Below are positions 1 through 50,210 of a stretch of DNA of 50,210 bases, one piece after another (within the stretch, counting starts at the first letter, position 1; every line of letters starts with the position of its first letter). Both the position numbers and the translations under genes were made by a program. This stretch comes from a virus, in IMG/VR virus record IMGVR_UViG_3300045240_000072, positions 1 to 50,210 of that record; one strand, written 5' to 3'. The notes under the pieces were generated by a model. The model was given only the letters and a program-made list of their open reading frames with translations, was not told the origin of the DNA and made no database searches.

Positions 1-127
1 TGGCCGGGCTTGCGGCGCGCCATTTAAGAATTGCTTGTTTCATTTCCTCGTCGGTAAAAAATTCGTCCGCCCCGAACGCTTTCCACGCCCCGATCCATCC
101 TTGGTAACCGGAAGCCAGCTCGGCGAG
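1..127. repeat. Terminal direct repeat, left copy
   Basis: These 127 bases are identical to the last 127 bases of the window (50084-50210). The length is odd and equals a common maximum assembly k-mer, so this is most likely the overlap left when a circular or circularly permuted genome was assembled, not a biological terminal repeat. The DNA polymerase reading frame continues across the join without a break, which supports circular closure. Confidence 0.95.
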
Positions 128-1732
128 CTTGCCGACCTTTTTACGCATCGGGTGATGACCGCCGGTTTCCCGCTTGTGCCGCTCGAATTCCTCGAACGGT
201 ACGCCGGTAATTTTACTGGCCGACATTTCGTAAATTTTACCATGCGTGCGGAACACATCGATACGCCATTGCTCGCCGGCCAGCATCGCCAAACCGACGG
301 CCTCGATCGCTGAATAATCGGAGCATATGAGATCGTGGCCCTCCGCCGCAATAAGCAGGCCGCGCAACGAGCCAGACACGGCTGGCATAGCGTCGCCGAA
401 ATAATATTCAACGGTGCGTAAATCGCGCGTGTTGACCACGGCTATCGCGTCGGCAGCCGCACCAGCGGTCCATTCCGGGATCGGTTTCTTGCCTGGCGGT
501 TGCGGCATCTTGCACCAAGGGCAGACGGTATGCTGCAGGCCGAAATGTCGACCGCATCCGCATTGCAACACGGGCGGCCCGCTATTCGGCAAGTTGGTTG
601 GTTGCGGTCCGTTACCGGTCGCTCGGCCCGTGCGCGCAGCGTGGTAACTAAACAGGTCATGCAACCGGCCGGCGCGAGTCGTTTGGTTCCGCATCGCAAA
701 TACTTTTTTGACCGAAGCGGACCCAATGGCCTGACGGATTTCCAGCGCGCGGCGGCAGTCGGGCGGCAACCCTTCGGATTTGAGCATTGATTCGATTGCA
801 TCCTCGTCCATATTCGACATGTGGATACCGCGCTGATGTAGCCAATTTTGCAGTTTGGCCAGCTCGGACGCGCGTGCCACTTGGCCGCCGGTCAATTGGT
901 ATAGTTCGGCGTTATATTTCGCGTGCGCCTGTTCGATCACAGCGATGCAGGCATCAACCGATACCGTGTCGACCTGGACGCCGCGCGTGTTGATTCGTTG
1001 GTCACATATCCAGAATTCGAGTTCTTCGCCCTCAAGGTCGGGGCAACGGCTCGACGCTTCGGCCTCGGCGATGATGTCCTGCTCGTTGTACGTGTACAGC
1101 TTGGCCGCGTCGATCGGGTCGTCTTCGGGCCGGACGCGGCGGCGCGGGTCGGATTTGGTCGGGTTTCTCGGCATGCTGAATTTTTTCAACAGTCGATCGC
1201 CGTCGGCATCTTTCTGGTTGACCAGGCGCATGACCTCGGCGGATTTACCGAGCGTGCCGGGGTAGCACGAGGCCCGAGCCTTGGCCATGGCGCAGCGTGT
1301 TGAGGCGATGTGTAGCTCGGGCCAGCCGTAGCGGGGAACGCAAACCTTGTTCCAGATCCAGCGTTCAAACGCTACGTTCCAGGCTTCCAGCCAACCCGAC
1401 ATCGCCTCGAAGAATAAGTCTTCCGGGTTCGCCATACCCGGACACCAGAATCGCCGCCCTTTACCGTCTTTCAGATCGTAATAGAGGGACAGCACTTCCG
1501 TGCTCGGGTGCTCGGCATAGACCGCCGCGCCGACGACCGTCAAGCCTTTTTTCGTTGCACCGGGCGGGCAATCCCACTTTTGCGTTGCGTCGTTCCATAT
1601 TTGGCCCGCTTCGCTGTACGTCTCGAAGTCGAAATCCGGCATCACCGTGGCCACGCCCATACCGGCGAATAGGCGCGTGCCGGCCGAAAGTTCCTGGACG
1701 GGACGTGGGGGTGGCGGTAAATTATTCGTCAT
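1..1732 (-). CDS. DNA polymerase I (family A), N-terminal part with 3'-5' exonuclease; continues at 49530-50210
   Basis: This is the phage replicative DNA polymerase, split by the contig join. Reading leftwards from ATG 1732 and on from the right end to the stop at 49530 gives about 761 residues in one frame. The N-terminus has the exonuclease motif DFDFET (D35, E37). Palm motif A is DYSAIE (D472). Motif B follows at about residues 526-545, with the pattern RKKxGKxxELASGYQG. Motif C (VYDE, D716) lies in the right-hand piece. The start overlaps the end of a 29-residue ORF, in keeping with translational coupling. It is the last gene of the leftward replication operon. Family A phage polymerases of this size copy the phage genome together with the SSB-like protein and primase-helicase encoded here. 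No 5'-3' exonuclease domain is seen. Confidence 0.95.
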   Translation of the reverse strand, partial: MTNNLPPPPRPVQELSAGTRLFAGMGVATVMPDFDFETYSEAGQIWNDATQKWDCPPGATKKGLTVVGAAVYAEHPSTEVLSLYYDLKDGKGRRFWCPGMANPEDLFFEAMSGWLEAWNVAFERWIWNKVCVPRYGWPELHIASTRCAMAKARASCYPGTLGKSAEVMRLVNQKDADGDRLLKKFSMPRNPTKSDPRRRVRPEDDPIDAAKLYTYNEQDIIAEAEASSRCPDLEGEELEFWICDQRINTRGVQVDTVSVDACIAVIEQAHAKYNAELYQLTGGQVARASELAKLQNWLHQRGIHMSNMDEDAIESMLKSEGLPPDCRRALEIRQAIGSASVKKVFAMRNQTTRAGRLHDLFSYHAARTGRATGNGPQPTNLPNSGPPVLQCGCGRHFGLQHTVCPWCKMPQPPGKKPIPEWTAGAAADAIAVVNTRDLRTVEYYFGDAMPAVSGSLRGLLIAAEGHDLICSDYSAIEAVGLAMLAGEQWRIDVFRTHGKIYEMSASKITGVPFEEFERHKRETGGHHPMRKKVGKLAELASGYQGWIGAWKAFGADEFFTDEEMKQAILKWRAASPA

Positions 1733-1811
1733 CCGGCAAATACCCTTCAATGTCTTCCAAACGTTTCACCCCTGCGGGCAATACCGGTTTTGCGCCAGGG
1801 CGAAATTTCAA
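1722..1811 (-). CDS. Possible 29-residue protein with TTG start
   Basis: A short ORF fits exactly between two genes. Its TTG start overlaps the stop of the upstream gene as TTGA, and its TAA stop overlaps the polymerase ATG by 11 bases. The product is small, starts MKFRPGAKPVLPAG and ends acidic (YLPDDE). The spacing mirrors the coupled overlaps in the rest of the operon, which is the main support. I recognise no family. It could instead be leftover sequence used only to carry ribosomes to the polymerase start. Confidence 0.45.
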   Translation of the reverse strand: MKFRPGAKPVLPAGVKRLEDIEGYLPDDE

Positions 1812-2119
1812 ATAGCCGACAGGCAGCCCGAAGTCACGGCGTTGCGCTCGAAGTCGCGTATACCATCCGGGCTATCGGGCGACGGATGCGTCGCCCGATA
1901 GCCCATGACAAGCGCCACTTCCATCTCGGTAGCAGGAGGCGGACAATCTCCCTCGTAGATGTATTTTTCCGGCCCTTGGCCGGTCGTCTTCCAACCTCTA
2001 CCAAATGCGTAACGTTTCGCTTGTTTCATCGTACCCAATATGGTCAATTCCCGCGCTTTCGGGCTTCCTACTTGCGGGTATCCGCCCGTTTGAACGAACA
2101 ATCCGCCGCCATGTAACAT
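1808..2119 (-). CDS. Hypothetical protein, 103 residues
   Basis: A minus-strand ORF between the coiled-coil protein and the polymerase. The sequence begins MLHGGGLFVQTGGYPQVGSP and has a YIYEGDCPPPATEMEVALVMGYRA segment near residues 54-76. A second possible start at residue 31 (MKQAKRY) would give a 73-residue protein, and neither start has a strong ribosome site. No membrane segment, signal peptide or recognised motif is visible. Its position suggests a small accessory replication protein, but this is only by context. Confidence 0.6.
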   Translation of the reverse strand: MLHGGGLFVQTGGYPQVGSPKARELTILGTMKQAKRYAFGRGWKTTGQGPEKYIYEGDCPPPATEMEVALVMGYRATHPSPDSPDGIRDFERNAVTSGCLSAI

Positions 2120-2217
2120 CGCTCGTGGGCTGGCGGCGGTCAGTCAGCGCGGGCTGTGTACCACGATGACCAATCGCAGCCAGGATCGGATACCCCCACG
2201 AGGGCCGCTCTACTCAT
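2120..2217 (-). other. Gap between small replication genes with a possible 25-residue ORF
   Basis: An ATG directly follows the TAA stop of the coiled-coil gene (TAAATG) and opens a 25-codon ORF, 2140-2217, starting MSRAALVGV. The same 14-base string (forward CTCTACTCATTTA plus a preceding G) recurs just after the SSB-like gene at about 2548-2561, where the ORF is only 8 codons. It is more likely a repeated intercistronic element than a gene. Confidence 0.3.
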
Positions 2218-2511
2218 TTATCGCCGTGTCAGGGAGGCAGCAAACCGAACGATTAGGGGCGTTTCGATTTCTGTTGTCCCGCCCCAACGGTCCTTTTTCT
2301 CGACCACACGAGGGATAGGGTTCGGCAGAGCATCCAAAAGCGCATGCAGCTGTCCGACCTCGGCCACCAAAGCGTTTTTCTCTTCTCTCGCGGAATCTTT
2401 ACTATTTTCAGAACATTTCGCGGAATTTTTTGCGTCGTCGCGTTCCTTCGTGAGTATGCGAACTTGCTCGGTCAATTCCGTAACTTTTTGAAGCAATGTA
2501 ACTTTTGCCAT
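2218..2511 (-). CDS. Small coiled-coil protein
   Basis: The 97-residue product begins MAKVTLLQKVTELTEQVRIL and its first 60 residues show a heptad pattern typical of a parallel coiled coil, rich in Lys, Glu and Leu. The C-terminus (about 60-97) is not helical in character and contains PNPIPRVVEKKDRWGG. A good ribosome site, AGAGGAT, lies 7-8 bases before the ATG. It sits directly after the SSB-like gene in the replication operon. A structural or adaptor role in the replisome is plausible; no family was recognised. Confidence 0.7.
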   Translation of the reverse strand: MAKVTLLQKVTELTEQVRILTKERDDAKNSAKCSENSKDSAREEKNALVAEVGQLHALLDALPNPIPRVVEKKDRWGGTTEIETPLIVRFAASLTRR

Positions 2512-2557
2512 GATTGGGTATCCTCTAAAATTATTCCGGCGGGGTCGCTCTACTCAT

Positions 2558-3499
2558 TTACCGCATGTGGCCATTCGCCACGAGTGCATCATCGGTCCAT
2601 TGCGGATCAGCCTTGAACTGCGCGTACGTGTACGTCGGATTCAACCACATGCGACCTGGCGGCAATCCGCCTGGCGCTGCAGGTGGCGCGGGTGGTGCGA
2701 CCGGCGCGCTAGGTGGCGGCGGAACCTGAACGAAGCTCGGCGCCGGATGCACGGGCACCGGCGGCGTGACAGGGGCCGCAGAGACCGGGGCGACGGGTGC
2801 CGGCACAGCAGGGGAGGCAGACGCCGGCCCTGGGGCCGGCGGTAGGTTTGGGAGTGTGGCGACTCCGACCGGTACAGCACTTGCGCCGGGCGGCAAGGAT
2901 GTGGCTCCGAATGTCGCATCTGCCAGGCTCGGACCTTGGATGATTTCCTCGCCATAGGCAATGCGGCAAACAATGGCCGGATTCCAGTACAGGCCGGGCG
3001 ATTGACTCGGCTTGTTGTCTATGACGGAAACGAGGACTTGCACGTAGTAGCCGGGCTTGATGGCTTGCGGTTCCATGATGAATTCGGGCGCGGCCCCGTT
3101 CAATGCGGCGGCGCGCGGCGCTTGGGCCGACGACATCCAGATCACCCAATTGCCGGGGTAACCGATACTGTCGCACGGTTTCTTGCCGCGCTTATTCGGA
3201 ATCTGGCTATCGCCGTCCGTGATCTTCCACGCGAAATCAGGGCGTTGCGTTTCGCCGTTGACGAATGCGGCGTGCGCCAGCGCCCAGATCGGGCCGCCCC
3301 ATGGTTCGTTGGCCCAGTGCGCGCAGCCGGGCGTTTTGGGGATGGCCACGCCTATGCTGAAACGCTGCGTCGGTTGGCCCGCGTTCTGGCCGGATTTGAT
3401 GACGAGCGGCTTGCCGTCGTAATCGGTCGTCTCCGTCGTGTAAAGCGATCCGCCGATAAGGCGACCGGTCGGGGTGGTAAATTTGTGAGCATTTGCCAT
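2558..3499 (-). CDS. SSB-like protein (DUF2815-type) with Pro/Ala-rich tail
   Basis: The first 190 or so residues of this 313-residue protein (MANAHKFTTPTGRLIGGSLY...) look like the phage DUF2815/gp2.5-type single-strand DNA-binding fold: a beta-rich domain with conserved aromatic and glycine positions. Residues about 205-290 are a low-complexity Ala/Pro linker, and the tail ends WLNPTYTYAQFKADPQWTDD. It is next to a DUF2800-type nuclease, which is the usual partner gene of DUF2815 proteins in phages. It probably coats single-stranded DNA during replication and recombination. The long Pro/Ala linker is unusual for the family. Confidence 0.7.
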   Translation of the reverse strand: MANAHKFTTPTGRLIGGSLYTTETTDYDGKPLVIKSGQNAGQPTQRFSIGVAIPKTPGCAHWANEPWGGPIWALAHAAFVNGETQRPDFAWKITDGDSQIPNKRGKKPCDSIGYPGNWVIWMSSAQAPRAAALNGAAPEFIMEPQAIKPGYYVQVLVSVIDNKPSQSPGLYWNPAIVCRIAYGEEIIQGPSLADATFGATSLPPGASAVPVGVATLPNLPPAPGPASASPAVPAPVAPVSAAPVTPPVPVHPAPSFVQVPPPPSAPVAPPAPPAAPGGLPPGRMWLNPTYTYAQFKADPQWTDDALVANGHMR

Positions 3500-3512
3500 T
3501 TGGTAAATCCTT

Positions 3513-4652
3513 TCAGGTGGTAGGGAAAGACTTCAGTAATTCGTTGGTAGATTCCGGTACCAATTTCGGCGAGCCGGGCGGAAAAAAACTGTACTCGTCG
3601 ATCAGTTCGCGGGGTATGCCGGCTTTCTCCGCTTGCTTGGGTGTTAATAACGCCGGCTTGCGCAAATCAACGCCGAACATATCGCCGAGTGTGGCGATCT
3701 CCTGCGGCGGTCTGCCCCATGCTTGTCGACCCTTCGTGTACTCAATTGCATAACCCCGGACCCGTTCGCCGCGTTGGATCATTGAGTGCGCCGATTCCTT
3801 TAAGCCCGAGATACGGCCTTCGAGTGCGGCCTGGGCGCGTTCCAGCATGGCCAACTCGGCACCGGTTTGCATCGGCGTCAAGTCGACCGGTGTGCTACGC
3901 ATGGCCAGGTCCGCCGCTTCCAATGCGGTGCGCTGGTACGGCTCGCAGGCGTGGCGCCCGGAGCAATGCTTGCACTTCGGGTTCACTGTCGCGACCGGGT
4001 TCGGCTCATGCGCGGCTTCAGCAGCCATGCGCAGCTTGTTGACGTGGCCACGTAGTTCACTGGCGCGCACCGTGACGCGGCGGACCGGCTCGCGCAGGTA
4101 GCAACGGGGTTGAACGATAACCATATGCACCACGACGTGTTGATCGTCCTCCCCGCGCAACCCGAACCATTCGATTAATCCGGCCACATAGTCCATCAAT
4201 TGCCAGTTCTCGTATTCGTCCACGTAGTCATGTCCGAACTTGTAATCTATACAGTGTATGACGTGGCGTGAATCTCGAAAGTACGCGGCAAAATCAGGCG
4301 TTCCCCAGTTGTTTGCATGTACTCGGGAAATCGGAATTGTTTGCTCTACGAGCGGGTGGACTTCCGCACCTGAAGGATTCGAACGGGCCAATTCCTCGTG
4401 TACCGTATCGTAAAACAATTGCGCCCCGTCGCACATTTCATCGGTCAGCACAACCCCATTCGGCGCGATCAGACCGGCGTCAATCGGTTGCCCGGCGAAC
4501 AGTTGTTCGAACGCCCAATGTGCGGCGGTTCCCTCCGTTGCGGCAATTGAGTCTTCCGGCTCGGGATATCGTTGCCACATGCTCGGGGCGGCGGCGCACT
4601 TGACCCATATCGCGGCGCTGGACGGCGGAAGGAATGCGTGATTGCCGCTCAT
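3513..4652 (-). CDS. Cas4-like PD-(D/E)XK exonuclease (DUF2800-type)
   Basis: A 379-residue nuclease. Visible motifs are EGTAAH (E40), GTPD (D120), IDYKFG (D136, K138) and QLMDY (Q151, Y155), matching the RecB/Cas4 nuclease core. C19 with C227, C230 and C236 matches the four cysteines that hold the iron-sulfur cluster in AddB/Cas4-type nucleases. The chosen ATG at 4652 overlaps the previous stop (ATGA) and follows an AAAGG ribosome site, so a longer in-frame start at 4697 is less likely. In the operon with SSB and polymerase it probably resects double-stranded ends for recombination. DUF2800 proteins are usually annotated only as hypothetical or nuclease. Confidence 0.85.
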   Translation of the reverse strand: MSGNHAFLPPSSAAIWVKCAAAPSMWQRYPEPEDSIAATEGTAAHWAFEQLFAGQPIDAGLIAPNGVVLTDEMCDGAQLFYDTVHEELARSNPSGAEVHPLVEQTIPISRVHANNWGTPDFAAYFRDSRHVIHCIDYKFGHDYVDEYENWQLMDYVAGLIEWFGLRGEDDQHVVVHMVIVQPRCYLREPVRRVTVRASELRGHVNKLRMAAEAAHEPNPVATVNPKCKHCSGRHACEPYQRTALEAADLAMRSTPVDLTPMQTGAELAMLERAQAALEGRISGLKESAHSMIQRGERVRGYAIEYTKGRQAWGRPPQEIATLGDMFGVDLRKPALLTPKQAEKAGIPRELIDEYSFFPPGSPKLVPESTNELLKSFPTT

Positions 4653-4846
4653 AGCCCGCCTTTCGACGCGCCGAGACGGACTTTTCCGCACGCGCATTTA
4701 TATTGTCCCCGCGCCGATATCCTCACGCTTGACCCGTTCGGGCCGTGCCGCTCGTTACGAATCGTCACGTCACGAAACCATTCGTACTTATGCTTTTTGC
4801 CGGTTACCGAACAAGGCTCGGGCTTTGGTTTGTCAAGATAGTTCAT
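4649..4846 (-). CDS. Small zinc-finger-like protein
   Basis: The 65-residue product begins MNYLDKPKPEPCSVTGKKHKYEW and carries C12, H19 and a CACGK motif near residues 52-56, a likely zinc ribbon. It overlaps both neighbours by four bases (ATGA), so it is translated with the nuclease. Small Cys/His proteins of this type are common in phage early operons; no specific function can be given. Confidence 0.7.
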   Translation of the reverse strand: MNYLDKPKPEPCSVTGKKHKYEWFRDVTIRNERHGPNGSSVRISARGQYKCACGKVRLGASKGGL

Positions 4847-5055
4847 GCCGCCTCACCCGCAAGCCATTTCATGTACTGCGCGCCAATAATGCCCGCTTCA
4901 CCCGCGTTCAATTGCTCGGCGGTGAAACCGGTAATCTTTTCGTGCGAAATCCAGCAGCCCGCACCGAACTGTACGCCCTCGGTTCCGACGAACACTTCCC
5001 GCTTACTCGGCCCGTCCTCGGGGTATCCGACACACTCGACGCACTGGCACGTCAT
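4843..5055 (-). CDS. Hypothetical protein, 70 residues
   Basis: It begins MTCQCVECVGYPEDGPSKRE, with CxCxxC at the N-terminus that could bind a metal, and ends in a helical segment FTAEQLNAGEAGIIGAQYMKWL. It overlaps the genes on both sides by four bases, as expected for a tightly coupled operon. No family was recognised. Confidence 0.7.
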   Translation of the reverse strand: MTCQCVECVGYPEDGPSKREVFVGTEGVQFGAGCWISHEKITGFTAEQLNAGEAGIIGAQYMKWLAGEAA

Positions 5056-5903
5056 GACTGCACCCCAAAGATCGCGTCGTGTACCTGCGGCACAAGATCA
5101 GCGCGCGGGGCCAACGCCGGCAAGTGCGGGAACCCGAACCGCTGCAATACCGCGTCGACATGCTCTTTCGTAATCTGGCCAGACGTAAGTGCGGCCGTCA
5201 CTTTTGGCATAAGCTTGATAAACGTCATCGGGCCTGCAGGCGCGGCCGGAACGCCAGGTGGTGGGGGCGGTGCGCCGGGTACGGGCGGCGCTGGCGGGGC
5301 GGGGATCGCCATCACTTGCCGCAATTCAGCGGTAACCCGTGCGATTTCCTCGTCCGATACGCCGCGCTTGTTACGCCATGTCGCATCGGCGTTTTGCGTC
5401 TTCGTCGACGCATGAATTCGGCTATCCCACGGCAAGCCGTTTTTATCGAGAGGGACAAGGCTCGCTTGGGGTGCGGCAACAGTGCCCGGCGCAGCGGGAA
5501 TTGGGGGCGTTACAGGCAGTAAGGATGGGGCAGCGCCAACAACCGGAACCGCCGCAGTAGATGCACCCGTTACCGTACCGCCCGATGCGTTTGGGACGGC
5601 GAAGCTCGCCAGGTCGGGATCGATGCCGGTTGACGGGTTGTCGGCCGGTGAAAGGATCGCGCCGCCGAATGCAGCAAGGTCCGACGATACTGTATGTTCA
5701 ACATGCACAGTGACCGGCAGCTTACGACGGGCACGATCCGCTTCGGCCAATTCAGCTTTAACGGTTTGCACGGCAGGCGAATCCAACATGCCCTCGGCGA
5801 TCTTTTCCGCATTCCCCGTTTGCATCACGGCGACGAACGCGGCCAGGGCGGACCACTCCCGCTCGGTCGTTTCTGCCGCATTCAGCGTTATATTAATTCC
5901 CAT
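5052..5903 (-). CDS. Ala/Pro-rich early protein, 283 residues
   Basis: This is the first gene of the leftward operon. An N-terminal helical region (about 1-75) is followed by low-complexity Ala/Pro/Val stretches. A conserved-looking core reads LPWDSRIHASTKTQNADATW near residues 157-176 and is followed by a helical ATAEL/RQVM segment, a Pro-rich linker and a C-terminal helical domain. The LPWDxRIHAS block recurs in many phage early proteins of unknown role. ATG 5903 is chosen because GGA lies 8 bases upstream; an in-frame ATG at 5948 would lie inside the -10 region of the opposing promoter. It lies upstream of the nuclease and SSB, which hints at a DNA-transaction role. Confidence 0.75.
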   Translation of the reverse strand: MGINITLNAAETTEREWSALAAFVAVMQTGNAEKIAEGMLDSPAVQTVKAELAEADRARRKLPVTVHVEHTVSSDLAAFGGAILSPADNPSTGIDPDLASFAVPNASGGTVTGASTAAVPVVGAAPSLLPVTPPIPAAPGTVAAPQASLVPLDKNGLPWDSRIHASTKTQNADATWRNKRGVSDEEIARVTAELRQVMAIPAPPAPPVPGAPPPPPGVPAAPAGPMTFIKLMPKVTAALTSGQITKEHVDAVLQRFGFPHLPALAPRADLVPQVHDAIFGVQS

Positions 5904-5915
5904 AATTTCATCCGA

Positions 5916-5944
5916 TTGGTTAGTAGGAAGTCGTAAGATATGAT
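5916..5944 (+). promoter_or_regulatory. Rightward early promoter
   Basis: The plus strand has TTGGTT (5916-5921), a 17-base spacer and TATGAT (5939-5944), ahead of the rightward early operon starting at 5980. It overlaps the leftward promoter, with the two -10 boxes sharing bases 5939-5940. Confidence 0.6.
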
Positions 5945-5963
5945 ACATTAACTAAAACGTCAA
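5935..5963 (-). promoter_or_regulatory. Leftward early promoter
   Basis: The minus strand has TTGACG (5958-5963), a 17-base spacer and TATCTT (5935-5940), a good sigma70-type promoter for the replication operon starting at 5903. Its -10 overlaps the -10 of the opposing promoter, so the two probably cannot be occupied together. Confidence 0.65.
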
Positions 5964-5979
5964 CAGGAATTTTTCAAGT

Positions 5980-6333
5980 ATGGAACTTACCGTAGAGATT
6001 TTACAAAACATGGTGGCGGAACTCCTGAAAAACGCGCCGCCGAAACAGAATTTAATAGTTCATGCGGGAACGGCGTATTTGCTCGATGACGTACCCGATC
6101 CGTATTTTATTCCACTCGATATCCCGAAGTTTGAAATCACGCCACGCATGCCCTACCTCGGGACATATGGCACTATTATCGCGGACCCGATGTCGATGTG
6201 CCACCTCGTCGACGCAAGCCTGGTGCCCGACGCCCGACCGATCCGCCTCAGTTTGCGCCACTACCTCAAGCATTACGGCTACCGCATGTATACTGCGATC
6301 AAACGTCAACGCCGCGAGCGCGCATGTCGGTAA
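5980..6333 (+). CDS. Hypothetical protein, 117 residues
   Basis: The first gene of the rightward early operon. It begins MELTVEILQNMVAELLKNAP and contains a DDVPDPYFIPLDIPKFEITP segment, then a basic C-terminus (IKRQRRERACR). AGGA lies 11 bases before the ATG. Its 3' end overlaps the helicase start by 10 bases. No known family; the acidic-to-basic layout suggests a soluble protein. Confidence 0.7.
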   Translation: MELTVEILQNMVAELLKNAPPKQNLIVHAGTAYLLDDVPDPYFIPLDIPKFEITPRMPYLGTYGTIIADPMSMCHLVDASLVPDARPIRLSLRHYLKHYGYRMYTAIKRQRRERACR

Positions 6334-8126
6334 CGTTACGCCTTTACCAACAACGTCTAGACGACGATATCTCCATGCACTGGGCGGCCGGTCACCGCGT
6401 GGTCATGGCCGTCGCCCCGACCGGGTCCGGGAAGACCGTCCTGTTCTCCGAAAAACTACGCAAGCATAACGGTTCGTGTTGTGCCATCGCGCACCGTCGC
6501 GAACTGGTCGGGCAAATGTCGCTTGCACTGGCACGCAACGGCGTGCGCCATCGCGTGATCGGCCCTGACAAAACCGTCAAAGCATGCCAGCGCCTACAGA
6601 TCCGAAAGCTTGGCCGGCACTTCGTCGATCCGAACGCGCGGTGTGCAGCCGCCAGTGTGGACACCTTGATCAACATGAACCCGGCGGATCCGTGGCTTGG
6701 CCAAGTGACGCTATGGATCGGCGACGAGGGACACCACTTTCTAAAGGTGAACAAGTGGGGCAAAGCCGTCGCGCTATTCACGAACCCGGCGTGCCGCGGC
6801 TTGTTGGTCACAGCGACGCCGACCAGGGCCGACGGTAGAGGACTCGGCGCCGATAACGACGGACTGGCGCATGCGCTGGTCGAGGCACCCGGGCTGCGCG
6901 AATTGATTCACATGGGGTACTTGACGGATTACCGTATCTTTACGCAACCGTCCGATGTCGATTATTCAAGCGTTCCGGTCGGGCCGTCCGGCGAACTCGT
7001 TCACGCAAAACTATGCGAGGCGGTTCACGCATCGGGTACGTTCGTCGGCGATGTGGTCAAGTCATACCAGAAACACGCAGCCGGCAAACTGGGCGTTACG
7101 TTCGCGGTCGATGTCGAATCGGCGAGCGAGATCGCGGCAGCGTTCCGGGCGGCGGGCGTTTCGGCCGAGTGTGTGCATGCGGGGACGCCAGACGACCTAC
7201 GCGCCGATATTTTGGCGCGGTTCGAACGGCGCGAAGTGATGCAGCTCGTGAACGTGGACCTGTTCGGCGAAGGGTTCGACTTGCCGGCGATTGAGTGTGT
7301 ATCGCTGGCGCGTAAGACCGAATCGTTTTCGTTATTTGCGCAGCAGTGCGGGCGCGCGCTTCGACCTATGGAAGGGAAACAACATGCAATCATTATTGAC
7401 CACGTCGGTAACGTCTTTCGCCACGCCGTCATGCGAATGGATCCGTGGCTTGGCAGACCGGTTATCGACCTCTGCTACCGAATCTGGTCACTCGATCGGA
7501 AAGGATCTCGTGGTGGTCAAACCCCTGCAGATACCATGCCGGTACGGTATTGCCTCGGTAAAGACGGTATCAGAATGCTCGCCCCTGGAGTTCGAACCGA
7601 TTACGCCGACCGATCAGTCGAGGCTCTTGTACTTTCTGGAATGGCAGCGCGAACGGGCGCGGTTTGCGGCCTGCCGTTTGAGCGATTCCGACGTAAATGC
7701 CCTTTCTGCGATGAACCTATCCCCGAACCCGCCGGCCGAACCTCCCCCGAGCAAGTAGAGGGTGATCTCGGGGAGCTGGACCCCGCAACCCTTGCCGAAC
7801 TATTTGCCAAGATCGGCGGCGTGCAGACAGCGCGCATACCCGGGCACCTGGATGGCCCGGCGCGGATTGCAGCGCAGCGAAACATTGATGGCCGGCGCGA
7901 GGCGCAAGCAGCGATACAAAACGCGCTCGCCTGGTACGGCGGGTGGCTTGCGGCGCGCGGCATCGGCGACCAGGGCGAGCAATGGCGGGAGTTCTGGCAA
8001 ACGTTCGGCGCCGATGTGGCCACGATTCAAGCATTGCCCGCTCGCGGCATGTGGGAGTGGTACGGGAAAATAGGTGCGAAATTATCCGAATACGGTATTG
8101 ACGTTTCGGTCAATGCGGGTTTATAG
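6324..8126 (+). CDS. SF2 DEAD/DEAH-type DNA helicase
   Basis: A 600-residue superfamily 2 helicase. Motif I is APTGSGKT (about 30-38), motif II DEGHH (about 133-137), motif III VTATPTRADG (about 161-170), and motif VI QCGRALR (about 341-347). GEGFDLP precedes motif VI. A CPFC pair near residue 458 may be half of a zinc site. ATG 6324 overlaps the upstream stop; an in-frame ATG at 6198 would lie inside the previous gene. Proteins of this kind (UvsW/Rad25-like) remodel branched DNA or load at replication forks. Its place at the start of the rightward early operon fits phage replication or recombination. Confidence 0.9.
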   Translation: MSVTLRLYQQRLDDDISMHWAAGHRVVMAVAPTGSGKTVLFSEKLRKHNGSCCAIAHRRELVGQMSLALARNGVRHRVIGPDKTVKACQRLQIRKLGRHFVDPNARCAAASVDTLINMNPADPWLGQVTLWIGDEGHHFLKVNKWGKAVALFTNPACRGLLVTATPTRADGRGLGADNDGLAHALVEAPGLRELIHMGYLTDYRIFTQPSDVDYSSVPVGPSGELVHAKLCEAVHASGTFVGDVVKSYQKHAAGKLGVTFAVDVESASEIAAAFRAAGVSAECVHAGTPDDLRADILARFERREVMQLVNVDLFGEGFDLPAIECVSLARKTESFSLFAQQCGRALRPMEGKQHAIIIDHVGNVFRHAVMRMDPWLGRPVIDLCYRIWSLDRKGSRGGQTPADTMPVRYCLGKDGIRMLAPGVRTDYADRSVEALVLSGMAARTGAVCGLPFERFRRKCPFCDEPIPEPAGRTSPEQVEGDLGELDPATLAELFAKIGGVQTARIPGHLDGPARIAAQRNIDGRREAQAAIQNALAWYGGWLAARGIGDQGEQWREFWQTFGADVATIQALPARGMWEWYGKIGAKLSEYGIDVSVNAGL

Positions 8127-8153
8127 TTGCAACTCACTTACGAAGGAATCCCG

Positions 8154-8429
8154 ATGCGCTACCTGCAAATTCTCCCGCACTTGATTATTCTTGTGGCGCT
8201 TATCTGTCGGCAATATTATCGTTGGCGGGAGATGAAAGCCCGGCGGGCGTCTCGCGAGGCGGATCGGGAACAAGCGCGAATTAACGACGCCCCGACTCGA
8301 TTTCGTGCGTATGGCGCGAATCGCTCGGCCTACTATGACGAAATAATCAAAGCGCATTGCGCGGCTTTCTTGGCGGCCAACTGCGTGGCGAGAGGAGAAT
8401 TTTTCTCAATCGAAGAGGTGCCGGCATGA
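8154..8429 (+). CDS. Small membrane-anchored protein
   Basis: The 91-residue product has an N-terminal hydrophobic segment (LQILPHLIILVALIC, about 4-18) followed by a strongly basic RWREMKARRASREADR stretch, so it is likely a single-pass inner membrane protein with a cytoplasmic tail. ATG 8154 is chosen because AAGGA lies 7 bases upstream; a TTG at 8127 is in frame but lacks this. It overlaps the VRR-NUC gene by four bases. Function unknown. Confidence 0.7.
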   Translation: MRYLQILPHLIILVALICRQYYRWREMKARRASREADREQARINDAPTRFRAYGANRSAYYDEIIKAHCAAFLAANCVARGEFFSIEEVPA

Positions 8430-8884
8430 CTGACGATCTAATCGCCTGGGCAATTCGTCACCACGTTTCATTCGAGGCGATCGCCGAACTGCGCGCCATG
8501 TGGGGCGATGCGGGCGGCCCGAGTCACGTCGACGATACGCTGCGCGGCCACGTAAGCGAAGCGGCTATTCAATCCCATTGCATCCTGGAAGCCCCGCGCC
8601 GTGGCCTACATCTGTTCCGCAATAACGTCGGCGCGCTCAAGTCGGAAGATGGCCGCATGATTCGCTTCGGACTGGCGAACGATTCGAAGCGACGTAACGA
8701 GATTATCAAGTCGGGTGATTTGATCGGTATCGGGCCGGGCGGTCAATTCGTTTCGATTGAGTGCAAGCGGCCCGGATGGACGTATTCGGGGCAGGGGCGC
8801 GAACCGGCACAGCTCGCGTGGATTCAGCTTGTAATCGCGGCCGGTGGGCGGGCGAAATTTGTTACTGACGCGGGGGAATTGTGA
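8426..8884 (+). CDS. VRR-NUC-type endonuclease
   Basis: A 152-residue protein matching the VRR-NUC branch of PD-(D/E)XK nucleases. Visible residues are E45 (SEAAIQ), SGDLIGIG (D98), SIECKRPGW (E112, K114) and QLAWIQ (Q129 region). An N-terminal helical part of about 40 residues precedes the core. ATG 8426 overlaps the previous stop (ATGA), and the next gene starts with GTGA over this stop. Phage VRR-NUC proteins are thought to act as structure-specific or Holliday-junction nucleases, which would fit beside the helicase. Confidence 0.85.
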   Translation: MTDDLIAWAIRHHVSFEAIAELRAMWGDAGGPSHVDDTLRGHVSEAAIQSHCILEAPRRGLHLFRNNVGALKSEDGRMIRFGLANDSKRRNEIIKSGDLIGIGPGGQFVSIECKRPGWTYSGQGREPAQLAWIQLVIAAGGRAKFVTDAGEL

Positions 8885-9051
8885 AAACGAACGAATCGCC
8901 GTGGCAAGAATATTTCAAACTCAGATTCGAAGCGTTGGTCGAAGAAGCCGCCGAATATGGCTTCGTGGCCACGGTTGAGCAATGTCCGTTGTTGCCGCTC
9001 AAAATGGGCAACTACGAAACGGTCGTAACGATTCGGGAGATGCGATCATGA
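8881..9051 (+). CDS. Hypothetical protein, 56 residues, GTG start
   Basis: A short ORF linking the VRR-NUC and cupin-like genes. The GTG start overlaps the upstream stop (GTGA) and the TGA stop overlaps the next ATG (ATGA). The product begins MKTNESPWQEYFKLRFEALV and ends VVTIREMRS. The double overlap and protein-like composition make it a real gene. No family was recognised. Confidence 0.75.
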   Translation: MKTNESPWQEYFKLRFEALVEEAAEYGFVATVEQCPLLPLKMGNYETVVTIREMRS

Positions 9052-9491
9052 ATCGAATCGTACGACATTACTTCGCCCAAAAACCCGATGTTACTATCGG
9101 TTCGCCCGACGACCCACACTTATTGCGTTGGTACGTCATACCGCGCAATCGGTTCTTTAACATCTACCTGCATTTGTTTCTGCGTAGCGATAATGACCGG
9201 GCCTTACACGATCATCCTTGGCTATTCAATCTCTCAATTTTGCTTGAGGGCGAATATGACGAGATAGTCACATCGGGCCGCGCTCGGCGCCACGCCGGAC
9301 AATGGAAACTTCGTATTGGTCCTGCGCCGCATCGTTTAGAACTCGTAGACAAACAATTTTGCTGGACGCTTTTTGTTACCGGGCCGCGCTATCGGACATG
9401 GGGGTTCTATTGCCCGCAAGGTTGGATACCTTGGATGGAATTTACCAAAGCGGATAATCCCGGCGAAATCGGGCCGGGGTGCGGTGAATGA
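9048..9491 (+). CDS. Cupin-like phage protein
   Basis: A 147-residue protein with the pattern of a small beta-barrel (cupin-type) fold. DRALHDHPW (about 55-63), APHRLEL (about 100-106) and TGPRYRTWGFYCPQGWIPW (about 117-135) carry histidines that could bind a metal. ATG 9048 is chosen because it overlaps the upstream stop; an ATG at 8982 is in frame but lies inside the previous gene. Such proteins are frequent in phage early regions and remain uncharacterised; the substrate is unknown. Confidence 0.7.
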   Translation: MNRIVRHYFAQKPDVTIGSPDDPHLLRWYVIPRNRFFNIYLHLFLRSDNDRALHDHPWLFNLSILLEGEYDEIVTSGRARRHAGQWKLRIGPAPHRLELVDKQFCWTLFVTGPRYRTWGFYCPQGWIPWMEFTKADNPGEIGPGCGE

Positions 9492-9679
9492 AATCAGTCG
9501 GTCAACAACTCGAAAAACTCATCACACTTTGCGGCACGAAAGACGTGAACTGGTGGGAAGAAACATTTATCCGGGGCATGTGGGCGGCGTACTTACGCGC
9601 TAACGAATCGACCGGGGGCATGACCGGGCCGATGGTGGAAAAGATCGAACAAATTTACAGAAAACATTTTCCCGCATGA
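9488..9679 (+). CDS. Hypothetical protein, 63 residues
   Basis: It begins MKSVGQQLEKLITLCGTKDV and contains a Trp-rich NWWEETFIRGMWAAYLR helix. It overlaps both neighbours by four bases. No family was recognised; its size and position suggest a small accessory early protein. Confidence 0.7.
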   Translation: MKSVGQQLEKLITLCGTKDVNWWEETFIRGMWAAYLRANESTGGMTGPMVEKIEQIYRKHFPA

Positions 9680-9969
9680 AATTTAAACCGGAAGACCGCA
9701 AAGCGCAGATTATCGCCGAAGCGTTGCGCCAGGCTCGCCAGCGTGGCTATCAGAACGTTCGCGTCGAGCATATCGCCGAGGTCTTGAGCATCACGCCGGG
9801 CCTGATCTACCACTATTACAAAACAGTGCCGTTGCTCAAGCGGGCCATTATGGGCGCGGCCATCGCGCAGCGGGTACCGGAGATCGTGGCGCAAGGGCTC
9901 GTGTCTAAAGATCCGCGTGCGCTGAACGCGCCGGACGAGCTGAAGGAATTGGCGAGGGCTACGGTATGA
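9676..9969 (+). CDS. Orphan TetR-type helix-turn-helix protein
   Basis: The 97-residue product matches the N-terminal DNA-binding domain of TetR repressors. AQIIAEALRQARQRGYQ is helix 1, VRVEHIAEVLSITPGLIYHY contains the helix-turn-helix (about 29-48), and YKTVPLLKRAIM follows as helix 4. A full TetR protein is about 200 residues with a ligand-binding and dimerisation domain; here only about 45 further residues follow. It overlaps both neighbours by four bases, so it is not a decayed fragment. TetR domains bind palindromes of about 15 bp, the size of the operator in the four accessory promoters, so it is a candidate regulator of them (inference). Confidence 0.8.
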   Translation: MKFKPEDRKAQIIAEALRQARQRGYQNVRVEHIAEVLSITPGLIYHYYKTVPLLKRAIMGAAIAQRVPEIVAQGLVSKDPRALNAPDELKELARATV

Positions 9970-10403
9970 AAACCGCCGTTCACTTTTCAAGTGCGACAGA
10001 CCTGCACGCTACGCCGCAATCCTATTTTGACGAAATCAATACCGAATTTGGCGGATTTATCCTCGACGTATGCGCAACGCACGAAAACGCCAAATGCGCA
10101 TGGTATTTTACAGAAGACGAAGACGGGTTACAACAAAATTGGGACACGGCGGGACTCGGGCCCGTGTGGATGAATCCGCCCTATGGCCGTGGCATAGGCG
10201 CATGGGTTAAAAAAGCACATGAAACGGCACTTACCGGAACGACCGTCGTAGCACTGCTTCCGGCTCGAACCGATACCGCTTGGTTTCAAGATTACTGCAT
10301 TCCCTTTGGTGAAATACGTTTCATTCGCGGGCGCCTAAAATTTGGCGGCGCGTTGAACAGCGCGCCGTTTCCGTCGGCGCTCGTGATATTCCGCGCTCAG
10401 TAA
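9966..10403 (+). CDS. dam: Phage DNA N6-adenine methyltransferase (Dam-type)
   Basis: A 145-residue protein of the phage Dam family. LDVCAT (D34) lies in the cofactor region and the catalytic motif NPPYG is at residues 70-74. The N-terminus DLHATPQSYFDEIN (about 12-25) matches the usual start of these enzymes. It overlaps the TetR-type gene by four bases. It would transfer a methyl group from S-adenosylmethionine to adenine, most likely protecting phage DNA from host restriction or marking replication. The recognition site cannot be told from sequence. Confidence 0.9.
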   Translation: MKTAVHFSSATDLHATPQSYFDEINTEFGGFILDVCATHENAKCAWYFTEDEDGLQQNWDTAGLGPVWMNPPYGRGIGAWVKKAHETALTGTTVVALLPARTDTAWFQDYCIPFGEIRFIRGRLKFGGALNSAPFPSALVIFRAQ

Positions 10404-10407
10404 CCCG

Positions 10408-12690
10408 ATGCGCTCACTTCCCGACGCCCTGGCGCCTTTGGCCGCCTACCGCCAATTTATCCTTTGCAAGCTCGTTCCGAACGGTGCGAAAACGCTAAAA
10501 CTCCCGTGCGATTGGCGAACCGGGCAACCGTGCGATGCTCACGATCCCCAATTCTGGTCAACGTTCGAGCATATCGCCAGCGTTGTCGTATCAAATCCCG
10601 AACAGGGCTATTGCGTCGGCTTCACGTTCACCGCGCATGATCCATTTTGGTTTATCGACATTGATCATTGCTGGACCGGAACAACCTGGACACCGATCGT
10701 TTATGAACTGTGTGGTCAACTCGCTGGCTGCGCGTCGGAAATATCGCAATCCGGAACGGGCCTGCACCTTTTTGGTCGTGGAACGCCGCCGACGCTTCGG
10801 CGCATCAAAGACCACACAAACCAACTGTTCGACCTGTACACCGAACGCCGATTTGTTGCGCTCACCGGTGACGGGGCGGCCGGCGACGCGAATACCGACC
10901 ACACCACCGCGTTGGGCACAATTGTCGCGAAGCACCTCACGCCTACTACGCCAACGCAGGCCGCGAGCTGGACAACCGAGCCGATGCCCGAGTGGCGCGG
11001 TCCGACCGATGATGACGACCTGATACGCCGGGCGCTTATGTCCGCCGGCCTGTCATCCTTCGGGGGCGCTACGTTCGCCGACCTATGGCAATGCAACGTT
11101 GACGTGCTGGCGCGTGTGTATCCCCCCGATCCGAACTCGTCCGATGCGTTCGGCGCCAGTACGGCGGATAGCGCCCTCGTGTCTCACTTGCTGTTTTGGA
11201 CTGGTAAGAACTGCGAACGTACCCGCGAACTGATGAAGCGGTCCGCCCTCGTGCGCGACAAGTGGCAGCGCGAGGATTATCTCGAACGGACGATACTCAA
11301 AGCCGCCGCCGTTGTGGCCAAAGTGCTACAGGATAAAGAGATCGCCCCGCCGGTGACCGTCTCGGCGCCGACGAGCATCGCGACCAGTACGTTCGTGCCG
11401 TCTCAAAAACTCGGGGAGGTGTTCGCCGGCTGTGTGTATGTCCAGGATAACAATGCGATGCTGATGCCGACCGGTAAGATCATCGATCAACAACGGTTCA
11501 ATATGCACTTCGGCGGTATGGCGTTCTGCCTGGACGCCGAGAATGACAAGATCGCTAAACATCCGTGGGACGCGTACGCAAACAACCGGGTGACCCGCTT
11601 GCCGCGTGCCGAATCGACATGCTTTCGTCCGGACATGCCGTTTCAATCGTACCTTGACATCCAGGGCTTGAGCTTCGTCAACGCGTACAAACCGCCTGTC
11701 GTGGCGCGCAAACCAGGCGATCCAACCCCGTTTATTACCCACATCCGCAAATTGCTGCCACATGGCGATGACGCATTGATTTTCATTTCCTACATGTGCG
11801 CAGTGGTCCAGTATCCGGGATATAAATTCCGTTGGGCGCCGTTCCTGCAGGGCGTGGAAGGTAACGGCAAGGGCTTGATACTTGAAGCGTTGATCCGCGC
11901 GTTGGGCGACAAATATGTGTTCATGATCGGCCCGGACATGATCGCCAACGGTTTCAATGCCTGGGCAGAAAACAACGTCCTGTATGTGGCGGATGACATT
12001 TTCCGCACCGACAACCGGGAAACAATGATGGATGGCCTGCGCCGGTACATTACCGAACAACGGCACCCGGTGACCTATAAGGGGATCGACGCCACGAACA
12101 AGCGCATTTGCGGCAATTGGGTGTTTTTCGATAACCACGCTGAGCTGATGCGTATTACTGATAAGACACGGCGTATTTGCGCGTTGTATTGTGAGCAACA
12201 GCACGTATACCAACTCGAATCGTCCGGATTGAACGAATCATATTTCAATTATTTTTTCATTCCCTGGTTGAACAATGGCGGATATGAGATCGTGGCAGAT
12301 TATCTGCATACTGCGCCAATCGACCCCCGTTACAACCCGGCCGGCGCATGCCAGCGCGCACCAAAGACAACCAGCACCGCGCTCGCCATCGCCGACGGCC
12401 GCACCGTGTTTGACGCAGATCTGGTCGAGTGGATCGAGACGGGCGAACCCGGGTTTTGTGGTGGGTATATCAGCGTTACGATGCTTAAGCGGCGCATGGA
12501 CAAGCCGCCATCATCGGTTCGCTTGCGGCAAATGCTGGGCGCCCTCGGATACGTTGCGGCGGGACGTGTGTCGCGTAAGGTACACCCGGACGAGGCGCAA
12601 TCGATTATTTACGCCAAAATCGGGATGGTTGTTGTGGACCTGGCCGCCGAATACGAAGCGGCGCAATTACGGGGAAATTTCCATGCATAA
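10408..12690 (+). CDS. Primase-helicase with SF3 helicase domain (DUF5906-like)
   Basis: A 760-residue replication protein. The N-terminal 250 residues resemble a primase-polymerase-type domain, with WFIDIDHCW (about 75-83) and EISQSGTGLHLFGRG (about 110-124) as likely catalytic segments. The C-terminal half is a superfamily 3 helicase: Walker A GVEGNGKG (about 480-487), Walker B VLYVADDIF (about 525-533) and motif C WVFFDNH (about 571-577). It would unwind DNA and prime synthesis for the family A polymerase. The 3' end overlaps the start of a 51-residue ORF. Confidence 0.9.
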   Translation: MRSLPDALAPLAAYRQFILCKLVPNGAKTLKLPCDWRTGQPCDAHDPQFWSTFEHIASVVVSNPEQGYCVGFTFTAHDPFWFIDIDHCWTGTTWTPIVYELCGQLAGCASEISQSGTGLHLFGRGTPPTLRRIKDHTNQLFDLYTERRFVALTGDGAAGDANTDHTTALGTIVAKHLTPTTPTQAASWTTEPMPEWRGPTDDDDLIRRALMSAGLSSFGGATFADLWQCNVDVLARVYPPDPNSSDAFGASTADSALVSHLLFWTGKNCERTRELMKRSALVRDKWQREDYLERTILKAAAVVAKVLQDKEIAPPVTVSAPTSIATSTFVPSQKLGEVFAGCVYVQDNNAMLMPTGKIIDQQRFNMHFGGMAFCLDAENDKIAKHPWDAYANNRVTRLPRAESTCFRPDMPFQSYLDIQGLSFVNAYKPPVVARKPGDPTPFITHIRKLLPHGDDALIFISYMCAVVQYPGYKFRWAPFLQGVEGNGKGLILEALIRALGDKYVFMIGPDMIANGFNAWAENNVLYVADDIFRTDNRETMMDGLRRYITEQRHPVTYKGIDATNKRICGNWVFFDNHAELMRITDKTRRICALYCEQQHVYQLESSGLNESYFNYFFIPWLNNGGYEIVADYLHTAPIDPRYNPAGACQRAPKTTSTALAIADGRTVFDADLVEWIETGEPGFCGGYISVTMLKRRMDKPPSSVRLRQMLGALGYVAAGRVSRKVHPDEAQSIIYAKIGMVVVDLAAEYEAAQLRGNFHA

Positions 12691-12838
12691 GAGTGCCATT
12701 TACGAATATCAACGGTGGGTTCGCCTGTTTCTTGATCAGGCGAACGATTTGCCCGTCTTAGGGTCGGCGCCTTGTGACAACATCGATTCGATCGCGGCAT
12801 CCAAATCAGAAACCCAGTCCGGCGAGCCGTGCAAGTAG
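12683..12838 (+). CDS. Possible 51-residue protein, overlapping a convergent gene
   Basis: ATG 12683 overlaps the primase stop by 8 bases. The product begins MHKSAIYEYQRWVRLFLDQA, which is protein-like, but residues after about 22 lie opposite the 3' end of the minus-strand zinc-ribbon gene (overlap 12736-12838). The N-terminal half may be the remaining part of an early gene cut short by the incoming minus-strand gene. Confidence 0.45.
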   Translation: MHKSAIYEYQRWVRLFLDQANDLPVLGSAPCDNIDSIAASKSETQSGEPCK

Positions 12839-13104
12839 GCTTGTTGTAATTGGAAAAACCTCTCGTGTAACTCGAACGGTATGCTTATTGCGAACAAGCA
12901 AGGATTTCCTGCAGCCTTGTGTTTCGCGTAATACCGTATCGAATCGTTCTGTGCGCGCTTTTTCGCGGCGTACTCTTTCATACATTCCACACAATTTCCC
13001 GTAGAGACGTATCGAACGCCTGTGTGTCCGCGGCGGCATGGTGCGCCTGTCGAGTACGTCTTTCCCCCTAGTTCCAATGCCGAAATTCTAGGATCCGCGC
13101 TCAT
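12736..13104 (-). CDS. Zinc-ribbon protein (HNH-associated N-terminal motif)
   Basis: A 122-residue protein. Near the N-terminus it has CRRGHTGVRYVSTGNCVEC (about 23-41), the four-ligand Cys/His ribbon often found at the start of phage HNH endonucleases. No HNH core follows; instead there is a helical C-terminal half (FELHERFFQLQQAYLHG...). ATG 13104 is preferred because GGGGA lies 8 bases before it; the in-frame ATG at 13119 has no such site. It is transcribed alone from a strong promoter in the flanking inverted repeat. It may be a DNA-binding regulator or a degenerate homing-type protein. Confidence 0.75.
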   Translation of the reverse strand: MSADPRISALELGGKTYSTGAPCRRGHTGVRYVSTGNCVECMKEYAAKKRAQNDSIRYYAKHKAAGNPCLFAISIPFELHERFFQLQQAYLHGSPDWVSDLDAAIESMLSQGADPKTGKSFA

Positions 13105-13139
13105 AATTAAATTCCCCATAAATGTAGTCGGAACGTAGC

Positions 13140-13168
13140 ATTATAACTAGCAAACACCAATTTCGCAA
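13140..13168 (-). promoter_or_regulatory. Promoter for the zinc-ribbon gene
   Basis: The minus strand has TTGCGA (13163-13168), a 17-base spacer and a perfect TATAAT (13140-13145). The -10 lies about 36 bases before the chosen ATG. The promoter is on the outer flank of the left inverted-repeat arm. Confidence 0.7.
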
Positions 13169-13302
13169 CCCCCTATAATTCATTTCAGACTATATTTATA
13201 CTATATATTCTAACGCGAGAGAATCTTATTATAAATAAAATACGTATAACATAATCATAGTCTGAAATGAATTATAGGGGGGTCGAAAATCACCGTTTGC
13301 TA
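13148..13302. repeat. Long inverted repeat with AT-rich centre
   Basis: A perfect 25-base inverted repeat (13169-13193 and 13257-13281) is flanked by a further imperfect match that includes an exact CTAGCAAAC/GTTTGCTAG pair, giving arms of about 45 bases. The 63-base centre is almost pure A/T, in sharp contrast to the rest of the genome, and holds a small ATTCT/AGAAT inverted repeat. Promoter-like sequences lie on both outer flanks and face outwards. This may be an operator, a cruciform-forming replication origin or a small inserted element. Confidence 0.9.
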
Positions 13303-13315
13303 GCTATCGTGCTAT
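13282..13315 (+). promoter_or_regulatory. Candidate weak promoter for the terminase operon
   Basis: The right flank mirrors the left promoter: GTCGAA occupies the -35 position and TATCGT the -10 position. The match to consensus is much poorer than on the left, so it may need an activator or be used late. The terminase gene starts 40-50 bases downstream. Confidence 0.35.
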
Positions 13316-13356
13316 GGTTTTACCGTACCGTAACGCTGTGATACGATGTGGCCATT

Positions 13357-13917
13357 ATGACGCCCGACCAAATCGCCTTATTCGACCGATTAACGCCACT
13401 TCAAAAAGAGGTTGCGACGAATGTGCTGTCTGGAATGAAACCGATTGATGCGTACCGGGCGTCGAGCGGGAAAGCCAAGGACGACAACTCGCGAAGTGCG
13501 GCGGTGAATCAAATCTTGGGCAATCTTAATGTGGTCGCTTTTATGAAATCGGTACAAATCCCCGCCGTGGATAGCGGGATAATGACGCGTGACGAGGCGT
13601 TACGGCGTCTCTCTGCGCTGGCCCGTACGCAATTGTCGGAACTGGTAATTTTTACCGAAGCCGAAATTCAACGCCCGAACGGCGGGACGGAAATTCAAAC
13701 GTTGTGGTCAATAATCCCAAGCGCATTGCAAGATCCCGAAAAGCTAGCCGCTATCGCCGAATTGACCGCAACGAAGGATGGCCCGAAGATCAAACTACAC
13801 TCGCCGCTTGCCGCGATAAAACAAATTGCCGAAATGCAAGGGTGGCTATCGCCCGAAGCAAGCAATCCTCAATCCGACAATATCCTGGTGATTAAAGGCG
13901 GTTTGCCCGATGCCTGA
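13357..13917 (+). CDS. terS: Terminase small subunit
   Basis: The 186-residue product starts the packaging module and directly overlaps the large terminase by 8 bases. The N-terminus (TPLQKEVATNVLSGMKPIDAYRASS) matches the small-terminase helix-turn-helix opening that binds packaging sites. Downstream regions EALRRLSALART and SPLAAIKQIAEMQGWL are typical of the family. ATG 13357 is used; a GTG at 13348 is in frame and equally possible, and neither has a strong ribosome site. Small subunits recognise phage DNA and feed it to the large subunit. Confidence 0.85.
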   Translation: MTPDQIALFDRLTPLQKEVATNVLSGMKPIDAYRASSGKAKDDNSRSAAVNQILGNLNVVAFMKSVQIPAVDSGIMTRDEALRRLSALARTQLSELVIFTEAEIQRPNGGTEIQTLWSIIPSALQDPEKLAAIAELTATKDGPKIKLHSPLAAIKQIAEMQGWLSPEASNPQSDNILVIKGGLPDA

Positions 13918-15217
13918 AATCACGCTTCCCACGCTGCACGCCGGCCAGGTAACCCTATGGCAAGACCGCGCACGATTCAATGCCGTGTGTTGCGGCCGGC
14001 GATGGGGCAAGACTAAAGACCTGATAACGAAAGCGGGAAATGCTTGTGCACGCGGCGAAAAGGTCGGAGTGTTCACGCCGGAGTATAAGCAATGGTCGGA
14101 AATCTTTGACGAACTGAAAGCCATTTTGCAACCGATTCGGACAACGGTTAATAAATCAGATGGAGTGTTGCGAACCGGGTTTAAAAACTTGCGCGGCTTT
14201 GTTGATTTTTGGTCTGTCAACGATAACGAGTTGGCCGGCCGGGGGCGCGAGTATGACTTGATCCTCGGCGACGAAATGGCGTTTACCAAGAATAAGCAAA
14301 TGCTTTGGACTTGGAAAAAAGCGATTCGCCCGACCTTACTTACCACGCGCGGCGACGTTTGGATGTACAGCACGCCAAACGGGAACGATCCGGAGAATTT
14401 TTTCTACGCGATCAACCATGATGAAAAATTAGGCTTTAAACAACACCATGCGCCAACCAATACCAATCCTTACGTGCCGCTTGAAGAGTTCGAGCTTGAG
14501 CGGTTGAATAACCATCCGCTTGTATTTGAGCAAGAATTCCTCGCAAAGTTTGTCGATTGGTCCGGCGTCGCGTTTTTCTCTCTCGACAAGCTCACAGTAC
14601 TCTCTCTCACAAATGAGACAGGTCGTACAGGCGTACCGTGGCCGATGCGCTGCGATGCGATATTTGCAGTGATTGATTCGGCGTTGAAAGATGGCAGCGA
14701 GAATGATGGGACGGCGGTAAAATGGTTCGCCATAACGAAGGGCTGGGGCGTACCGCTTGTGGTGCTCGATTGGGAAATCCTGCAGATCAAGGCCGATATG
14801 CTCAACACGTGGCTACCGAGTGTCGCCCAGCGCGGCGAACAACTGGCCAAGATATGCGAATGTCGGGGCGGGTTTATCGGCGGGTTTATCGAGGACAAGG
14901 GCAGCGGTATTGCCTTGAATCAATATGCGCAGCGGGTCGGCCTGCCGTTCCAGCCGATCCAGGGCGACATCACGTCGATCGGAAAAGATGGCAGGGCGAT
15001 CATGGCGTCCGGCGCGGTCCATCGTGAAGAAGTCAAGTATTCCGCGCATGCGTATGATAAAGTGCTGGAATTCAAGGGCCAGACGCGAAACCATTCGATT
15101 AGTCAGGTATGCGGCTACCGGATCGGCGATAAAGACGCAGCGAAACGCGCCGATGACCTTGCGGACTGTTTCACTTATGGCATCATTCTCGGCCTCAACG
15201 GGGCAGACGGGTTTTAG
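13910..15217 (+). CDS. terL: Terminase large subunit
   Basis: A 435-residue packaging motor. Walker A is CGRRWGKT (about 28-35), Walker B is LILGDEMAF (about 116-124), and the coupling motif STPNG follows (about 155). The nuclease half has VIDSA (about 253) and GGFIEDKGSG (about 322-331) as likely metal-binding acidic positions. It overlaps the small subunit by 8 bases. It translocates DNA into the prohead and cuts it. Its stop codon overlaps the stop of the convergent accessory gene (TTAG shared). Confidence 0.95.
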   Translation: MPEITLPTLHAGQVTLWQDRARFNAVCCGRRWGKTKDLITKAGNACARGEKVGVFTPEYKQWSEIFDELKAILQPIRTTVNKSDGVLRTGFKNLRGFVDFWSVNDNELAGRGREYDLILGDEMAFTKNKQMLWTWKKAIRPTLLTTRGDVWMYSTPNGNDPENFFYAINHDEKLGFKQHHAPTNTNPYVPLEEFELERLNNHPLVFEQEFLAKFVDWSGVAFFSLDKLTVLSLTNETGRTGVPWPMRCDAIFAVIDSALKDGSENDGTAVKWFAITKGWGVPLVVLDWEILQIKADMLNTWLPSVAQRGEQLAKICECRGGFIGGFIEDKGSGIALNQYAQRVGLPFQPIQGDITSIGKDGRAIMASGAVHREEVKYSAHAYDKVLEFKGQTRNHSISQVCGYRIGDKDAAKRADDLADCFTYGIILGLNGADGF

Positions 15218-15471
15218 GCCCCTTTATTGCCGATCCATTGACCCTGGATTGTCCAGTAACCCGGAATGATTAGGCCGTGAGCGGAGCGCACGAGCCGGGC
15301 ATTTGTCAAATGCACTTCAGCGTTGACGTATTCTTCGGAGAACTCGGCGAGGATTTGAGCGCAGCGGTCAGCGATCTTGGAGTCGTGCAATTTGCCGAGG
15401 TTGACCGTTTTGACGCGGGAGTCGGTCAAAGTGATTTGGAGTTGCTTTTCTGAGGGCTTGGTTGCTTTCAT
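15214..15471 (-). CDS. Accessory protein 1, 85 residues
   Basis: A monocistronic minus-strand gene wedged between the terminase and a virion gene, with its own accessory-type promoter. The product begins MKATKPSEKQLQITLTDSRV and is mixed alpha/beta, with KIADRCAQILAEFSEEYV as a helix. ATG 15471 is chosen because GGAG lies 6 bases upstream; a longer reading from 15531 would translate the promoter itself. No family was recognised. Confidence 0.75.
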   Translation of the reverse strand: MKATKPSEKQLQITLTDSRVKTVNLGKLHDSKIADRCAQILAEFSEEYVNAEVHLTNARLVRSAHGLIIPGYWTIQGQWIGNKGA

Positions 15472-15502
15472 GATCTGCTCCGTTTCGTTGATCGATGAAC
15501 CC

Positions 15503-15531
15503 ACTTTAGTTGAATAATTCAACCATGTCAA
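15503..15531 (-). promoter_or_regulatory. Accessory promoter-operator copy 1
   Basis: The minus strand reads TTGACA (15526-15531), 17 bases, TAAAGT (15503-15508). The spacer contains the perfect palindrome GTTGAATNATTCAAC (15509-15523). This copy has the consensus -35. It drives the 85-residue accessory gene. Confidence 0.85.
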
Positions 15532-15581
15532 GCAGTATTTTACGTTGTAGAATGCGATAACATCCCAACCGAACGCATATC

Positions 15582-15911
15582 ATGAGCAATTCAGGCTTTC
15601 CAAACGCACAAAACAATCCGGGCGCGGCCACGCCGGTCTATGAGACGGGGTATGCCGCCAAGAACATCACGACCAGTACGAACACGCTCGTCAAGACCGG
15701 TGTCGGTACGTTTGGGCGCGTAACGGTCAATACCGCGCAGGCCGGCGCAACCGTAACGGTGTACGACGGGATCGATAATACCGGCGTGAAACTGGCCACA
15801 ATCAGCGCGGCGGCGCAGGTTTCCCTCGCGTACGGCATCGCCCTAGCGACGGGCTTATACGTCGTGACGGCGGGCGGGTCGCCGGCGGACATCACTATCG
15901 CTTACGCGTGA
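15582..15911 (+). CDS. Small virion-type protein, 109 residues
   Basis: The protein begins MSNSGFPNAQNNPGAATPVY and is rich in Ala, Gly, Thr and Val, with a beta-sandwich look (LVKTGVGTFGRVTVNTAQAG ... ITIAYA). It lies immediately before the portal gene. The 124-residue protein at 27154 has the same layout (VKTGxGxxG at the start, a DIT/TISxxY-like end), so the two are probably paralogues. It may decorate the capsid or tail. The ribosome site is weak. Confidence 0.7.
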   Translation: MSNSGFPNAQNNPGAATPVYETGYAAKNITTSTNTLVKTGVGTFGRVTVNTAQAGATVTVYDGIDNTGVKLATISAAAQVSLAYGIALATGLYVVTAGGSPADITIAYA

Positions 15912-15912
15912 T

Positions 15913-17319
15913 ATGAGCGAAATCTTCGTTCAAGGCTCGGCGCTGGGCAACCAGCTGCAGCAGTTCCTCATGTCCGATTATGTCGAGGCGGGAACCGAGC
16001 CGAGCTATCAGCTGTGCAAGATCATTTACGAATGGCACCCGCTTGGTCTCAAAATGGCGCAAAAGCCACTGCGTATCGCCATGAGCCAGGCGCGCGAGAT
16101 CGTCATCAAGAACGCACCAGGCGATGCGGTCAAAGAGGCGTTCCTGACCGAATGGACGGCCCTGGGCGCAGATGATCACATCTTGAATGTCGGCACACTG
16201 GCGCGCATCTACGGTATCGCCTCGTGCGCATATGGTGCGCCGGAAATCCCGACGAACGAGGATATCCCGCTGGCGAAGCTTCCCGGCTTACGGCTCTATT
16301 TCAATGATCTGGACCCGCTCAACACGTCCGGCTCGCTGGTCCTGAATCAAGATCCGAACTCGCCCGACTTCCAGAAACACGCCGCGATCACGGTAGCCGG
16401 CCAGCCATACGCCCGGTCGCGCTCGGTCACGATCATGAACGAGAAGCCGATCTACATCAGCTATACGTCGTCGGCGTTCGGGTTCTCCGGGCGGTCGGTC
16501 TACCAGCGTGCGCTATTCCCGCTCAAGTCATTCGTCCAGACGATGATCACGGATGACATGGTGACGAAAAAAGCCGGCGTCATTGTGGCTAAGATCAAAC
16601 AGGTCGGCTCGATCGTCAATAACCTGATGGCCGGCGCGCTGGGCATCAAGCGCGACATCATTCAGGAATCGGCGACGAACAACGTTATCAACATCGGCCC
16701 GGACGATTCGGTTGAAACGCTGGACATGCAGAACGCCGAAAAAGCGAACTACGCGCGCAAGAACATCCTTGAGAATATCGCGGCGGCCGACGATATGCCG
16801 GCGCGTATGCTGACCGAGGAAACGCTCGCGGAAGGGTTTGGCGAAGGGTCGGAGGATGCGAAGAAAGAGGCGCAGTACATCGACCGCATGCGCAAATGGC
16901 TCGCGCCGCTCTATTCGTTCTTTGAACCAATCGTGATGTACCGGGCGTGGAATCCGGAATTTTACAAGACGATGCAGGCGTTACACCCGGACATTTACGG
17001 CGGGGTAGAGTATTCCGTCGCCTTCACGTCCTGGGTCAATTCGTTTAAGGCGGAATGGCCGAACTTGCTCAAGGAGCCGGATAGTGAACTCGCGAAGGCC
17101 GAGAAGGTCAAGCTTGAGGGCATCGTCCAGTTGTTGCAAACGTTGCTCCCGTTGCTGGATCCGGAGAACAAGGCCCGGATGATTCAATGGGCGTGTGACA
17201 ATTGCAACGATATGAAATTGTTGTTTGGGGCGGCGCTGGAATTCGATATGGACGCGCTGATGGCGTACGTGCCGCCGGAGTCAGAGAAGCCCGATAATGG
17301 ATCGCCTGAAAAAGATTGA
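15913..17319 (+). CDS. Portal protein
   Basis: The 468-residue product lies just after the terminase, as usual for portals. Long helical segments, the region IIYEWHPLGLKMAQKPLRIA (about 37-56), and the DDMPARMLTEETLAEGFGEG stretch (about 294-313) match the DUF1073-type portal fold. The last third (PDIYGGVEYSVAFTSW onward) carries the C-terminal helical crown. It would form the dodecameric ring through which DNA is packaged and the neck attaches. The end overlaps a 57-residue ORF by 23 bases. Confidence 0.85.
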   Translation: MSEIFVQGSALGNQLQQFLMSDYVEAGTEPSYQLCKIIYEWHPLGLKMAQKPLRIAMSQAREIVIKNAPGDAVKEAFLTEWTALGADDHILNVGTLARIYGIASCAYGAPEIPTNEDIPLAKLPGLRLYFNDLDPLNTSGSLVLNQDPNSPDFQKHAAITVAGQPYARSRSVTIMNEKPIYISYTSSAFGFSGRSVYQRALFPLKSFVQTMITDDMVTKKAGVIVAKIKQVGSIVNNLMAGALGIKRDIIQESATNNVINIGPDDSVETLDMQNAEKANYARKNILENIAAADDMPARMLTEETLAEGFGEGSEDAKKEAQYIDRMRKWLAPLYSFFEPIVMYRAWNPEFYKTMQALHPDIYGGVEYSVAFTSWVNSFKAEWPNLLKEPDSELAKAEKVKLEGIVQLLQTLLPLLDPENKARMIQWACDNCNDMKLLFGAALEFDMDALMAYVPPESEKPDNGSPEKD

Positions 17320-17470
17320 ACACGCGCGGCAAACGCAACCTCTCGCCGAATTGCGGCGTAAATGGGAAAAGTCGCGCGGACGGCATTCTAACGCCCGTTG
17401 GTCGCAAGAGGCAGTCGATCTCGTGTATGCGGAGGGCCGAGAATTGATGAAAAATATTCGGCAAGAGTGA
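17297..17470 (+). CDS. Small basic protein, 57 residues
   Basis: A short ORF overlapping the end of the portal gene and, by one base (TGATG), the start of the MuF-like gene. The product is highly charged and basic: it begins MDRLKKIEHARQTQPLAELR and contains RRKWEKSRGRH. The neat junctions support it. No family was recognised. Confidence 0.65.
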   Translation: MDRLKKIEHARQTQPLAELRRKWEKSRGRHSNARWSQEAVDLVYAEGRELMKNIRQE

Positions 17471-18282
17471 TGAGTAATTTTTATACTCTCATCAACGAAG
17501 CAATCGCCGACATCGAAGCGCACGGCTACGACAGCCAATCGCGCATTGACCGCTGGATGGAGCGGATCGAGCAAGCGGCGCGCGCGGCCATGTTGCCCGA
17601 ATCGTCCGTTCGTAACGCCCTAGCGAATTCACTCACCGGCATATGGCGCCGCCAGGTTGAGCGCGGCATTGTGCTCAAGAACCACCCGGGCATCAGTCGT
17701 TTCAGCCTGGAGCACATCAAGCCGATGCTGCGCGCGGACCTTGACCGCCGCATCATGGCTTCGGCCCAGTTGATCAAATTGAACCGGCAGCAGAGCATCG
17801 CCAAGACGCTGCAACGGTTCAGCGGGTGGGCCACGTCGATACCGGCGGGCGGGTCGAAAGCGGTCGACAAGCCTGAGGTACGGGACGATCTCAAGAAAGC
17901 GTTGCGTTCCCTGCCGTATGAGGAACGGCGGGTCGCGATCGATCAGGGGCACAAGCTCGTGGCCACGATCAACGATATTCTGGCCGTCGAAGGCGGCGCG
18001 ATCGCAGCGGAATGGCATAGTAATTACCGACAGCCGGGGTATGACGCGCGGCCCGACCACAAGGAACGGGACGGCGGTGTGTACCTGATTCGCGGAAACT
18101 GGGCGAGCGCGCAAAGTCTCGTCAAGCCCGGACCGGCCGGATGGTCGGACGTGATTACACAGCCGGCAGAGGAACCGTTTTGTCGGTGCCAGTTCGATTA
18201 TATCTACTCATTGCGCCGGTTGCCCGAGGGCATGCTCACGGCGAAGGGTCGGGCGGCGTTGGTGCCGAAGCAGGCGGCTTAA
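17470..18282 (+). CDS. MuF-like head morphogenesis protein
   Basis: The 270-residue product follows the portal, where SPP1 gp7/Mu F-type minor head proteins usually lie. The N-terminal 60% is helical. The C-terminal part has the family signature: YDARPDHKERDGGVYLIRG (about 197-215) and EEPFCRCQFDYIYSL (about 237-251), including the conserved Cys pair. ATG 17470 is fixed by the TGATG overlap. Such proteins are packaged in the head and help assembly or ejection. Its stop overlaps that of the convergent accessory operon (shared TTAA). Confidence 0.8.
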   Translation: MSNFYTLINEAIADIEAHGYDSQSRIDRWMERIEQAARAAMLPESSVRNALANSLTGIWRRQVERGIVLKNHPGISRFSLEHIKPMLRADLDRRIMASAQLIKLNRQQSIAKTLQRFSGWATSIPAGGSKAVDKPEVRDDLKKALRSLPYEERRVAIDQGHKLVATINDILAVEGGAIAAEWHSNYRQPGYDARPDHKERDGGVYLIRGNWASAQSLVKPGPAGWSDVITQPAEEPFCRCQFDYIYSLRRLPEGMLTAKGRAALVPKQAA

Positions 18283-18470
18283 TCCGAGTAGATCGGGTTT
18301 TCTCGTTCGACGTCGTCAGCTTCGACCAGCAAGCATGAAGCGGGGTCGGATTGTTTCGAAATGAATACGCGGCAAGGGGCGTGAAGCATCGGCCATCCGG
18401 TAATGCGGCGGTATTTGCCTGATTTGCGCATTCGAACGTATACGTGGTATAGACGCGTGTTCTCGTTCAC
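18279..18470 (-). CDS. Accessory protein, 63 residues
   Basis: The last gene of the accessory operon from promoter copy 2. It begins MNENTRLYHVYVRMRKSGKY and looks like a small mixed alpha/beta protein (PCRVFISKQSDPASCLLVEADDVE). It overlaps the next gene upstream by four bases and shares TTAA with the convergent MuF-like stop. Function unknown. Confidence 0.7.
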   Translation of the reverse strand: MNENTRLYHVYVRMRKSGKYRRITGWPMLHAPCRVFISKQSDPASCLLVEADDVERENPIYSD

Positions 18471-18709
18471 AATTCATTCTCCAAATACCGTCCCACAAAT
18501 TCCGTCTGAACCGCACGCGGTGCTTGGTGTACCGTCGTCACGGTATCGTCCAATATCGCGAACAGCTCGTCTGACAGGGCTTGATGGCCTTGCGCCTGCA
18601 GCACGCCCGACAGCCGTGCAATGAACGACCGGGCGCGCGCGTTGGCGTCTCCGTCCGTGCGGGTCGTCTGCTTCACAAGGTCGGCGATGATTCTGGTATA
18701 ACGCGGCAT
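18467..18709 (-). CDS. Accessory helical protein, 80 residues
   Basis: The product begins MPRYTRIIADLVKQTTRTDG and is mostly helical, with SFIARLSGVLQAQGHQALSD near the centre. It overlaps the upstream gene by 37 bases, more than is usual here, so one of the two starts may be further downstream. No family was recognised. Confidence 0.65.
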   Translation of the reverse strand: MPRYTRIIADLVKQTTRTDGDANARARSFIARLSGVLQAQGHQALSDELFAILDDTVTTVHQAPRAVQTEFVGRYLENEL

Positions 18710-18885
18710 GGCAGTTCCCCAGTCGGCAAAGTTTCGGAAAGTTTCCCATCGAGAAACACTTTTGTATTGCGCAAGCCCATCAGGTAGAAGGGCTTGCCGG
18801 GATTGAGCTTTGACAGCGCGATCAGGTGGCGTTCCTGACGGTGCGCCTTGCCGGCTATCCGGGGCATCATGGCGAAGTGGGTCAT
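18673..18885 (-). CDS. Accessory protein, 70 residues
   Basis: It begins MTHFAMMPRIAGKAHRQERH and includes LSKLNPGKPFYLMGLRNTKV. The ATG overlaps the previous stop as ATGA. Small and basic at the N-terminus. No family was recognised. Confidence 0.6.
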   Translation of the reverse strand: MTHFAMMPRIAGKAHRQERHLIALSKLNPGKPFYLMGLRNTKVFLDGKLSETLPTGELPCRVIPESSPTL

Positions 18886-19109
18886 TTCATCGCCTCAATC
18901 ATCCGGTCCAGCGTTGCGAGTTGGCGTTCCATCCGCTCGATTCGGCGCGCAACGCTCAGGCGCTCCATCTCGACTTCGCGGATATCGCCCGTTGCGGTCA
19001 ACAGCGTCACGTCCTCAAACAGCAGGAAAACGGTGTCCGGGCCGCGCCGTTGAACCGTAATGGCGGCCTTGTCCTCGGCGTGGCGCATGATGGTGTTGGC
19101 AGAGATCAT
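18882..19109 (-). CDS. Accessory coiled-coil protein, 75 residues
   Basis: ATG 19109 overlaps the lipoprotein stop (ATGA). The protein begins MISANTIMRHAEDKAAITVQ, has a beta-like LLFEDVTLLTATGDI centre and ends in a heptad helix (VEMERLSVARRIERMERQLA). The longer in-frame reading from 19382 is a shadow of the lipoprotein gene. It may dimerise. Function unknown. Confidence 0.65.
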   Translation of the reverse strand: MISANTIMRHAEDKAAITVQRRGPDTVFLLFEDVTLLTATGDIREVEMERLSVARRIERMERQLATLDRMIEAMK

Positions 19110-19423
19110 TGTCCGACTATCGTATCGTGGAATGGGGTAGCGCGCATGTCGGGTGCAGCCACGATCGGCAGATTGCCGGGCAGCGTCCAGTACGGTTCCG
19201 CCTGACAGACTTTGCCGCACAGCACATTGAACCCGAGCTCGATCCGGTCGGACAGCTCGACCGTGCGGGCGATTCGGGCGTCCGCTTCGGCATCTTCGGC
19301 AGCGTTCCGCGCTTCCAGGCGGGCGATAGCGGCCCGGTATTTCGAGTCGTCCGGCTCGGCGGGTTTCGGGGCGCTGGCGCAAGCGGCCAGGGTGAGGACG
19401 AGTAACAGCGGTGCGTATTTCAT
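19106..19423 (-). CDS. Accessory lipoprotein
   Basis: The 105-residue product has a clear lipoprotein signal: MKYAPLLLVLTLAACASAPK, with the LAAC lipobox placing the lipidated Cys at residue 15. A Pro/charged linker and an Ala/Glu/Arg-rich helix (about 28-58) follow, then a C-terminal part with two more cysteines (LCGKVC). It would sit in the inner or outer membrane. Its place in the accessory operon, away from the lysis genes, argues against a simple spanin and for a host-surface or exclusion role. Confidence 0.8.
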   Translation of the reverse strand: MKYAPLLLVLTLAACASAPKPAEPDDSKYRAAIARLEARNAAEDAEADARIARTVELSDRIELGFNVLCGKVCQAEPYWTLPGNLPIVAAPDMRATPFHDTIVGQ

Positions 19424-19465
19424 GGTTGGATCTCCTGCCCCAGTGGCCCGAGGCGCGGCGTTGAA

Positions 19466-19669
19466 TTAGGCGCGTTCCAGATAAACAGCGGCGCGCTTAT
19501 CGCCGTTCGCATAATCGTATTCGTAAAACTGAACGAGGTTAGCGAAAACCGGCGAAACGGCTTTAAACTCGCCCGTCTTTTGCCAATGGTCGGTATCGAA
19601 AAGGAAACATCAGATTTCGCCAGTCGTTACGTCTTTGCACTGAACAGTGTAGTTAGTCAAGCAAGCCAT
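19466..19669 (-). pseudogene. Accessory paralogue broken by in-frame TGA
   Basis: This reading frame closely matches the intact 67-residue gene at 49262-49465; the last 45 bases of the two are identical. Codon 20 (19610-19612) is TGA where the intact copy has GGC. The frame is otherwise open on both sides and keeps the same length (68 codons). As TGA is a normal stop elsewhere here, the copy is probably a recent nonsense allele. Readthrough or a sequencing error remains possible. Confidence 0.8.
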
Positions 19670-19702
19670 TTTCGTGATCTCGTTGTGTTAGTAGGAGTCA
19701 TC

Positions 19703-19731
19703 ACTTTAGTTGAATAATTCAACCAAGTCAA
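19703..19731 (-). promoter_or_regulatory. Accessory promoter-operator copy 2
   Basis: The minus strand reads TTGACT (19726-19731), 17 bases, TAAAGT (19703-19708), with the 15-bp palindrome at 19709-19723. It heads the broken paralogue and, downstream, the lipoprotein operon ending at 18279. The -35 overlaps the stop codon of the 34-residue ORF upstream. Confidence 0.85.
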
Positions 19732-19832
19732 GCGATACTCACCTCTAAATGCCGCTCGGCCCGTTCTCGCGTCCCAAATAGGTCGTGCGAATGCAGCGGG
19801 TTGGCTTTCTCGACCAATTTCCACAGGGTCAG
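19728..19832 (-). CDS. Possible 34-residue ORF or gene remnant (non-ATG start)
   Basis: In the gap after the Cys-rich accessory gene a frame opens with a CTG overlapping the upstream stop (CTGA) and runs to a TGA inside the -35 of promoter copy 2. The product (TLWKLVEKANPLHSHDLFGT, then RERAERHLEV) reads like a small phage protein whose relatives are longer, so it may be a truncated remnant. A TTG five codons on is another possible start. Confidence 0.4.
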   Translation of the reverse strand: MTLWKLVEKANPLHSHDLFGTRERAERHLEVSIA

Positions 19833-20212
19833 GCGCGGAGCAAGCGAACGTTATGCCGTGCGGCGATTTCGACGCTTTTCGCATCCGAGGCCAAATATTC
19901 GGCATGTACCAACTTTTTAAATTCAAGGCCGACCAAGCCCGTACGACGTGCGGCGGTGAGGGCAACTTCATACGCGAGGTATTCAGGTGATTTTCTGAAC
20001 TCGGACAGGGCCGCGTCCATTCGGGTTTCGTATGCTCGGTCGATTGCCTTTTTAACGGCCGGAGCGGTCATGCCGGTATGGCGAGTGGCGCATACGCTAC
20101 CGTAATGAAAGATTTCGCCTTCAACTTCAACCGTAACGGTATGTTTCAATCCAGTTTTGCCGCAGCAGTCGCAGGCGTTAACAGAATCGTCAGTACCGAG
20201 GATTTTAAACAT
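19829..20212 (-). CDS. Accessory Cys-rich (zinc-binding) protein
   Basis: A 127-residue protein. CDCCGKTGLK near residues 15-24 and a later C/H pair (YGSVCATRHTG, about 37-47) look like a zinc ribbon at the N-terminus. The rest is helical (VKKAIDRAYETRMDAALSEF and on). ATG 20212 is chosen because GGAG is 9 bases upstream; the in-frame ATG at 20218 would be only 3 bases from it. The leader between promoter and start is nearly identical to that of the gene at 49262-49465. A DNA- or RNA-binding role is plausible. Confidence 0.75.
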   Translation of the reverse strand: MFKILGTDDSVNACDCCGKTGLKHTVTVEVEGEIFHYGSVCATRHTGMTAPAVKKAIDRAYETRMDAALSEFRKSPEYLAYEVALTAARRTGLVGLEFKKLVHAEYLASDAKSVEIAARHNVRLLRA

Positions 20213-20245
20213 TTTCATTTACTCCGTTGCGTTGTCGATGTCCGT

Positions 20246-20274
20246 ACTTTAGTTGAATAATTCAACCAAGTCAA
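20246..20274 (-). promoter_or_regulatory. Accessory promoter-operator copy 3
   Basis: The minus strand reads TTGACT (20269-20274), 17 bases, TAAAGT (20246-20251), with the 15-bp palindrome at 20252-20266. The downstream leader, including GGAG, is shared with copy 4. Confidence 0.85.
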
Positions 20275-20305
20275 GCGTTATTTCGCGTGGTATGATTCCG
20301 ACACT

Positions 20306-22099
20306 ATGCCGACAACATCCGAAGCCCAACACCGCGCCATGGAAGCCGCAGTACACGGCAAATCGACGCTTGGCATCCCGGAAAAGGTCGGCAAGGAATT
20401 CGTAGCGGCCGATAGTGAACAAAATTCCCCGGATGGCGCAGGCATCGCGCTATTGTCCGCCGGGCGCGTGCTCCTGCTGAAGCGTGGCAACGGCGGCGAT
20501 TACCCCGGCCATTGGTGCTTCCCCGGCGGTCACGTCCACATCGACGAGCCGTTCGAAGATGCCGCACGCCGCGAAACGCTCGAAGAAACCGGGTTCGCCG
20601 TCATTGGCGCAATTCGCCAGATCGCCACATCGAGCGCGGGCGAGACGATTTTCACGACTTACGCCCGCAACGTGTCGCCATTCGAGCCGATTCTATCCGA
20701 CGAGCATACTGAGGCGAAATGGGCCAAGCCTGACGAGTTGCCCGAACCGATGCACCCCGGCGCGCTCCTGACGCTGCAATCGGGTGCCCTCGACCGGATC
20801 GACCCGGCCAAGCTGAACGAACTGGAAATTGCCCGACTGATGGCGGCCGGCGAGCTGGACAGCCCACAGCGAGTATTCAACATGTCGCTGTTCGCGATCC
20901 GGATCACCGGAACCGGCACGGCGTACCGTTCGCGTGATAAGCAATTCACGTTTCGGCCGCCCGAACACTACCTCAATGACGAGTTCTTGGCGCGCTGTAA
21001 CGGCCTGCCGGTAATTTACGAGCATCCGGAGAAAGCTACATTGGATAGCGAGGAATACGCAGATCGGTCGATCGGCTCGATCCTGTTGCCGTATATCCAG
21101 GGCGATGAAGTATGGGGCATCGCTAAAGTATTCGATGACAATGCAGTCGAGGAAATGAGCGACCCGGATAAAAAAATGTCCACGTCGCCTACTGTTTGGT
21201 TTCGCAATTTGGAAGATAACGTTATAATTGAACTTGACAACGGTAAGCCGATACTGATAGAAGGTATTCCTAGCATCCTCGACCATGTGGCTATTTGCCC
21301 GTATGGCGTGTGGGATAAAGGCGGCGAGCCTACCGGCGTATTGAACAATTCACTTGGAGTAGCGGACATGGCAATGACCGAAGACGAAATGAAATCGAAG
21401 ATGGACGCTTTCGAGGCGAAAGCTAAGGCCGATGCTGCCGAGTACGAAAAAAAGATTGCCGACATGCAAGCCAAGATGGATGCGATGATGCCGCCCGTCG
21501 CCGCGGCTGCAGATTCGGAAGAGGAAAAGAAGGCTAAGGCGGACGCTGAAGCAAAAGCGAAAGCTGACGCGGAAGAGGCCGAAGCCAAAAAGAAGGCGGA
21601 CGCCGAGGAAGAGGAAAAGAAGGCCAAGGCCGACGCAGCCGTCCGCGCCTTGACTCAAGAAGTCGCTACCATGCGCGCCAGTTTGAACCTGACCGACGCT
21701 GACCGCGCCAAGATCGCCGACGCTCAAATGAAGGGCGATTCATTGGCCCGCGCATTCGGCGATAGTGCCCCGGCTCCTACGCTTGGCGAATCCTGCCTCG
21801 CGTATCGTCGTCGCCTAGTTGGTAAGTTCAAGGAACATTCTCCCGCCTGGAAGTCGGTCGACATGGCCGCGATCAGCGATGCCGCGCTCGATGTGGTGGA
21901 ACAGCAGGTATTCGCCGATGCGCAAGCCGCGTCCCGCAACCCCGCGACCGTTACGGGCGGCCTGCGTGAAATCAAACGCACCGGACCGGGCGGCCATCAA
22001 ATCAGCGATTTCGTCGGCTCGATCAGCGAATTTACCCGGATGCACAAGCCGCCAGTTCGCGGGTTTGGTGCGATCCGTAAGGGCGTTGTACAGAACTAG
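20306..22099 (+). CDS. Nudix hydrolase / prohead protease / scaffold fusion
   Basis: A 597-residue three-part protein. Residues 44-150 are a Nudix domain with the box at 74-97 (GGHVHID, then REtLEETGF). Residues about 190-345 resemble the DUF2213 prohead protease: YEHP (H240), MSTSP (S292 or S294) and LDHVAICPYGVW (H327) are likely catalytic residues. Residues about 355-455 are a Lys/Glu/Ala coiled coil, fitting a scaffold, followed by a C-terminal domain. It precedes the capsid genes. The protease would mature the prohead and remove the scaffold. The Nudix part could hydrolyse a nucleotide derivative or serve only as a structural unit. Confidence 0.85.
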   Translation: MPTTSEAQHRAMEAAVHGKSTLGIPEKVGKEFVAADSEQNSPDGAGIALLSAGRVLLLKRGNGGDYPGHWCFPGGHVHIDEPFEDAARRETLEETGFAVIGAIRQIATSSAGETIFTTYARNVSPFEPILSDEHTEAKWAKPDELPEPMHPGALLTLQSGALDRIDPAKLNELEIARLMAAGELDSPQRVFNMSLFAIRITGTGTAYRSRDKQFTFRPPEHYLNDEFLARCNGLPVIYEHPEKATLDSEEYADRSIGSILLPYIQGDEVWGIAKVFDDNAVEEMSDPDKKMSTSPTVWFRNLEDNVIIELDNGKPILIEGIPSILDHVAICPYGVWDKGGEPTGVLNNSLGVADMAMTEDEMKSKMDAFEAKAKADAAEYEKKIADMQAKMDAMMPPVAAAADSEEEKKAKADAEAKAKADAEEAEAKKKADAEEEEKKAKADAAVRALTQEVATMRASLNLTDADRAKIADAQMKGDSLARAFGDSAPAPTLGESCLAYRRRLVGKFKEHSPAWKSVDMAAISDAALDVVEQQVFADAQAASRNPATVTGGLREIKRTGPGGHQISDFVGSISEFTRMHKPPVRGFGAIRKGVVQN

Positions 22100-22100
22100 G

Positions 22101-22166
22101 CTGCCCCCTCAACAGCCCGTATTGGGTGGGGCAGTAGTCGCGGGGTCCCTGGCGCGCATCCAGGGA
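22101..22166. promoter_or_regulatory. Two stem-loops between protease and virion gene
   Basis: CTGCCCC (22101-22107) pairs with GGGGCAG (22128-22134), with an inner CCC/GGG. TCCCTGG (22146-22152) pairs with CCAGGGA (22160-22166). No T-run follows, so they are not classic terminators. They may protect or process the abundant capsid mRNA. Confidence 0.5.
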
Positions 22167-22186
22167 AAACCGAATTCATAACCTAA

Positions 22187-22205
22187 CGCCGTGATGGCGC
22201 TGGAG
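22187..22205 (+). promoter_or_regulatory. Hairpin/SD leader element, copy 1
   Basis: CGCC (22187-22190), loop GTGAT and GGCG (22196-22199) form a short hairpin. GGAG (22202-22205) follows at once and lies 8 bases before the ATG. The same element precedes the capsid gene and the gene at 27154. Confidence 0.6.
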
Positions 22206-22213
22206 AACGCAAG

Positions 22214-23098
22214 ATGGCCACACCAAATATCGCAATCAACCCGATGCAGACGACCAACGCGGCCGGCCTGTTCGGTATCCAGTCCGACGGCTTTACGCAG
22301 GGTGTCGCGCATGACGATCCGGCGGTACGGTTCCAGCTCGCGGGCGGTTATCTCGCCACGACGGAAACCCTGCCGATGTGGGGCGGTGTGGCGATCAGCG
22401 AAACGCTCCCGCTCGTTACGTCCAATGGCAACCTCGGCAACTCGATCACCCGTGCCGCGAACAACGCCGGTATCACGGGTTTCTCGGTGTTCAATCAGTC
22501 GCACAATGCGATTAATACGCCGCAAAGCCCTGTCCCGCTCTTGTCGGGCAATATGACAGTGAACTTCTACCGCCTGGGTAGCCTGGCGCGTATCCCCCTC
22601 GCCGCTGATCCGTCGCTCGTCGCCTCATTGGCGTCGGGCCTGATCAATCAACAGGTAAGTTGGGATTTCAACAACCAACGTCTGCAACCGTACGATGCGG
22701 CGACTTCGACTTATGCGGTTACGTCGATGACGTCCACTTACGCGAACGGCGTGTATACCATCGTCGTCGTGATGGCCGTGGCCTCGTTGGTCGGCGCCGT
22801 TGGCGACACGATCAATATCAGCGGTGTGACCGGTACCGGTGCGGCGCTGGTCAATGGCGATCAGACTGTAACGGCTTTCACCGACAATCAGCATTTCACG
22901 TTCCAAGTTACCGCGGGCGTTGGCGCGATCGCCACGGGTGCACTGAGTGGTACGATCGTGTTGAATGCCGGCACTGGCGCGCTCGCTTGCAAGATTCTGC
23001 AACTGGGCCAAGCCAACAGCCGTATCGTCAGCTACAATAGCGTGACGCAGCAAGCGACCTGGGTCAATAACGGGTCGTGCATCTTGGTACAGATTTAA
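22214..23098 (+). CDS. Virion protein before the capsid gene (likely decoration protein)
   Basis: The 294-residue product begins MATPNIAINPMQTTNAAGLF and its first 150 residues form one beta-rich domain. Residues about 165-260 hold an inserted module (VGDTINISGVTGTG ... NQHFTFQVTAG) related to modules in three other virion proteins here. The gene lies between the protease/scaffold and the capsid gene and shares the capsid gene's hairpin/SD leader, so it is probably highly expressed. A capsid decoration or stabilising role is inferred from position. Confidence 0.7.
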   Translation: MATPNIAINPMQTTNAAGLFGIQSDGFTQGVAHDDPAVRFQLAGGYLATTETLPMWGGVAISETLPLVTSNGNLGNSITRAANNAGITGFSVFNQSHNAINTPQSPVPLLSGNMTVNFYRLGSLARIPLAADPSLVASLASGLINQQVSWDFNNQRLQPYDAATSTYAVTSMTSTYANGVYTIVVVMAVASLVGAVGDTINISGVTGTGAALVNGDQTVTAFTDNQHFTFQVTAGVGAIATGALSGTIVLNAGTGALACKILQLGQANSRIVSYNSVTQQATWVNNGSCILVQI

Positions 23099-23104
23099 CG
23101 CGCA

Positions 23105-23116
23105 TCGTCGCGAGAC
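23105..23116. promoter_or_regulatory. Small GNRA hairpin between virion genes
   Basis: CGTC, GCGA, GACG at 23105-23116 forms a perfect 4-bp stem with a GNRA-type loop, just after the stop of the decoration-like gene. It may be an mRNA stability element. Confidence 0.4.
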
Positions 23117-23138
23117 GCCCGCACTTGTTTTAACTTAA

Positions 23139-23157
23139 CGCCGTGATGGCGCTGGAG
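23139..23157 (+). promoter_or_regulatory. Hairpin/SD leader element, copy 2
   Basis: CGCC (23139-23142), GTGAT, GGCG (23148-23151), then GGAG (23154-23157) 8 bases before the capsid ATG. Sequence and spacing match copy 1. Confidence 0.6.
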
Positions 23158-23165
23158 ATCGAAAA

Positions 23166-24188
23166 ATGGCCGCATTGACCCCAAGTTTCGTGCGCGTATC
23201 GCCGTCGTACGTGATGCCGGAATGGATTTTGCAGTATCAACAAGCTTCCGGCGCGTTCGAGTTGCTTGCGGGCGGCGACCCTATGGTCCGCTTGAGCGAA
23301 GGCGATTTGTACGTCTACGCGAAAACTCTGTACCTGAAGACCAAGGTTGCGACGGGTCAAGCGGCGTTCAATATGCTGCCGTCCGTTTCGATGGAAGCTG
23401 CGCAGATCAGCACGCCAACGTATCTCATGCGCGCCCGCGCCGAGTACGACCACCACGACACGGCCGCCGCCGGTAACTGGGGTTTGCCGATCGATGAAGC
23501 GTTCCGCCTCGGCATGCGCCAAGGCATCTTTCAGGGCTTGCGCGACTTCGAGCTGTACGGCGTCAATCCGCAACTAGGCGAAGGCTTGGTCAATTCGGCC
23601 GGCGCCACGAGCGTATCGCTCCCGCCCGACTCGAATGGCAATACCACGCTGGTCACATACGACAACGGCCAGCTTGCGATCTACATGCTCGGTATCGTGC
23701 AACAGCTCAAGACCCGTACGAATCAATTCGGCATGGCCTCCCGCGTGGTCATCACCGCGCCTCAACGCGTTCTCGGTACGATGGATTACCAGAACGTTGT
23801 GCAGTTGACCCAATACCAGCGTGAGGGCGCCGGTTCCTCGACCACGCTCAAGATGTTGCAAGACGTTGTCGAGCGCAATGGCGATACGATCGAATGGACC
23901 TATGACGATACGTTGATCGGCAAAGGCGCCGGCGGTAACGACCTCGTTATCGTCACCGTTCCGGAAATCAAAAAGCCTGTCGGCGGCCAGATCAATACCA
24001 ACGAATTCGCCGGTCTCGCGCCAGGTTTGAACGCCTGCAACGTGCAATTGTGCGACATGGCTGCACCGCGGGAGATTCGCACGCCGCTACCTGGCGGCGC
24101 AATCGATATCGTTGCAGAATTGCGCGCTACACCGGGTTGGACCTTGCGCCCGGAAGCGTTGACGCTCCTCAGTATCCAATACCAGTAA
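23166..24188 (+). CDS. Major capsid protein (DUF2184-like)
   Basis: A 340-residue protein of the DUF2184 type. MAALTPSFVRVSPSYVMPEW at the start, EYDHHDTAAAGNWGLPIDEA (about 93-112), the IFQGLRDFELYGVNP region (about 119-133) and the C-terminal AELRATPGWTLRPEALTLLS fit this HK97-fold family. It follows protease, scaffold and decoration genes, has the hairpin/SD leader and is closed by a strong terminator. It would form the icosahedral shell. Confidence 0.88.
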   Translation: MAALTPSFVRVSPSYVMPEWILQYQQASGAFELLAGGDPMVRLSEGDLYVYAKTLYLKTKVATGQAAFNMLPSVSMEAAQISTPTYLMRARAEYDHHDTAAAGNWGLPIDEAFRLGMRQGIFQGLRDFELYGVNPQLGEGLVNSAGATSVSLPPDSNGNTTLVTYDNGQLAIYMLGIVQQLKTRTNQFGMASRVVITAPQRVLGTMDYQNVVQLTQYQREGAGSSTTLKMLQDVVERNGDTIEWTYDDTLIGKGAGGNDLVIVTVPEIKKPVGGQINTNEFAGLAPGLNACNVQLCDMAAPREIRTPLPGGAIDIVAELRATPGWTLRPEALTLLSIQYQ

Positions 24189-24223
24189 GCCGGTCTCCCC
24201 CAGCGGTTTTATGGTATCTTAGG

Positions 24224-24247
24224 GGGCCGGCGAAAGTCGGCCCTTTT
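24224..24247 (+). terminator. Rho-independent terminator after the capsid gene
   Basis: GGGCCGGC (24224-24231) pairs with GTCGGCCC (24236-24243), with one G-U pair, around a GAAA tetraloop, and TTTT follows (24244-24247). It lies 35 bases after the capsid stop. The short T-run suggests partial termination, lowering expression of the downstream genes relative to capsid. Confidence 0.8.
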
Positions 24248-24270
24248 CGCTTAATTTCACTGGGGGCACC

Positions 24271-24789
24271 ATGGCAAAACTGTACGTAATGAACTGTAAG
24301 ACGCAGGACGAAGTATTCTCATACCGCGTCCCCGAGACCGGCCAACTGATCAATCAAACGATCCCGCGCGGTGGCCAGGTCCAAATTTATCGAGACGAAA
24401 CTGAAACCGTGTTGCGGGCGATCGCCGAGCAGCATCGGGCATATGGTATGGTCGAGTCTCACGAGGTCGACCGCACCAAGCCGTTTATCAATCTGGCATA
24501 TCAGTTTGATAAACCGTTTACGCCTGACCAGATCATGTACGGCCTGCAGCACAATACCGACGTGCTCGAAGACCGCGGTATCGAGCAGCGTACCGCCGCC
24601 GCCGTGGCGATCAGCGACATTCTCGATAAAGCCGCGACCACCAACGGTACCGTACGTTCGATGGAATTGCAGATCGAGGACCAGACGCGCAATGGCGATC
24701 CGACGATCAACGAGCGTATCGTCGTGGACAAAAACCCGAACCTGCAAGGGTCAGACCGCAAAGGTAAGAACAAGCGTAAAGGGGCGTAA
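24271..24789 (+). CDS. Head-neck region protein, 172 residues
   Basis: It begins MAKLYVMNCKTQDEVFSYRV and has a beta-rich N-terminal part (GQLINQTIPRGGQVQIYRDE) and a basic C-terminus (GSDRKGKNKRKGA). The GGGGG ribosome site lies 6 bases before the ATG. It follows the terminator after the capsid gene. Position suggests a neck or head-completion role; no family was recognised. Confidence 0.65.
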   Translation: MAKLYVMNCKTQDEVFSYRVPETGQLINQTIPRGGQVQIYRDETETVLRAIAEQHRAYGMVESHEVDRTKPFINLAYQFDKPFTPDQIMYGLQHNTDVLEDRGIEQRTAAAVAISDILDKAATTNGTVRSMELQIEDQTRNGDPTINERIVVDKNPNLQGSDRKGKNKRKGA

Positions 24790-24791
24790 TT

Positions 24792-25466
24792 ATGCCAACG
24801 TTGACCGGCTTCATCGCGTGGATTCGGGCGGTAATGGGCATTCCAGCCCAATACTTGCCGGATTCCGCGCCGGTCATCACAACGGCGTACAACGTCGCGG
24901 TATCAATCGCCAATCTGCAAATGGCGAGTATCGACATGAGTATCTACGCGCTCATGGTGTACAACCTGGGCGGCGACAATCTGGTGAATTACGCGCCGGA
25001 TATCTCGGCCTCGATCACCGACATTACCTGGACGAGCGGGACGGCGACGGCCACGACTGCGGCGCCGCATGGATTTGTCACGGGCGACGTCGTCCTGATC
25101 GCCGGAAATGCGCCGTTGGCCTACAACAGCCAGCCCGGCCCGGCGCAAACCACGCTCGGCACCCCGATTGTGGTCACGGGTGCGTCGGCGTTCACCTACG
25201 TCGTGTCAGCGAATCCCGGCGCGTTTGCGCAAGGCGGGACGGCATCCGAAACATTTTTCGTTGGGCTACGTACCAAGTTCAACACGGGCGGGTTCATGGC
25301 CGGCGTGATTTCGGCGAGCAATGACGAATCGACTGGGCAATCGATCTTGAATCCCGAATTCATGAAAACGCTGACGCTGGGGAATTTGCAGAACCTGAAG
25401 ACCCCTTGGGGCCGGCAGTATTTGGCGTTTGCGCAAGACTTTGGCGAGATGTGGGGGATTTCATGA
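24792..25466 (+). CDS. Neck/adaptor-type virion protein with inserted domain
   Basis: A 224-residue protein with a helical N-terminus (MPTLTGFIAWIRAVMGIPAQ, then a helix to about 62). Residues about 70-150 are an inserted beta module (AAPHGFVTGDVVLIAG ... ASAFTYVVSANPG) shared with the sheath and others. After it the base protein resumes (FFVGLRTKFNTGGF) and ends LAFAQDFGEMWGIS. Without the module this is a helical connector-like protein. It overlaps the next gene by four bases. Confidence 0.65.
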   Translation: MPTLTGFIAWIRAVMGIPAQYLPDSAPVITTAYNVAVSIANLQMASIDMSIYALMVYNLGGDNLVNYAPDISASITDITWTSGTATATTAAPHGFVTGDVVLIAGNAPLAYNSQPGPAQTTLGTPIVVTGASAFTYVVSANPGAFAQGGTASETFFVGLRTKFNTGGFMAGVISASNDESTGQSILNPEFMKTLTLGNLQNLKTPWGRQYLAFAQDFGEMWGIS

Positions 25467-25906
25467 TCCTGCATCTCGGCGTAATCGACGTCCCTTATGC
25501 AACCGAGGGAACGAGCACGGGCGACGTGGCGGAAATCCTCGAAAAGCAGTATTCCGTCATGGGGAACTTTGCTGCCTTGCACGCTGACGAAATTCAGGAA
25601 CTGGTCGAAATCGCATTTGCCGAAGCCATTGAAAATGTTCTTGCGGGCCAGCCGGCGCGCTTGGCCAAGCCGATGAACCAGGCCGCGAGCGACATCAAAA
25701 AGATTTTCACGACATATCTCAACAACGAAGAAATCGCTGAGACGGGTCAAGAGGGCGTGCCGACGGCCGCCGCGCTCGCTGGCAAGCGAACGAGCTTGAA
25801 GAAAATGAAGGAATTGAAAAAACCGCGCCGCCGCGTACGTACCCGCCGCCCGTCCTTTGTGGACACTGGCATGTACCGTAACTCGTTCAAAGCCTGGGCG
25901 GATTGA
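25463..25906 (+). CDS. Tail-completion/neck-type protein
   Basis: The 147-residue product starts MILHLGVIDVPYATEGTSTG (ATG fixed by the ATGA overlap) and ends VDTGMYRNSFKAWAD. This ending resembles HK97 gp10-type tail completion proteins, whose C-termini often read DTGxLRxS. The middle is helical, with a basic LKKMKELKKPRRRVRTRRP stretch near residues 112-130. Its place between head and tail genes supports a head-tail joining role. Confidence 0.65.
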   Translation: MILHLGVIDVPYATEGTSTGDVAEILEKQYSVMGNFAALHADEIQELVEIAFAEAIENVLAGQPARLAKPMNQAASDIKKIFTTYLNNEEIAETGQEGVPTAAALAGKRTSLKKMKELKKPRRRVRTRRPSFVDTGMYRNSFKAWAD

Positions 25907-26184
25907 TGATTTCTCCAGACATGGTGAATATGGCCTTCGAAATCGCGGGCGCGATTTTCAATACGATGAATGTCCTCGAACTCTTAAAGGACCGCCGGAC
26001 TAAGGGAACCTTTTGGCCCGCCTGGATCGCGTACGGGGCCTGGGGCGTGTGGGATTTGATCTATGTCTATCCGGCGCTCGGCATGTGGTGCGCGGAAAGT
26101 GCCGCTTTCGTGCGGGTCGGGGCGGGCCTCGTTTGGTTGGGGTATGCTGCGTACTTTAACCGTCGGCAAGAGGCTACCGCATGA
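25906..26184 (+). CDS. Membrane protein, 92 residues
   Basis: The product begins MISPDMVNMAFEIAGAIFNT and has three hydrophobic segments (about 8-25, 39-58 and 66-82) rich in Trp and Tyr. ATG 25906 overlaps the previous stop by one base (TGATG); a TTG just upstream is in frame. An integral membrane protein amid neck genes is unusual and it may act at the host membrane, for example in exclusion. No family was recognised. Confidence 0.7.
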   Translation: MISPDMVNMAFEIAGAIFNTMNVLELLKDRRTKGTFWPAWIAYGAWGVWDLIYVYPALGMWCAESAAFVRVGAGLVWLGYAAYFNRRQEATA

Positions 26185-27122
26185 CAACCGCCGCCGAAGC
26201 GGTCGGTGCCGCATCGCCCCTCAATGCCGCGCTCGTGGCCGGCGTCGAGAACATTTCCCAATCGCAAACGGTCGAGTTTCTGGAATACTCGCGCCAGGTG
26301 TTACCGTTGGATGGCTATATTTTCTGGCTGAAGACGGGCCGATCGTTCAAGGCGGCCGGATCGTTCCACATGGCCACAACGCTTGAACAGCGCGAATCCG
26401 AAACGCTCGGCGTGAATCACGTCGTGTTCACCGCGCAGGAAGCGATTCAAGATTTGAACGCGATCAAGCCGAATTCGATGTATATCGGATCTGCCGACGG
26501 CATGCGCTACGCATTTTCGCGGACGAAGAATTTTTACGTCCAGGCCGGGCTATACCACTACATGGGCGATGCAGTGAACCCAATTTTCGATCCGCAGATC
26601 GTGGACGACCCGGCGACCCTGGACCTGACGAATGTCATCGTATCGAACAGCTTGCCGGTCTGGTTGATGCTGGGCAGCACGACGACTTTCGGCCTGACGC
26701 CGCCGACGTTCCCGATTTACCCTTCGTTCCTCGTGCCACAGAACGTCGCGCCGCCATACGCCTCGGTACACATCGGGGAAGACGATACCGAGGCGCTGCA
26801 ATCGGCGCCGGGATTCGATTTCGAGGGAACGCACACGCAATTGTGCCGCGACCGGGTACGCATCACGTTCTACGGGCTGCGGAATAATGAAGCCCTTGAT
26901 TTTCAGGATTACGTGTTCCAATATTCCCTAAACACTGATATTATCGGTTTTATGAGCATGCCCGTAATCCGGGATGCGAAGCGGACGCAAACAGAGATCG
27001 GCGTTATCGCACAAAAGAAAGAATTTTCGTGCGAGGTCAGCTACTACCAGCAACGGCTGGAAACTGAGACCCGGCAACTGATTGAGTCTGTGCTCGTGAC
27101 GTACTTGCCTCAACCTCTGTAA
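26181..27122 (+). CDS. Tail/neck structural protein, 313 residues
   Basis: It starts MTTAAEAVGAASPLNAALVA, overlapping the membrane gene by four bases. The protein is large, soluble and mixed (QVLPLDGYIFWLKTGRSFKA near residues 39-58; FSCEVSYYQQRLETETRQLI near the end). Genes of this size just before the sheath in DUF3383-type myoviruses are usually tail terminator or neck proteins. This call rests on context. Confidence 0.6.
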   Translation: MTTAAEAVGAASPLNAALVAGVENISQSQTVEFLEYSRQVLPLDGYIFWLKTGRSFKAAGSFHMATTLEQRESETLGVNHVVFTAQEAIQDLNAIKPNSMYIGSADGMRYAFSRTKNFYVQAGLYHYMGDAVNPIFDPQIVDDPATLDLTNVIVSNSLPVWLMLGSTTTFGLTPPTFPIYPSFLVPQNVAPPYASVHIGEDDTEALQSAPGFDFEGTHTQLCRDRVRITFYGLRNNEALDFQDYVFQYSLNTDIIGFMSMPVIRDAKRTQTEIGVIAQKKEFSCEVSYYQQRLETETRQLIESVLVTYLPQPL

Positions 27123-27129
27123 CCCTTAA

Positions 27130-27147
27130 CGCCGCGAGGCGCTGGAG
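27130..27147 (+). promoter_or_regulatory. Hairpin/SD leader element, copy 3
   Basis: CGCC (27130-27133), a GCGA tetraloop and GGCG (27138-27141), then GGAG (27144-27147) 6 bases before ATG 27154. The stem is kept while the loop differs from copies 1 and 2 (GCGA, not GTGAT). Confidence 0.6.
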
Positions 27148-27153
27148 TGAAAC

Positions 27154-27528
27154 ATGCCACAGAACCCCTTGCAGGCGACCGTCGCCGTCAACACCTCGGG
27201 CCAGCAAGCCCCCCTCCAGATTACGACCCTTGGTGAGGCGAAAGTCGTCAGTGCGCCAGCTTTGAGCGTGCTCGCTTTGACCGCCGCGCAAGTCGTGAAA
27301 ACCGGCGCCGGCCGAGTTGGCACGGCGAATGTGGTCGTAGCGGGTAGCGCAGCCGGCGGCCTGTACGATTGCCTGACCACAGCGCAGATCAACGTCACCA
27401 ACCAGATTTGCGTGTTGCCGACTTTGTCGACCAACGCAATCGGCGTGCTCAAGCTGGAAATGCCTTTCCAGACAGGCTTGGTGGCCCAGCCCGGTACCGG
27501 CCAAACAATCTCGCTCAGCTACGAATAA
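27154..27528 (+). CDS. Small virion-type protein, 124 residues
   Basis: A beta-rich protein starting MPQNPLQATVAVNTSGQQAP. It contains VVKTGAGRVGTANVVVAGSA and ends TGQTISLSYE. Layout and motifs match the 109-residue protein before the portal. It carries the same hairpin/SD leader as capsid and decoration-like genes, so it may be abundant in the virion. A decoration or tail-surface role is possible. Confidence 0.7.
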   Translation: MPQNPLQATVAVNTSGQQAPLQITTLGEAKVVSAPALSVLALTAAQVVKTGAGRVGTANVVVAGSAAGGLYDCLTTAQINVTNQICVLPTLSTNAIGVLKLEMPFQTGLVAQPGTGQTISLSYE

Positions 27529-27537
27529 GGCTTCGCC

Positions 27538-28923
27538 ATGTCGATCGTAACCGTAAATGTTACACAGAACGTCGGGAGCGCGCCAAGCCAGCTGCAACGC
27601 ACGGGTGCGCTGATATCGACCGGCGGGACGACTCTCGCCGCGAACGCCAGTTCGTTGCTCACTCAAGCATCGGATCTTACGCCGTTATTGGCGGGTGCCG
27701 TCTCGATTACGGCGGGGTCGACAACCTGGTCGGGCGGTACGGTAACGATGACGACGGCCACGCCGCACGGTTTCACGACCGGCGATAGCGTAACAGTCGC
27801 GGGTTTTGTCGGCGCCGGCTATGTAGGCTATAACGGCACATACGTAATTACCGTGACGGGCGCGAGCACTTTCACGTACGCGCAAGCGTCGACTCTCACC
27901 ACACCGGCCAGCGGCACCGCCGTGGTCACGGATGCGGATGTTGCGCAATTGGTCGCGATGGCAACCACGTTTTTCGCGCAGGGTTCGAATGTTGCCGTGT
28001 ACGTGCTCGAACTGGGCCATGGAACGATTACGGCCGCAGTCGCAGCCCTTGCGGCTTACTTGACGGCGAACCCGCTCAAGTATTACCGGTACCTGGTACC
28101 GCGCGGGTTTGACGCGGACTCGACTTTCGTTACCCTGGTCGGCTTGTACAACTCGACAAGCGCGAAAGTGTATTTCCATGTCACGGCCACATTATCGAGT
28201 TATTCAAGTTTCACCGTCGCGAACGGCAAATCTGTCTTGATGACGATTGAAGCGGCGGGTATTCCGGCGACGGAGTTCACTTCGGCCGCGTTGATGTGGG
28301 TCGCGCTGAACTACAACCCGTCCAGCACGAACCAGGTCACGCCTTACTGCTTCTCGTTCCTGGCGAATGGGTCGTGCACACCGTACCCCGTTACGCCGAC
28401 GCAAGCAACGACGTTCAAGACGGCAAATTTGAACTACGTCACGACCGGCGCCGAGGGCGGGATCAGCAATTTGATTCTGGTCAACGGCACGCAAGCCGAC
28501 GGCAACCCCTTGAACTACTGGTACTCGGTCGACTGGTTCCAGATCAACGGCGCGCAAACGCTGGCCGCCGCTGTCATCAACGGCAGCAACAATCCGTTGG
28601 CCCCGCTATATTACGACCAGCCGGGCATCAATTCGCTTGAAACGAAAATGAACGGTGTGGCCGCTTCTGGCGTGTCGTACGGTTTGGCCGTTGGCCCCGT
28701 GACCAGTTACCAACTTACCGCAGCGCAATTTACCGCGCTGCTCGGCAGCGGTAATGCGCCGCTGGGCGTGCTGATCAATGCCGTCCCATTCGTCTCGTAT
28801 GTGGCGCTGAATCCGAATGATTACCCGATCGGGAAGTATACCGGAATCTCGATTTCGTACACCCCGGCGCGCGGCTTTCAATCGATCACGTTCAATATCT
28901 CAGTATCGAACTTCATCCCGTAA
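27538..28923 (+). CDS. Tail sheath protein (DUF3383-like)
   Basis: A 461-residue sheath protein. MSIVTVNVTQNVGSAPSQLQ, then TGALISTGGTTLAANA match the DUF3383 N-terminus, and the C-terminal LNPNDYPIGKYTGISISYTP (about 423-442) matches its end. Residues about 60-125 carry the inserted beta module (TTATPHGFTTGDSVTVAG ... GASTFTYAQAS). It is followed by the tube gene in the normal order. It would contract to drive the tube through the host envelope, which shows a myovirus. Confidence 0.88.
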   Translation: MSIVTVNVTQNVGSAPSQLQRTGALISTGGTTLAANASSLLTQASDLTPLLAGAVSITAGSTTWSGGTVTMTTATPHGFTTGDSVTVAGFVGAGYVGYNGTYVITVTGASTFTYAQASTLTTPASGTAVVTDADVAQLVAMATTFFAQGSNVAVYVLELGHGTITAAVAALAAYLTANPLKYYRYLVPRGFDADSTFVTLVGLYNSTSAKVYFHVTATLSSYSSFTVANGKSVLMTIEAAGIPATEFTSAALMWVALNYNPSSTNQVTPYCFSFLANGSCTPYPVTPTQATTFKTANLNYVTTGAEGGISNLILVNGTQADGNPLNYWYSVDWFQINGAQTLAAAVINGSNNPLAPLYYDQPGINSLETKMNGVAASGVSYGLAVGPVTSYQLTAAQFTALLGSGNAPLGVLINAVPFVSYVALNPNDYPIGKYTGISISYTPARGFQSITFNISVSNFIP

Positions 28924-28935
28924 GGACACTAGGCC

Positions 28936-29397
28936 ATGGCATCCAATCCGATGATCCCGCAAGGGACACTAAACCGGCTTCGTGCAAGCGTGAACTACGC
29001 CGGCAATGGGCCGGCCGGCGACGTATCGGCCTTGAACGTTACAGCGTCGTACCTCGGCAAAGCGGGTATCAAAACCAGTTTGGAGGGCGTGGCCACGGAT
29101 ATTCTACCGACGATGGTCGGGACGGTAACCAGCCCAGCGCCGTATATGATGGCGTCCTGCGTGGTCAATATCTTGAAGACGCAGAACCTGGCCGCCGTGT
29201 ATAAGGCACAAATGGAGAACAATTCGGTGATCGGTGATTTTACCGTGATCTCCGACGCTTCCACTTTGCCGAATTATACGATCCGCAACGCGGCGATCGA
29301 ATCGGTTGAGCCGATGTCATTCAATGGTGAAGACGCCGGCTTTGCGATTACGCTCAAAGGCTACTATCAAGTTAACAATGCCTTGTGGAATATCTGA
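28936..29397 (+). CDS. Tail tube protein
   Basis: A 153-residue protein directly after the sheath, where the tube gene lies in contractile phages. It begins MASNPMIPQGTLNRLRASVN and has the beta-barrel pattern of a tube subunit, ending MSFNGEDAGFAITLKGYYQV, then NNALWNI. It would form the hexameric inner tube. The size fits (tube proteins are about 120-180 residues). Confidence 0.85.
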   Translation: MASNPMIPQGTLNRLRASVNYAGNGPAGDVSALNVTASYLGKAGIKTSLEGVATDILPTMVGTVTSPAPYMMASCVVNILKTQNLAAVYKAQMENNSVIGDFTVISDASTLPNYTIRNAAIESVEPMSFNGEDAGFAITLKGYYQVNNALWNI

Positions 29398-29427
29398 TAT
29401 AATAGCCCTGCTATAACCTGGGGGCTA
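29395..29427 (+). promoter_or_regulatory. Extended -10 promoter candidate and hairpin before the tail chaperone
   Basis: TGATATAAT (29395-29403) is an extended -10 motif with no clear -35. TAGCCC (29403-29408) pairs with GGGCTA (29422-29427) just ahead of ATG 29430, burying part of the GGGGG ribosome site. Transcription may restart here and the hairpin may limit chaperone translation. Confidence 0.4.
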
Positions 29428-29429
29428 CT

Positions 29430-29972
29430 ATGAAACTCGACAAAAATCTGAATATCGTTCAACCGATTGAAACTGATACGGGAACGGTCTATGTTCACTC
29501 CTCGCCCATTCGGCGCGAGACGTTCAAAGAATTCTTTCTGCCGTTGTCCAAGACGCTAAACGCGATCTATGCCGAAGGTTTGCGCACGATCACCGGCCCG
29601 CGCATTGCGGGCTTGATGCTTCGTGAAATCGGCGGCGAGGGGATCACGCCGTTGCTTAACGAAATTTACCGATTGACCAACGTATCGGCGCTGACGCCCG
29701 ATGGATGGCAATCGGTCGGTTTGGCCGATGCTGTCGCGCAAAAATACCTGACGGAAGACGAGGTCGAGGAGGCCGAGGGATTCATTGTTTTTTTTACGTG
29801 CGTCTGGCACGTCCATCGCAAGGCCGAGATATCGACCATGCTGCAGCCGCTGCAGGCTGTTTGGGATGTGGAGACTACCTTATTGAGTGCTACGGAATAT
29901 CGCGCCTCGTTGCCGACATCGACCGAGACCGAGACTTTAGTGCCTCTCCCTCCGTCCTCCATACCCATGTAG
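29430..29972 (+). CDS. Tail assembly chaperone, short form
   Basis: A 180-residue helical protein between the tube and tape measure genes, the standard place for the tail chaperone. It begins MKLDKNLNIVQPIETDTGTV and is helical from about 30. The last 20 residues (STETETLVPLPPSSIPM) look like a loose tail. An overlapping -1 frame runs on to the tape measure start, so a longer form is likely made by frameshifting. The chaperone coats the tape measure during tail assembly. Confidence 0.8.
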   Translation: MKLDKNLNIVQPIETDTGTVYVHSSPIRRETFKEFFLPLSKTLNAIYAEGLRTITGPRIAGLMLREIGGEGITPLLNEIYRLTNVSALTPDGWQSVGLADAVAQKYLTEDEVEEAEGFIVFFTCVWHVHRKAEISTMLQPLQAVWDVETTLLSATEYRASLPTSTETETLVPLPPSSIPM

Positions 29973-30097
29973 ATTTTCTTGTCAACGAGGGATTCGCGGT
30001 TTTCTTTCAGTCGTTGTATGATGAATGGCCGTGGCGAACAGCACACGAGTTCCGACAGCGGCATTTGATCCGCGCGATTGAAAGGCTTGGATTGTGA
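29789..30097 (+). CDS. Tail assembly chaperone extension (-1 frame)
   Basis: The -1 frame relative to the short form is open from the T TTT TTT run (29789-29795) to the stop at 30097, which overlaps the tape measure GTG. Its last 46 residues (HVDFLVNEGFAVFFQSLYDE, then WPWRTAHEFRQRH...) are clearly protein-like and have no good start codon of their own. The heptamer at 29789 is in the right phase for -1 slippage. The region between it and about 29960 looks less protein-like in this frame, so a later slip near the 29942-29960 pyrimidine-rich stretch is the alternative. Confidence 0.65.
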   Translation, partial: FFYVRLARPSQGRDIDHAAAAAGCLGCGDYLIECYGISRLVADIDRDRDFSASPSVLHTHVDFLVNEGFAVFFQSLYDEWPWRTAHEFRQRHLIRAIERLGL

Positions 30098-32112
30098 CTA
30101 CCCGCTCAATCATCGATATTGAAGTACGCGACCAGGCGTTCAAGGATTTCGCGCAACTATTCGCCAAGTACCAGAAGCAAGTCGAGAACGTTCCGAAGGG
30201 GTGGGACAAGGTCGGCGCGGCCATCAAAGCCGCAAATACCCCTTTCGATAAAGTCGCGGCCGGCGTCAAGAGTACCGTTGATCTTCTCAAGAACGCACAT
30301 ACCGCACAAGAAAAATTCCGTCTATCCGCGCAGCTTACCGGCAAAGCGTTCGGCTCGATGGCCACGGGGGCGGGGAAGCTTGCCAAGAATATCAAAGCCG
30401 TAACTCTGGACCTGTTGAAATGGGGCACGCTCACGGGCGTGTTTTCCGGCTTGCTCGGGGCGGGTAGCCTATTCGGAATGGACCGCCTCGCCCGTGCGGC
30501 AAGTACATCGCGTCGGGAAGCGCAAGGCCTGGGTATCTCGCCGGGCGAGCACGAAGCGGCTAAGGTCAATTACCAGAAACTTGTTGACGTCGATTCAATG
30601 CTATCGAAAATCAACGAGGCCAAGCTCGATGTGACCAAGCGTTCCGCATTCTCGGCGGCCGGGTTGCAGCCCGATGAATGGGAAAATAAAAACGCGGCGG
30701 ACATTCTTAAGACATTGATTCCGCAAATGAAAAAGCGATTCGACGAAGTCGGCGGGACGCAACAGGGTGCGCAAGCGGCGGGCCTGACACAATTTACCGA
30801 CATGGATACGTTGTTGCGCTTGAAAGCCGTCACGCGCGAGGAAATCGACGCGACTGGGCAACGGTACGAAGCGGATAAAAAGTTACTGGCTGTGTCGGAC
30901 GAAATACAGCGCAAGTGGCAAGACCTCGGCATTCAGCTACAGCGGTCCGGTTCGCAGATCGAAAATTCGTTCATTAAAGGGCTGGCCCCGCTCGCGCCAC
31001 ATATTGAGCGGTTGTCCGCAGCCGTGGCCAGCGCGGTTGATGTATTCCTTGCGAGCCCGAAAATAGGCGAATGGATCGAAGAAGTCGGCGCGGGGTTGGA
31101 AAAATTTGCCAAATACCTGACGTCGGACGATCTCGGCCACGACATAAAAGGGTTTCTTGACGCGGTCGACGTGTTCGCCGGCTCGTTGTGGGGCGTGGCC
31201 AAGACGATCGGCAAAGTGTTCAACTTCGGTAACGAGCAAGGGCTCCGCGCCAGTCAGTACCGCCAGCTCGAACAGATCGACAAAGTTGACCACAACCTCG
31301 CCAAGACATTGGAGCGGGTGCTAAAAAATCCCTCGGCGGCCAATAAATTCTCCGCAATGTCGTTGTCGACCCCCTCGGCCGACTTGGCGCAAGCAATGAA
31401 AGATGCGACGCCTGAAATGCGCGCGCTGGCGCAACAATTGCAGAATTCGACGAAACCGGGCGAAGCCGCAACGCATCAAGACGAAAAGGGAGGGTCGACG
31501 GATTTTGAAAAGGCGTTGCAGAATCTTCAACAACGTACGCCCGCGCTCGGCAACAAACCCGCGCCGACCCCGACCGCTGGTGACAAATTCAGCGCACTCG
31601 AGAAACAGTACAATTTACCGCGCGGTTTGCTCGCCAGCGTGGAAAAACAAGAATCCGGGGGCAACCCGAACGCTCGGAGCCCGGTCGGCGCGGAAGGGGC
31701 ATTTCAGTTTATGCCGGCCGCATGGAAACGGTACGGTGCCGGCGGCGACATTCATAACGAAATGGATTCGGCCCAAGCCGCGGCAAAGTATTATCATGAC
31801 CTGCTTGACAAGTTTCAGGGCGACCTACCGAAAGCACTTGCCGGGTACAACTGGGGCGAGGGCAACGTCGACCGCAAAGGGTTGAACGCGGCGCCCGAAG
31901 AAACGCGCAATTATGTCGCCTCAATCGTGGCCGACATGAACCGTCGAAACGCAGCGCCGCAAGCCGGATCGACCAGCGCGTCGTATGGCTCTACGCCCGC
32001 GCCAATGCCGCAACGTCAGCAAGCCCCTGCGCCGATTCAGGTCAACATCACGAAAGCGGCCGGTGCCGATGTCAATGTGCAGGTCAACGCGCTATCCGGT
32101 GTGCCAGGATAG
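30094..32112 (+). CDS. Tape measure protein with lytic transglycosylase domain
   Basis: A 672-residue protein with GTG start overlapping the chaperone stop. The first 480 residues are mainly helical, with a hydrophobic stretch near 107-130 (LKWGTLTGVFSGLLGAGSLF). Residues about 505-620 are an SLT-type transglycosylase domain: LASVEKQESGGNPNARSPVG (catalytic Glu near 520) and GAFQFMPAAWKRYG, then ALAGYNWGEGNV. It would set tail length and cut peptidoglycan as the tube enters. At 672 residues it implies a fairly short tail. Confidence 0.9.
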   Translation: MTTRSIIDIEVRDQAFKDFAQLFAKYQKQVENVPKGWDKVGAAIKAANTPFDKVAAGVKSTVDLLKNAHTAQEKFRLSAQLTGKAFGSMATGAGKLAKNIKAVTLDLLKWGTLTGVFSGLLGAGSLFGMDRLARAASTSRREAQGLGISPGEHEAAKVNYQKLVDVDSMLSKINEAKLDVTKRSAFSAAGLQPDEWENKNAADILKTLIPQMKKRFDEVGGTQQGAQAAGLTQFTDMDTLLRLKAVTREEIDATGQRYEADKKLLAVSDEIQRKWQDLGIQLQRSGSQIENSFIKGLAPLAPHIERLSAAVASAVDVFLASPKIGEWIEEVGAGLEKFAKYLTSDDLGHDIKGFLDAVDVFAGSLWGVAKTIGKVFNFGNEQGLRASQYRQLEQIDKVDHNLAKTLERVLKNPSAANKFSAMSLSTPSADLAQAMKDATPEMRALAQQLQNSTKPGEAATHQDEKGGSTDFEKALQNLQQRTPALGNKPAPTPTAGDKFSALEKQYNLPRGLLASVEKQESGGNPNARSPVGAEGAFQFMPAAWKRYGAGGDIHNEMDSAQAAAKYYHDLLDKFQGDLPKALAGYNWGEGNVDRKGLNAAPEETRNYVASIVADMNRRNAAPQAGSTSASYGSTPAPMPQRQQAPAPIQVNITKAAGADVNVQVNALSGVPG

Positions 32113-32115
32113 CCT

Positions 32116-32886
32116 ATGAGCGCCGGCCGCCTAGCTTTTCAACTCGGGTTCCAAGTTTCCCCGATCCTGTTCACCGGGGGGATCGCCGGGAACATACCAG
32201 GCAGTACTTTACCGATCCTGGCGCTGACGCAGGCGGCGAGTTTCGTATCGGGTTTGCTCCAAGGCAATGTGGACGTCAACCCCGACAATTATTTTGCCCA
32301 ATTTGTGCCATTGCCCGGCGCTACGTTGTCGAGTAACCAGATCGGGATGTACCCATTCGCCAACCAGGCGACGGCGGCAAATGCGATCATTGCGCAACCG
32401 CTGAACGTCTCGCTCAAGATGATTTGTCCGTCGCGCAAGCCGGGCGACTTTATCGTTCGCCTGGCGACAATCACCGCCCTGAAAAAGGCGATCGATAATC
32501 ACACGGCACAGGGCGGTACATTCACCGTTGCAACGCCATCGTATCTCTATACGAATTGCATTTTGACCAACTTGCGCGACATCACGCCCGCGGACAATCC
32601 GAGCAAGCAGGCACAGATTGAGTGGCAATGGGATTTCATCCAACCGTTGATTTCGCAAGCCGATGCGAATATGGCGAATAATTCACTGATGAGCAAACTA
32701 TCCGGCGGTCTACCGATCAGCGGCACGCCGACCTGGTCGGGCCTCGGTTCCGCCATCGGCTCGACCGTATCGAACGCCGTATCGTCTGTGATACCATCGG
32801 CAAGTGGCCTTATCGGGTCATCGGCGGGCGGTAGCGCGATCAGTCAGGGCGTTGACTTTATTTCAGGTGGAGCGAACATAGCATGA
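32116..32886 (+). CDS. Tail hub-proximal protein, 256 residues
   Basis: It begins MSAGRLAFQLGFQVSPILFT and its first 185 residues are beta-rich, ending IEWQWDFIQPLISQADANMA. The C-terminal 70 residues are Ser/Gly-rich and may be flexible. Proteins in this spot, just after the tape measure, are usually distal-tail or hub-adaptor proteins in small myoviruses. It overlaps the next gene by four bases. Confidence 0.65.
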   Translation: MSAGRLAFQLGFQVSPILFTGGIAGNIPGSTLPILALTQAASFVSGLLQGNVDVNPDNYFAQFVPLPGATLSSNQIGMYPFANQATAANAIIAQPLNVSLKMICPSRKPGDFIVRLATITALKKAIDNHTAQGGTFTVATPSYLYTNCILTNLRDITPADNPSKQAQIEWQWDFIQPLISQADANMANNSLMSKLSGGLPISGTPTWSGLGSAIGSTVSNAVSSVIPSASGLIGSSAGGSAISQGVDFISGGANIA

Positions 32887-35270
32887 AAAAGAATTTCGGA
32901 TGGATCGTGACTTGGGCGTTGCTCACTTGGGTATTCACGTGGGGCGCGCTCGTGGCGCATGCCGGCAACTCAACAATCAACACGACCGTACCAGCGGCGA
33001 ATTCCGCGCTACAGTCCGCGCCGATCCGGGCGAATTTCCTGGCCGCCGCGACCGACATCAACGGCCTGATCGGGATGAACAACAGTGCCACGGCGCCCGC
33101 CTCGCCCGTTCTCGGCCAGTTGTGGCTAAACACGACCGCCACGCCGTATGTGCTGAACGTGTGGGATGGCGCGGCTTGGGACGCCGTCGGCACACTCAAC
33201 AGCTCGGCGCACCGGTGGCTTGTGCCGATCCCACAAGGCGGTACGGGCCTTACCTCGCCGGGTGCCGTGGGCAATGTGCTCACCTCGACGGGTACCGCAT
33301 GGGCCAGCACAGCGCCGACGAATATCGGCACGGTGACGAGTGTCGGCCTGATCCTGCCGACGGCGTTGTTCAACACAACCGGTTCGCCGATCACGACGTC
33401 GGGCACGTTCGCTGCCTCGCTAAACAGCCAATCGACTGGCACGTTTTTTGCGGGTCCGGCAACCGGAGGTAGCGCGGTTCCGACGTTTCGGGGGATTGCC
33501 GTATCGGATGTGCCGACGCTGAACCAGAATACGACCGGCACGGCGGCGAACGTTACCGGCGTGGTGGGCGTGGCAAATGGCGGGACGGCCCTTACATCAC
33601 CAGGGGCGAGCGGCAATGTGCTCACGTCGAATGGCACTGGCTGGGTCAGCTCGACGCCGACGGCCGGCAGCGTATCGAGCGTGGGGTTGTCGCTTCCACT
33701 GTCGCTTTTCAGCGTGTCGGGTTCTCCGGTCACGACGTCGGGAACATTGACCGGAACGTTGAATACCGAGCCGGCCAATTACGTGTGGGCCGGACCGACG
33801 ACGGGGAGCGCGGCGCAACCTGCTTTCCGGGGCTTGGTGCTCGGCGATCTTCCCTCGATCGCTTGCGGCAATCTATCGAATGCCACGACGGCATGCTCGA
33901 CGGCAATCGGGACGAGCGGGGCGGTACTACCCTTGATCAACGGTAACAACCAATGGGGCGGCTTTCAAATATTTGGCAACAACGTACTGGAATTGCTAGG
34001 GTCTTCGACAGGTGTTACTTCCTTCGCCAGCGCGAACGCATCGGCCACGAATTACACGATCACATTTCCGGCCGCCACAGGCACCGTGGCCACGACGGCG
34101 AACATCAACACTGCATTGCCCTCGACTTCGGCGCTATACAAAGGCACTGGCGGCGCAGGCGTGGCGCAAGCGGCGACGAGCGGGACGGATTACGCGCCGG
34201 CCACAAGCGGTTCGGCAATCCTGAAAGGGAACGGCGCGGGTGGGTTTTCAAGTGCCGTATCGGCGACGGACTACGCCCCCGCGACAACGGGCAGTTCGGT
34301 GCTCAAGGCCAGTTCGGGCGGATTCGCCAATGCGTTGAATTCCGACTTGCCCGCCATGTCCGCAACAGTCGGCGGGGCCGTCCCGACACCGCCGAACAAT
34401 ACAACGACTTTCCTGCGGGGGGATGCGACGTTCGCTGCCCCGGCTATCTCATGGTCCAGCCTAACCGCGCCGACAGCGAACAATAGCGTGACGGCAACGA
34501 TCAATACGACGCAAACTGTTCTTGACCATTTCGACACCAGCGCGACAGCGAACCAGGCGATCTTGGCCCTGGGCGAAGACGTGGCCAGTACGAAAGCGGC
34601 CGGCGCGGCGAATGCGGCGAATTTGCTCAAGATTTCCACGCTTTCCGGTTCGACCGCGTGGCCTTTCGCCGTGTATCCCCAAGGGGCGCGGACCTTTTAC
34701 CTCACGAATGTGGGGGCTTTGAATTTTGCAGGGCTATCGGATGCCGTCACTGGTGCGGGGGGTTCTGGCGTCAATTTCGCGGGAGGCCCTTCCGCTTCGG
34801 CGAATGCGGCCGGAAATATTACTTGGACAGGCGGCGCCAATTCTTCAAGTGGGCAGGGGGGTAGCGTAGGACTAGCCGGTGGTGCTGCGTCCAGCGGCCC
34901 CGCCGGAAACGTAGTCCTGACTTCGGGCCTGTCCACTTCCGGCGTGAATGGCACGATCAAAATGGTTGGCAACGTGGTGCTCGGCTATACGGCAAATTCG
35001 TCCGCCTCTTACACCGTCACGGCGACCGACTATTGCGTCACAAATAGCTTTGCGGGTACAACGACTTTGACGCTACCCGCTGCGGCTTCCTACACAGGCA
35101 TGATTCTGCATGTCCGCGTCGTCACCGCAAACACCGTAGTTTCCGCAAGTTCCAACATCGTCCCCCTTGCCGGCGGATCGACCGGAACTGCAATACTTGC
35201 CGCAACCGCCGGAAAATGGGCTGATCTGCAATCGGACGGCACGAACTGGCAAATCACCGCTTCAAATTAA
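32883..35270 (+). CDS. Fibre-like repeat protein with Sec signal peptide
   Basis: A 795-residue protein. The N-terminus MKKNFGWIVTWALLTWVFTW, then GALVAHAG, is a Sec signal peptide with a likely AHA cleavage site near residue 27. Then comes a fibre-like start (SALQSAPIRANFLAAATDIN) and repeats around GGTGLTSPGAVGNVLTS, GGTALTSPGASGNVLTS and similar, with long Ala/Gly/Thr beta stretches. ATG 32883 is fixed by the ATGA overlap, so the signal is not a start error. Tail fibres lack signal peptides, so this may be secreted or membrane-held, for example a surface or receptor-blocking protein. Confidence 0.8.
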   Translation: MKKNFGWIVTWALLTWVFTWGALVAHAGNSTINTTVPAANSALQSAPIRANFLAAATDINGLIGMNNSATAPASPVLGQLWLNTTATPYVLNVWDGAAWDAVGTLNSSAHRWLVPIPQGGTGLTSPGAVGNVLTSTGTAWASTAPTNIGTVTSVGLILPTALFNTTGSPITTSGTFAASLNSQSTGTFFAGPATGGSAVPTFRGIAVSDVPTLNQNTTGTAANVTGVVGVANGGTALTSPGASGNVLTSNGTGWVSSTPTAGSVSSVGLSLPLSLFSVSGSPVTTSGTLTGTLNTEPANYVWAGPTTGSAAQPAFRGLVLGDLPSIACGNLSNATTACSTAIGTSGAVLPLINGNNQWGGFQIFGNNVLELLGSSTGVTSFASANASATNYTITFPAATGTVATTANINTALPSTSALYKGTGGAGVAQAATSGTDYAPATSGSAILKGNGAGGFSSAVSATDYAPATTGSSVLKASSGGFANALNSDLPAMSATVGGAVPTPPNNTTTFLRGDATFAAPAISWSSLTAPTANNSVTATINTTQTVLDHFDTSATANQAILALGEDVASTKAAGAANAANLLKISTLSGSTAWPFAVYPQGARTFYLTNVGALNFAGLSDAVTGAGGSGVNFAGGPSASANAAGNITWTGGANSSSGQGGSVGLAGGAASSGPAGNVVLTSGLSTSGVNGTIKMVGNVVLGYTANSSASYTVTATDYCVTNSFAGTTTLTLPAAASYTGMILHVRVVTANTVVSASSNIVPLAGGSTGTAILAATAGKWADLQSDGTNWQITASN

Positions 35271-35285
35271 ACGAAAGGAATACTC

Positions 35286-35750
35286 ATGCCAAGCGCACAT
35301 TTTCAAGAACAGTACTCCGCCGGTACGGCGATCCCAACCGGAACCGCTTCAGCGTTGAATCCGCGCATGCTGAACATGCAGACCTCGAACGGGATTCCGG
35401 GTGTGGTATTCAATCCGGCTACGGGCATCACGACGATCAACGCGCCGGGCGGGTACGAACTGGTCGCCGAGTCAGCCACTTCCGACTATGAATCCGTCCA
35501 GACGCAAATCGTGGTAGTTGGCGGTGGCGCCGTGGCGATCGGCCTGTCCTCGGCAGACCATGGCGGCGGCCCGACGTCCCAATCGACCAAGACCTCGACC
35601 GCGCGCGGCTCGTTGCGCGTGGACGGTCCGGTGCAAGTTCAGGTCTTGTCGTGGGTCGGCCCAGCGATCACCAGCACATCGCCGACGCTTTGCCCCGTAA
35701 CTGGCGCGGCGGTTGACGTCGGCGCGCATCTCGCCATCCATACCAAGTAA
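35286..35750 (+). CDS. Beta-rich virion/fibre protein, 154 residues
   Basis: It begins MPSAHFQEQYSAGTAIPTGT and is almost all beta strand, with QIVVVGGGAVAIGLSSADHG and SLRVDGPVQVQVLSWVGPAI. This resembles a jelly-roll such as a fibre head or decoration protein. AAAGGAA lies 6-12 bases before the ATG. It follows the signal-peptide fibre protein and may partner it. No family was recognised. Confidence 0.6.
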   Translation: MPSAHFQEQYSAGTAIPTGTASALNPRMLNMQTSNGIPGVVFNPATGITTINAPGGYELVAESATSDYESVQTQIVVVGGGAVAIGLSSADHGGGPTSQSTKTSTARGSLRVDGPVQVQVLSWVGPAITSTSPTLCPVTGAAVDVGAHLAIHTK

Positions 35751-35752
35751 TC

Positions 35753-36130
35753 GTGGCCACAACGCGCATACCTTCCTGGGATGACAACGTAACCGACTGG
35801 GATCAGCCGAGTACGTTTTGGGATGTATCGCGTCAGATTACCGAACCGTTGCCCGTCAACCCGGCAACGGTTTATGTTCCATTCACTCCATCCGCAAGCA
35901 CCAATTTCCGATTCCAGGCCACGCTAGACGGCACCGTGTACAACGTGATCGTCAATTGGAACCTATTCGGGCAGCGATATTACGTCAACATTTACGACCT
36001 GACTAACGTTCGAGTCTTGACGATTCCGTTGATCGGTTCCCCCAATTTTTTCAATATCTCAATGACTGCCGGGTACTTCACCACGATGCTGTTGTATCGG
36101 CCGGGGAGCGGCAACTTTGAGATTCTATAA
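35753..36130 (+). CDS. Baseplate plug protein
   Basis: A 125-residue protein with GTG start. Residues about 40-125 (FTPSASTNFRFQATLDGTVY, NVIVNWNLFGQRYYVNIYDL) match the small beta-barrel of the myovirus baseplate plug, such as Pam3 gp18, that fills the hub below the tube. It is followed by the hub, spike, gp25-like and J-like genes in the expected order. The next gene starts inside its 3' end. Confidence 0.75.
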   Translation: MATTRIPSWDDNVTDWDQPSTFWDVSRQITEPLPVNPATVYVPFTPSASTNFRFQATLDGTVYNVIVNWNLFGQRYYVNIYDLTNVRVLTIPLIGSPNFFNISMTAGYFTTMLLYRPGSGNFEIL

Positions 36131-37079
36131 AATCGAGATCAGTGACCCGACAAGCGGCACGCTGTTGCGCAAGTGGTCCAGCCAAGATAATGCCGGCAAC
36201 ACGATGCTGGGCGCGCTCAATGTCGAAATCGACATGCCGATCTATGCTTTTGCAAATCCGGCGGGATATAGCTCTTTGCGCATTTGGGGGATCGATCTGA
36301 AGGAGATCGTCGGGGCATCCTATTACAATAAAAAACTGATTCGCGTAACGGTCGGCATGGCGAAGGGTCTGCCGCTCGCGAACAGCCAACCGCCGCCCGG
36401 CCTTGTCCTGGAGGGCATCGTCAATCAATGCTTCGGTAATTGGCAGGGTACCGACATGACGCTAGATTTCATCGTCGTGTACGGCATCGGCGGCACCGAA
36501 CCGTTGCCGAAAAATATCGTGTTGAATTGGAAAAAAGGCGTCACGCTCGGAGCGGCGGTTAAATCGACGCTTTCCGTAGCGGCTCCCACAGTCAAGTGTG
36601 TGGACAACACGAGCCAGTCGTTAATACTCGGGCAGGACGAACCGGGCTTTTACTACAACATGGCGCAATTCGCAACGTATGTGCGCGAGGTTTCGCGCCA
36701 TATCAACCCCGATCCGAAATATCCGGGCGTGCAAATATCCTATCGGGGCAGCACTTTTTACCTCTATGACGGGACGAGCCCGGCCACGCCCAAGGCGATC
36801 GCGTTCAATGACTTGATCGGACAACCCGCCTGGATTTCGTTCAACGTGGTGCAGTTCAAGACCGCGATGCGCGGCGATTTCAACGTGTCGGATTACATCA
36901 CGCTGCCCAAGGGAGCCGTGACCACGCAAGCGCAAAGCGCTTCCCAGTTTCGTGATTCGTCGGTGATCTCGGGTGTGTTCCAGATCCAAACAATTCGGCA
37001 TGTCGGTAATTTCCGGCAACCTGACGCGAACTCCTGGGTTACCATATTCGAAGCGTACATACCGAATGCCGGAACATGA
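36117..37079 (+). CDS. Baseplate hub protein (gp27-like)
   Basis: The 320-residue product starts with TTG 36117: GGGGAG lies 8 bases upstream and no ATG lies near. It begins MRFYKIEISDPTSGTLLRKW. The two beta-rich halves, with VGMAKGLPLANSQPPPGLVLEGI (in parts) and a tail ending TWVTIFEAY-like (NSWVTIFEAYIPNAG), fit the tube-like hub trimer. The gene overlaps the plug gene by 14 bases and the spike gene by 4. It would join tube to spike. Confidence 0.75.
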   Translation: MRFYKIEISDPTSGTLLRKWSSQDNAGNTMLGALNVEIDMPIYAFANPAGYSSLRIWGIDLKEIVGASYYNKKLIRVTVGMAKGLPLANSQPPPGLVLEGIVNQCFGNWQGTDMTLDFIVVYGIGGTEPLPKNIVLNWKKGVTLGAAVKSTLSVAAPTVKCVDNTSQSLILGQDEPGFYYNMAQFATYVREVSRHINPDPKYPGVQISYRGSTFYLYDGTSPATPKAIAFNDLIGQPAWISFNVVQFKTAMRGDFNVSDYITLPKGAVTTQAQSASQFRDSSVISGVFQIQTIRHVGNFRQPDANSWVTIFEAYIPNAGT

Positions 37080-37705
37080 GCCTTGCCCAAAAACTACCGC
37101 TGCAGCGGACGCTTCCGAAAGCGATTCACGAACAAGTGAACGACGCTTTCCAGCGCACGGGCCAGGCCTTACCCGCGTCAGTCGTGTCGGTGGTGGGCGC
37201 GATCATGACGATCAAGTTCGAGGTCAATAGCGCATTCACATTACCGAATGTGACCATCCCGTTATTCGGCCCGGAGTATATCCGCTATCCGATTCAACCC
37301 GGTTGTAAAGGGATGGTAGTGCCGTGCGATGCACGTCTGGCTGGCATGTCCGGGATCGGCGGGGGCGTCTCGGATCTGTCGCAGCCAGCGAATCTGACGG
37401 CGCTCGTGTTTTTGCCAATAGGAAATACCGGGTGGTTTCACACTGACCCGAACGCGGTTACAATATACGGGCCGGACGGCGTCGTTATTCGCAGCCAGGA
37501 CAACGTCACAAACGCCACCTACTTGCCGACCAACATCACCGTGGTGACGCCGAACGGCATTGTGACGACCGCGCAAGAATACGTCATCGGGAGCATGAAC
37601 GTGTCGCAAAATGTCACCGTGGGGAATGGGGCCAGTGGCACATTTACCACGCCGCAGGGGCAGACAGTGACGGTGCAAGATGGCATCGTGACGAATATTT
37701 TCTGA
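37076..37705 (+). CDS. Baseplate central spike protein
   Basis: A 209-residue protein. Residues about 35-115 form an OB-fold-like domain (ALPASVVSVVGAIMTIKFEV, GPEYIRYPIQPGCKGMVVPC), as in Gp138/gpV-type spikes. The C-terminus from about 125 is a run of short strands (NAVTIYGPDGVVIRSQDNVT and on) that fits a beta-helical needle tip. It would pierce the outer membrane. Confidence 0.8.
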   Translation: MSLAQKLPLQRTLPKAIHEQVNDAFQRTGQALPASVVSVVGAIMTIKFEVNSAFTLPNVTIPLFGPEYIRYPIQPGCKGMVVPCDARLAGMSGIGGGVSDLSQPANLTALVFLPIGNTGWFHTDPNAVTIYGPDGVVIRSQDNVTNATYLPTNITVVTPNGIVTTAQEYVIGSMNVSQNVTVGNGASGTFTTPQGQTVTVQDGIVTNIF

Positions 37706-37713
37706 GGTGAAGC

Positions 37714-38265
37714 ATGTCAGTTCCGCAAGGGTCGACCGTTCTCAACACGCAGTATTTCACGGCGATGCAGACGCGCGCGCAGGCGTGTAGTTCGTGCGCC
37801 CAGTTGCAACAGCTTTACGCGGAAATGAGTACTTCGGTCGGCGCTACGCAATCGGCGATGACCAGCCAGCTCGCGGCGGTACAAACGCAAGTTACCAACG
37901 TGGCCAACCAGATCACGACGCTTTACAACCACATCGCCACGCTGGCGGCTTCGCAAACCTCGACTACGGCGGTCGGCGTGGTGGGCGCGACGGCGGCCGG
38001 CATCAGCGACTTGGGGTCGTGCATCGCGTACTGCAAGGCCCAAGGCCTGGCGCTCGTTTCGTTCGGCTCAACCAATACGGCGACGTTCATCGAGCAAGCT
38101 TTGGCGCTTGAGGCGGATTACACGACCATCACGCAAGCCTACAGCCTGATCACGAATCAACTCGCGAACTTGACTTCGCAAATCACCGGCATCGGCTCGC
38201 AGCTCACCGCCACGCAGGCGGCGTTCGCGACGGCCGCCACACGCTTCCCGAGCTGCACGCTATGA
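37714..38265 (+). CDS. Helical baseplate-region protein, 183 residues
   Basis: It begins MSVPQGSTVLNTQYFTAMQT. Residues about 40-75 and 125-165 form long Gln/Thr/Ala/Leu helices with a heptad look (LAAVQTQVTNVANQITTLYN), so it is likely a coiled-coil oligomer. C26, C29, C103 and C107 could bind metal or form disulfides. GAGGTGAAGC lies before the ATG. Between spike and gp25-like genes it may link wedge and hub, or trigger contraction. Confidence 0.6.
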   Translation: MSVPQGSTVLNTQYFTAMQTRAQACSSCAQLQQLYAEMSTSVGATQSAMTSQLAAVQTQVTNVANQITTLYNHIATLAASQTSTTAVGVVGATAAGISDLGSCIAYCKAQGLALVSFGSTNTATFIEQALALEADYTTITQAYSLITNQLANLTSQITGIGSQLTATQAAFATAATRFPSCTL

Positions 38266-38609
38266 GGACCTATGGCCGTGTGACCAACGAGGACGGTACC
38301 AAGACGTGGACCGTGGTGACGACTGACGCGAACGGATATAACGACGCGGTGATGATCACAACGCTGGCGCAATGCCTGAAACTATCGATCGGGGAATCCC
38401 CGTTCTACGCGAATTTCGGGATCAACGCGCAGCAGTCGGTCACGACGCAAATCTTCCCCGACTACTACGTGCAGCAGACACAGCAGCAATTCTCCCCGTG
38501 TTTCGCCAGTCTGGTAATATCCAAAGTGCCGGGCATTACGTCGCCCGTCTATACCGTCAACCTCGTCACGCATCAAGGCGCGCGCGTGTCATTCCCGGTG
38601 CCGACATGA
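38262..38609 (+). CDS. Baseplate wedge protein (gp25-like)
   Basis: A 115-residue protein. The block CLKLSIGESPFYANFGINAQ (about 39-58) followed by FPDYYVQQTQQQFSPCFASL is the familiar signature of gp25/W-type wedge proteins. It overlaps both neighbours by four bases and precedes the J-like gene, as in other contractile systems. It helps link the sheath to the baseplate wedge. Confidence 0.82.
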   Translation: MRTYGRVTNEDGTKTWTVVTTDANGYNDAVMITTLAQCLKLSIGESPFYANFGINAQQSVTTQIFPDYYVQQTQQQFSPCFASLVISKVPGITSPVYTVNLVTHQGARVSFPVPT

Positions 38610-40030
38610 GCCTGAGTTATTCTTTTCCGATTATTATCGATCAGACCGGCCTGGTGCCGCAGGCGCCAGCGTCCATCCTGTCGCAATTGATCGCCAATGT
38701 TTCAGCGTCGAATCCGGGGTACACGGCAAACCTGCCCGCCTCGCTGATCGAGGACGTGTCGAGCACCGATGTCGCCGCTATCGTGCTGTGCGACCAGGCG
38801 AAAGTGGACCTTGTCAACAGCCTGACGCCCTACGGCGCGAATGTTCCGCTGCTGATCCAGATCGGCAACCTGGTCGGCGTGCCGATCAACCAGCCGACGA
38901 ACACCAGCGTGTATGTCGTGTTCTCCGGGCCGCCCGGTTTCGTCATTGCGCAGGGCTTTATCGTTTCTGACGCATCGCACCAATACATCGTGCAGGATGG
39001 CGGAATCATCGGCAGCAACGGCCAAACGGCCCCGCTATATGCGCTGGCCTCCGACCCCGGCACCTGGGCCGTGCCGAGCGGTACTGTCATCGATCTGATC
39101 ACCAGCATCCCGGTAATTTATACGGTGACGGTATCGAACCCGAGCGATGGCCTACCCGGCGTGGCTACCGGCGAGACCGAGGAAAGTTATCGCGCGCGCG
39201 TCATCATGGCCTACGCGGCGCCGTCGCAAGGGATGGCCACGCTGCTGCGCTCGTTGCTCGGCACCGTCGCCGGCGTTCAAACCCGGCTGATTTCAATTTT
39301 GCAGCAATCGGGCGGCGGCTGGTCGGTGATCTGCGGCGGGGGCGATCCGTACCAAGTGGCTTATGCGATTTACACGGCATTGTTCGATATCTCGACCCTG
39401 GTCGGTTCGCAGCTCGCCGTGTCAGGCATCACGCAGGCGAATCCCGGTGTAGTGACGACGAACCTCGCCCATGGCCTGACAACCGGCGCAGTGCTGGAGC
39501 TGACTGGCGTTGTCGGCATGACGGCGCTGAACGGCGTTTCATTCACGGCAACGGTGCTTACACCGACGACTTTCAGCATTGGGGTCAACACGACTGGATA
39601 CGGCGCATACGTGAGCGGCGGCATCCTGGTGCCGAACCCGCGCAATGTCATCGTATCGATCAACGATTTTCCCGATATATACCTCGTGACCTACGTGAAC
39701 CCGCCCCAACAGGTCGTCACGATGATGGTGACCTGGCATTCGACGTCGCCCAATTTCGTCAACCCGGCGACTGTGGCGGCCAATGTGCAGATTTCCGAAG
39801 CGGCCTATATCAACACCGTGGTGGTGGGCCAGCCAATCAGCTTGTTGAAGCTCAAGGACGCTTTCACGTCCGTACTGCCTTCCTCGATTCCGGAAGAATC
39901 GATCCAGACACTGACTTTTGCTGTCTATATCAACGGAGTGCTGACCGCGCCGACCGGCAACCTGATCTACGGTGACCCGGAAAGCTACTTTTTCACCACG
40001 CAGAACGGCATCACGGTTACGCCGGTCTGA
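38606..40030 (+). CDS. Baseplate J-like protein with inserted domain
   Basis: A 474-residue wedge protein. The N-terminus (SLSYSFPIIIDQTGLVPQAP) and GETEESYRARVIMAYAAPSQ, then GMATLLRSLLG (about 190-220), match the gpJ/gp47-type baseplate family. Residues about 270-345 hold the inserted beta module (ANPGVVTTNLAHGLTTGAVL, TPTTFSIGVNTTGY), after which the J-like fold resumes. ATG 38606 overlaps the previous stop; a longer reading from 38372 is a shadow. Confidence 0.85.
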   Translation: MSLSYSFPIIIDQTGLVPQAPASILSQLIANVSASNPGYTANLPASLIEDVSSTDVAAIVLCDQAKVDLVNSLTPYGANVPLLIQIGNLVGVPINQPTNTSVYVVFSGPPGFVIAQGFIVSDASHQYIVQDGGIIGSNGQTAPLYALASDPGTWAVPSGTVIDLITSIPVIYTVTVSNPSDGLPGVATGETEESYRARVIMAYAAPSQGMATLLRSLLGTVAGVQTRLISILQQSGGGWSVICGGGDPYQVAYAIYTALFDISTLVGSQLAVSGITQANPGVVTTNLAHGLTTGAVLELTGVVGMTALNGVSFTATVLTPTTFSIGVNTTGYGAYVSGGILVPNPRNVIVSINDFPDIYLVTYVNPPQQVVTMMVTWHSTSPNFVNPATVAANVQISEAAYINTVVVGQPISLLKLKDAFTSVLPSSIPEESIQTLTFAVYINGVLTAPTGNLIYGDPESYFFTTQNGITVTPV

Positions 40031-40032
40031 TC

Positions 40033-40632
40033 ATGCTCGCGCAAACGATCCCCAGTTACGCGTATCAGCAGTACTATGATGACTCCGATATTCAGGCGTT
40101 CGTCACGAATTACAACGCGATGGCGCAGATTTACGATACCTGGTTCGCGACGGCCAGCCTGCCGATTTATACGTTGCAATCCGGCGATTTGCTCGACTGG
40201 ACGGTGCGCGGGTTGTACGGGATCGCCCGCCCGACGCTCGGAAGCACGCTCGCCACGGATGAAGTTTATAAGCGCGTGGTCACGTGGGCGTTCTATAAAG
40301 GCGACGGGAAGGTATTCAATATCCGATGGTTGAAACGCCGGGTAATGCGTTTCCTTGAAGGAACGAACGATATCAACCAGACGTACCAAGTCAGCGTGCG
40401 ATTCGGCGTGCACCCAATTGTCTATATCGACATTTTGGGCGGGATCGCCGAAATTACCGGCGGGGCGATTTTCAACACGTCGCCGTTCAACACTCGGCAG
40501 TATAATGAACTCGATTTGAACATCCAACATTACGCCGACACGACCCTGGCGGTCGAGCTTCAAGAGGCGATCAATGCTGGCGTTTGCGAACTTCCGTTTC
40601 AGTACACCTATATCGTGAGCGTGAACCCATGA
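40033..40632 (+). CDS. Baseplate protein (I-like/DUF2612-like)
   Basis: A 199-residue protein directly after the J-like gene, the place of gpI-type wedge proteins. MLAQTIPSYAYQQYYDDSDI starts it; LPIYTLQSGDLLDWTVRGLY (about 44-63) and WAFYKGDGKVFNIRWLKRRV, then MRFLEG (about 85-110), are the core. It ends with a strand-rich part and overlaps the fibre gene by four bases. It would complete the wedge and carry fibres. Confidence 0.75.
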   Translation: MLAQTIPSYAYQQYYDDSDIQAFVTNYNAMAQIYDTWFATASLPIYTLQSGDLLDWTVRGLYGIARPTLGSTLATDEVYKRVVTWAFYKGDGKVFNIRWLKRRVMRFLEGTNDINQTYQVSVRFGVHPIVYIDILGGIAEITGGAIFNTSPFNTRQYNELDLNIQHYADTTLAVELQEAINAGVCELPFQYTYIVSVNP

Positions 40633-42131
40633 GCAACCCGCTAATTCTCGGCGCAAATAACGCGGTTACGGCGCTGGCCGGCGCGATATCGAGCGGTGCG
40701 CTTTCGCTCACCGTCACGACCGGAACCGGGGCGCTGTTTCCGCAGCCGACTGGCGGGAACTATTTCGTCATTACGGCGGTAGATGCGGCAACCGGCTCGC
40801 TTCGGGAAATCATGCACGTTACCGCCGTGGTCGGCGATGTGTTCACCGTAGTGCGCGCGCAAGAAGGTACGACGGCGCATGCCTACGCGTTGAACGACCC
40901 AATCGCAAATCTTTGGACGATCGGCCAATTCAACGCCCTAGCGCAAACGAACCAACTGGGCAGCGCGGCATACCTGACCGCTTCCGATCAGATCGGCGGC
41001 GTGTCGGCAATCCAGCCCTTCGCTGGAGGGAACCCGAACGGTTTTGTGTCGGGCAATGCATCGGCCGGCAGCGTCCCGCCTTCGATGGTATGGGATACAC
41101 AAGATCAAATATTCTGGATTTGCGTCACGACGGGCAATTCGGCGTCTGCCGTGTGGATACCGCTCAATCAGTTGCAGGGTACCGTCTGGTGCGGCACATC
41201 GGGCGGGTCGGCCAATGCGCAGACCCTGACGCCGACGATCCCGATCACCGGCTACGGGCCGGGTCTGGCGATATCGTTTCAGGTCGGCGCAGGCCTGACG
41301 AATACCGGCGCAATGACGGTCAATGTGTCGGGCAAGGGCAACGTATCCGTGTACAAGGATACCCCAAGCGGCCCGGCACCATTGACCGGCGGCGAATGCG
41401 TGGCGGGAAATATCGTTGCGATGCGGTACGACGGCACGCATTTCCAGCTTACCGCTACCGACCTTGGTACCGCATCGCTCTACAATACTGGCGCAACGGT
41501 CGTGCCGATCGCGGGCAACCTCGAAATCGCTTCGCCCTTCGGCACCACGGTAACCGGCGTGTCGTATAGCTTCATCCAGGCGGACCGGGGGAAATCCCGC
41601 AAGCGTTCGAATGCTGGTAGCGCCATGACCGACACATTGCCCGTCGTGGCCACGTTGGTGGATGGCTGGTGGGTCAATGTCAATAATATCGACGCTACGG
41701 CGAACGATACGATTTCGCCGCCGGCTGGCGCGGCGTTGAATGGCGTTGTGGGCGCTTCGTTGGTTTTGTCGCCCGGCAGCGCGGCGCGTATCGGATTCGA
41801 CGGATCCGGGTTTTGGGTCACGACGCAGCCGGTATCGAAACTCGCTGCGGCGCAATTCGCCTATGTGAATATTCTCAATGCCGGCCAGGTTATCCCGCCG
41901 GGGGCCTATGAGGTCGATAGTAGCGGCGGGATATTTCCGTTGTTGCTTGAACTTTCGGCCGTCACGGGCGACAATTACATTTTCAGGGACTTTGCGCGCA
42001 CCTGGGGGCAATTCCCGGTGACCCTGAACGGGAACGGGAATACCATCGCAGGCAGCGCGACATCGAACCTTGATGTAACCGGCGCGACGGCGCAAATTAC
42101 CTTTTCACCCTCTAATTGGGCGTACCAATGA
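40629..42131 (+). CDS. Tail fibre protein 1
   Basis: A 500-residue protein. The N-terminal 90 residues (MSNPLILGANNAVTALAGAI ... IMHVTAVVGDVFTVVRAQEG) are a common phage fibre attachment module. Beta-rich segments follow, with no clear enzymatic motif. ATG 40629 is fixed by the overlap with the previous stop. The end overlaps the next fibre gene by four bases. It would attach to the baseplate and carry or be part of the receptor-binding fibre. Confidence 0.8.
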   Translation: MSNPLILGANNAVTALAGAISSGALSLTVTTGTGALFPQPTGGNYFVITAVDAATGSLREIMHVTAVVGDVFTVVRAQEGTTAHAYALNDPIANLWTIGQFNALAQTNQLGSAAYLTASDQIGGVSAIQPFAGGNPNGFVSGNASAGSVPPSMVWDTQDQIFWICVTTGNSASAVWIPLNQLQGTVWCGTSGGSANAQTLTPTIPITGYGPGLAISFQVGAGLTNTGAMTVNVSGKGNVSVYKDTPSGPAPLTGGECVAGNIVAMRYDGTHFQLTATDLGTASLYNTGATVVPIAGNLEIASPFGTTVTGVSYSFIQADRGKSRKRSNAGSAMTDTLPVVATLVDGWWVNVNNIDATANDTISPPAGAALNGVVGASLVLSPGSAARIGFDGSGFWVTTQPVSKLAAAQFAYVNILNAGQVIPPGAYEVDSSGGIFPLLLELSAVTGDNYIFRDFARTWGQFPVTLNGNGNTIAGSATSNLDVTGATAQITFSPSNWAYQ

Positions 42132-43999
42132 GCAATCTAAGCGGCATCATCTCAAATGGCCAGACGCTGAACCTGCGCGCCGGAACCGGGGCGATCAATG
42201 CGGGCGACCTGATCCAGGTCGGCGGCCCGGCGGGTGAAGCCTGGTCGGTCGTTACGTCCGATCACGCGGCCTTGTCAATTCAGCAGGTCATCACGCCGGT
42301 AACGATCGAGGCGGGCGCGGTGAACAATTACGCCCGATGGGGTATTGAAACCGATACGCTCGGGAACGTTTTCACCGCTACGCCGAACGCTTCAAGCCAG
42401 GGCGTGGCGATCACAAAATACGCTCCTAGCGGCGCGTTGCTGGCCGGCCCGATTGTGGTCGACGCAACGGCGCATGCGATGATATCGATTCGCTTGATCG
42501 TCCTGAGCAACGGGGCATATGCAACGATATACGCCGACTCGACCACGGGCGGCGTGCGATTCGTGGTATTCGACTCGAATTTGAATATTATCGCTGGGCC
42601 GACCGCTGTAGCCACGGGGTACCTGTCCGGTGCCGTGGCGTATGCCGACGCTTGCCCTTTGCTGGGCGGCGGGTTCGCGGTGGTCTATCAGAATAGCCTA
42701 CACACCGCGATTGATCTGCAAACCTACACGAACGCTGGCGGCGCGGTTCTGGCAGCTACATCAATCCAGGCATTGACCGGTACCGCGCTGGCTTACCTGC
42801 GCATCAACCAGCTGCACAGCGGAAATCTGGTCGTTGGAATCCGCACGACTGCGACACCAGCCGGCACATCCTTCGTGATTGTCACAACGGCGGGCGTATC
42901 AGTACAAACGAACGTCATCGTGGATTCGACCGCGACGGCGGGATTCCTGAGTTTGAGCGTACTCACGGGCGGGGGTTTTGCCATTGGGTGCCAGGATGGC
43001 ACGAACGCCGTCGCAGCCGTGTACAACGATGCCGGCGCGGCGCAGGGTTCCGCCTACACGTCCGCCGATACACTCAACAGCACCACCTATATCCAATTCA
43101 AAGTTACGAACGACGGGACGAATTTTTATTTTGCCTATGTTCAATCAAGTGGCGGCCTGACGGTCGTCCAGCTCACCCCGGCGGGCGTTTCAACCGTTCT
43201 GGCGAGCAGCCTGATTAGCGCGACTTTCACGTCGACCAGCTCGATCGATGGGATGATCTGCAACAATACACTGGTCATGCTGCGCGCCAGCATTACGAAT
43301 GGCGGCCAGCAGTATGTCACGATCGGCTTGCCAGACGCATCAATCGGGGCGTTCTATGCCGAAGTGATCAGCGGTCCGACGGCCGTCGGCAGCGCGGCGG
43401 CCACGACTGGTTCATATTGGCCGACCCTTCGCGCTGTGGGTGACTTTACGGCCCTGACGGTCTATGACCAGCAAACCACGGCTGCGGTGCTGTTCGGAAT
43501 TATAAAATTCGCCTCGTCCACGATTCAGGGTGTGGCACAGAATGCCGTCGTGGCAGGAAACCCCGGCGCGAATGTAACCATCAATCCCGGTGCCGGGAGC
43601 TATCCACTACCGAACGGTATCGCCGGAAGTTCGGCGCTGTTGTTCGACCATTCTGGAACTGGCGGCAATAAAGGATCGATATTCTCTGGCGGCGTTTCAT
43701 TGTCAAATCCGGCTGCCGCGCCGGTCGTATCCGGTTCGCTCGCTTCACTGGCTGCTATCCTCACAACCGGTCCCTTGTCCTATACTTACGTCGCCTCGGC
43801 GGCGGTCGGCATCACGGTGGTTTGCGGGACATCGGGCGGCGGGGGCGGCGCCGTAGTCATTGGGGGCGCTCGGATCGGCCCCGGTTCTTCGCTTTATGAA
43901 CAACTGATCGTGCCGCTGAACTTGGCAGCTGGGCAGTCCGTTACGATTGCGACGGAAGTCGGCGCCAGCGCCATCATTTCGATCGGCGCACCTCGCTAG
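42128..43999 (+). CDS. Tail fibre/receptor-binding protein 2 (beta-propeller-like)
   Basis: A 623-residue protein. Residues about 65-450 contain repeated blade-like units with xGGFAV/xNGAYATIY/GGGFAIGCQDG patterns, each followed by a strand and a D or N, suggesting a beta-propeller. The C-terminal part (about 480-623) is Gly/Ala/Ser-rich and ends ATEVGASAIISIGAPR. It overlaps fibre 1 by four bases and is the last virion gene. It is the most likely host-recognition protein. Confidence 0.7.
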   Translation: MSNLSGIISNGQTLNLRAGTGAINAGDLIQVGGPAGEAWSVVTSDHAALSIQQVITPVTIEAGAVNNYARWGIETDTLGNVFTATPNASSQGVAITKYAPSGALLAGPIVVDATAHAMISIRLIVLSNGAYATIYADSTTGGVRFVVFDSNLNIIAGPTAVATGYLSGAVAYADACPLLGGGFAVVYQNSLHTAIDLQTYTNAGGAVLAATSIQALTGTALAYLRINQLHSGNLVVGIRTTATPAGTSFVIVTTAGVSVQTNVIVDSTATAGFLSLSVLTGGGFAIGCQDGTNAVAAVYNDAGAAQGSAYTSADTLNSTTYIQFKVTNDGTNFYFAYVQSSGGLTVVQLTPAGVSTVLASSLISATFTSTSSIDGMICNNTLVMLRASITNGGQQYVTIGLPDASIGAFYAEVISGPTAVGSAAATTGSYWPTLRAVGDFTALTVYDQQTTAAVLFGIIKFASSTIQGVAQNAVVAGNPGANVTINPGAGSYPLPNGIAGSSALLFDHSGTGGNKGSIFSGGVSLSNPAAAPVVSGSLASLAAILTTGPLSYTYVASAAVGITVVCGTSGGGGGAVVIGGARIGPGSSLYEQLIVPLNLAAGQSVTIATEVGASAIISIGAPR

Positions 44000-44007
44000 G
44001 ATAAAAC

Positions 44008-44673
44008 ATGGCAACCAAACGCGCAGCAGTTACCGATGATCACGAAGCGAAAGAAACGCTGGCCCTCGACATTTATGTGCCGGGTCACGAGGCGCGCGGC
44101 TCCGCAACGCCATTATTTTTGCGCACACGCAAAGAATTGATTGCTCGGATGCGCGGCCGGTGCTGGGTTTCCGGCATGACCGCCGAAGAATCGGGCCATC
44201 CGCTTGAAGCGCATCACTACCCGATTGAACGCTGCTTCGCAACGGCAATCGATTGGCCACGCTTTGCCAAGGAATGCCAGGCGGGCGAATGGGGGCCGCA
44301 CGCGAAAGCCTTCGACTGGGTCGCGTTCTTTGTCGGCTGCAAAACGGTGGTACGCCCCGATACTGGACTGCCCTACGTTGAAGTGGCCGATCCGTACCTA
44401 TTCGTGGATGACATGACGGTCAACGGGCGGCTACTTGCAAAGCAGTTCCATATCGGTAAAAATGAAGGTGTGCACGGCACGACCGAGCCGTACTTGATCG
44501 CGCAGAAATACCTTGCCGAAGGGTACAAATTTTCCGATTTTGAAGTCATTCACCACGCCCAAGAGGACGACATGCCGACCCCAACACCCGCGCCAGTTCC
44601 CTCCCCAACACCTACGCCGGTCACGCCGAACGCAGTTCCGCCATCTGGCGGCGATGGACCGGAGCCGAAGTAA
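44008..44673 (+). CDS. HNH-like protein, 221 residues
   Basis: The protein begins MATKRAAVTDDHEAKETLAL. Residues about 40-75 (RTRKELIARMRGRCWVSGMT, PLEAHHYPIERC) look like an HNH nuclease core: one Cys near 52 and an EAHH histidine pair near 70. The usual second Cys of the CxxC pair is Ser, so a metal site is incomplete and activity is uncertain. The C-terminal 35 residues are a Pro/Thr linker. It starts the lysis region; the stop overlaps the next start (TAATG). Confidence 0.6.
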   Translation: MATKRAAVTDDHEAKETLALDIYVPGHEARGSATPLFLRTRKELIARMRGRCWVSGMTAEESGHPLEAHHYPIERCFATAIDWPRFAKECQAGEWGPHAKAFDWVAFFVGCKTVVRPDTGLPYVEVADPYLFVDDMTVNGRLLAKQFHIGKNEGVHGTTEPYLIAQKYLAEGYKFSDFEVIHHAQEDDMPTPTPAPVPSPTPTPVTPNAVPPSGGDGPEPK

Positions 44674-45083
44674 TGCAACGGCTAGGGGCGCTGTTGGCAT
44701 GGTTGGCCGTGGAATACCTGGCCTTCCACGTGAACGCGCTCGCCCCGCGCAACGCCTGGTACTATCCAATCGCGTCAATTTTTGATGTGATGAGCATTTC
44801 GATATTCCTGTCATTCCGGCCAACGCAGCTCGTTGTAGACCTCGCAAAACTGACAGCTTGTCAGTTGGCAACACAAGCGCTAGGATGGGGTCTCTACATG
44901 CTCCATTTTCACCCTACGGCCCTGGTCTATAATTGGAGCAATTGGGCGACTGAAGCCCTCATCCTGGCGCGGTTCGCGATAGTAGGGAAACATGACGGAG
45001 ATATTAGGGTCCCTGCTGATAGCCGCCTATTTTATTTGGGCGCTTTCTTGGGCCGTCGTCAAAATCCGGGGGATCACGCATGA
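44673..45083 (+). CDS. Membrane protein, holin-like candidate
   Basis: A 136-residue protein. Hydrophobic segments lie at about 3-22, 31-48, 57-78 and 87-105, with a short N-terminal loop and a charged C-terminus (DIRVPADSRLFYLGAFLGRR). It begins MQRLGALLAWLAVEYLAFHV. It is the first of several membrane genes before the endolysin, so it may be a holin or antiholin. A second reading frame (44992) opens inside its last third. Confidence 0.65.
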   Translation: MQRLGALLAWLAVEYLAFHVNALAPRNAWYYPIASIFDVMSISIFLSFRPTQLVVDLAKLTACQLATQALGWGLYMLHFHPTALVYNWSNWATEALILARFAIVGKHDGDIRVPADSRLFYLGAFLGRRQNPGDHA

Positions 45084-45165
45084 ATTTCGTTCACGATGTG
45101 GCCACACATCCCGTCCTGACGACTGTCGCGGGAATGGCGACGGCGACAGTGGGAGCGCTGAATAA
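44992..45165 (+). CDS. Possible embedded small membrane protein
   Basis: A 57-codon ORF in another frame inside 44673-45083 and 45080-45397. Its N-terminus (MTEILGSLLIAAYFIWALSW, then AVVKIRG) is a good transmembrane helix with a positive cytoplasmic end. The C-terminal half is low in hydrophobics (RCGHTSRPDDCRGNGD). Out-of-frame lysis genes are common in phages. The start has AGTAGGGAAAC upstream. Confidence 0.4.
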   Translation: MTEILGSLLIAAYFIWALSWAVVKIRGITHEFRSRCGHTSRPDDCRGNGDGDSGSAE

Positions 45166-45397
45166 TTTCGCGCCTGACCTTCCGCTGGTCCACGATATCC
45201 TTTCCGATGGGTGCATGCTGGTCGGCATTTTCACTGCAGTTGTAGGCCTAGCCGTCCAGCTGCGAATTTGGAAGATCAAGGGCATGGAACAGGTAAAGCT
45301 CCAGCAAGAGATCGACAAAGGCCGACGCGACGAAATGCGCGCCGAAAACGCAATTTACGTGCCGAATAAAACGCCGGCCGACATGGTGGCCAAATGA
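45080..45397 (+). CDS. Holin-like protein 1
   Basis: A 105-residue protein with two hydrophobic helices (about 11-28, LTTVAGMATATVGALNNF, and 42-60, DGCMLVGIFTAVVGLAVQLR) followed by a highly charged C-terminal coil (VKLQQEIDKGRRDEMRAENA). This layout matches class II holins of phages. It overlaps the endolysin by four bases. It would form the membrane lesion that releases the endolysin. Confidence 0.7.
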   Translation: MNFVHDVATHPVLTTVAGMATATVGALNNFAPDLPLVHDILSDGCMLVGIFTAVVGLAVQLRIWKIKGMEQVKLQQEIDKGRRDEMRAENAIYVPNKTPADMVAK

Positions 45398-45867
45398 CTC
45401 CCCAACAGATCGCCTTCATCGGAAAAGTCGCCCCCGGCGCACAAGTCGCGCAGAAGGAACATGGCGTGTTTGCCAGCGTGTCGATCGCCCAATCGATCTA
45501 TGAATCATCCTGGGGGCGTAGTGAACTGACCGTCGAGGCGAACAACCTGTTCGGCGTCAAGGTCAGCGCCGGTTGGCACGGTGATTTCATCAGCATGAAA
45601 ACCGGCGAGGATACGAAAGACGGCAAGTCTTATACGATTACCGCCGAATTCCGCAAGTATGCCAATTGGGCCGATTCGATCAATGACCACGCGCTGTTCC
45701 TGACGAACAACGGGAAGCCGGACCGTTACCGCGCTGCGCTGCAATGCAAAAACGGGATCGATCAGGCCCGCGCGATTGGGGCGGCGGGATATTCGACCAA
45801 TCCGAAATATGGTGACATGCTCGTGGCGGCGATCAACGATTACGATTTGACGAGGTACGACAAATGA
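45394..45867 (+). CDS. Endolysin (glucosaminidase, GH73/FlgJ-like)
   Basis: A 157-residue enzyme. AQSIYESSWGRSELTVEANN (about 32-51) holds the catalytic Glu (E37) and the following NLFGVK motif of GH73 glucosaminidases, then YANWADSINDHALFL and YSTNPKYGDMLVAAIN. No signal peptide, so it would rely on the holins encoded on both sides. It would cut the glycan chain of peptidoglycan. Confidence 0.88.
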   Translation: MTPQQIAFIGKVAPGAQVAQKEHGVFASVSIAQSIYESSWGRSELTVEANNLFGVKVSAGWHGDFISMKTGEDTKDGKSYTITAEFRKYANWADSINDHALFLTNNGKPDRYRAALQCKNGIDQARAIGAAGYSTNPKYGDMLVAAINDYDLTRYDK

Positions 45868-46070
45868 ATTCGACGTCATCCGTAATTACCGGCGCTGCAA
45901 TGTCGGCGGGCGTGGCAATCGCGCCGCTCGTGGACTGGATTCTCAACACGCTATTGCACTGGGCGGCACCGCAACAAGTCGTTTTGATCATTTCGGGCGG
46001 CCTAGTGACGGGCGGCCATTTCGTGGTGAACCGGGTCAACGCTCGGTCAAATCTAGGGGGTGTGCAATGA
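45864..46070 (+). CDS. Holin-like protein 2
   Basis: A 68-residue protein with two hydrophobic helices (about 6-32 and 35-56), starting MNSTSSVITGAAMSAGVAIA. It overlaps the endolysin and the lipoprotein by four bases. With a second holin-like gene upstream, one may be the holin and the other an antiholin or pinholin. Confidence 0.7.
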   Translation: MNSTSSVITGAAMSAGVAIAPLVDWILNTLLHWAAPQQVVLIISGGLVTGGHFVVNRVNARSNLGGVQ

Positions 46071-46405
46071 AACTCATTATGGTATTTGCGGCTTGTGCCG
46101 CACTGTCGGCATGCGGCTCGATCAACACATGGAATGCCGCCGTGTTGGCAAACGGCGAATCGAACTATGCGGCCACGGTCAAGAATTTGAAAGACGTGGA
46201 CGACATGAAACTCAAACTATGGGCCGATGGAGCCTGTGCGGTGAACGTCGGCGCGTTGCAGCGGGTGTCGAGCACGACCAATAACCTGAACTTGGTCAAT
46301 GCGATCCTGATGGCCTGCCCCGTGCCGAATGTTGGCGTTACGGCGATTCTGCCAAGCGGCAATATGATGGTGCAGACCACGAACGTTACGCCGCCGGCGA
46401 AATGA
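46067..46405 (+). CDS. Lysis-region lipoprotein (spanin-like candidate)
   Basis: A 112-residue protein with a lipoprotein signal (MKLIMVFAACAALSACGSIN; lipobox LSAC, Cys 16). It is followed by an alpha/beta domain with two more cysteines (DGACAVNVG and MACPVPNVG). It lies just after the holin and overlaps it by four bases. Outer-membrane spanins are lipoproteins, so an o-spanin role is possible, though the size is larger and no separate i-spanin was recognised. Confidence 0.65.
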   Translation: MKLIMVFAACAALSACGSINTWNAAVLANGESNYAATVKNLKDVDDMKLKLWADGACAVNVGALQRVSSTTNNLNLVNAILMACPVPNVGVTAILPSGNMMVQTTNVTPPAK

Positions 46406-47046
46406 GCATTTCGGCCACCTTTCGCAAGAGTCTGGCCTATTGGGCCTGCATTGCGGCGTACAACACCGCGACGACGGATCAGTTCAGCCAAGTGCTGACC
46501 GTCGAGGATGTGACCATCTGCATTCGGTACGAGGGGCCGGATACCGTGATCATTTTCCCCGGCTCCGAGAAACTTCTCGACTGGCGTGATGATTTCGAGG
46601 CATTCCCATTCTCACATCCGAAGCTTGGCATTTTACATCTCGGGTTCTGGAAATTCATTCCGGAAGTGGCCGACAAGATCCAGCCGTTAATTCGGGGCGA
46701 TGTGTATCTGGGTGGCCACAGCTTGGGCGGCGCGCATGCGGCCGGCGTTGCGGCGGAACTTGGCTTGCGCGGCGTCAAAACGAAATTTCTCGCGATGTTC
46801 GAAGCGCCGCGCGTCGGGTGGCTGAAGTTCGCCATGCACCTGAAGACGTGCGCGGAAGACGCGGTACTGACGTGGAATGGCCTCGACCCCGTGGATATGG
46901 CCCCGCCGCCGCCCTGGCGTGACTCGTGGGGAATCACGCGAATGGAAGGCTTGCCGGGCGGCCTGGCAGACCTGAACCCGTTTGCGTACCACATGGGCCA
47001 AATCGTCTATGACACTTATTGCGCATCATTGCAGGGAGTCGAGTAG
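46402..47046 (+). CDS. Lipase-like alpha/beta hydrolase
   Basis: A 214-residue protein with the lipase nucleophile elbow GGHSLGG (Ser 107). NGLDPVDMAPP near 159-169 supplies an Asp (D165 or D162), and AYHMG supplies His 197, completing a class 3 lipase-type triad. FPGSEKLLDWRDDF (about 52-65) resembles the lipase oxyanion region. There is no signal peptide. It closes the lysis cassette and overlaps the convergent accessory operon by 21 bases. It could attack lipids of the host envelope during lysis. Confidence 0.8.
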   Translation: MSISATFRKSLAYWACIAAYNTATTDQFSQVLTVEDVTICIRYEGPDTVIIFPGSEKLLDWRDDFEAFPFSHPKLGILHLGFWKFIPEVADKIQPLIRGDVYLGGHSLGGAHAAGVAAELGLRGVKTKFLAMFEAPRVGWLKFAMHLKTCAEDAVLTWNGLDPVDMAPPPPWRDSWGITRMEGLPGGLADLNPFAYHMGQIVYDTYCASLQGVE

Positions 47047-47391
47047 GGCGCGGTATGCGTGCCGCATGCTTGCCGTGCCGCTCGCGGACGTCTTGTAATG
47101 CCGTCGGAACGCCGCGTACATCGCACCTACCTGTTCAACGGTCAATTCCTCTGGCGTAGGCATCTTGCGCCGCTTGATCGGTTCATCCGGCGAGACGAAT
47201 TCCTTGCGCGCGGCAACCGTGGCGGGGGTGCCGGATACAATGTGCCGCTTCCGCTTGCATGCTGGCGGGTCAGGATCATTGACCGCCCAGCGCATCCCGC
47301 ATGCGCACGCCCATTCGTCGCCTTCGTGGCGGGCCTCGCAGGACACCGGGCGGCCGTGTTTCAGTTCGGCAGACAGCGGCAAGTCACTCAT
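47026..47391 (-). CDS. Accessory protein, 121 residues
   Basis: The last gene of the operon from promoter copy 4. It begins MSDLPLSAELKHGRPVSCEA and contains WACACGMRW (Cys pair, about 28-36) with a C-terminal helical part (EQVGAMYAAFRRHYKTSASG). It may bind zinc. Its 3' end overlaps the lipase-like gene by 21 bases on the other strand. No family was recognised. Confidence 0.7.
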   Translation of the reverse strand: MSDLPLSAELKHGRPVSCEARHEGDEWACACGMRWAVNDPDPPACKRKRHIVSGTPATVAARKEFVSPDEPIKRRKMPTPEELTVEQVGAMYAAFRRHYKTSASGTASMRHAYRALLDSLQ

Positions 47392-47509
47392 CGTCGTGGC
47401 CCTCGGTCAAGTCGAGCACTTCCCCGGCATCGTCGGAGTCCAAGAATTGCGCCACGCCCATGATAGTCACGCCGGCGAGCAAGCCGGCAGCAAACGCGAT
47501 CAGAATCAT
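47384..47509 (-). CDS. Small membrane protein, 41 residues
   Basis: ATG 47509 overlaps the upstream stop by four bases, and this ORF's own stop overlaps the next start (ATGAGTGA). MILIAFAAGLLAGVTIMGVA is one transmembrane helix; the rest is acidic (DSDDAGEVLDLTEGHDDE). It is likely a real small protein because of the junctions. Confidence 0.7.
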   Translation of the reverse strand: MILIAFAAGLLAGVTIMGVAQFLDSDDAGEVLDLTEGHDDE

Positions 47510-47592
47510 TTCGATAACTCCCGTTCGATGTAAAGAATAAAACAGATCGCGCCGAGTAGGGCGAAATCGGTCACCAGGTCAAGCCAGATCAT
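47506..47592 (-). CDS. Very small membrane protein, 28 residues
   Basis: The ORF starts at ATG 47592 and ends in a TGA overlapping the next ATG. The product MIWLDLVTDFALLGAICFIL, then YIERELSK, is essentially a single transmembrane helix. The start overlaps the stop of the 70-residue gene by four bases. Coupled junctions on both ends support it. Confidence 0.6.
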   Translation of the reverse strand: MIWLDLVTDFALLGAICFILYIERELSK

Positions 47593-47801
47593 TTCGCATT
47601 CTCTGCGACGATGTCAGCGTCGATCGCTTGGTCGTAACCTGCGGGGGTGCCGCCGTAATCGCGGGTCACCCATTTGCGGATATACGAGTACCGCTCCGCG
47701 TCTTGATTGCGAGCATGCACGCCGATCAAGACCCCGAGAATATACCCGAGCAACCCGCCTATCAGAATCCAGAGACCAGTCTCGAGGGCGATGCCTGTCA
47801 C
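47589..47801 (-). CDS. Accessory membrane protein, 70 residues, GTG start
   Basis: GTG 47801 overlaps the previous stop (GTGA). The product begins MTGIALETGLWILIGGLLGY, with a transmembrane segment at about 5-30 (WILIGGLLGYILGVLIGVHA), then a soluble part (RKWVTRDYGGTPAGYDQAID). A longer reading from 47879 is a shadow. Function unknown. Confidence 0.7.
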   Translation of the reverse strand: MTGIALETGLWILIGGLLGYILGVLIGVHARNQDAERYSYIRKWVTRDYGGTPAGYDQAIDADIVAENAK

Positions 47802-48160
47802 GATTGCACCATGACCGACACGGCGCACAGCAGCGTGGCCACAAGAGCCGCCAGAACGTATCCGCGCGCCTGTTCCCAACGGGTCGGTTCGGGCGGCGTA
47901 AGGCGCGCGCCGGGGCCGAACGCTTCCTCAATCGTGCGCGGAAACCGGTCGCCGTAATATTGTGACGGCGGTATCCAGCGGGTCGAGCGTTGAAGGTTTA
48001 AGGGCTGTTCGGCCGGAAACGGGTACAACGCGGACTTGATTGATTTCAAAGCGTCGAGATTTCCCTGAAGCCGGGCCATGACAAGTTCGTCACGATGTCG
48101 ATCTGCCCGAGCGTTTGCCAAATCTTGGGAGATACCGCTTAAATCATAGAGCTGTCCCAT
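47798..48160 (-). CDS. Accessory tail-anchored protein, 120 residues
   Basis: The soluble part begins MGQLYDLSGISQDLANARAD and is helical to about 50. The C-terminus has one hydrophobic segment (YVLAALVATLLCAVSVMVQS), so it is a tail-anchored membrane protein. Together with its two downstream neighbours it forms a run of small membrane proteins in the accessory operon. Confidence 0.7.
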   Translation of the reverse strand: MGQLYDLSGISQDLANARADRHRDELVMARLQGNLDALKSIKSALYPFPAEQPLNLQRSTRWIPPSQYYGDRFPRTIEEAFGPGARLTPPEPTRWEQARGYVLAALVATLLCAVSVMVQS

Positions 48161-48348
48161 TATTTCGATTCCTTTCGTTCGATAAGAATTTCGTCCGCCC
48201 CGATCAAAGTCGCTTTATAACCGTTCGCTTCTGCGTCTTGAACTATTTGCCGAAGCGACTCTCGCGCCATTTCGCCCGCTTTCCTCGACTGGGCCAGCCA
48301 TTGCGACATTTTCGCAGACGGCGGCGAAACGCCCTTCAAACCGATCAT
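48160..48348 (-). CDS. Accessory protein, 62 residues
   Basis: It begins MIGLKGVSPPSAKMSQWLAQ and has a helical centre (AGEMARESLRQIVQDAEANG) with an IGADEILIERKESK end. Its stop overlaps the next start by one base and its start overlaps the previous stop. No family was recognised. Confidence 0.7.
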   Translation of the reverse strand: MIGLKGVSPPSAKMSQWLAQSRKAGEMARESLRQIVQDAEANGYKATLIGADEILIERKESK

Positions 48349-48554
48349 TTTGCCTCCTCTTTTTTAATTCGCCATTCACGATACCAATTCGCTTTGCAAA
48401 TTGCGCTAATCGAGATCCCCGACTGTTGCGCCGCTTTGCTCGGCGCTACACCCTGGACGAGTACCAGCTCGCGCGCCTTGCGCATTGCTTCGGATTCATG
48501 GGCACCCATTAGCCGCCCGCTCATCTTCTTGCCGAAAATACTCTTGCGCCACAT
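48345..48554 (-). CDS. TrfB/KorA-like helix-turn-helix protein
   Basis: A 69-residue protein. ARELVLVQGVAPSKAAQQSG, then ISISAICKA (about 27-55), is a helix-turn-helix like that of the KorA/TrfB plasmid regulators (a VxxGxxPxxAAxxxGIS pattern). It is short, as is KorA's DNA-binding part. Starts at 48554 and 48524 are both possible; the first has GGGA upstream and overlaps the repeat-protein gene by 59 bases. A regulator inside an accessory operon suggests self-control. Confidence 0.6.
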   Translation of the reverse strand: MWRKSIFGKKMSGRLMGAHESEAMRKARELVLVQGVAPSKAAQQSGISISAICKANWYREWRIKKEEAK

Positions 48555-49080
48555 TCGCGATCCCGAGATAAATCAGGCCATGGCCGGTATTACCGTATTT
48601 TTCGCTGACGCGTTGACGGAAGTCATCAATTGGCAACAATTGGCAACCGCAGCGAACCCAAATACCGCCCTCGGTATTGAAAAATTGGGTATTGCGGCGA
48701 ACCGAACCAAAACGGTCGAACTGGATCAACGGATTGCCTGGTTTTGATTTAAAATCCATCGCCTCGAACTTGGCCCCGTTGCCGAACTCGGCCCAGTTGC
48801 CGAACTCGGCCCAGTTGCCGAACTTGGCCGACTCGCCGAACTTGGCCCCCTTGCCGAACTTGGCCCCATTGCCGAACGCGGCCCCATTGCCGAACGCGGC
48901 CCAGTTGCCGAACGCGGCCCAGTTGCCGAACTTGGCCCAGTTGCCGAACTTGGCCCCATTGCCGAACTTGGCCGACTCGCCGAACTCTTCAATTTCCGAA
49001 TAGTCCGTATCGGCGGGGCAAATTCTCCAACCCTTAATTACCGGCAGAGCGGCGTACTCTTCTTTCGTGATTTTTTTCAT
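48496..49080 (-). CDS. Hexapeptide-repeat (beta-helix-like) protein
   Basis: A 194-residue protein. Residues 33-104 are twelve perfect-length units of six residues, each F-G-x-x-A-x (for example FGNWAK, FGNGAA, FGESAK). A period of six with Phe at the same place suggests a stacked beta-helix. The C-terminal domain (FKSKPGNPLIQFDRFGSVRR and on) ends with NTGHGLIYLGIANVAQEYFR. It begins MKKITKEEYAALPVIKGWRI. The function is unknown; the repeats may expand and contract. Confidence 0.75.
   Translation of the reverse strand: MKKITKEEYAALPVIKGWRICPADTDYSEIEEFGESAKFGNGAKFGNWAKFGNWAAFGNWAAFGNGAAFGNGAKFGKGAKFGESAKFGNWAEFGNWAEFGNGAKFEAMDFKSKPGNPLIQFDRFGSVRRNTQFFNTEGGIWVRCGCQLLPIDDFRQRVSEKYGNTGHGLIYLGIANVAQEYFRQEDERAANGCP
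48769..48984 (-). repeat. 18-bp coding tandem repeat, 12 units
   Basis: Twelve head-to-tail 18-bp units encode the F-G-x-x-A-x hexapeptides of the gene at 48496-49080. The units differ at a few fixed positions (ACC/AC/GG-type changes giving NW, NG, ES and KG). The array is 216 bp with no spacers and is part of a gene, not a CRISPR. Confidence 0.9.
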
Positions 49081-49262
49081 TTAATCCTCGTGAAATAGTC
49101 GGCCCGCGCTTTTGCGATACTTAGGCCGTCGTCAGTTAATGGGTAGCTGCTGTCGCTCGTTGAATACGTGACGCCGATCCGAAACACTGTGTAGCGGGCG
49201 TTCCGTTTGTCGCGGTAGACCCAAGCTTTCGCATTTTCATAGGCGATGTCAGATTCACGCAT
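49077..49262 (-). CDS. Accessory protein, 61 residues
   Basis: It begins MRESDIAYENAKAWVYRDKR and looks alpha/beta (YTVFRIGVTYSTSDSSYPLT, then a C-terminal helix). It overlaps the repeat-protein start by four bases and the 67-residue gene by one base. No family was recognised. Confidence 0.7.
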   Translation of the reverse strand: MRESDIAYENAKAWVYRDKRNARYTVFRIGVTYSTSDSSYPLTDDGLSIAKARADYFTRIK

Positions 49263-49465
49263 TAGGCGCGTTCCAGATAAACAGCGGCGCGCTTATCGCC
49301 GTTCGCTTTATCCCACTCATAAAACTGAACGAGGTTAGCGAAAACCGGCGAAATTGCTTTGAACTCGCCGGTACGCCGCCAATGGTCTGTATCAAAAAGA
49401 AAACAGCCAGTTTTACCGCTGACCACGTCTTTGCACTGAATCGTGTAGTTGGTTAAACAAGCCAT
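49262..49465 (-). CDS. Accessory protein, 67 residues (intact paralogue)
   Basis: First gene of the operon from promoter copy 4. It begins MACLTNYTIQCKDVVSGKTG and continues CFLFDTDHWRRTGEFKAISP, a small beta-rich protein. A near-identical but broken copy lies at 19466-19669, and it too comes first after its promoter. GGAG is 8 bases before the ATG. The leader sequence is nearly the same as that of the Cys-rich gene at 19829-20212. Function unknown; duplication under the same promoter type suggests a role worth keeping in two settings. Confidence 0.75.
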   Translation of the reverse strand: MACLTNYTIQCKDVVSGKTGCFLFDTDHWRRTGEFKAISPVFANLVQFYEWDKANGDKRAAVYLERA

Positions 49466-49497
49466 TTCATTTACTCCGTTGCGTTGTCGATGTCTGT

Positions 49498-49526
49498 ACT
49501 TTAGTTGAATAATTCAACCAAGTCAA
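49498..49526 (-). promoter_or_regulatory. Accessory promoter-operator copy 4
   Basis: The minus strand reads TTGACT (49521-49526), 17 bases, TAAAGT (49498-49503), with the 15-bp palindrome at 49504-49518. It lies just after the polymerase stop (49530) and drives the operon 49465 to 47026. Polymerase transcription may read into this operon. Confidence 0.85.
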
Positions 49527-49529
49527 GCG

Positions 49530-50210
49530 TTATTTACTGTACCGTTTTTTCCGCCATCCACCCGACGCCCGAACCGGCCAGTCGGCCGCCCACGCCGGCA
49601 TCGTGGCCATGACCCGTTCAAATTCCTCGATACTGCCGGACCCCTCGGGGATCTCGCATACGATTTCGTCATATACATGCAGCACAACCGGGTATCCGGC
49701 GCGCTCTAAATTCACGATCGCATGGCGCAGGATATCCCGGCATGTCGCTTGCGTGATGTTTTCCGCGAGGCGGCCGCCCCACGTATCCATACGTTGCCAA
49801 CCAGGTGCGCCGTTCTTGATATTCGTGTTCCACCCTTCATACGAGATCGACAGGCCCCCGCGTTCGTAGTTCGGGCGCAGCCTGGGCGCGTGATAAGTCA
49901 GGTACCGCCCGGAGATCAAACGCAAGTACACGGCGTCCCCGCGCATTTCGAACGTCATACCGCGACATTCGAATACTCGGCCCGGGTACTGAATCGCTTG
50001 AATGAAAGCGCCCTCGACGCCGTACATTTCCGGCACATTCCCCGCATGAGTGCGGCGAGACTGACCGCCCCACAATTCCACGATGGCCGGGCTTGCGGCG
50101 CGCCATTTAAGAATTGCTTGTTTCATTTCCTCGTCGGTAAAAAATTCGTCCGCCCCGAACGCTTTCCACGCCCCGATCCATCCTTGGTAACCGGAAGCCA
50201 GCTCGGCGAG
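49530..50210 (-). CDS. DNA polymerase I (family A), C-terminal part; continues from 1-1732
   Basis: This is the C-terminal part of the polymerase listed at 1-1732, with bases 50084-50210 being the duplicated ends. Palm motif C is VYDEIVCE (D716 in the joined protein), the phage variant of the usual HDE. The gene ends in a basic GWRKKRYSK tail. The reading frame is continuous with the left piece, since 50126 corresponds to position 43 and is in phase with ATG 1732. Confidence 0.93.
   Translation of the reverse strand, partial: LAELASGYQGWIGAWKAFGADEFFTDEEMKQAILKWRAASPAIVELWGGQSRRTHAGNVPEMYGVEGAFIQAIQYPGRVFECRGMTFEMRGDAVYLRLISGRYLTYHAPRLRPNYERGGLSISYEGWNTNIKNGAPGWQRMDTWGGRLAENITQATCRDILRHAIVNLERAGYPVVLHVYDEIVCEIPEGSGSIEEFERVMATMPAWAADWPVRASGGWRKKRYSK
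50084..50210. repeat. Terminal direct repeat, right copy
   Basis: Exact copy of bases 1-127. See the left copy; remove one when closing the circle. Confidence 0.95.

Follow-up and report, generated by a model that had tools for sequence, protein, structure and literature searches.

The region that separates the terminase small subunit gene (terS) from a leftward zinc-ribbon gene in the analysed window, the whole 50,210-nt stretch of IMG/VR virus record IMGVR_UViG_3300045240_000072, harbored a mirrored element with an AT-rich core. As judged from its anatomy, its conservation and its gene neighbourhood, this element is probably, with limited confidence, a phage replication origin in which an AT-rich unwinding region would lie between inverted candidate protein-binding arms. 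The record, from an uncultured phage, displayed its own terminases and structural genes, and no close public relatives of the window were found. From left to right, the gene order was primase-helicase, leftward zinc-ribbon gene, element, terS and terL (Table 1). Some 0.5 kb, including the zinc-ribbon gene, separated the 3' end of the primase-helicase from the start of the core, and gene annotation bore out the placement after the primase-helicase and ahead of the terminase given in a preliminary description of this DNA. Solved relatives of the primase-polymerase/helicase comprised both primase chains and helicase-region chains.

Table 1. Coordinates of the element, its neighbouring genes and related features in the window and in other genomes.
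Feature	Genome and position	Strand	Remarks
NrS-1-type primase-polymerase/helicase	window 10408-12690	+	HBD and DUF5906 domains
Divergent zinc-ribbon protein	window 12736-13119	-	127 aa, phrog_1081-like; possible origin-binding protein or regulator
Left arm	window 13136-13205		outer TAGCA-N7-TAGCA; TTTCGCAACCCCC box at 13161; perfect 25-bp part 13169-13193
Leftward sigma70-like promoter, TTGCGA-17-TATAAT	window 13140-13168	-	inside left arm; 10/12 match
AT-rich centre, candidate DNA-unwinding element	window 13194-13256		lowest GC of the genome; homologues: L020 core (same orientation), L003 core (inverted)
Right arm, mirroring the left	window 13245-13314		perfect part 13257-13281; TAGCA pair runs leftwards from 13314
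Probable terS promoter, extended -10 TGATACGAT	window 13339-13347	+	followed by GTGG; shortly 5' of the ATG
Terminase small subunit (terS), late operon start	window 13357-13917	+	ATG at 13357
Mid-domain fused to zinc-ribbon gene beside core	L003 9160-9774; L004 2726-3340	-	
Separate mid-domain ORF and zinc-ribbon gene beside core	L123 12636-12857 and 12830-13693	-	
Second AT-core/GGGTA block copies	L017 13512-13572; L129 13195-13257; L130 15254-15319; L016 ~300-360; L133 12296-12359		

The perfect 25-bp inverted repeat with imperfect extensions, as reported in the preliminary description, was confirmed and proved to be enclosed by a wider repeat with arms of 70 nt and 79% complementarity. It was the longest perfect inverted repeat of the 50-kb genome (runner-up 16 bp) and far beyond chance, since the longest one in ten first-order Markov copies of the genome measured 14 bp. 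Single-strand folding of the element gave a z of -9.95. The centre, previously described as 63 bp of nearly pure A/T, was indeed 63 nt long, its composition having been slightly overstated (13 G/C, i.e. 79% A/T); it contained CGCGAGAG and, at 13215-13223, the central motif GCGAGAGAA. The 80-nt GC minimum of the whole genome coincided with this core (0.20), the next-lowest place reaching 0.30. That second place (about 5902-6197) lay at the other divergent junction, where the leftward recombination genes meet the helicase operon. The second longest perfect repeat (16 bp, 1869-1904) enclosed a short loop and is possibly a terminator.

Of the two outward promoters proposed earlier, the leftward one, considered strong, was present but by itself not above chance: two sites of its 10/12 class were found, against 1.2 expected by chance per region. 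The rightward one (GTCGAA-17-TATCGT) was weak, as had been stated (6/12), but a better terS promoter was located elsewhere, in the form of an extended -10 to the right of the arms. The TACGAT/TATGAT-GTGG part of this extended -10 was encountered in two relatives as well, as TGATACGATGTGG in the window and L005 and as TATGATGTGG in L020.

Relatives were collected by primase and terminase searches. Four lineages displayed a mirrored element at the same position, again with terS on one side and a leftward zinc-ribbon gene on the other: the window, L003/L004/L011, L020-L024 and L005/L028, the last in an imperfect version. Conservation in related phages, the absence of which had been named beforehand as speaking against the element, was therefore present. 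Arm sequences mostly differed among the four lineages. Arms of L003/L004/L011 were perfect over 49 bp, and those of L020-L024 consisted of SACGGCA iterons and GAGGCTTTTCCATACCGG. TAGCA repeats and a TTTCGC[AT]ACCC box were common to window and L003 arms, and in those sequences were confined to the element; ACGGCA iterons were common to L020 and L005 arms. As the same layout occurred in four lineages with only partly shared arm motifs, the sequences indicate that the arms drift, both changing together, while the architecture persists. Within L003, L004 and L011, the 189 nt of arms and core were identical, the genomes differing by 2.0-3.6%; simple arithmetic puts the chance of such identity at about 0.001 for the largest genome difference. 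Distant terL relatives (most of L026-L096, many of them low-GC phages) were without the inverted repeat; these appear to be different phages, with no bearing on the element.

The core itself was not always found in the same orientation. Compared with the window core, the L003 core (9839-9929) reached a score of 58 as reverse complement, a value attained by none of 1000 resampled cores, versus 31 in forward orientation (p 0.15). The L020 core fitted the window orientation best (forward p 0.005, reverse p 0.04). Accordingly placed was the centre motif, which read GCGAGAGAA in the window, TGCGAGAGAA on the opposite strand in L003 and TGCGCAAGAG in L020. Since the L003 core aligned only as reverse complement and the L020 core in window orientation, a flip of the core between its arms has probably taken place in one lineage. 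Orientation was uniform across L003, L004 and L011, and this single orientation gives no sign of frequent flipping.

Eight complete phages with homologous primases were also examined: Stenotrophomonas phage B2, Shewanella phage SppYZU01, Acinetobacter phages LAPP1 and Scuro, Klebsiella phages KpV79 and RCIP0033, Edwardsiella phage PEi21 and Pantoea phage AAM22. In all eight, an AT core separated terS from a leftward, divergently oriented gene and coincided with the GC minimum of the genome or came close to it. The core was the genome-wide minimum in the window, B2, SppYZU01 and PEi21, and was among the three lowest-GC places in LAPP1, KpV79, AAM22, Scuro and RCIP0033. Several genes separated the primase from the core in KpV79, LAPP1 and PEi21. 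To the right of the core, the distant phages shared a conserved GGGTA...CAACGACTTAG block, roughly GGGTATTAAGGGTAAATAG...AAAATCAACGACTTAG...ACCC. Leave-one-out profile models recovered this block, with E values between 4e-9 and 0.28, at the core in all nine seed genomes or loci; it was the best match in seven of them (weakly in B2, E 0.28) and the second best in AAM22 and KpV79, behind their own second copy. The full model also matched beside the divergent zinc-ribbon gene in the non-seed loci L099, L123 and L072/L074/L075. No profile match was obtained in the window's own clade, where mirrored arms were encountered instead. The words ACCC (23) and GGGT (18) were enriched in the flanks relative to 5.7 expected each, but their orientation bias was not significant, and a strict rule of ACCC to the left and GGGT to the right was rejected.

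A second copy of core and block was found in five distant genomes (KpV79, PEi21, AAM22, LAPP1 and RCIP0033), and a single copy only in the window and several relatives. In KpV79, LAPP1 and AAM22, the second copy lay upstream of the neck/tail operon, was followed by a similar extended -10 and resembled the terS-side copy of its own genome. Position 1 of the public KpV79 record (L017, NC_042041.1) falls inside the AT core.

The zinc-ribbon protein of the window displayed the pattern C-x2-GH-x3-RY-x3-G-x-C-x2-C. Ribbon domains of phrog_1081 type were found in the leftward neighbour in 7/7 relatives scanned, B2 having four of them; in Scuro, merely a looser Cys/His pattern was visible. For the window and B2, the gene next to the core was the sole zinc-ribbon gene found in the genome. 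Invariant residues were C, H, G, R and Y, typical of ribbons, with no invariant Asp or Asn. Identity with endonuclease VII or HNH nucleases was rejected, the phrog_1035 match spanning just the Cys/His region, and a nuclease role of the protein seems unconvincing. Comparison with the PDB gave no match by sequence, nor by fold for the AlphaFold model, which was of moderate quality (mean pLDDT 69). The N-terminus of the protein in L003/L004/L011 was a copy of the mid-domain of the primase-helicase (residues 2-75 versus primase residues 328-402, 47% identity, E ~2e-21), and in L123 the zinc gene overlapped at its 3' end with a separate small mid-domain ORF. That two arrangements, fusion and overlap, join the same two parts suggests that the zinc-ribbon protein works together with the primase-helicase. 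The idea in the preliminary description that this protein may go with the arms is thereby indirectly supported, as it is by the place of the gene next to the core in the relatives. No AT core with inverted repeat was found at most of the distant zinc-ribbon loci, so the ribbon domain alone is no predictor of the element. At L198 and L201, two other zinc-ribbon loci, a different inverted repeat, TTAGCAAGTTATATAAAACTTGCTAGGCT, preceded the zinc-ribbon match by about 110 nt.

In the proposed origin, the AT-rich core of about 100 nt would be the stretch that melts and the mirrored arms would be inverted initiator binding sites, the initiator probably being the neighbouring zinc-ribbon protein and/or the NrS-1-type primase-helicase itself. 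With both sides bound, the core would open and two oppositely facing primase-helicase complexes would be loaded, which would lead to bidirectional replication. The outward promoter beside the arm would drive the zinc-ribbon gene and the separate extended -10 the terminase operon; because the outward promoters adjoin the arms, initiation and transcription could share one control point. As generally expected of phage origins, a conserved AT-rich region with repeats was found near replication genes, the repeats being candidate initiator sites. Among the three options offered in the preliminary description (replication origin, master switch or mobile insertion), the origin was best supported, from the conserved anatomy. 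GC skew, proposed as a check in that description, tracked gene direction or was about zero both raw and at 4-fold sites; it displayed no origin signature and was uninformative.

In the origins of PICI/SaPI satellites, two sets of repeats flank a presumed melting region rich in A/T, which lies close downstream of the primase-helicase gene pri-rep, and terS can be near (PMC6092414). Likewise, repeats flank an AT-rich region in the window. In contrast to the satellite origins, a single mirrored pair (perfect over 49 bp in L003) was encountered here rather than iteron sets only, the divergent zinc-ribbon gene separates the primase from the core, the core was inverted in one lineage, and the replicon is a whole phage instead of a satellite island inserted into the chromosome of its host. 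By analogy the element resembles PICI/SaPI origins; it was not classed as a PICI origin because of the whole-phage replicon, the mirrored arms and the zinc-ribbon gene between primase and core. Deep-sea phage NrS-1 has a homologous primase-polymerase, which also comprises helix-bundle (HBD) and helicase domains (PMC8718748, PMC7102993), but there the primase is followed almost directly by terS, without a zinc-ribbon/AT-core module. Its primase, the best-studied homologue, recognises the short motifs TTTGGTTA and GTGG/GTGA (PMC8718748). Such sites (TTTGGTTA, GTGG) were rejected as a feature of the element: GTGGGG was found beside the core in L003 arms, and none was consistent across lineages. 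An AT-rich centre, inverted initiator sites and divergent promoters are also known from oriS and oriL of herpes simplex virus and from other viral palindromic origins; with herpes simplex virus the likeness is an analogy of layout only, virus and proteins being unrelated.

The master switch remains the main rival of the origin. According to this alternative, which was judged possible but rather unlikely, the region would control divergent and late transcription and have no replication role; the arms would be paired operators at which the zinc-ribbon protein, or some other regulator of the phage, would switch the zinc-ribbon gene on the left and the late operon on the right, and the AT core would be bending or UP-element DNA. 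Promoter-like outward sites in and beside the arms agree with such control, as do the constant position between divergent genes ahead of terS and the second copies of KpV79, LAPP1 and AAM22, placed as they are before a late operon. However, about 100 nt at 10-25% GC exceeds the needs of a promoter, the late promoter forms an element of its own on the right-hand side of the arms, and the window and several relatives are single-copy. The neighbouring protein, moreover, was joined to a primase-helicase domain and not to a transcription domain, which counts against a mere switch. The second copies, which are the strongest evidence against the origin, would represent either two origins in those phages or a late-operon control region, and a combined role in origin function and transcription control is possible.

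A packaging (pac/cos) or terminal-resolution site, with the terminase or a resolving enzyme recognising the repeat, was regarded as improbable. It would suit the location directly upstream of terS and the start of the KpV79 record within the AT core, but for most other relatives the public record begins elsewhere and several relatives carry a second copy in mid-genome. Protelomerase sites are spacer-free palindromes and cos sites are compact, both unlike arms separated by 63-91 nt of A/T spacer. A mobile, MITE-like insertion, compatible with inverted-repeat ends and deviant composition, was rejected as very improbable, as no further copy was found in the window genome, an exact scan of IMG/VR for the arm retrieved none, the flanks displayed no target-site duplication, and diverged relatives hold the same position with different arm sequences; the dispersed copies and target duplications expected of insertion elements were missing. 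Among public phages, BLASTN retrieved nothing related to the region.

For most tailed phages whose replicase is a primase-polymerase, no origin is known, and literature searches covering Jedunavirus origins and inverted-repeat origins in phages retrieved no description of such an element. The element might tentatively be taken to represent an undescribed, widespread origin class, characterised by a mirrored and occasionally inverting AT core, in which a dedicated zinc-ribbon initiator would open the core and recruit the NrS-1-type primase-helicase via a borrowed copy of the mid-domain of that enzyme. The fusion of zinc ribbon and primase-helicase domain offers a direct molecular hypothesis for this recruitment. 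With a position-conserved core, a searchable block and a candidate initiator, cultured phages of Klebsiella, Edwardsiella, Pantoea and Shewanella become amenable to tests of initiation. Should the element be an origin, ordinary phages would share a layout that has been called unique to PICI satellites, and this would bear on the provenance of the satellites. The replication module of the window also included a cysteine-dioxygenase-like protein (8982-9491; phrog_4786, E 2.7e-49).
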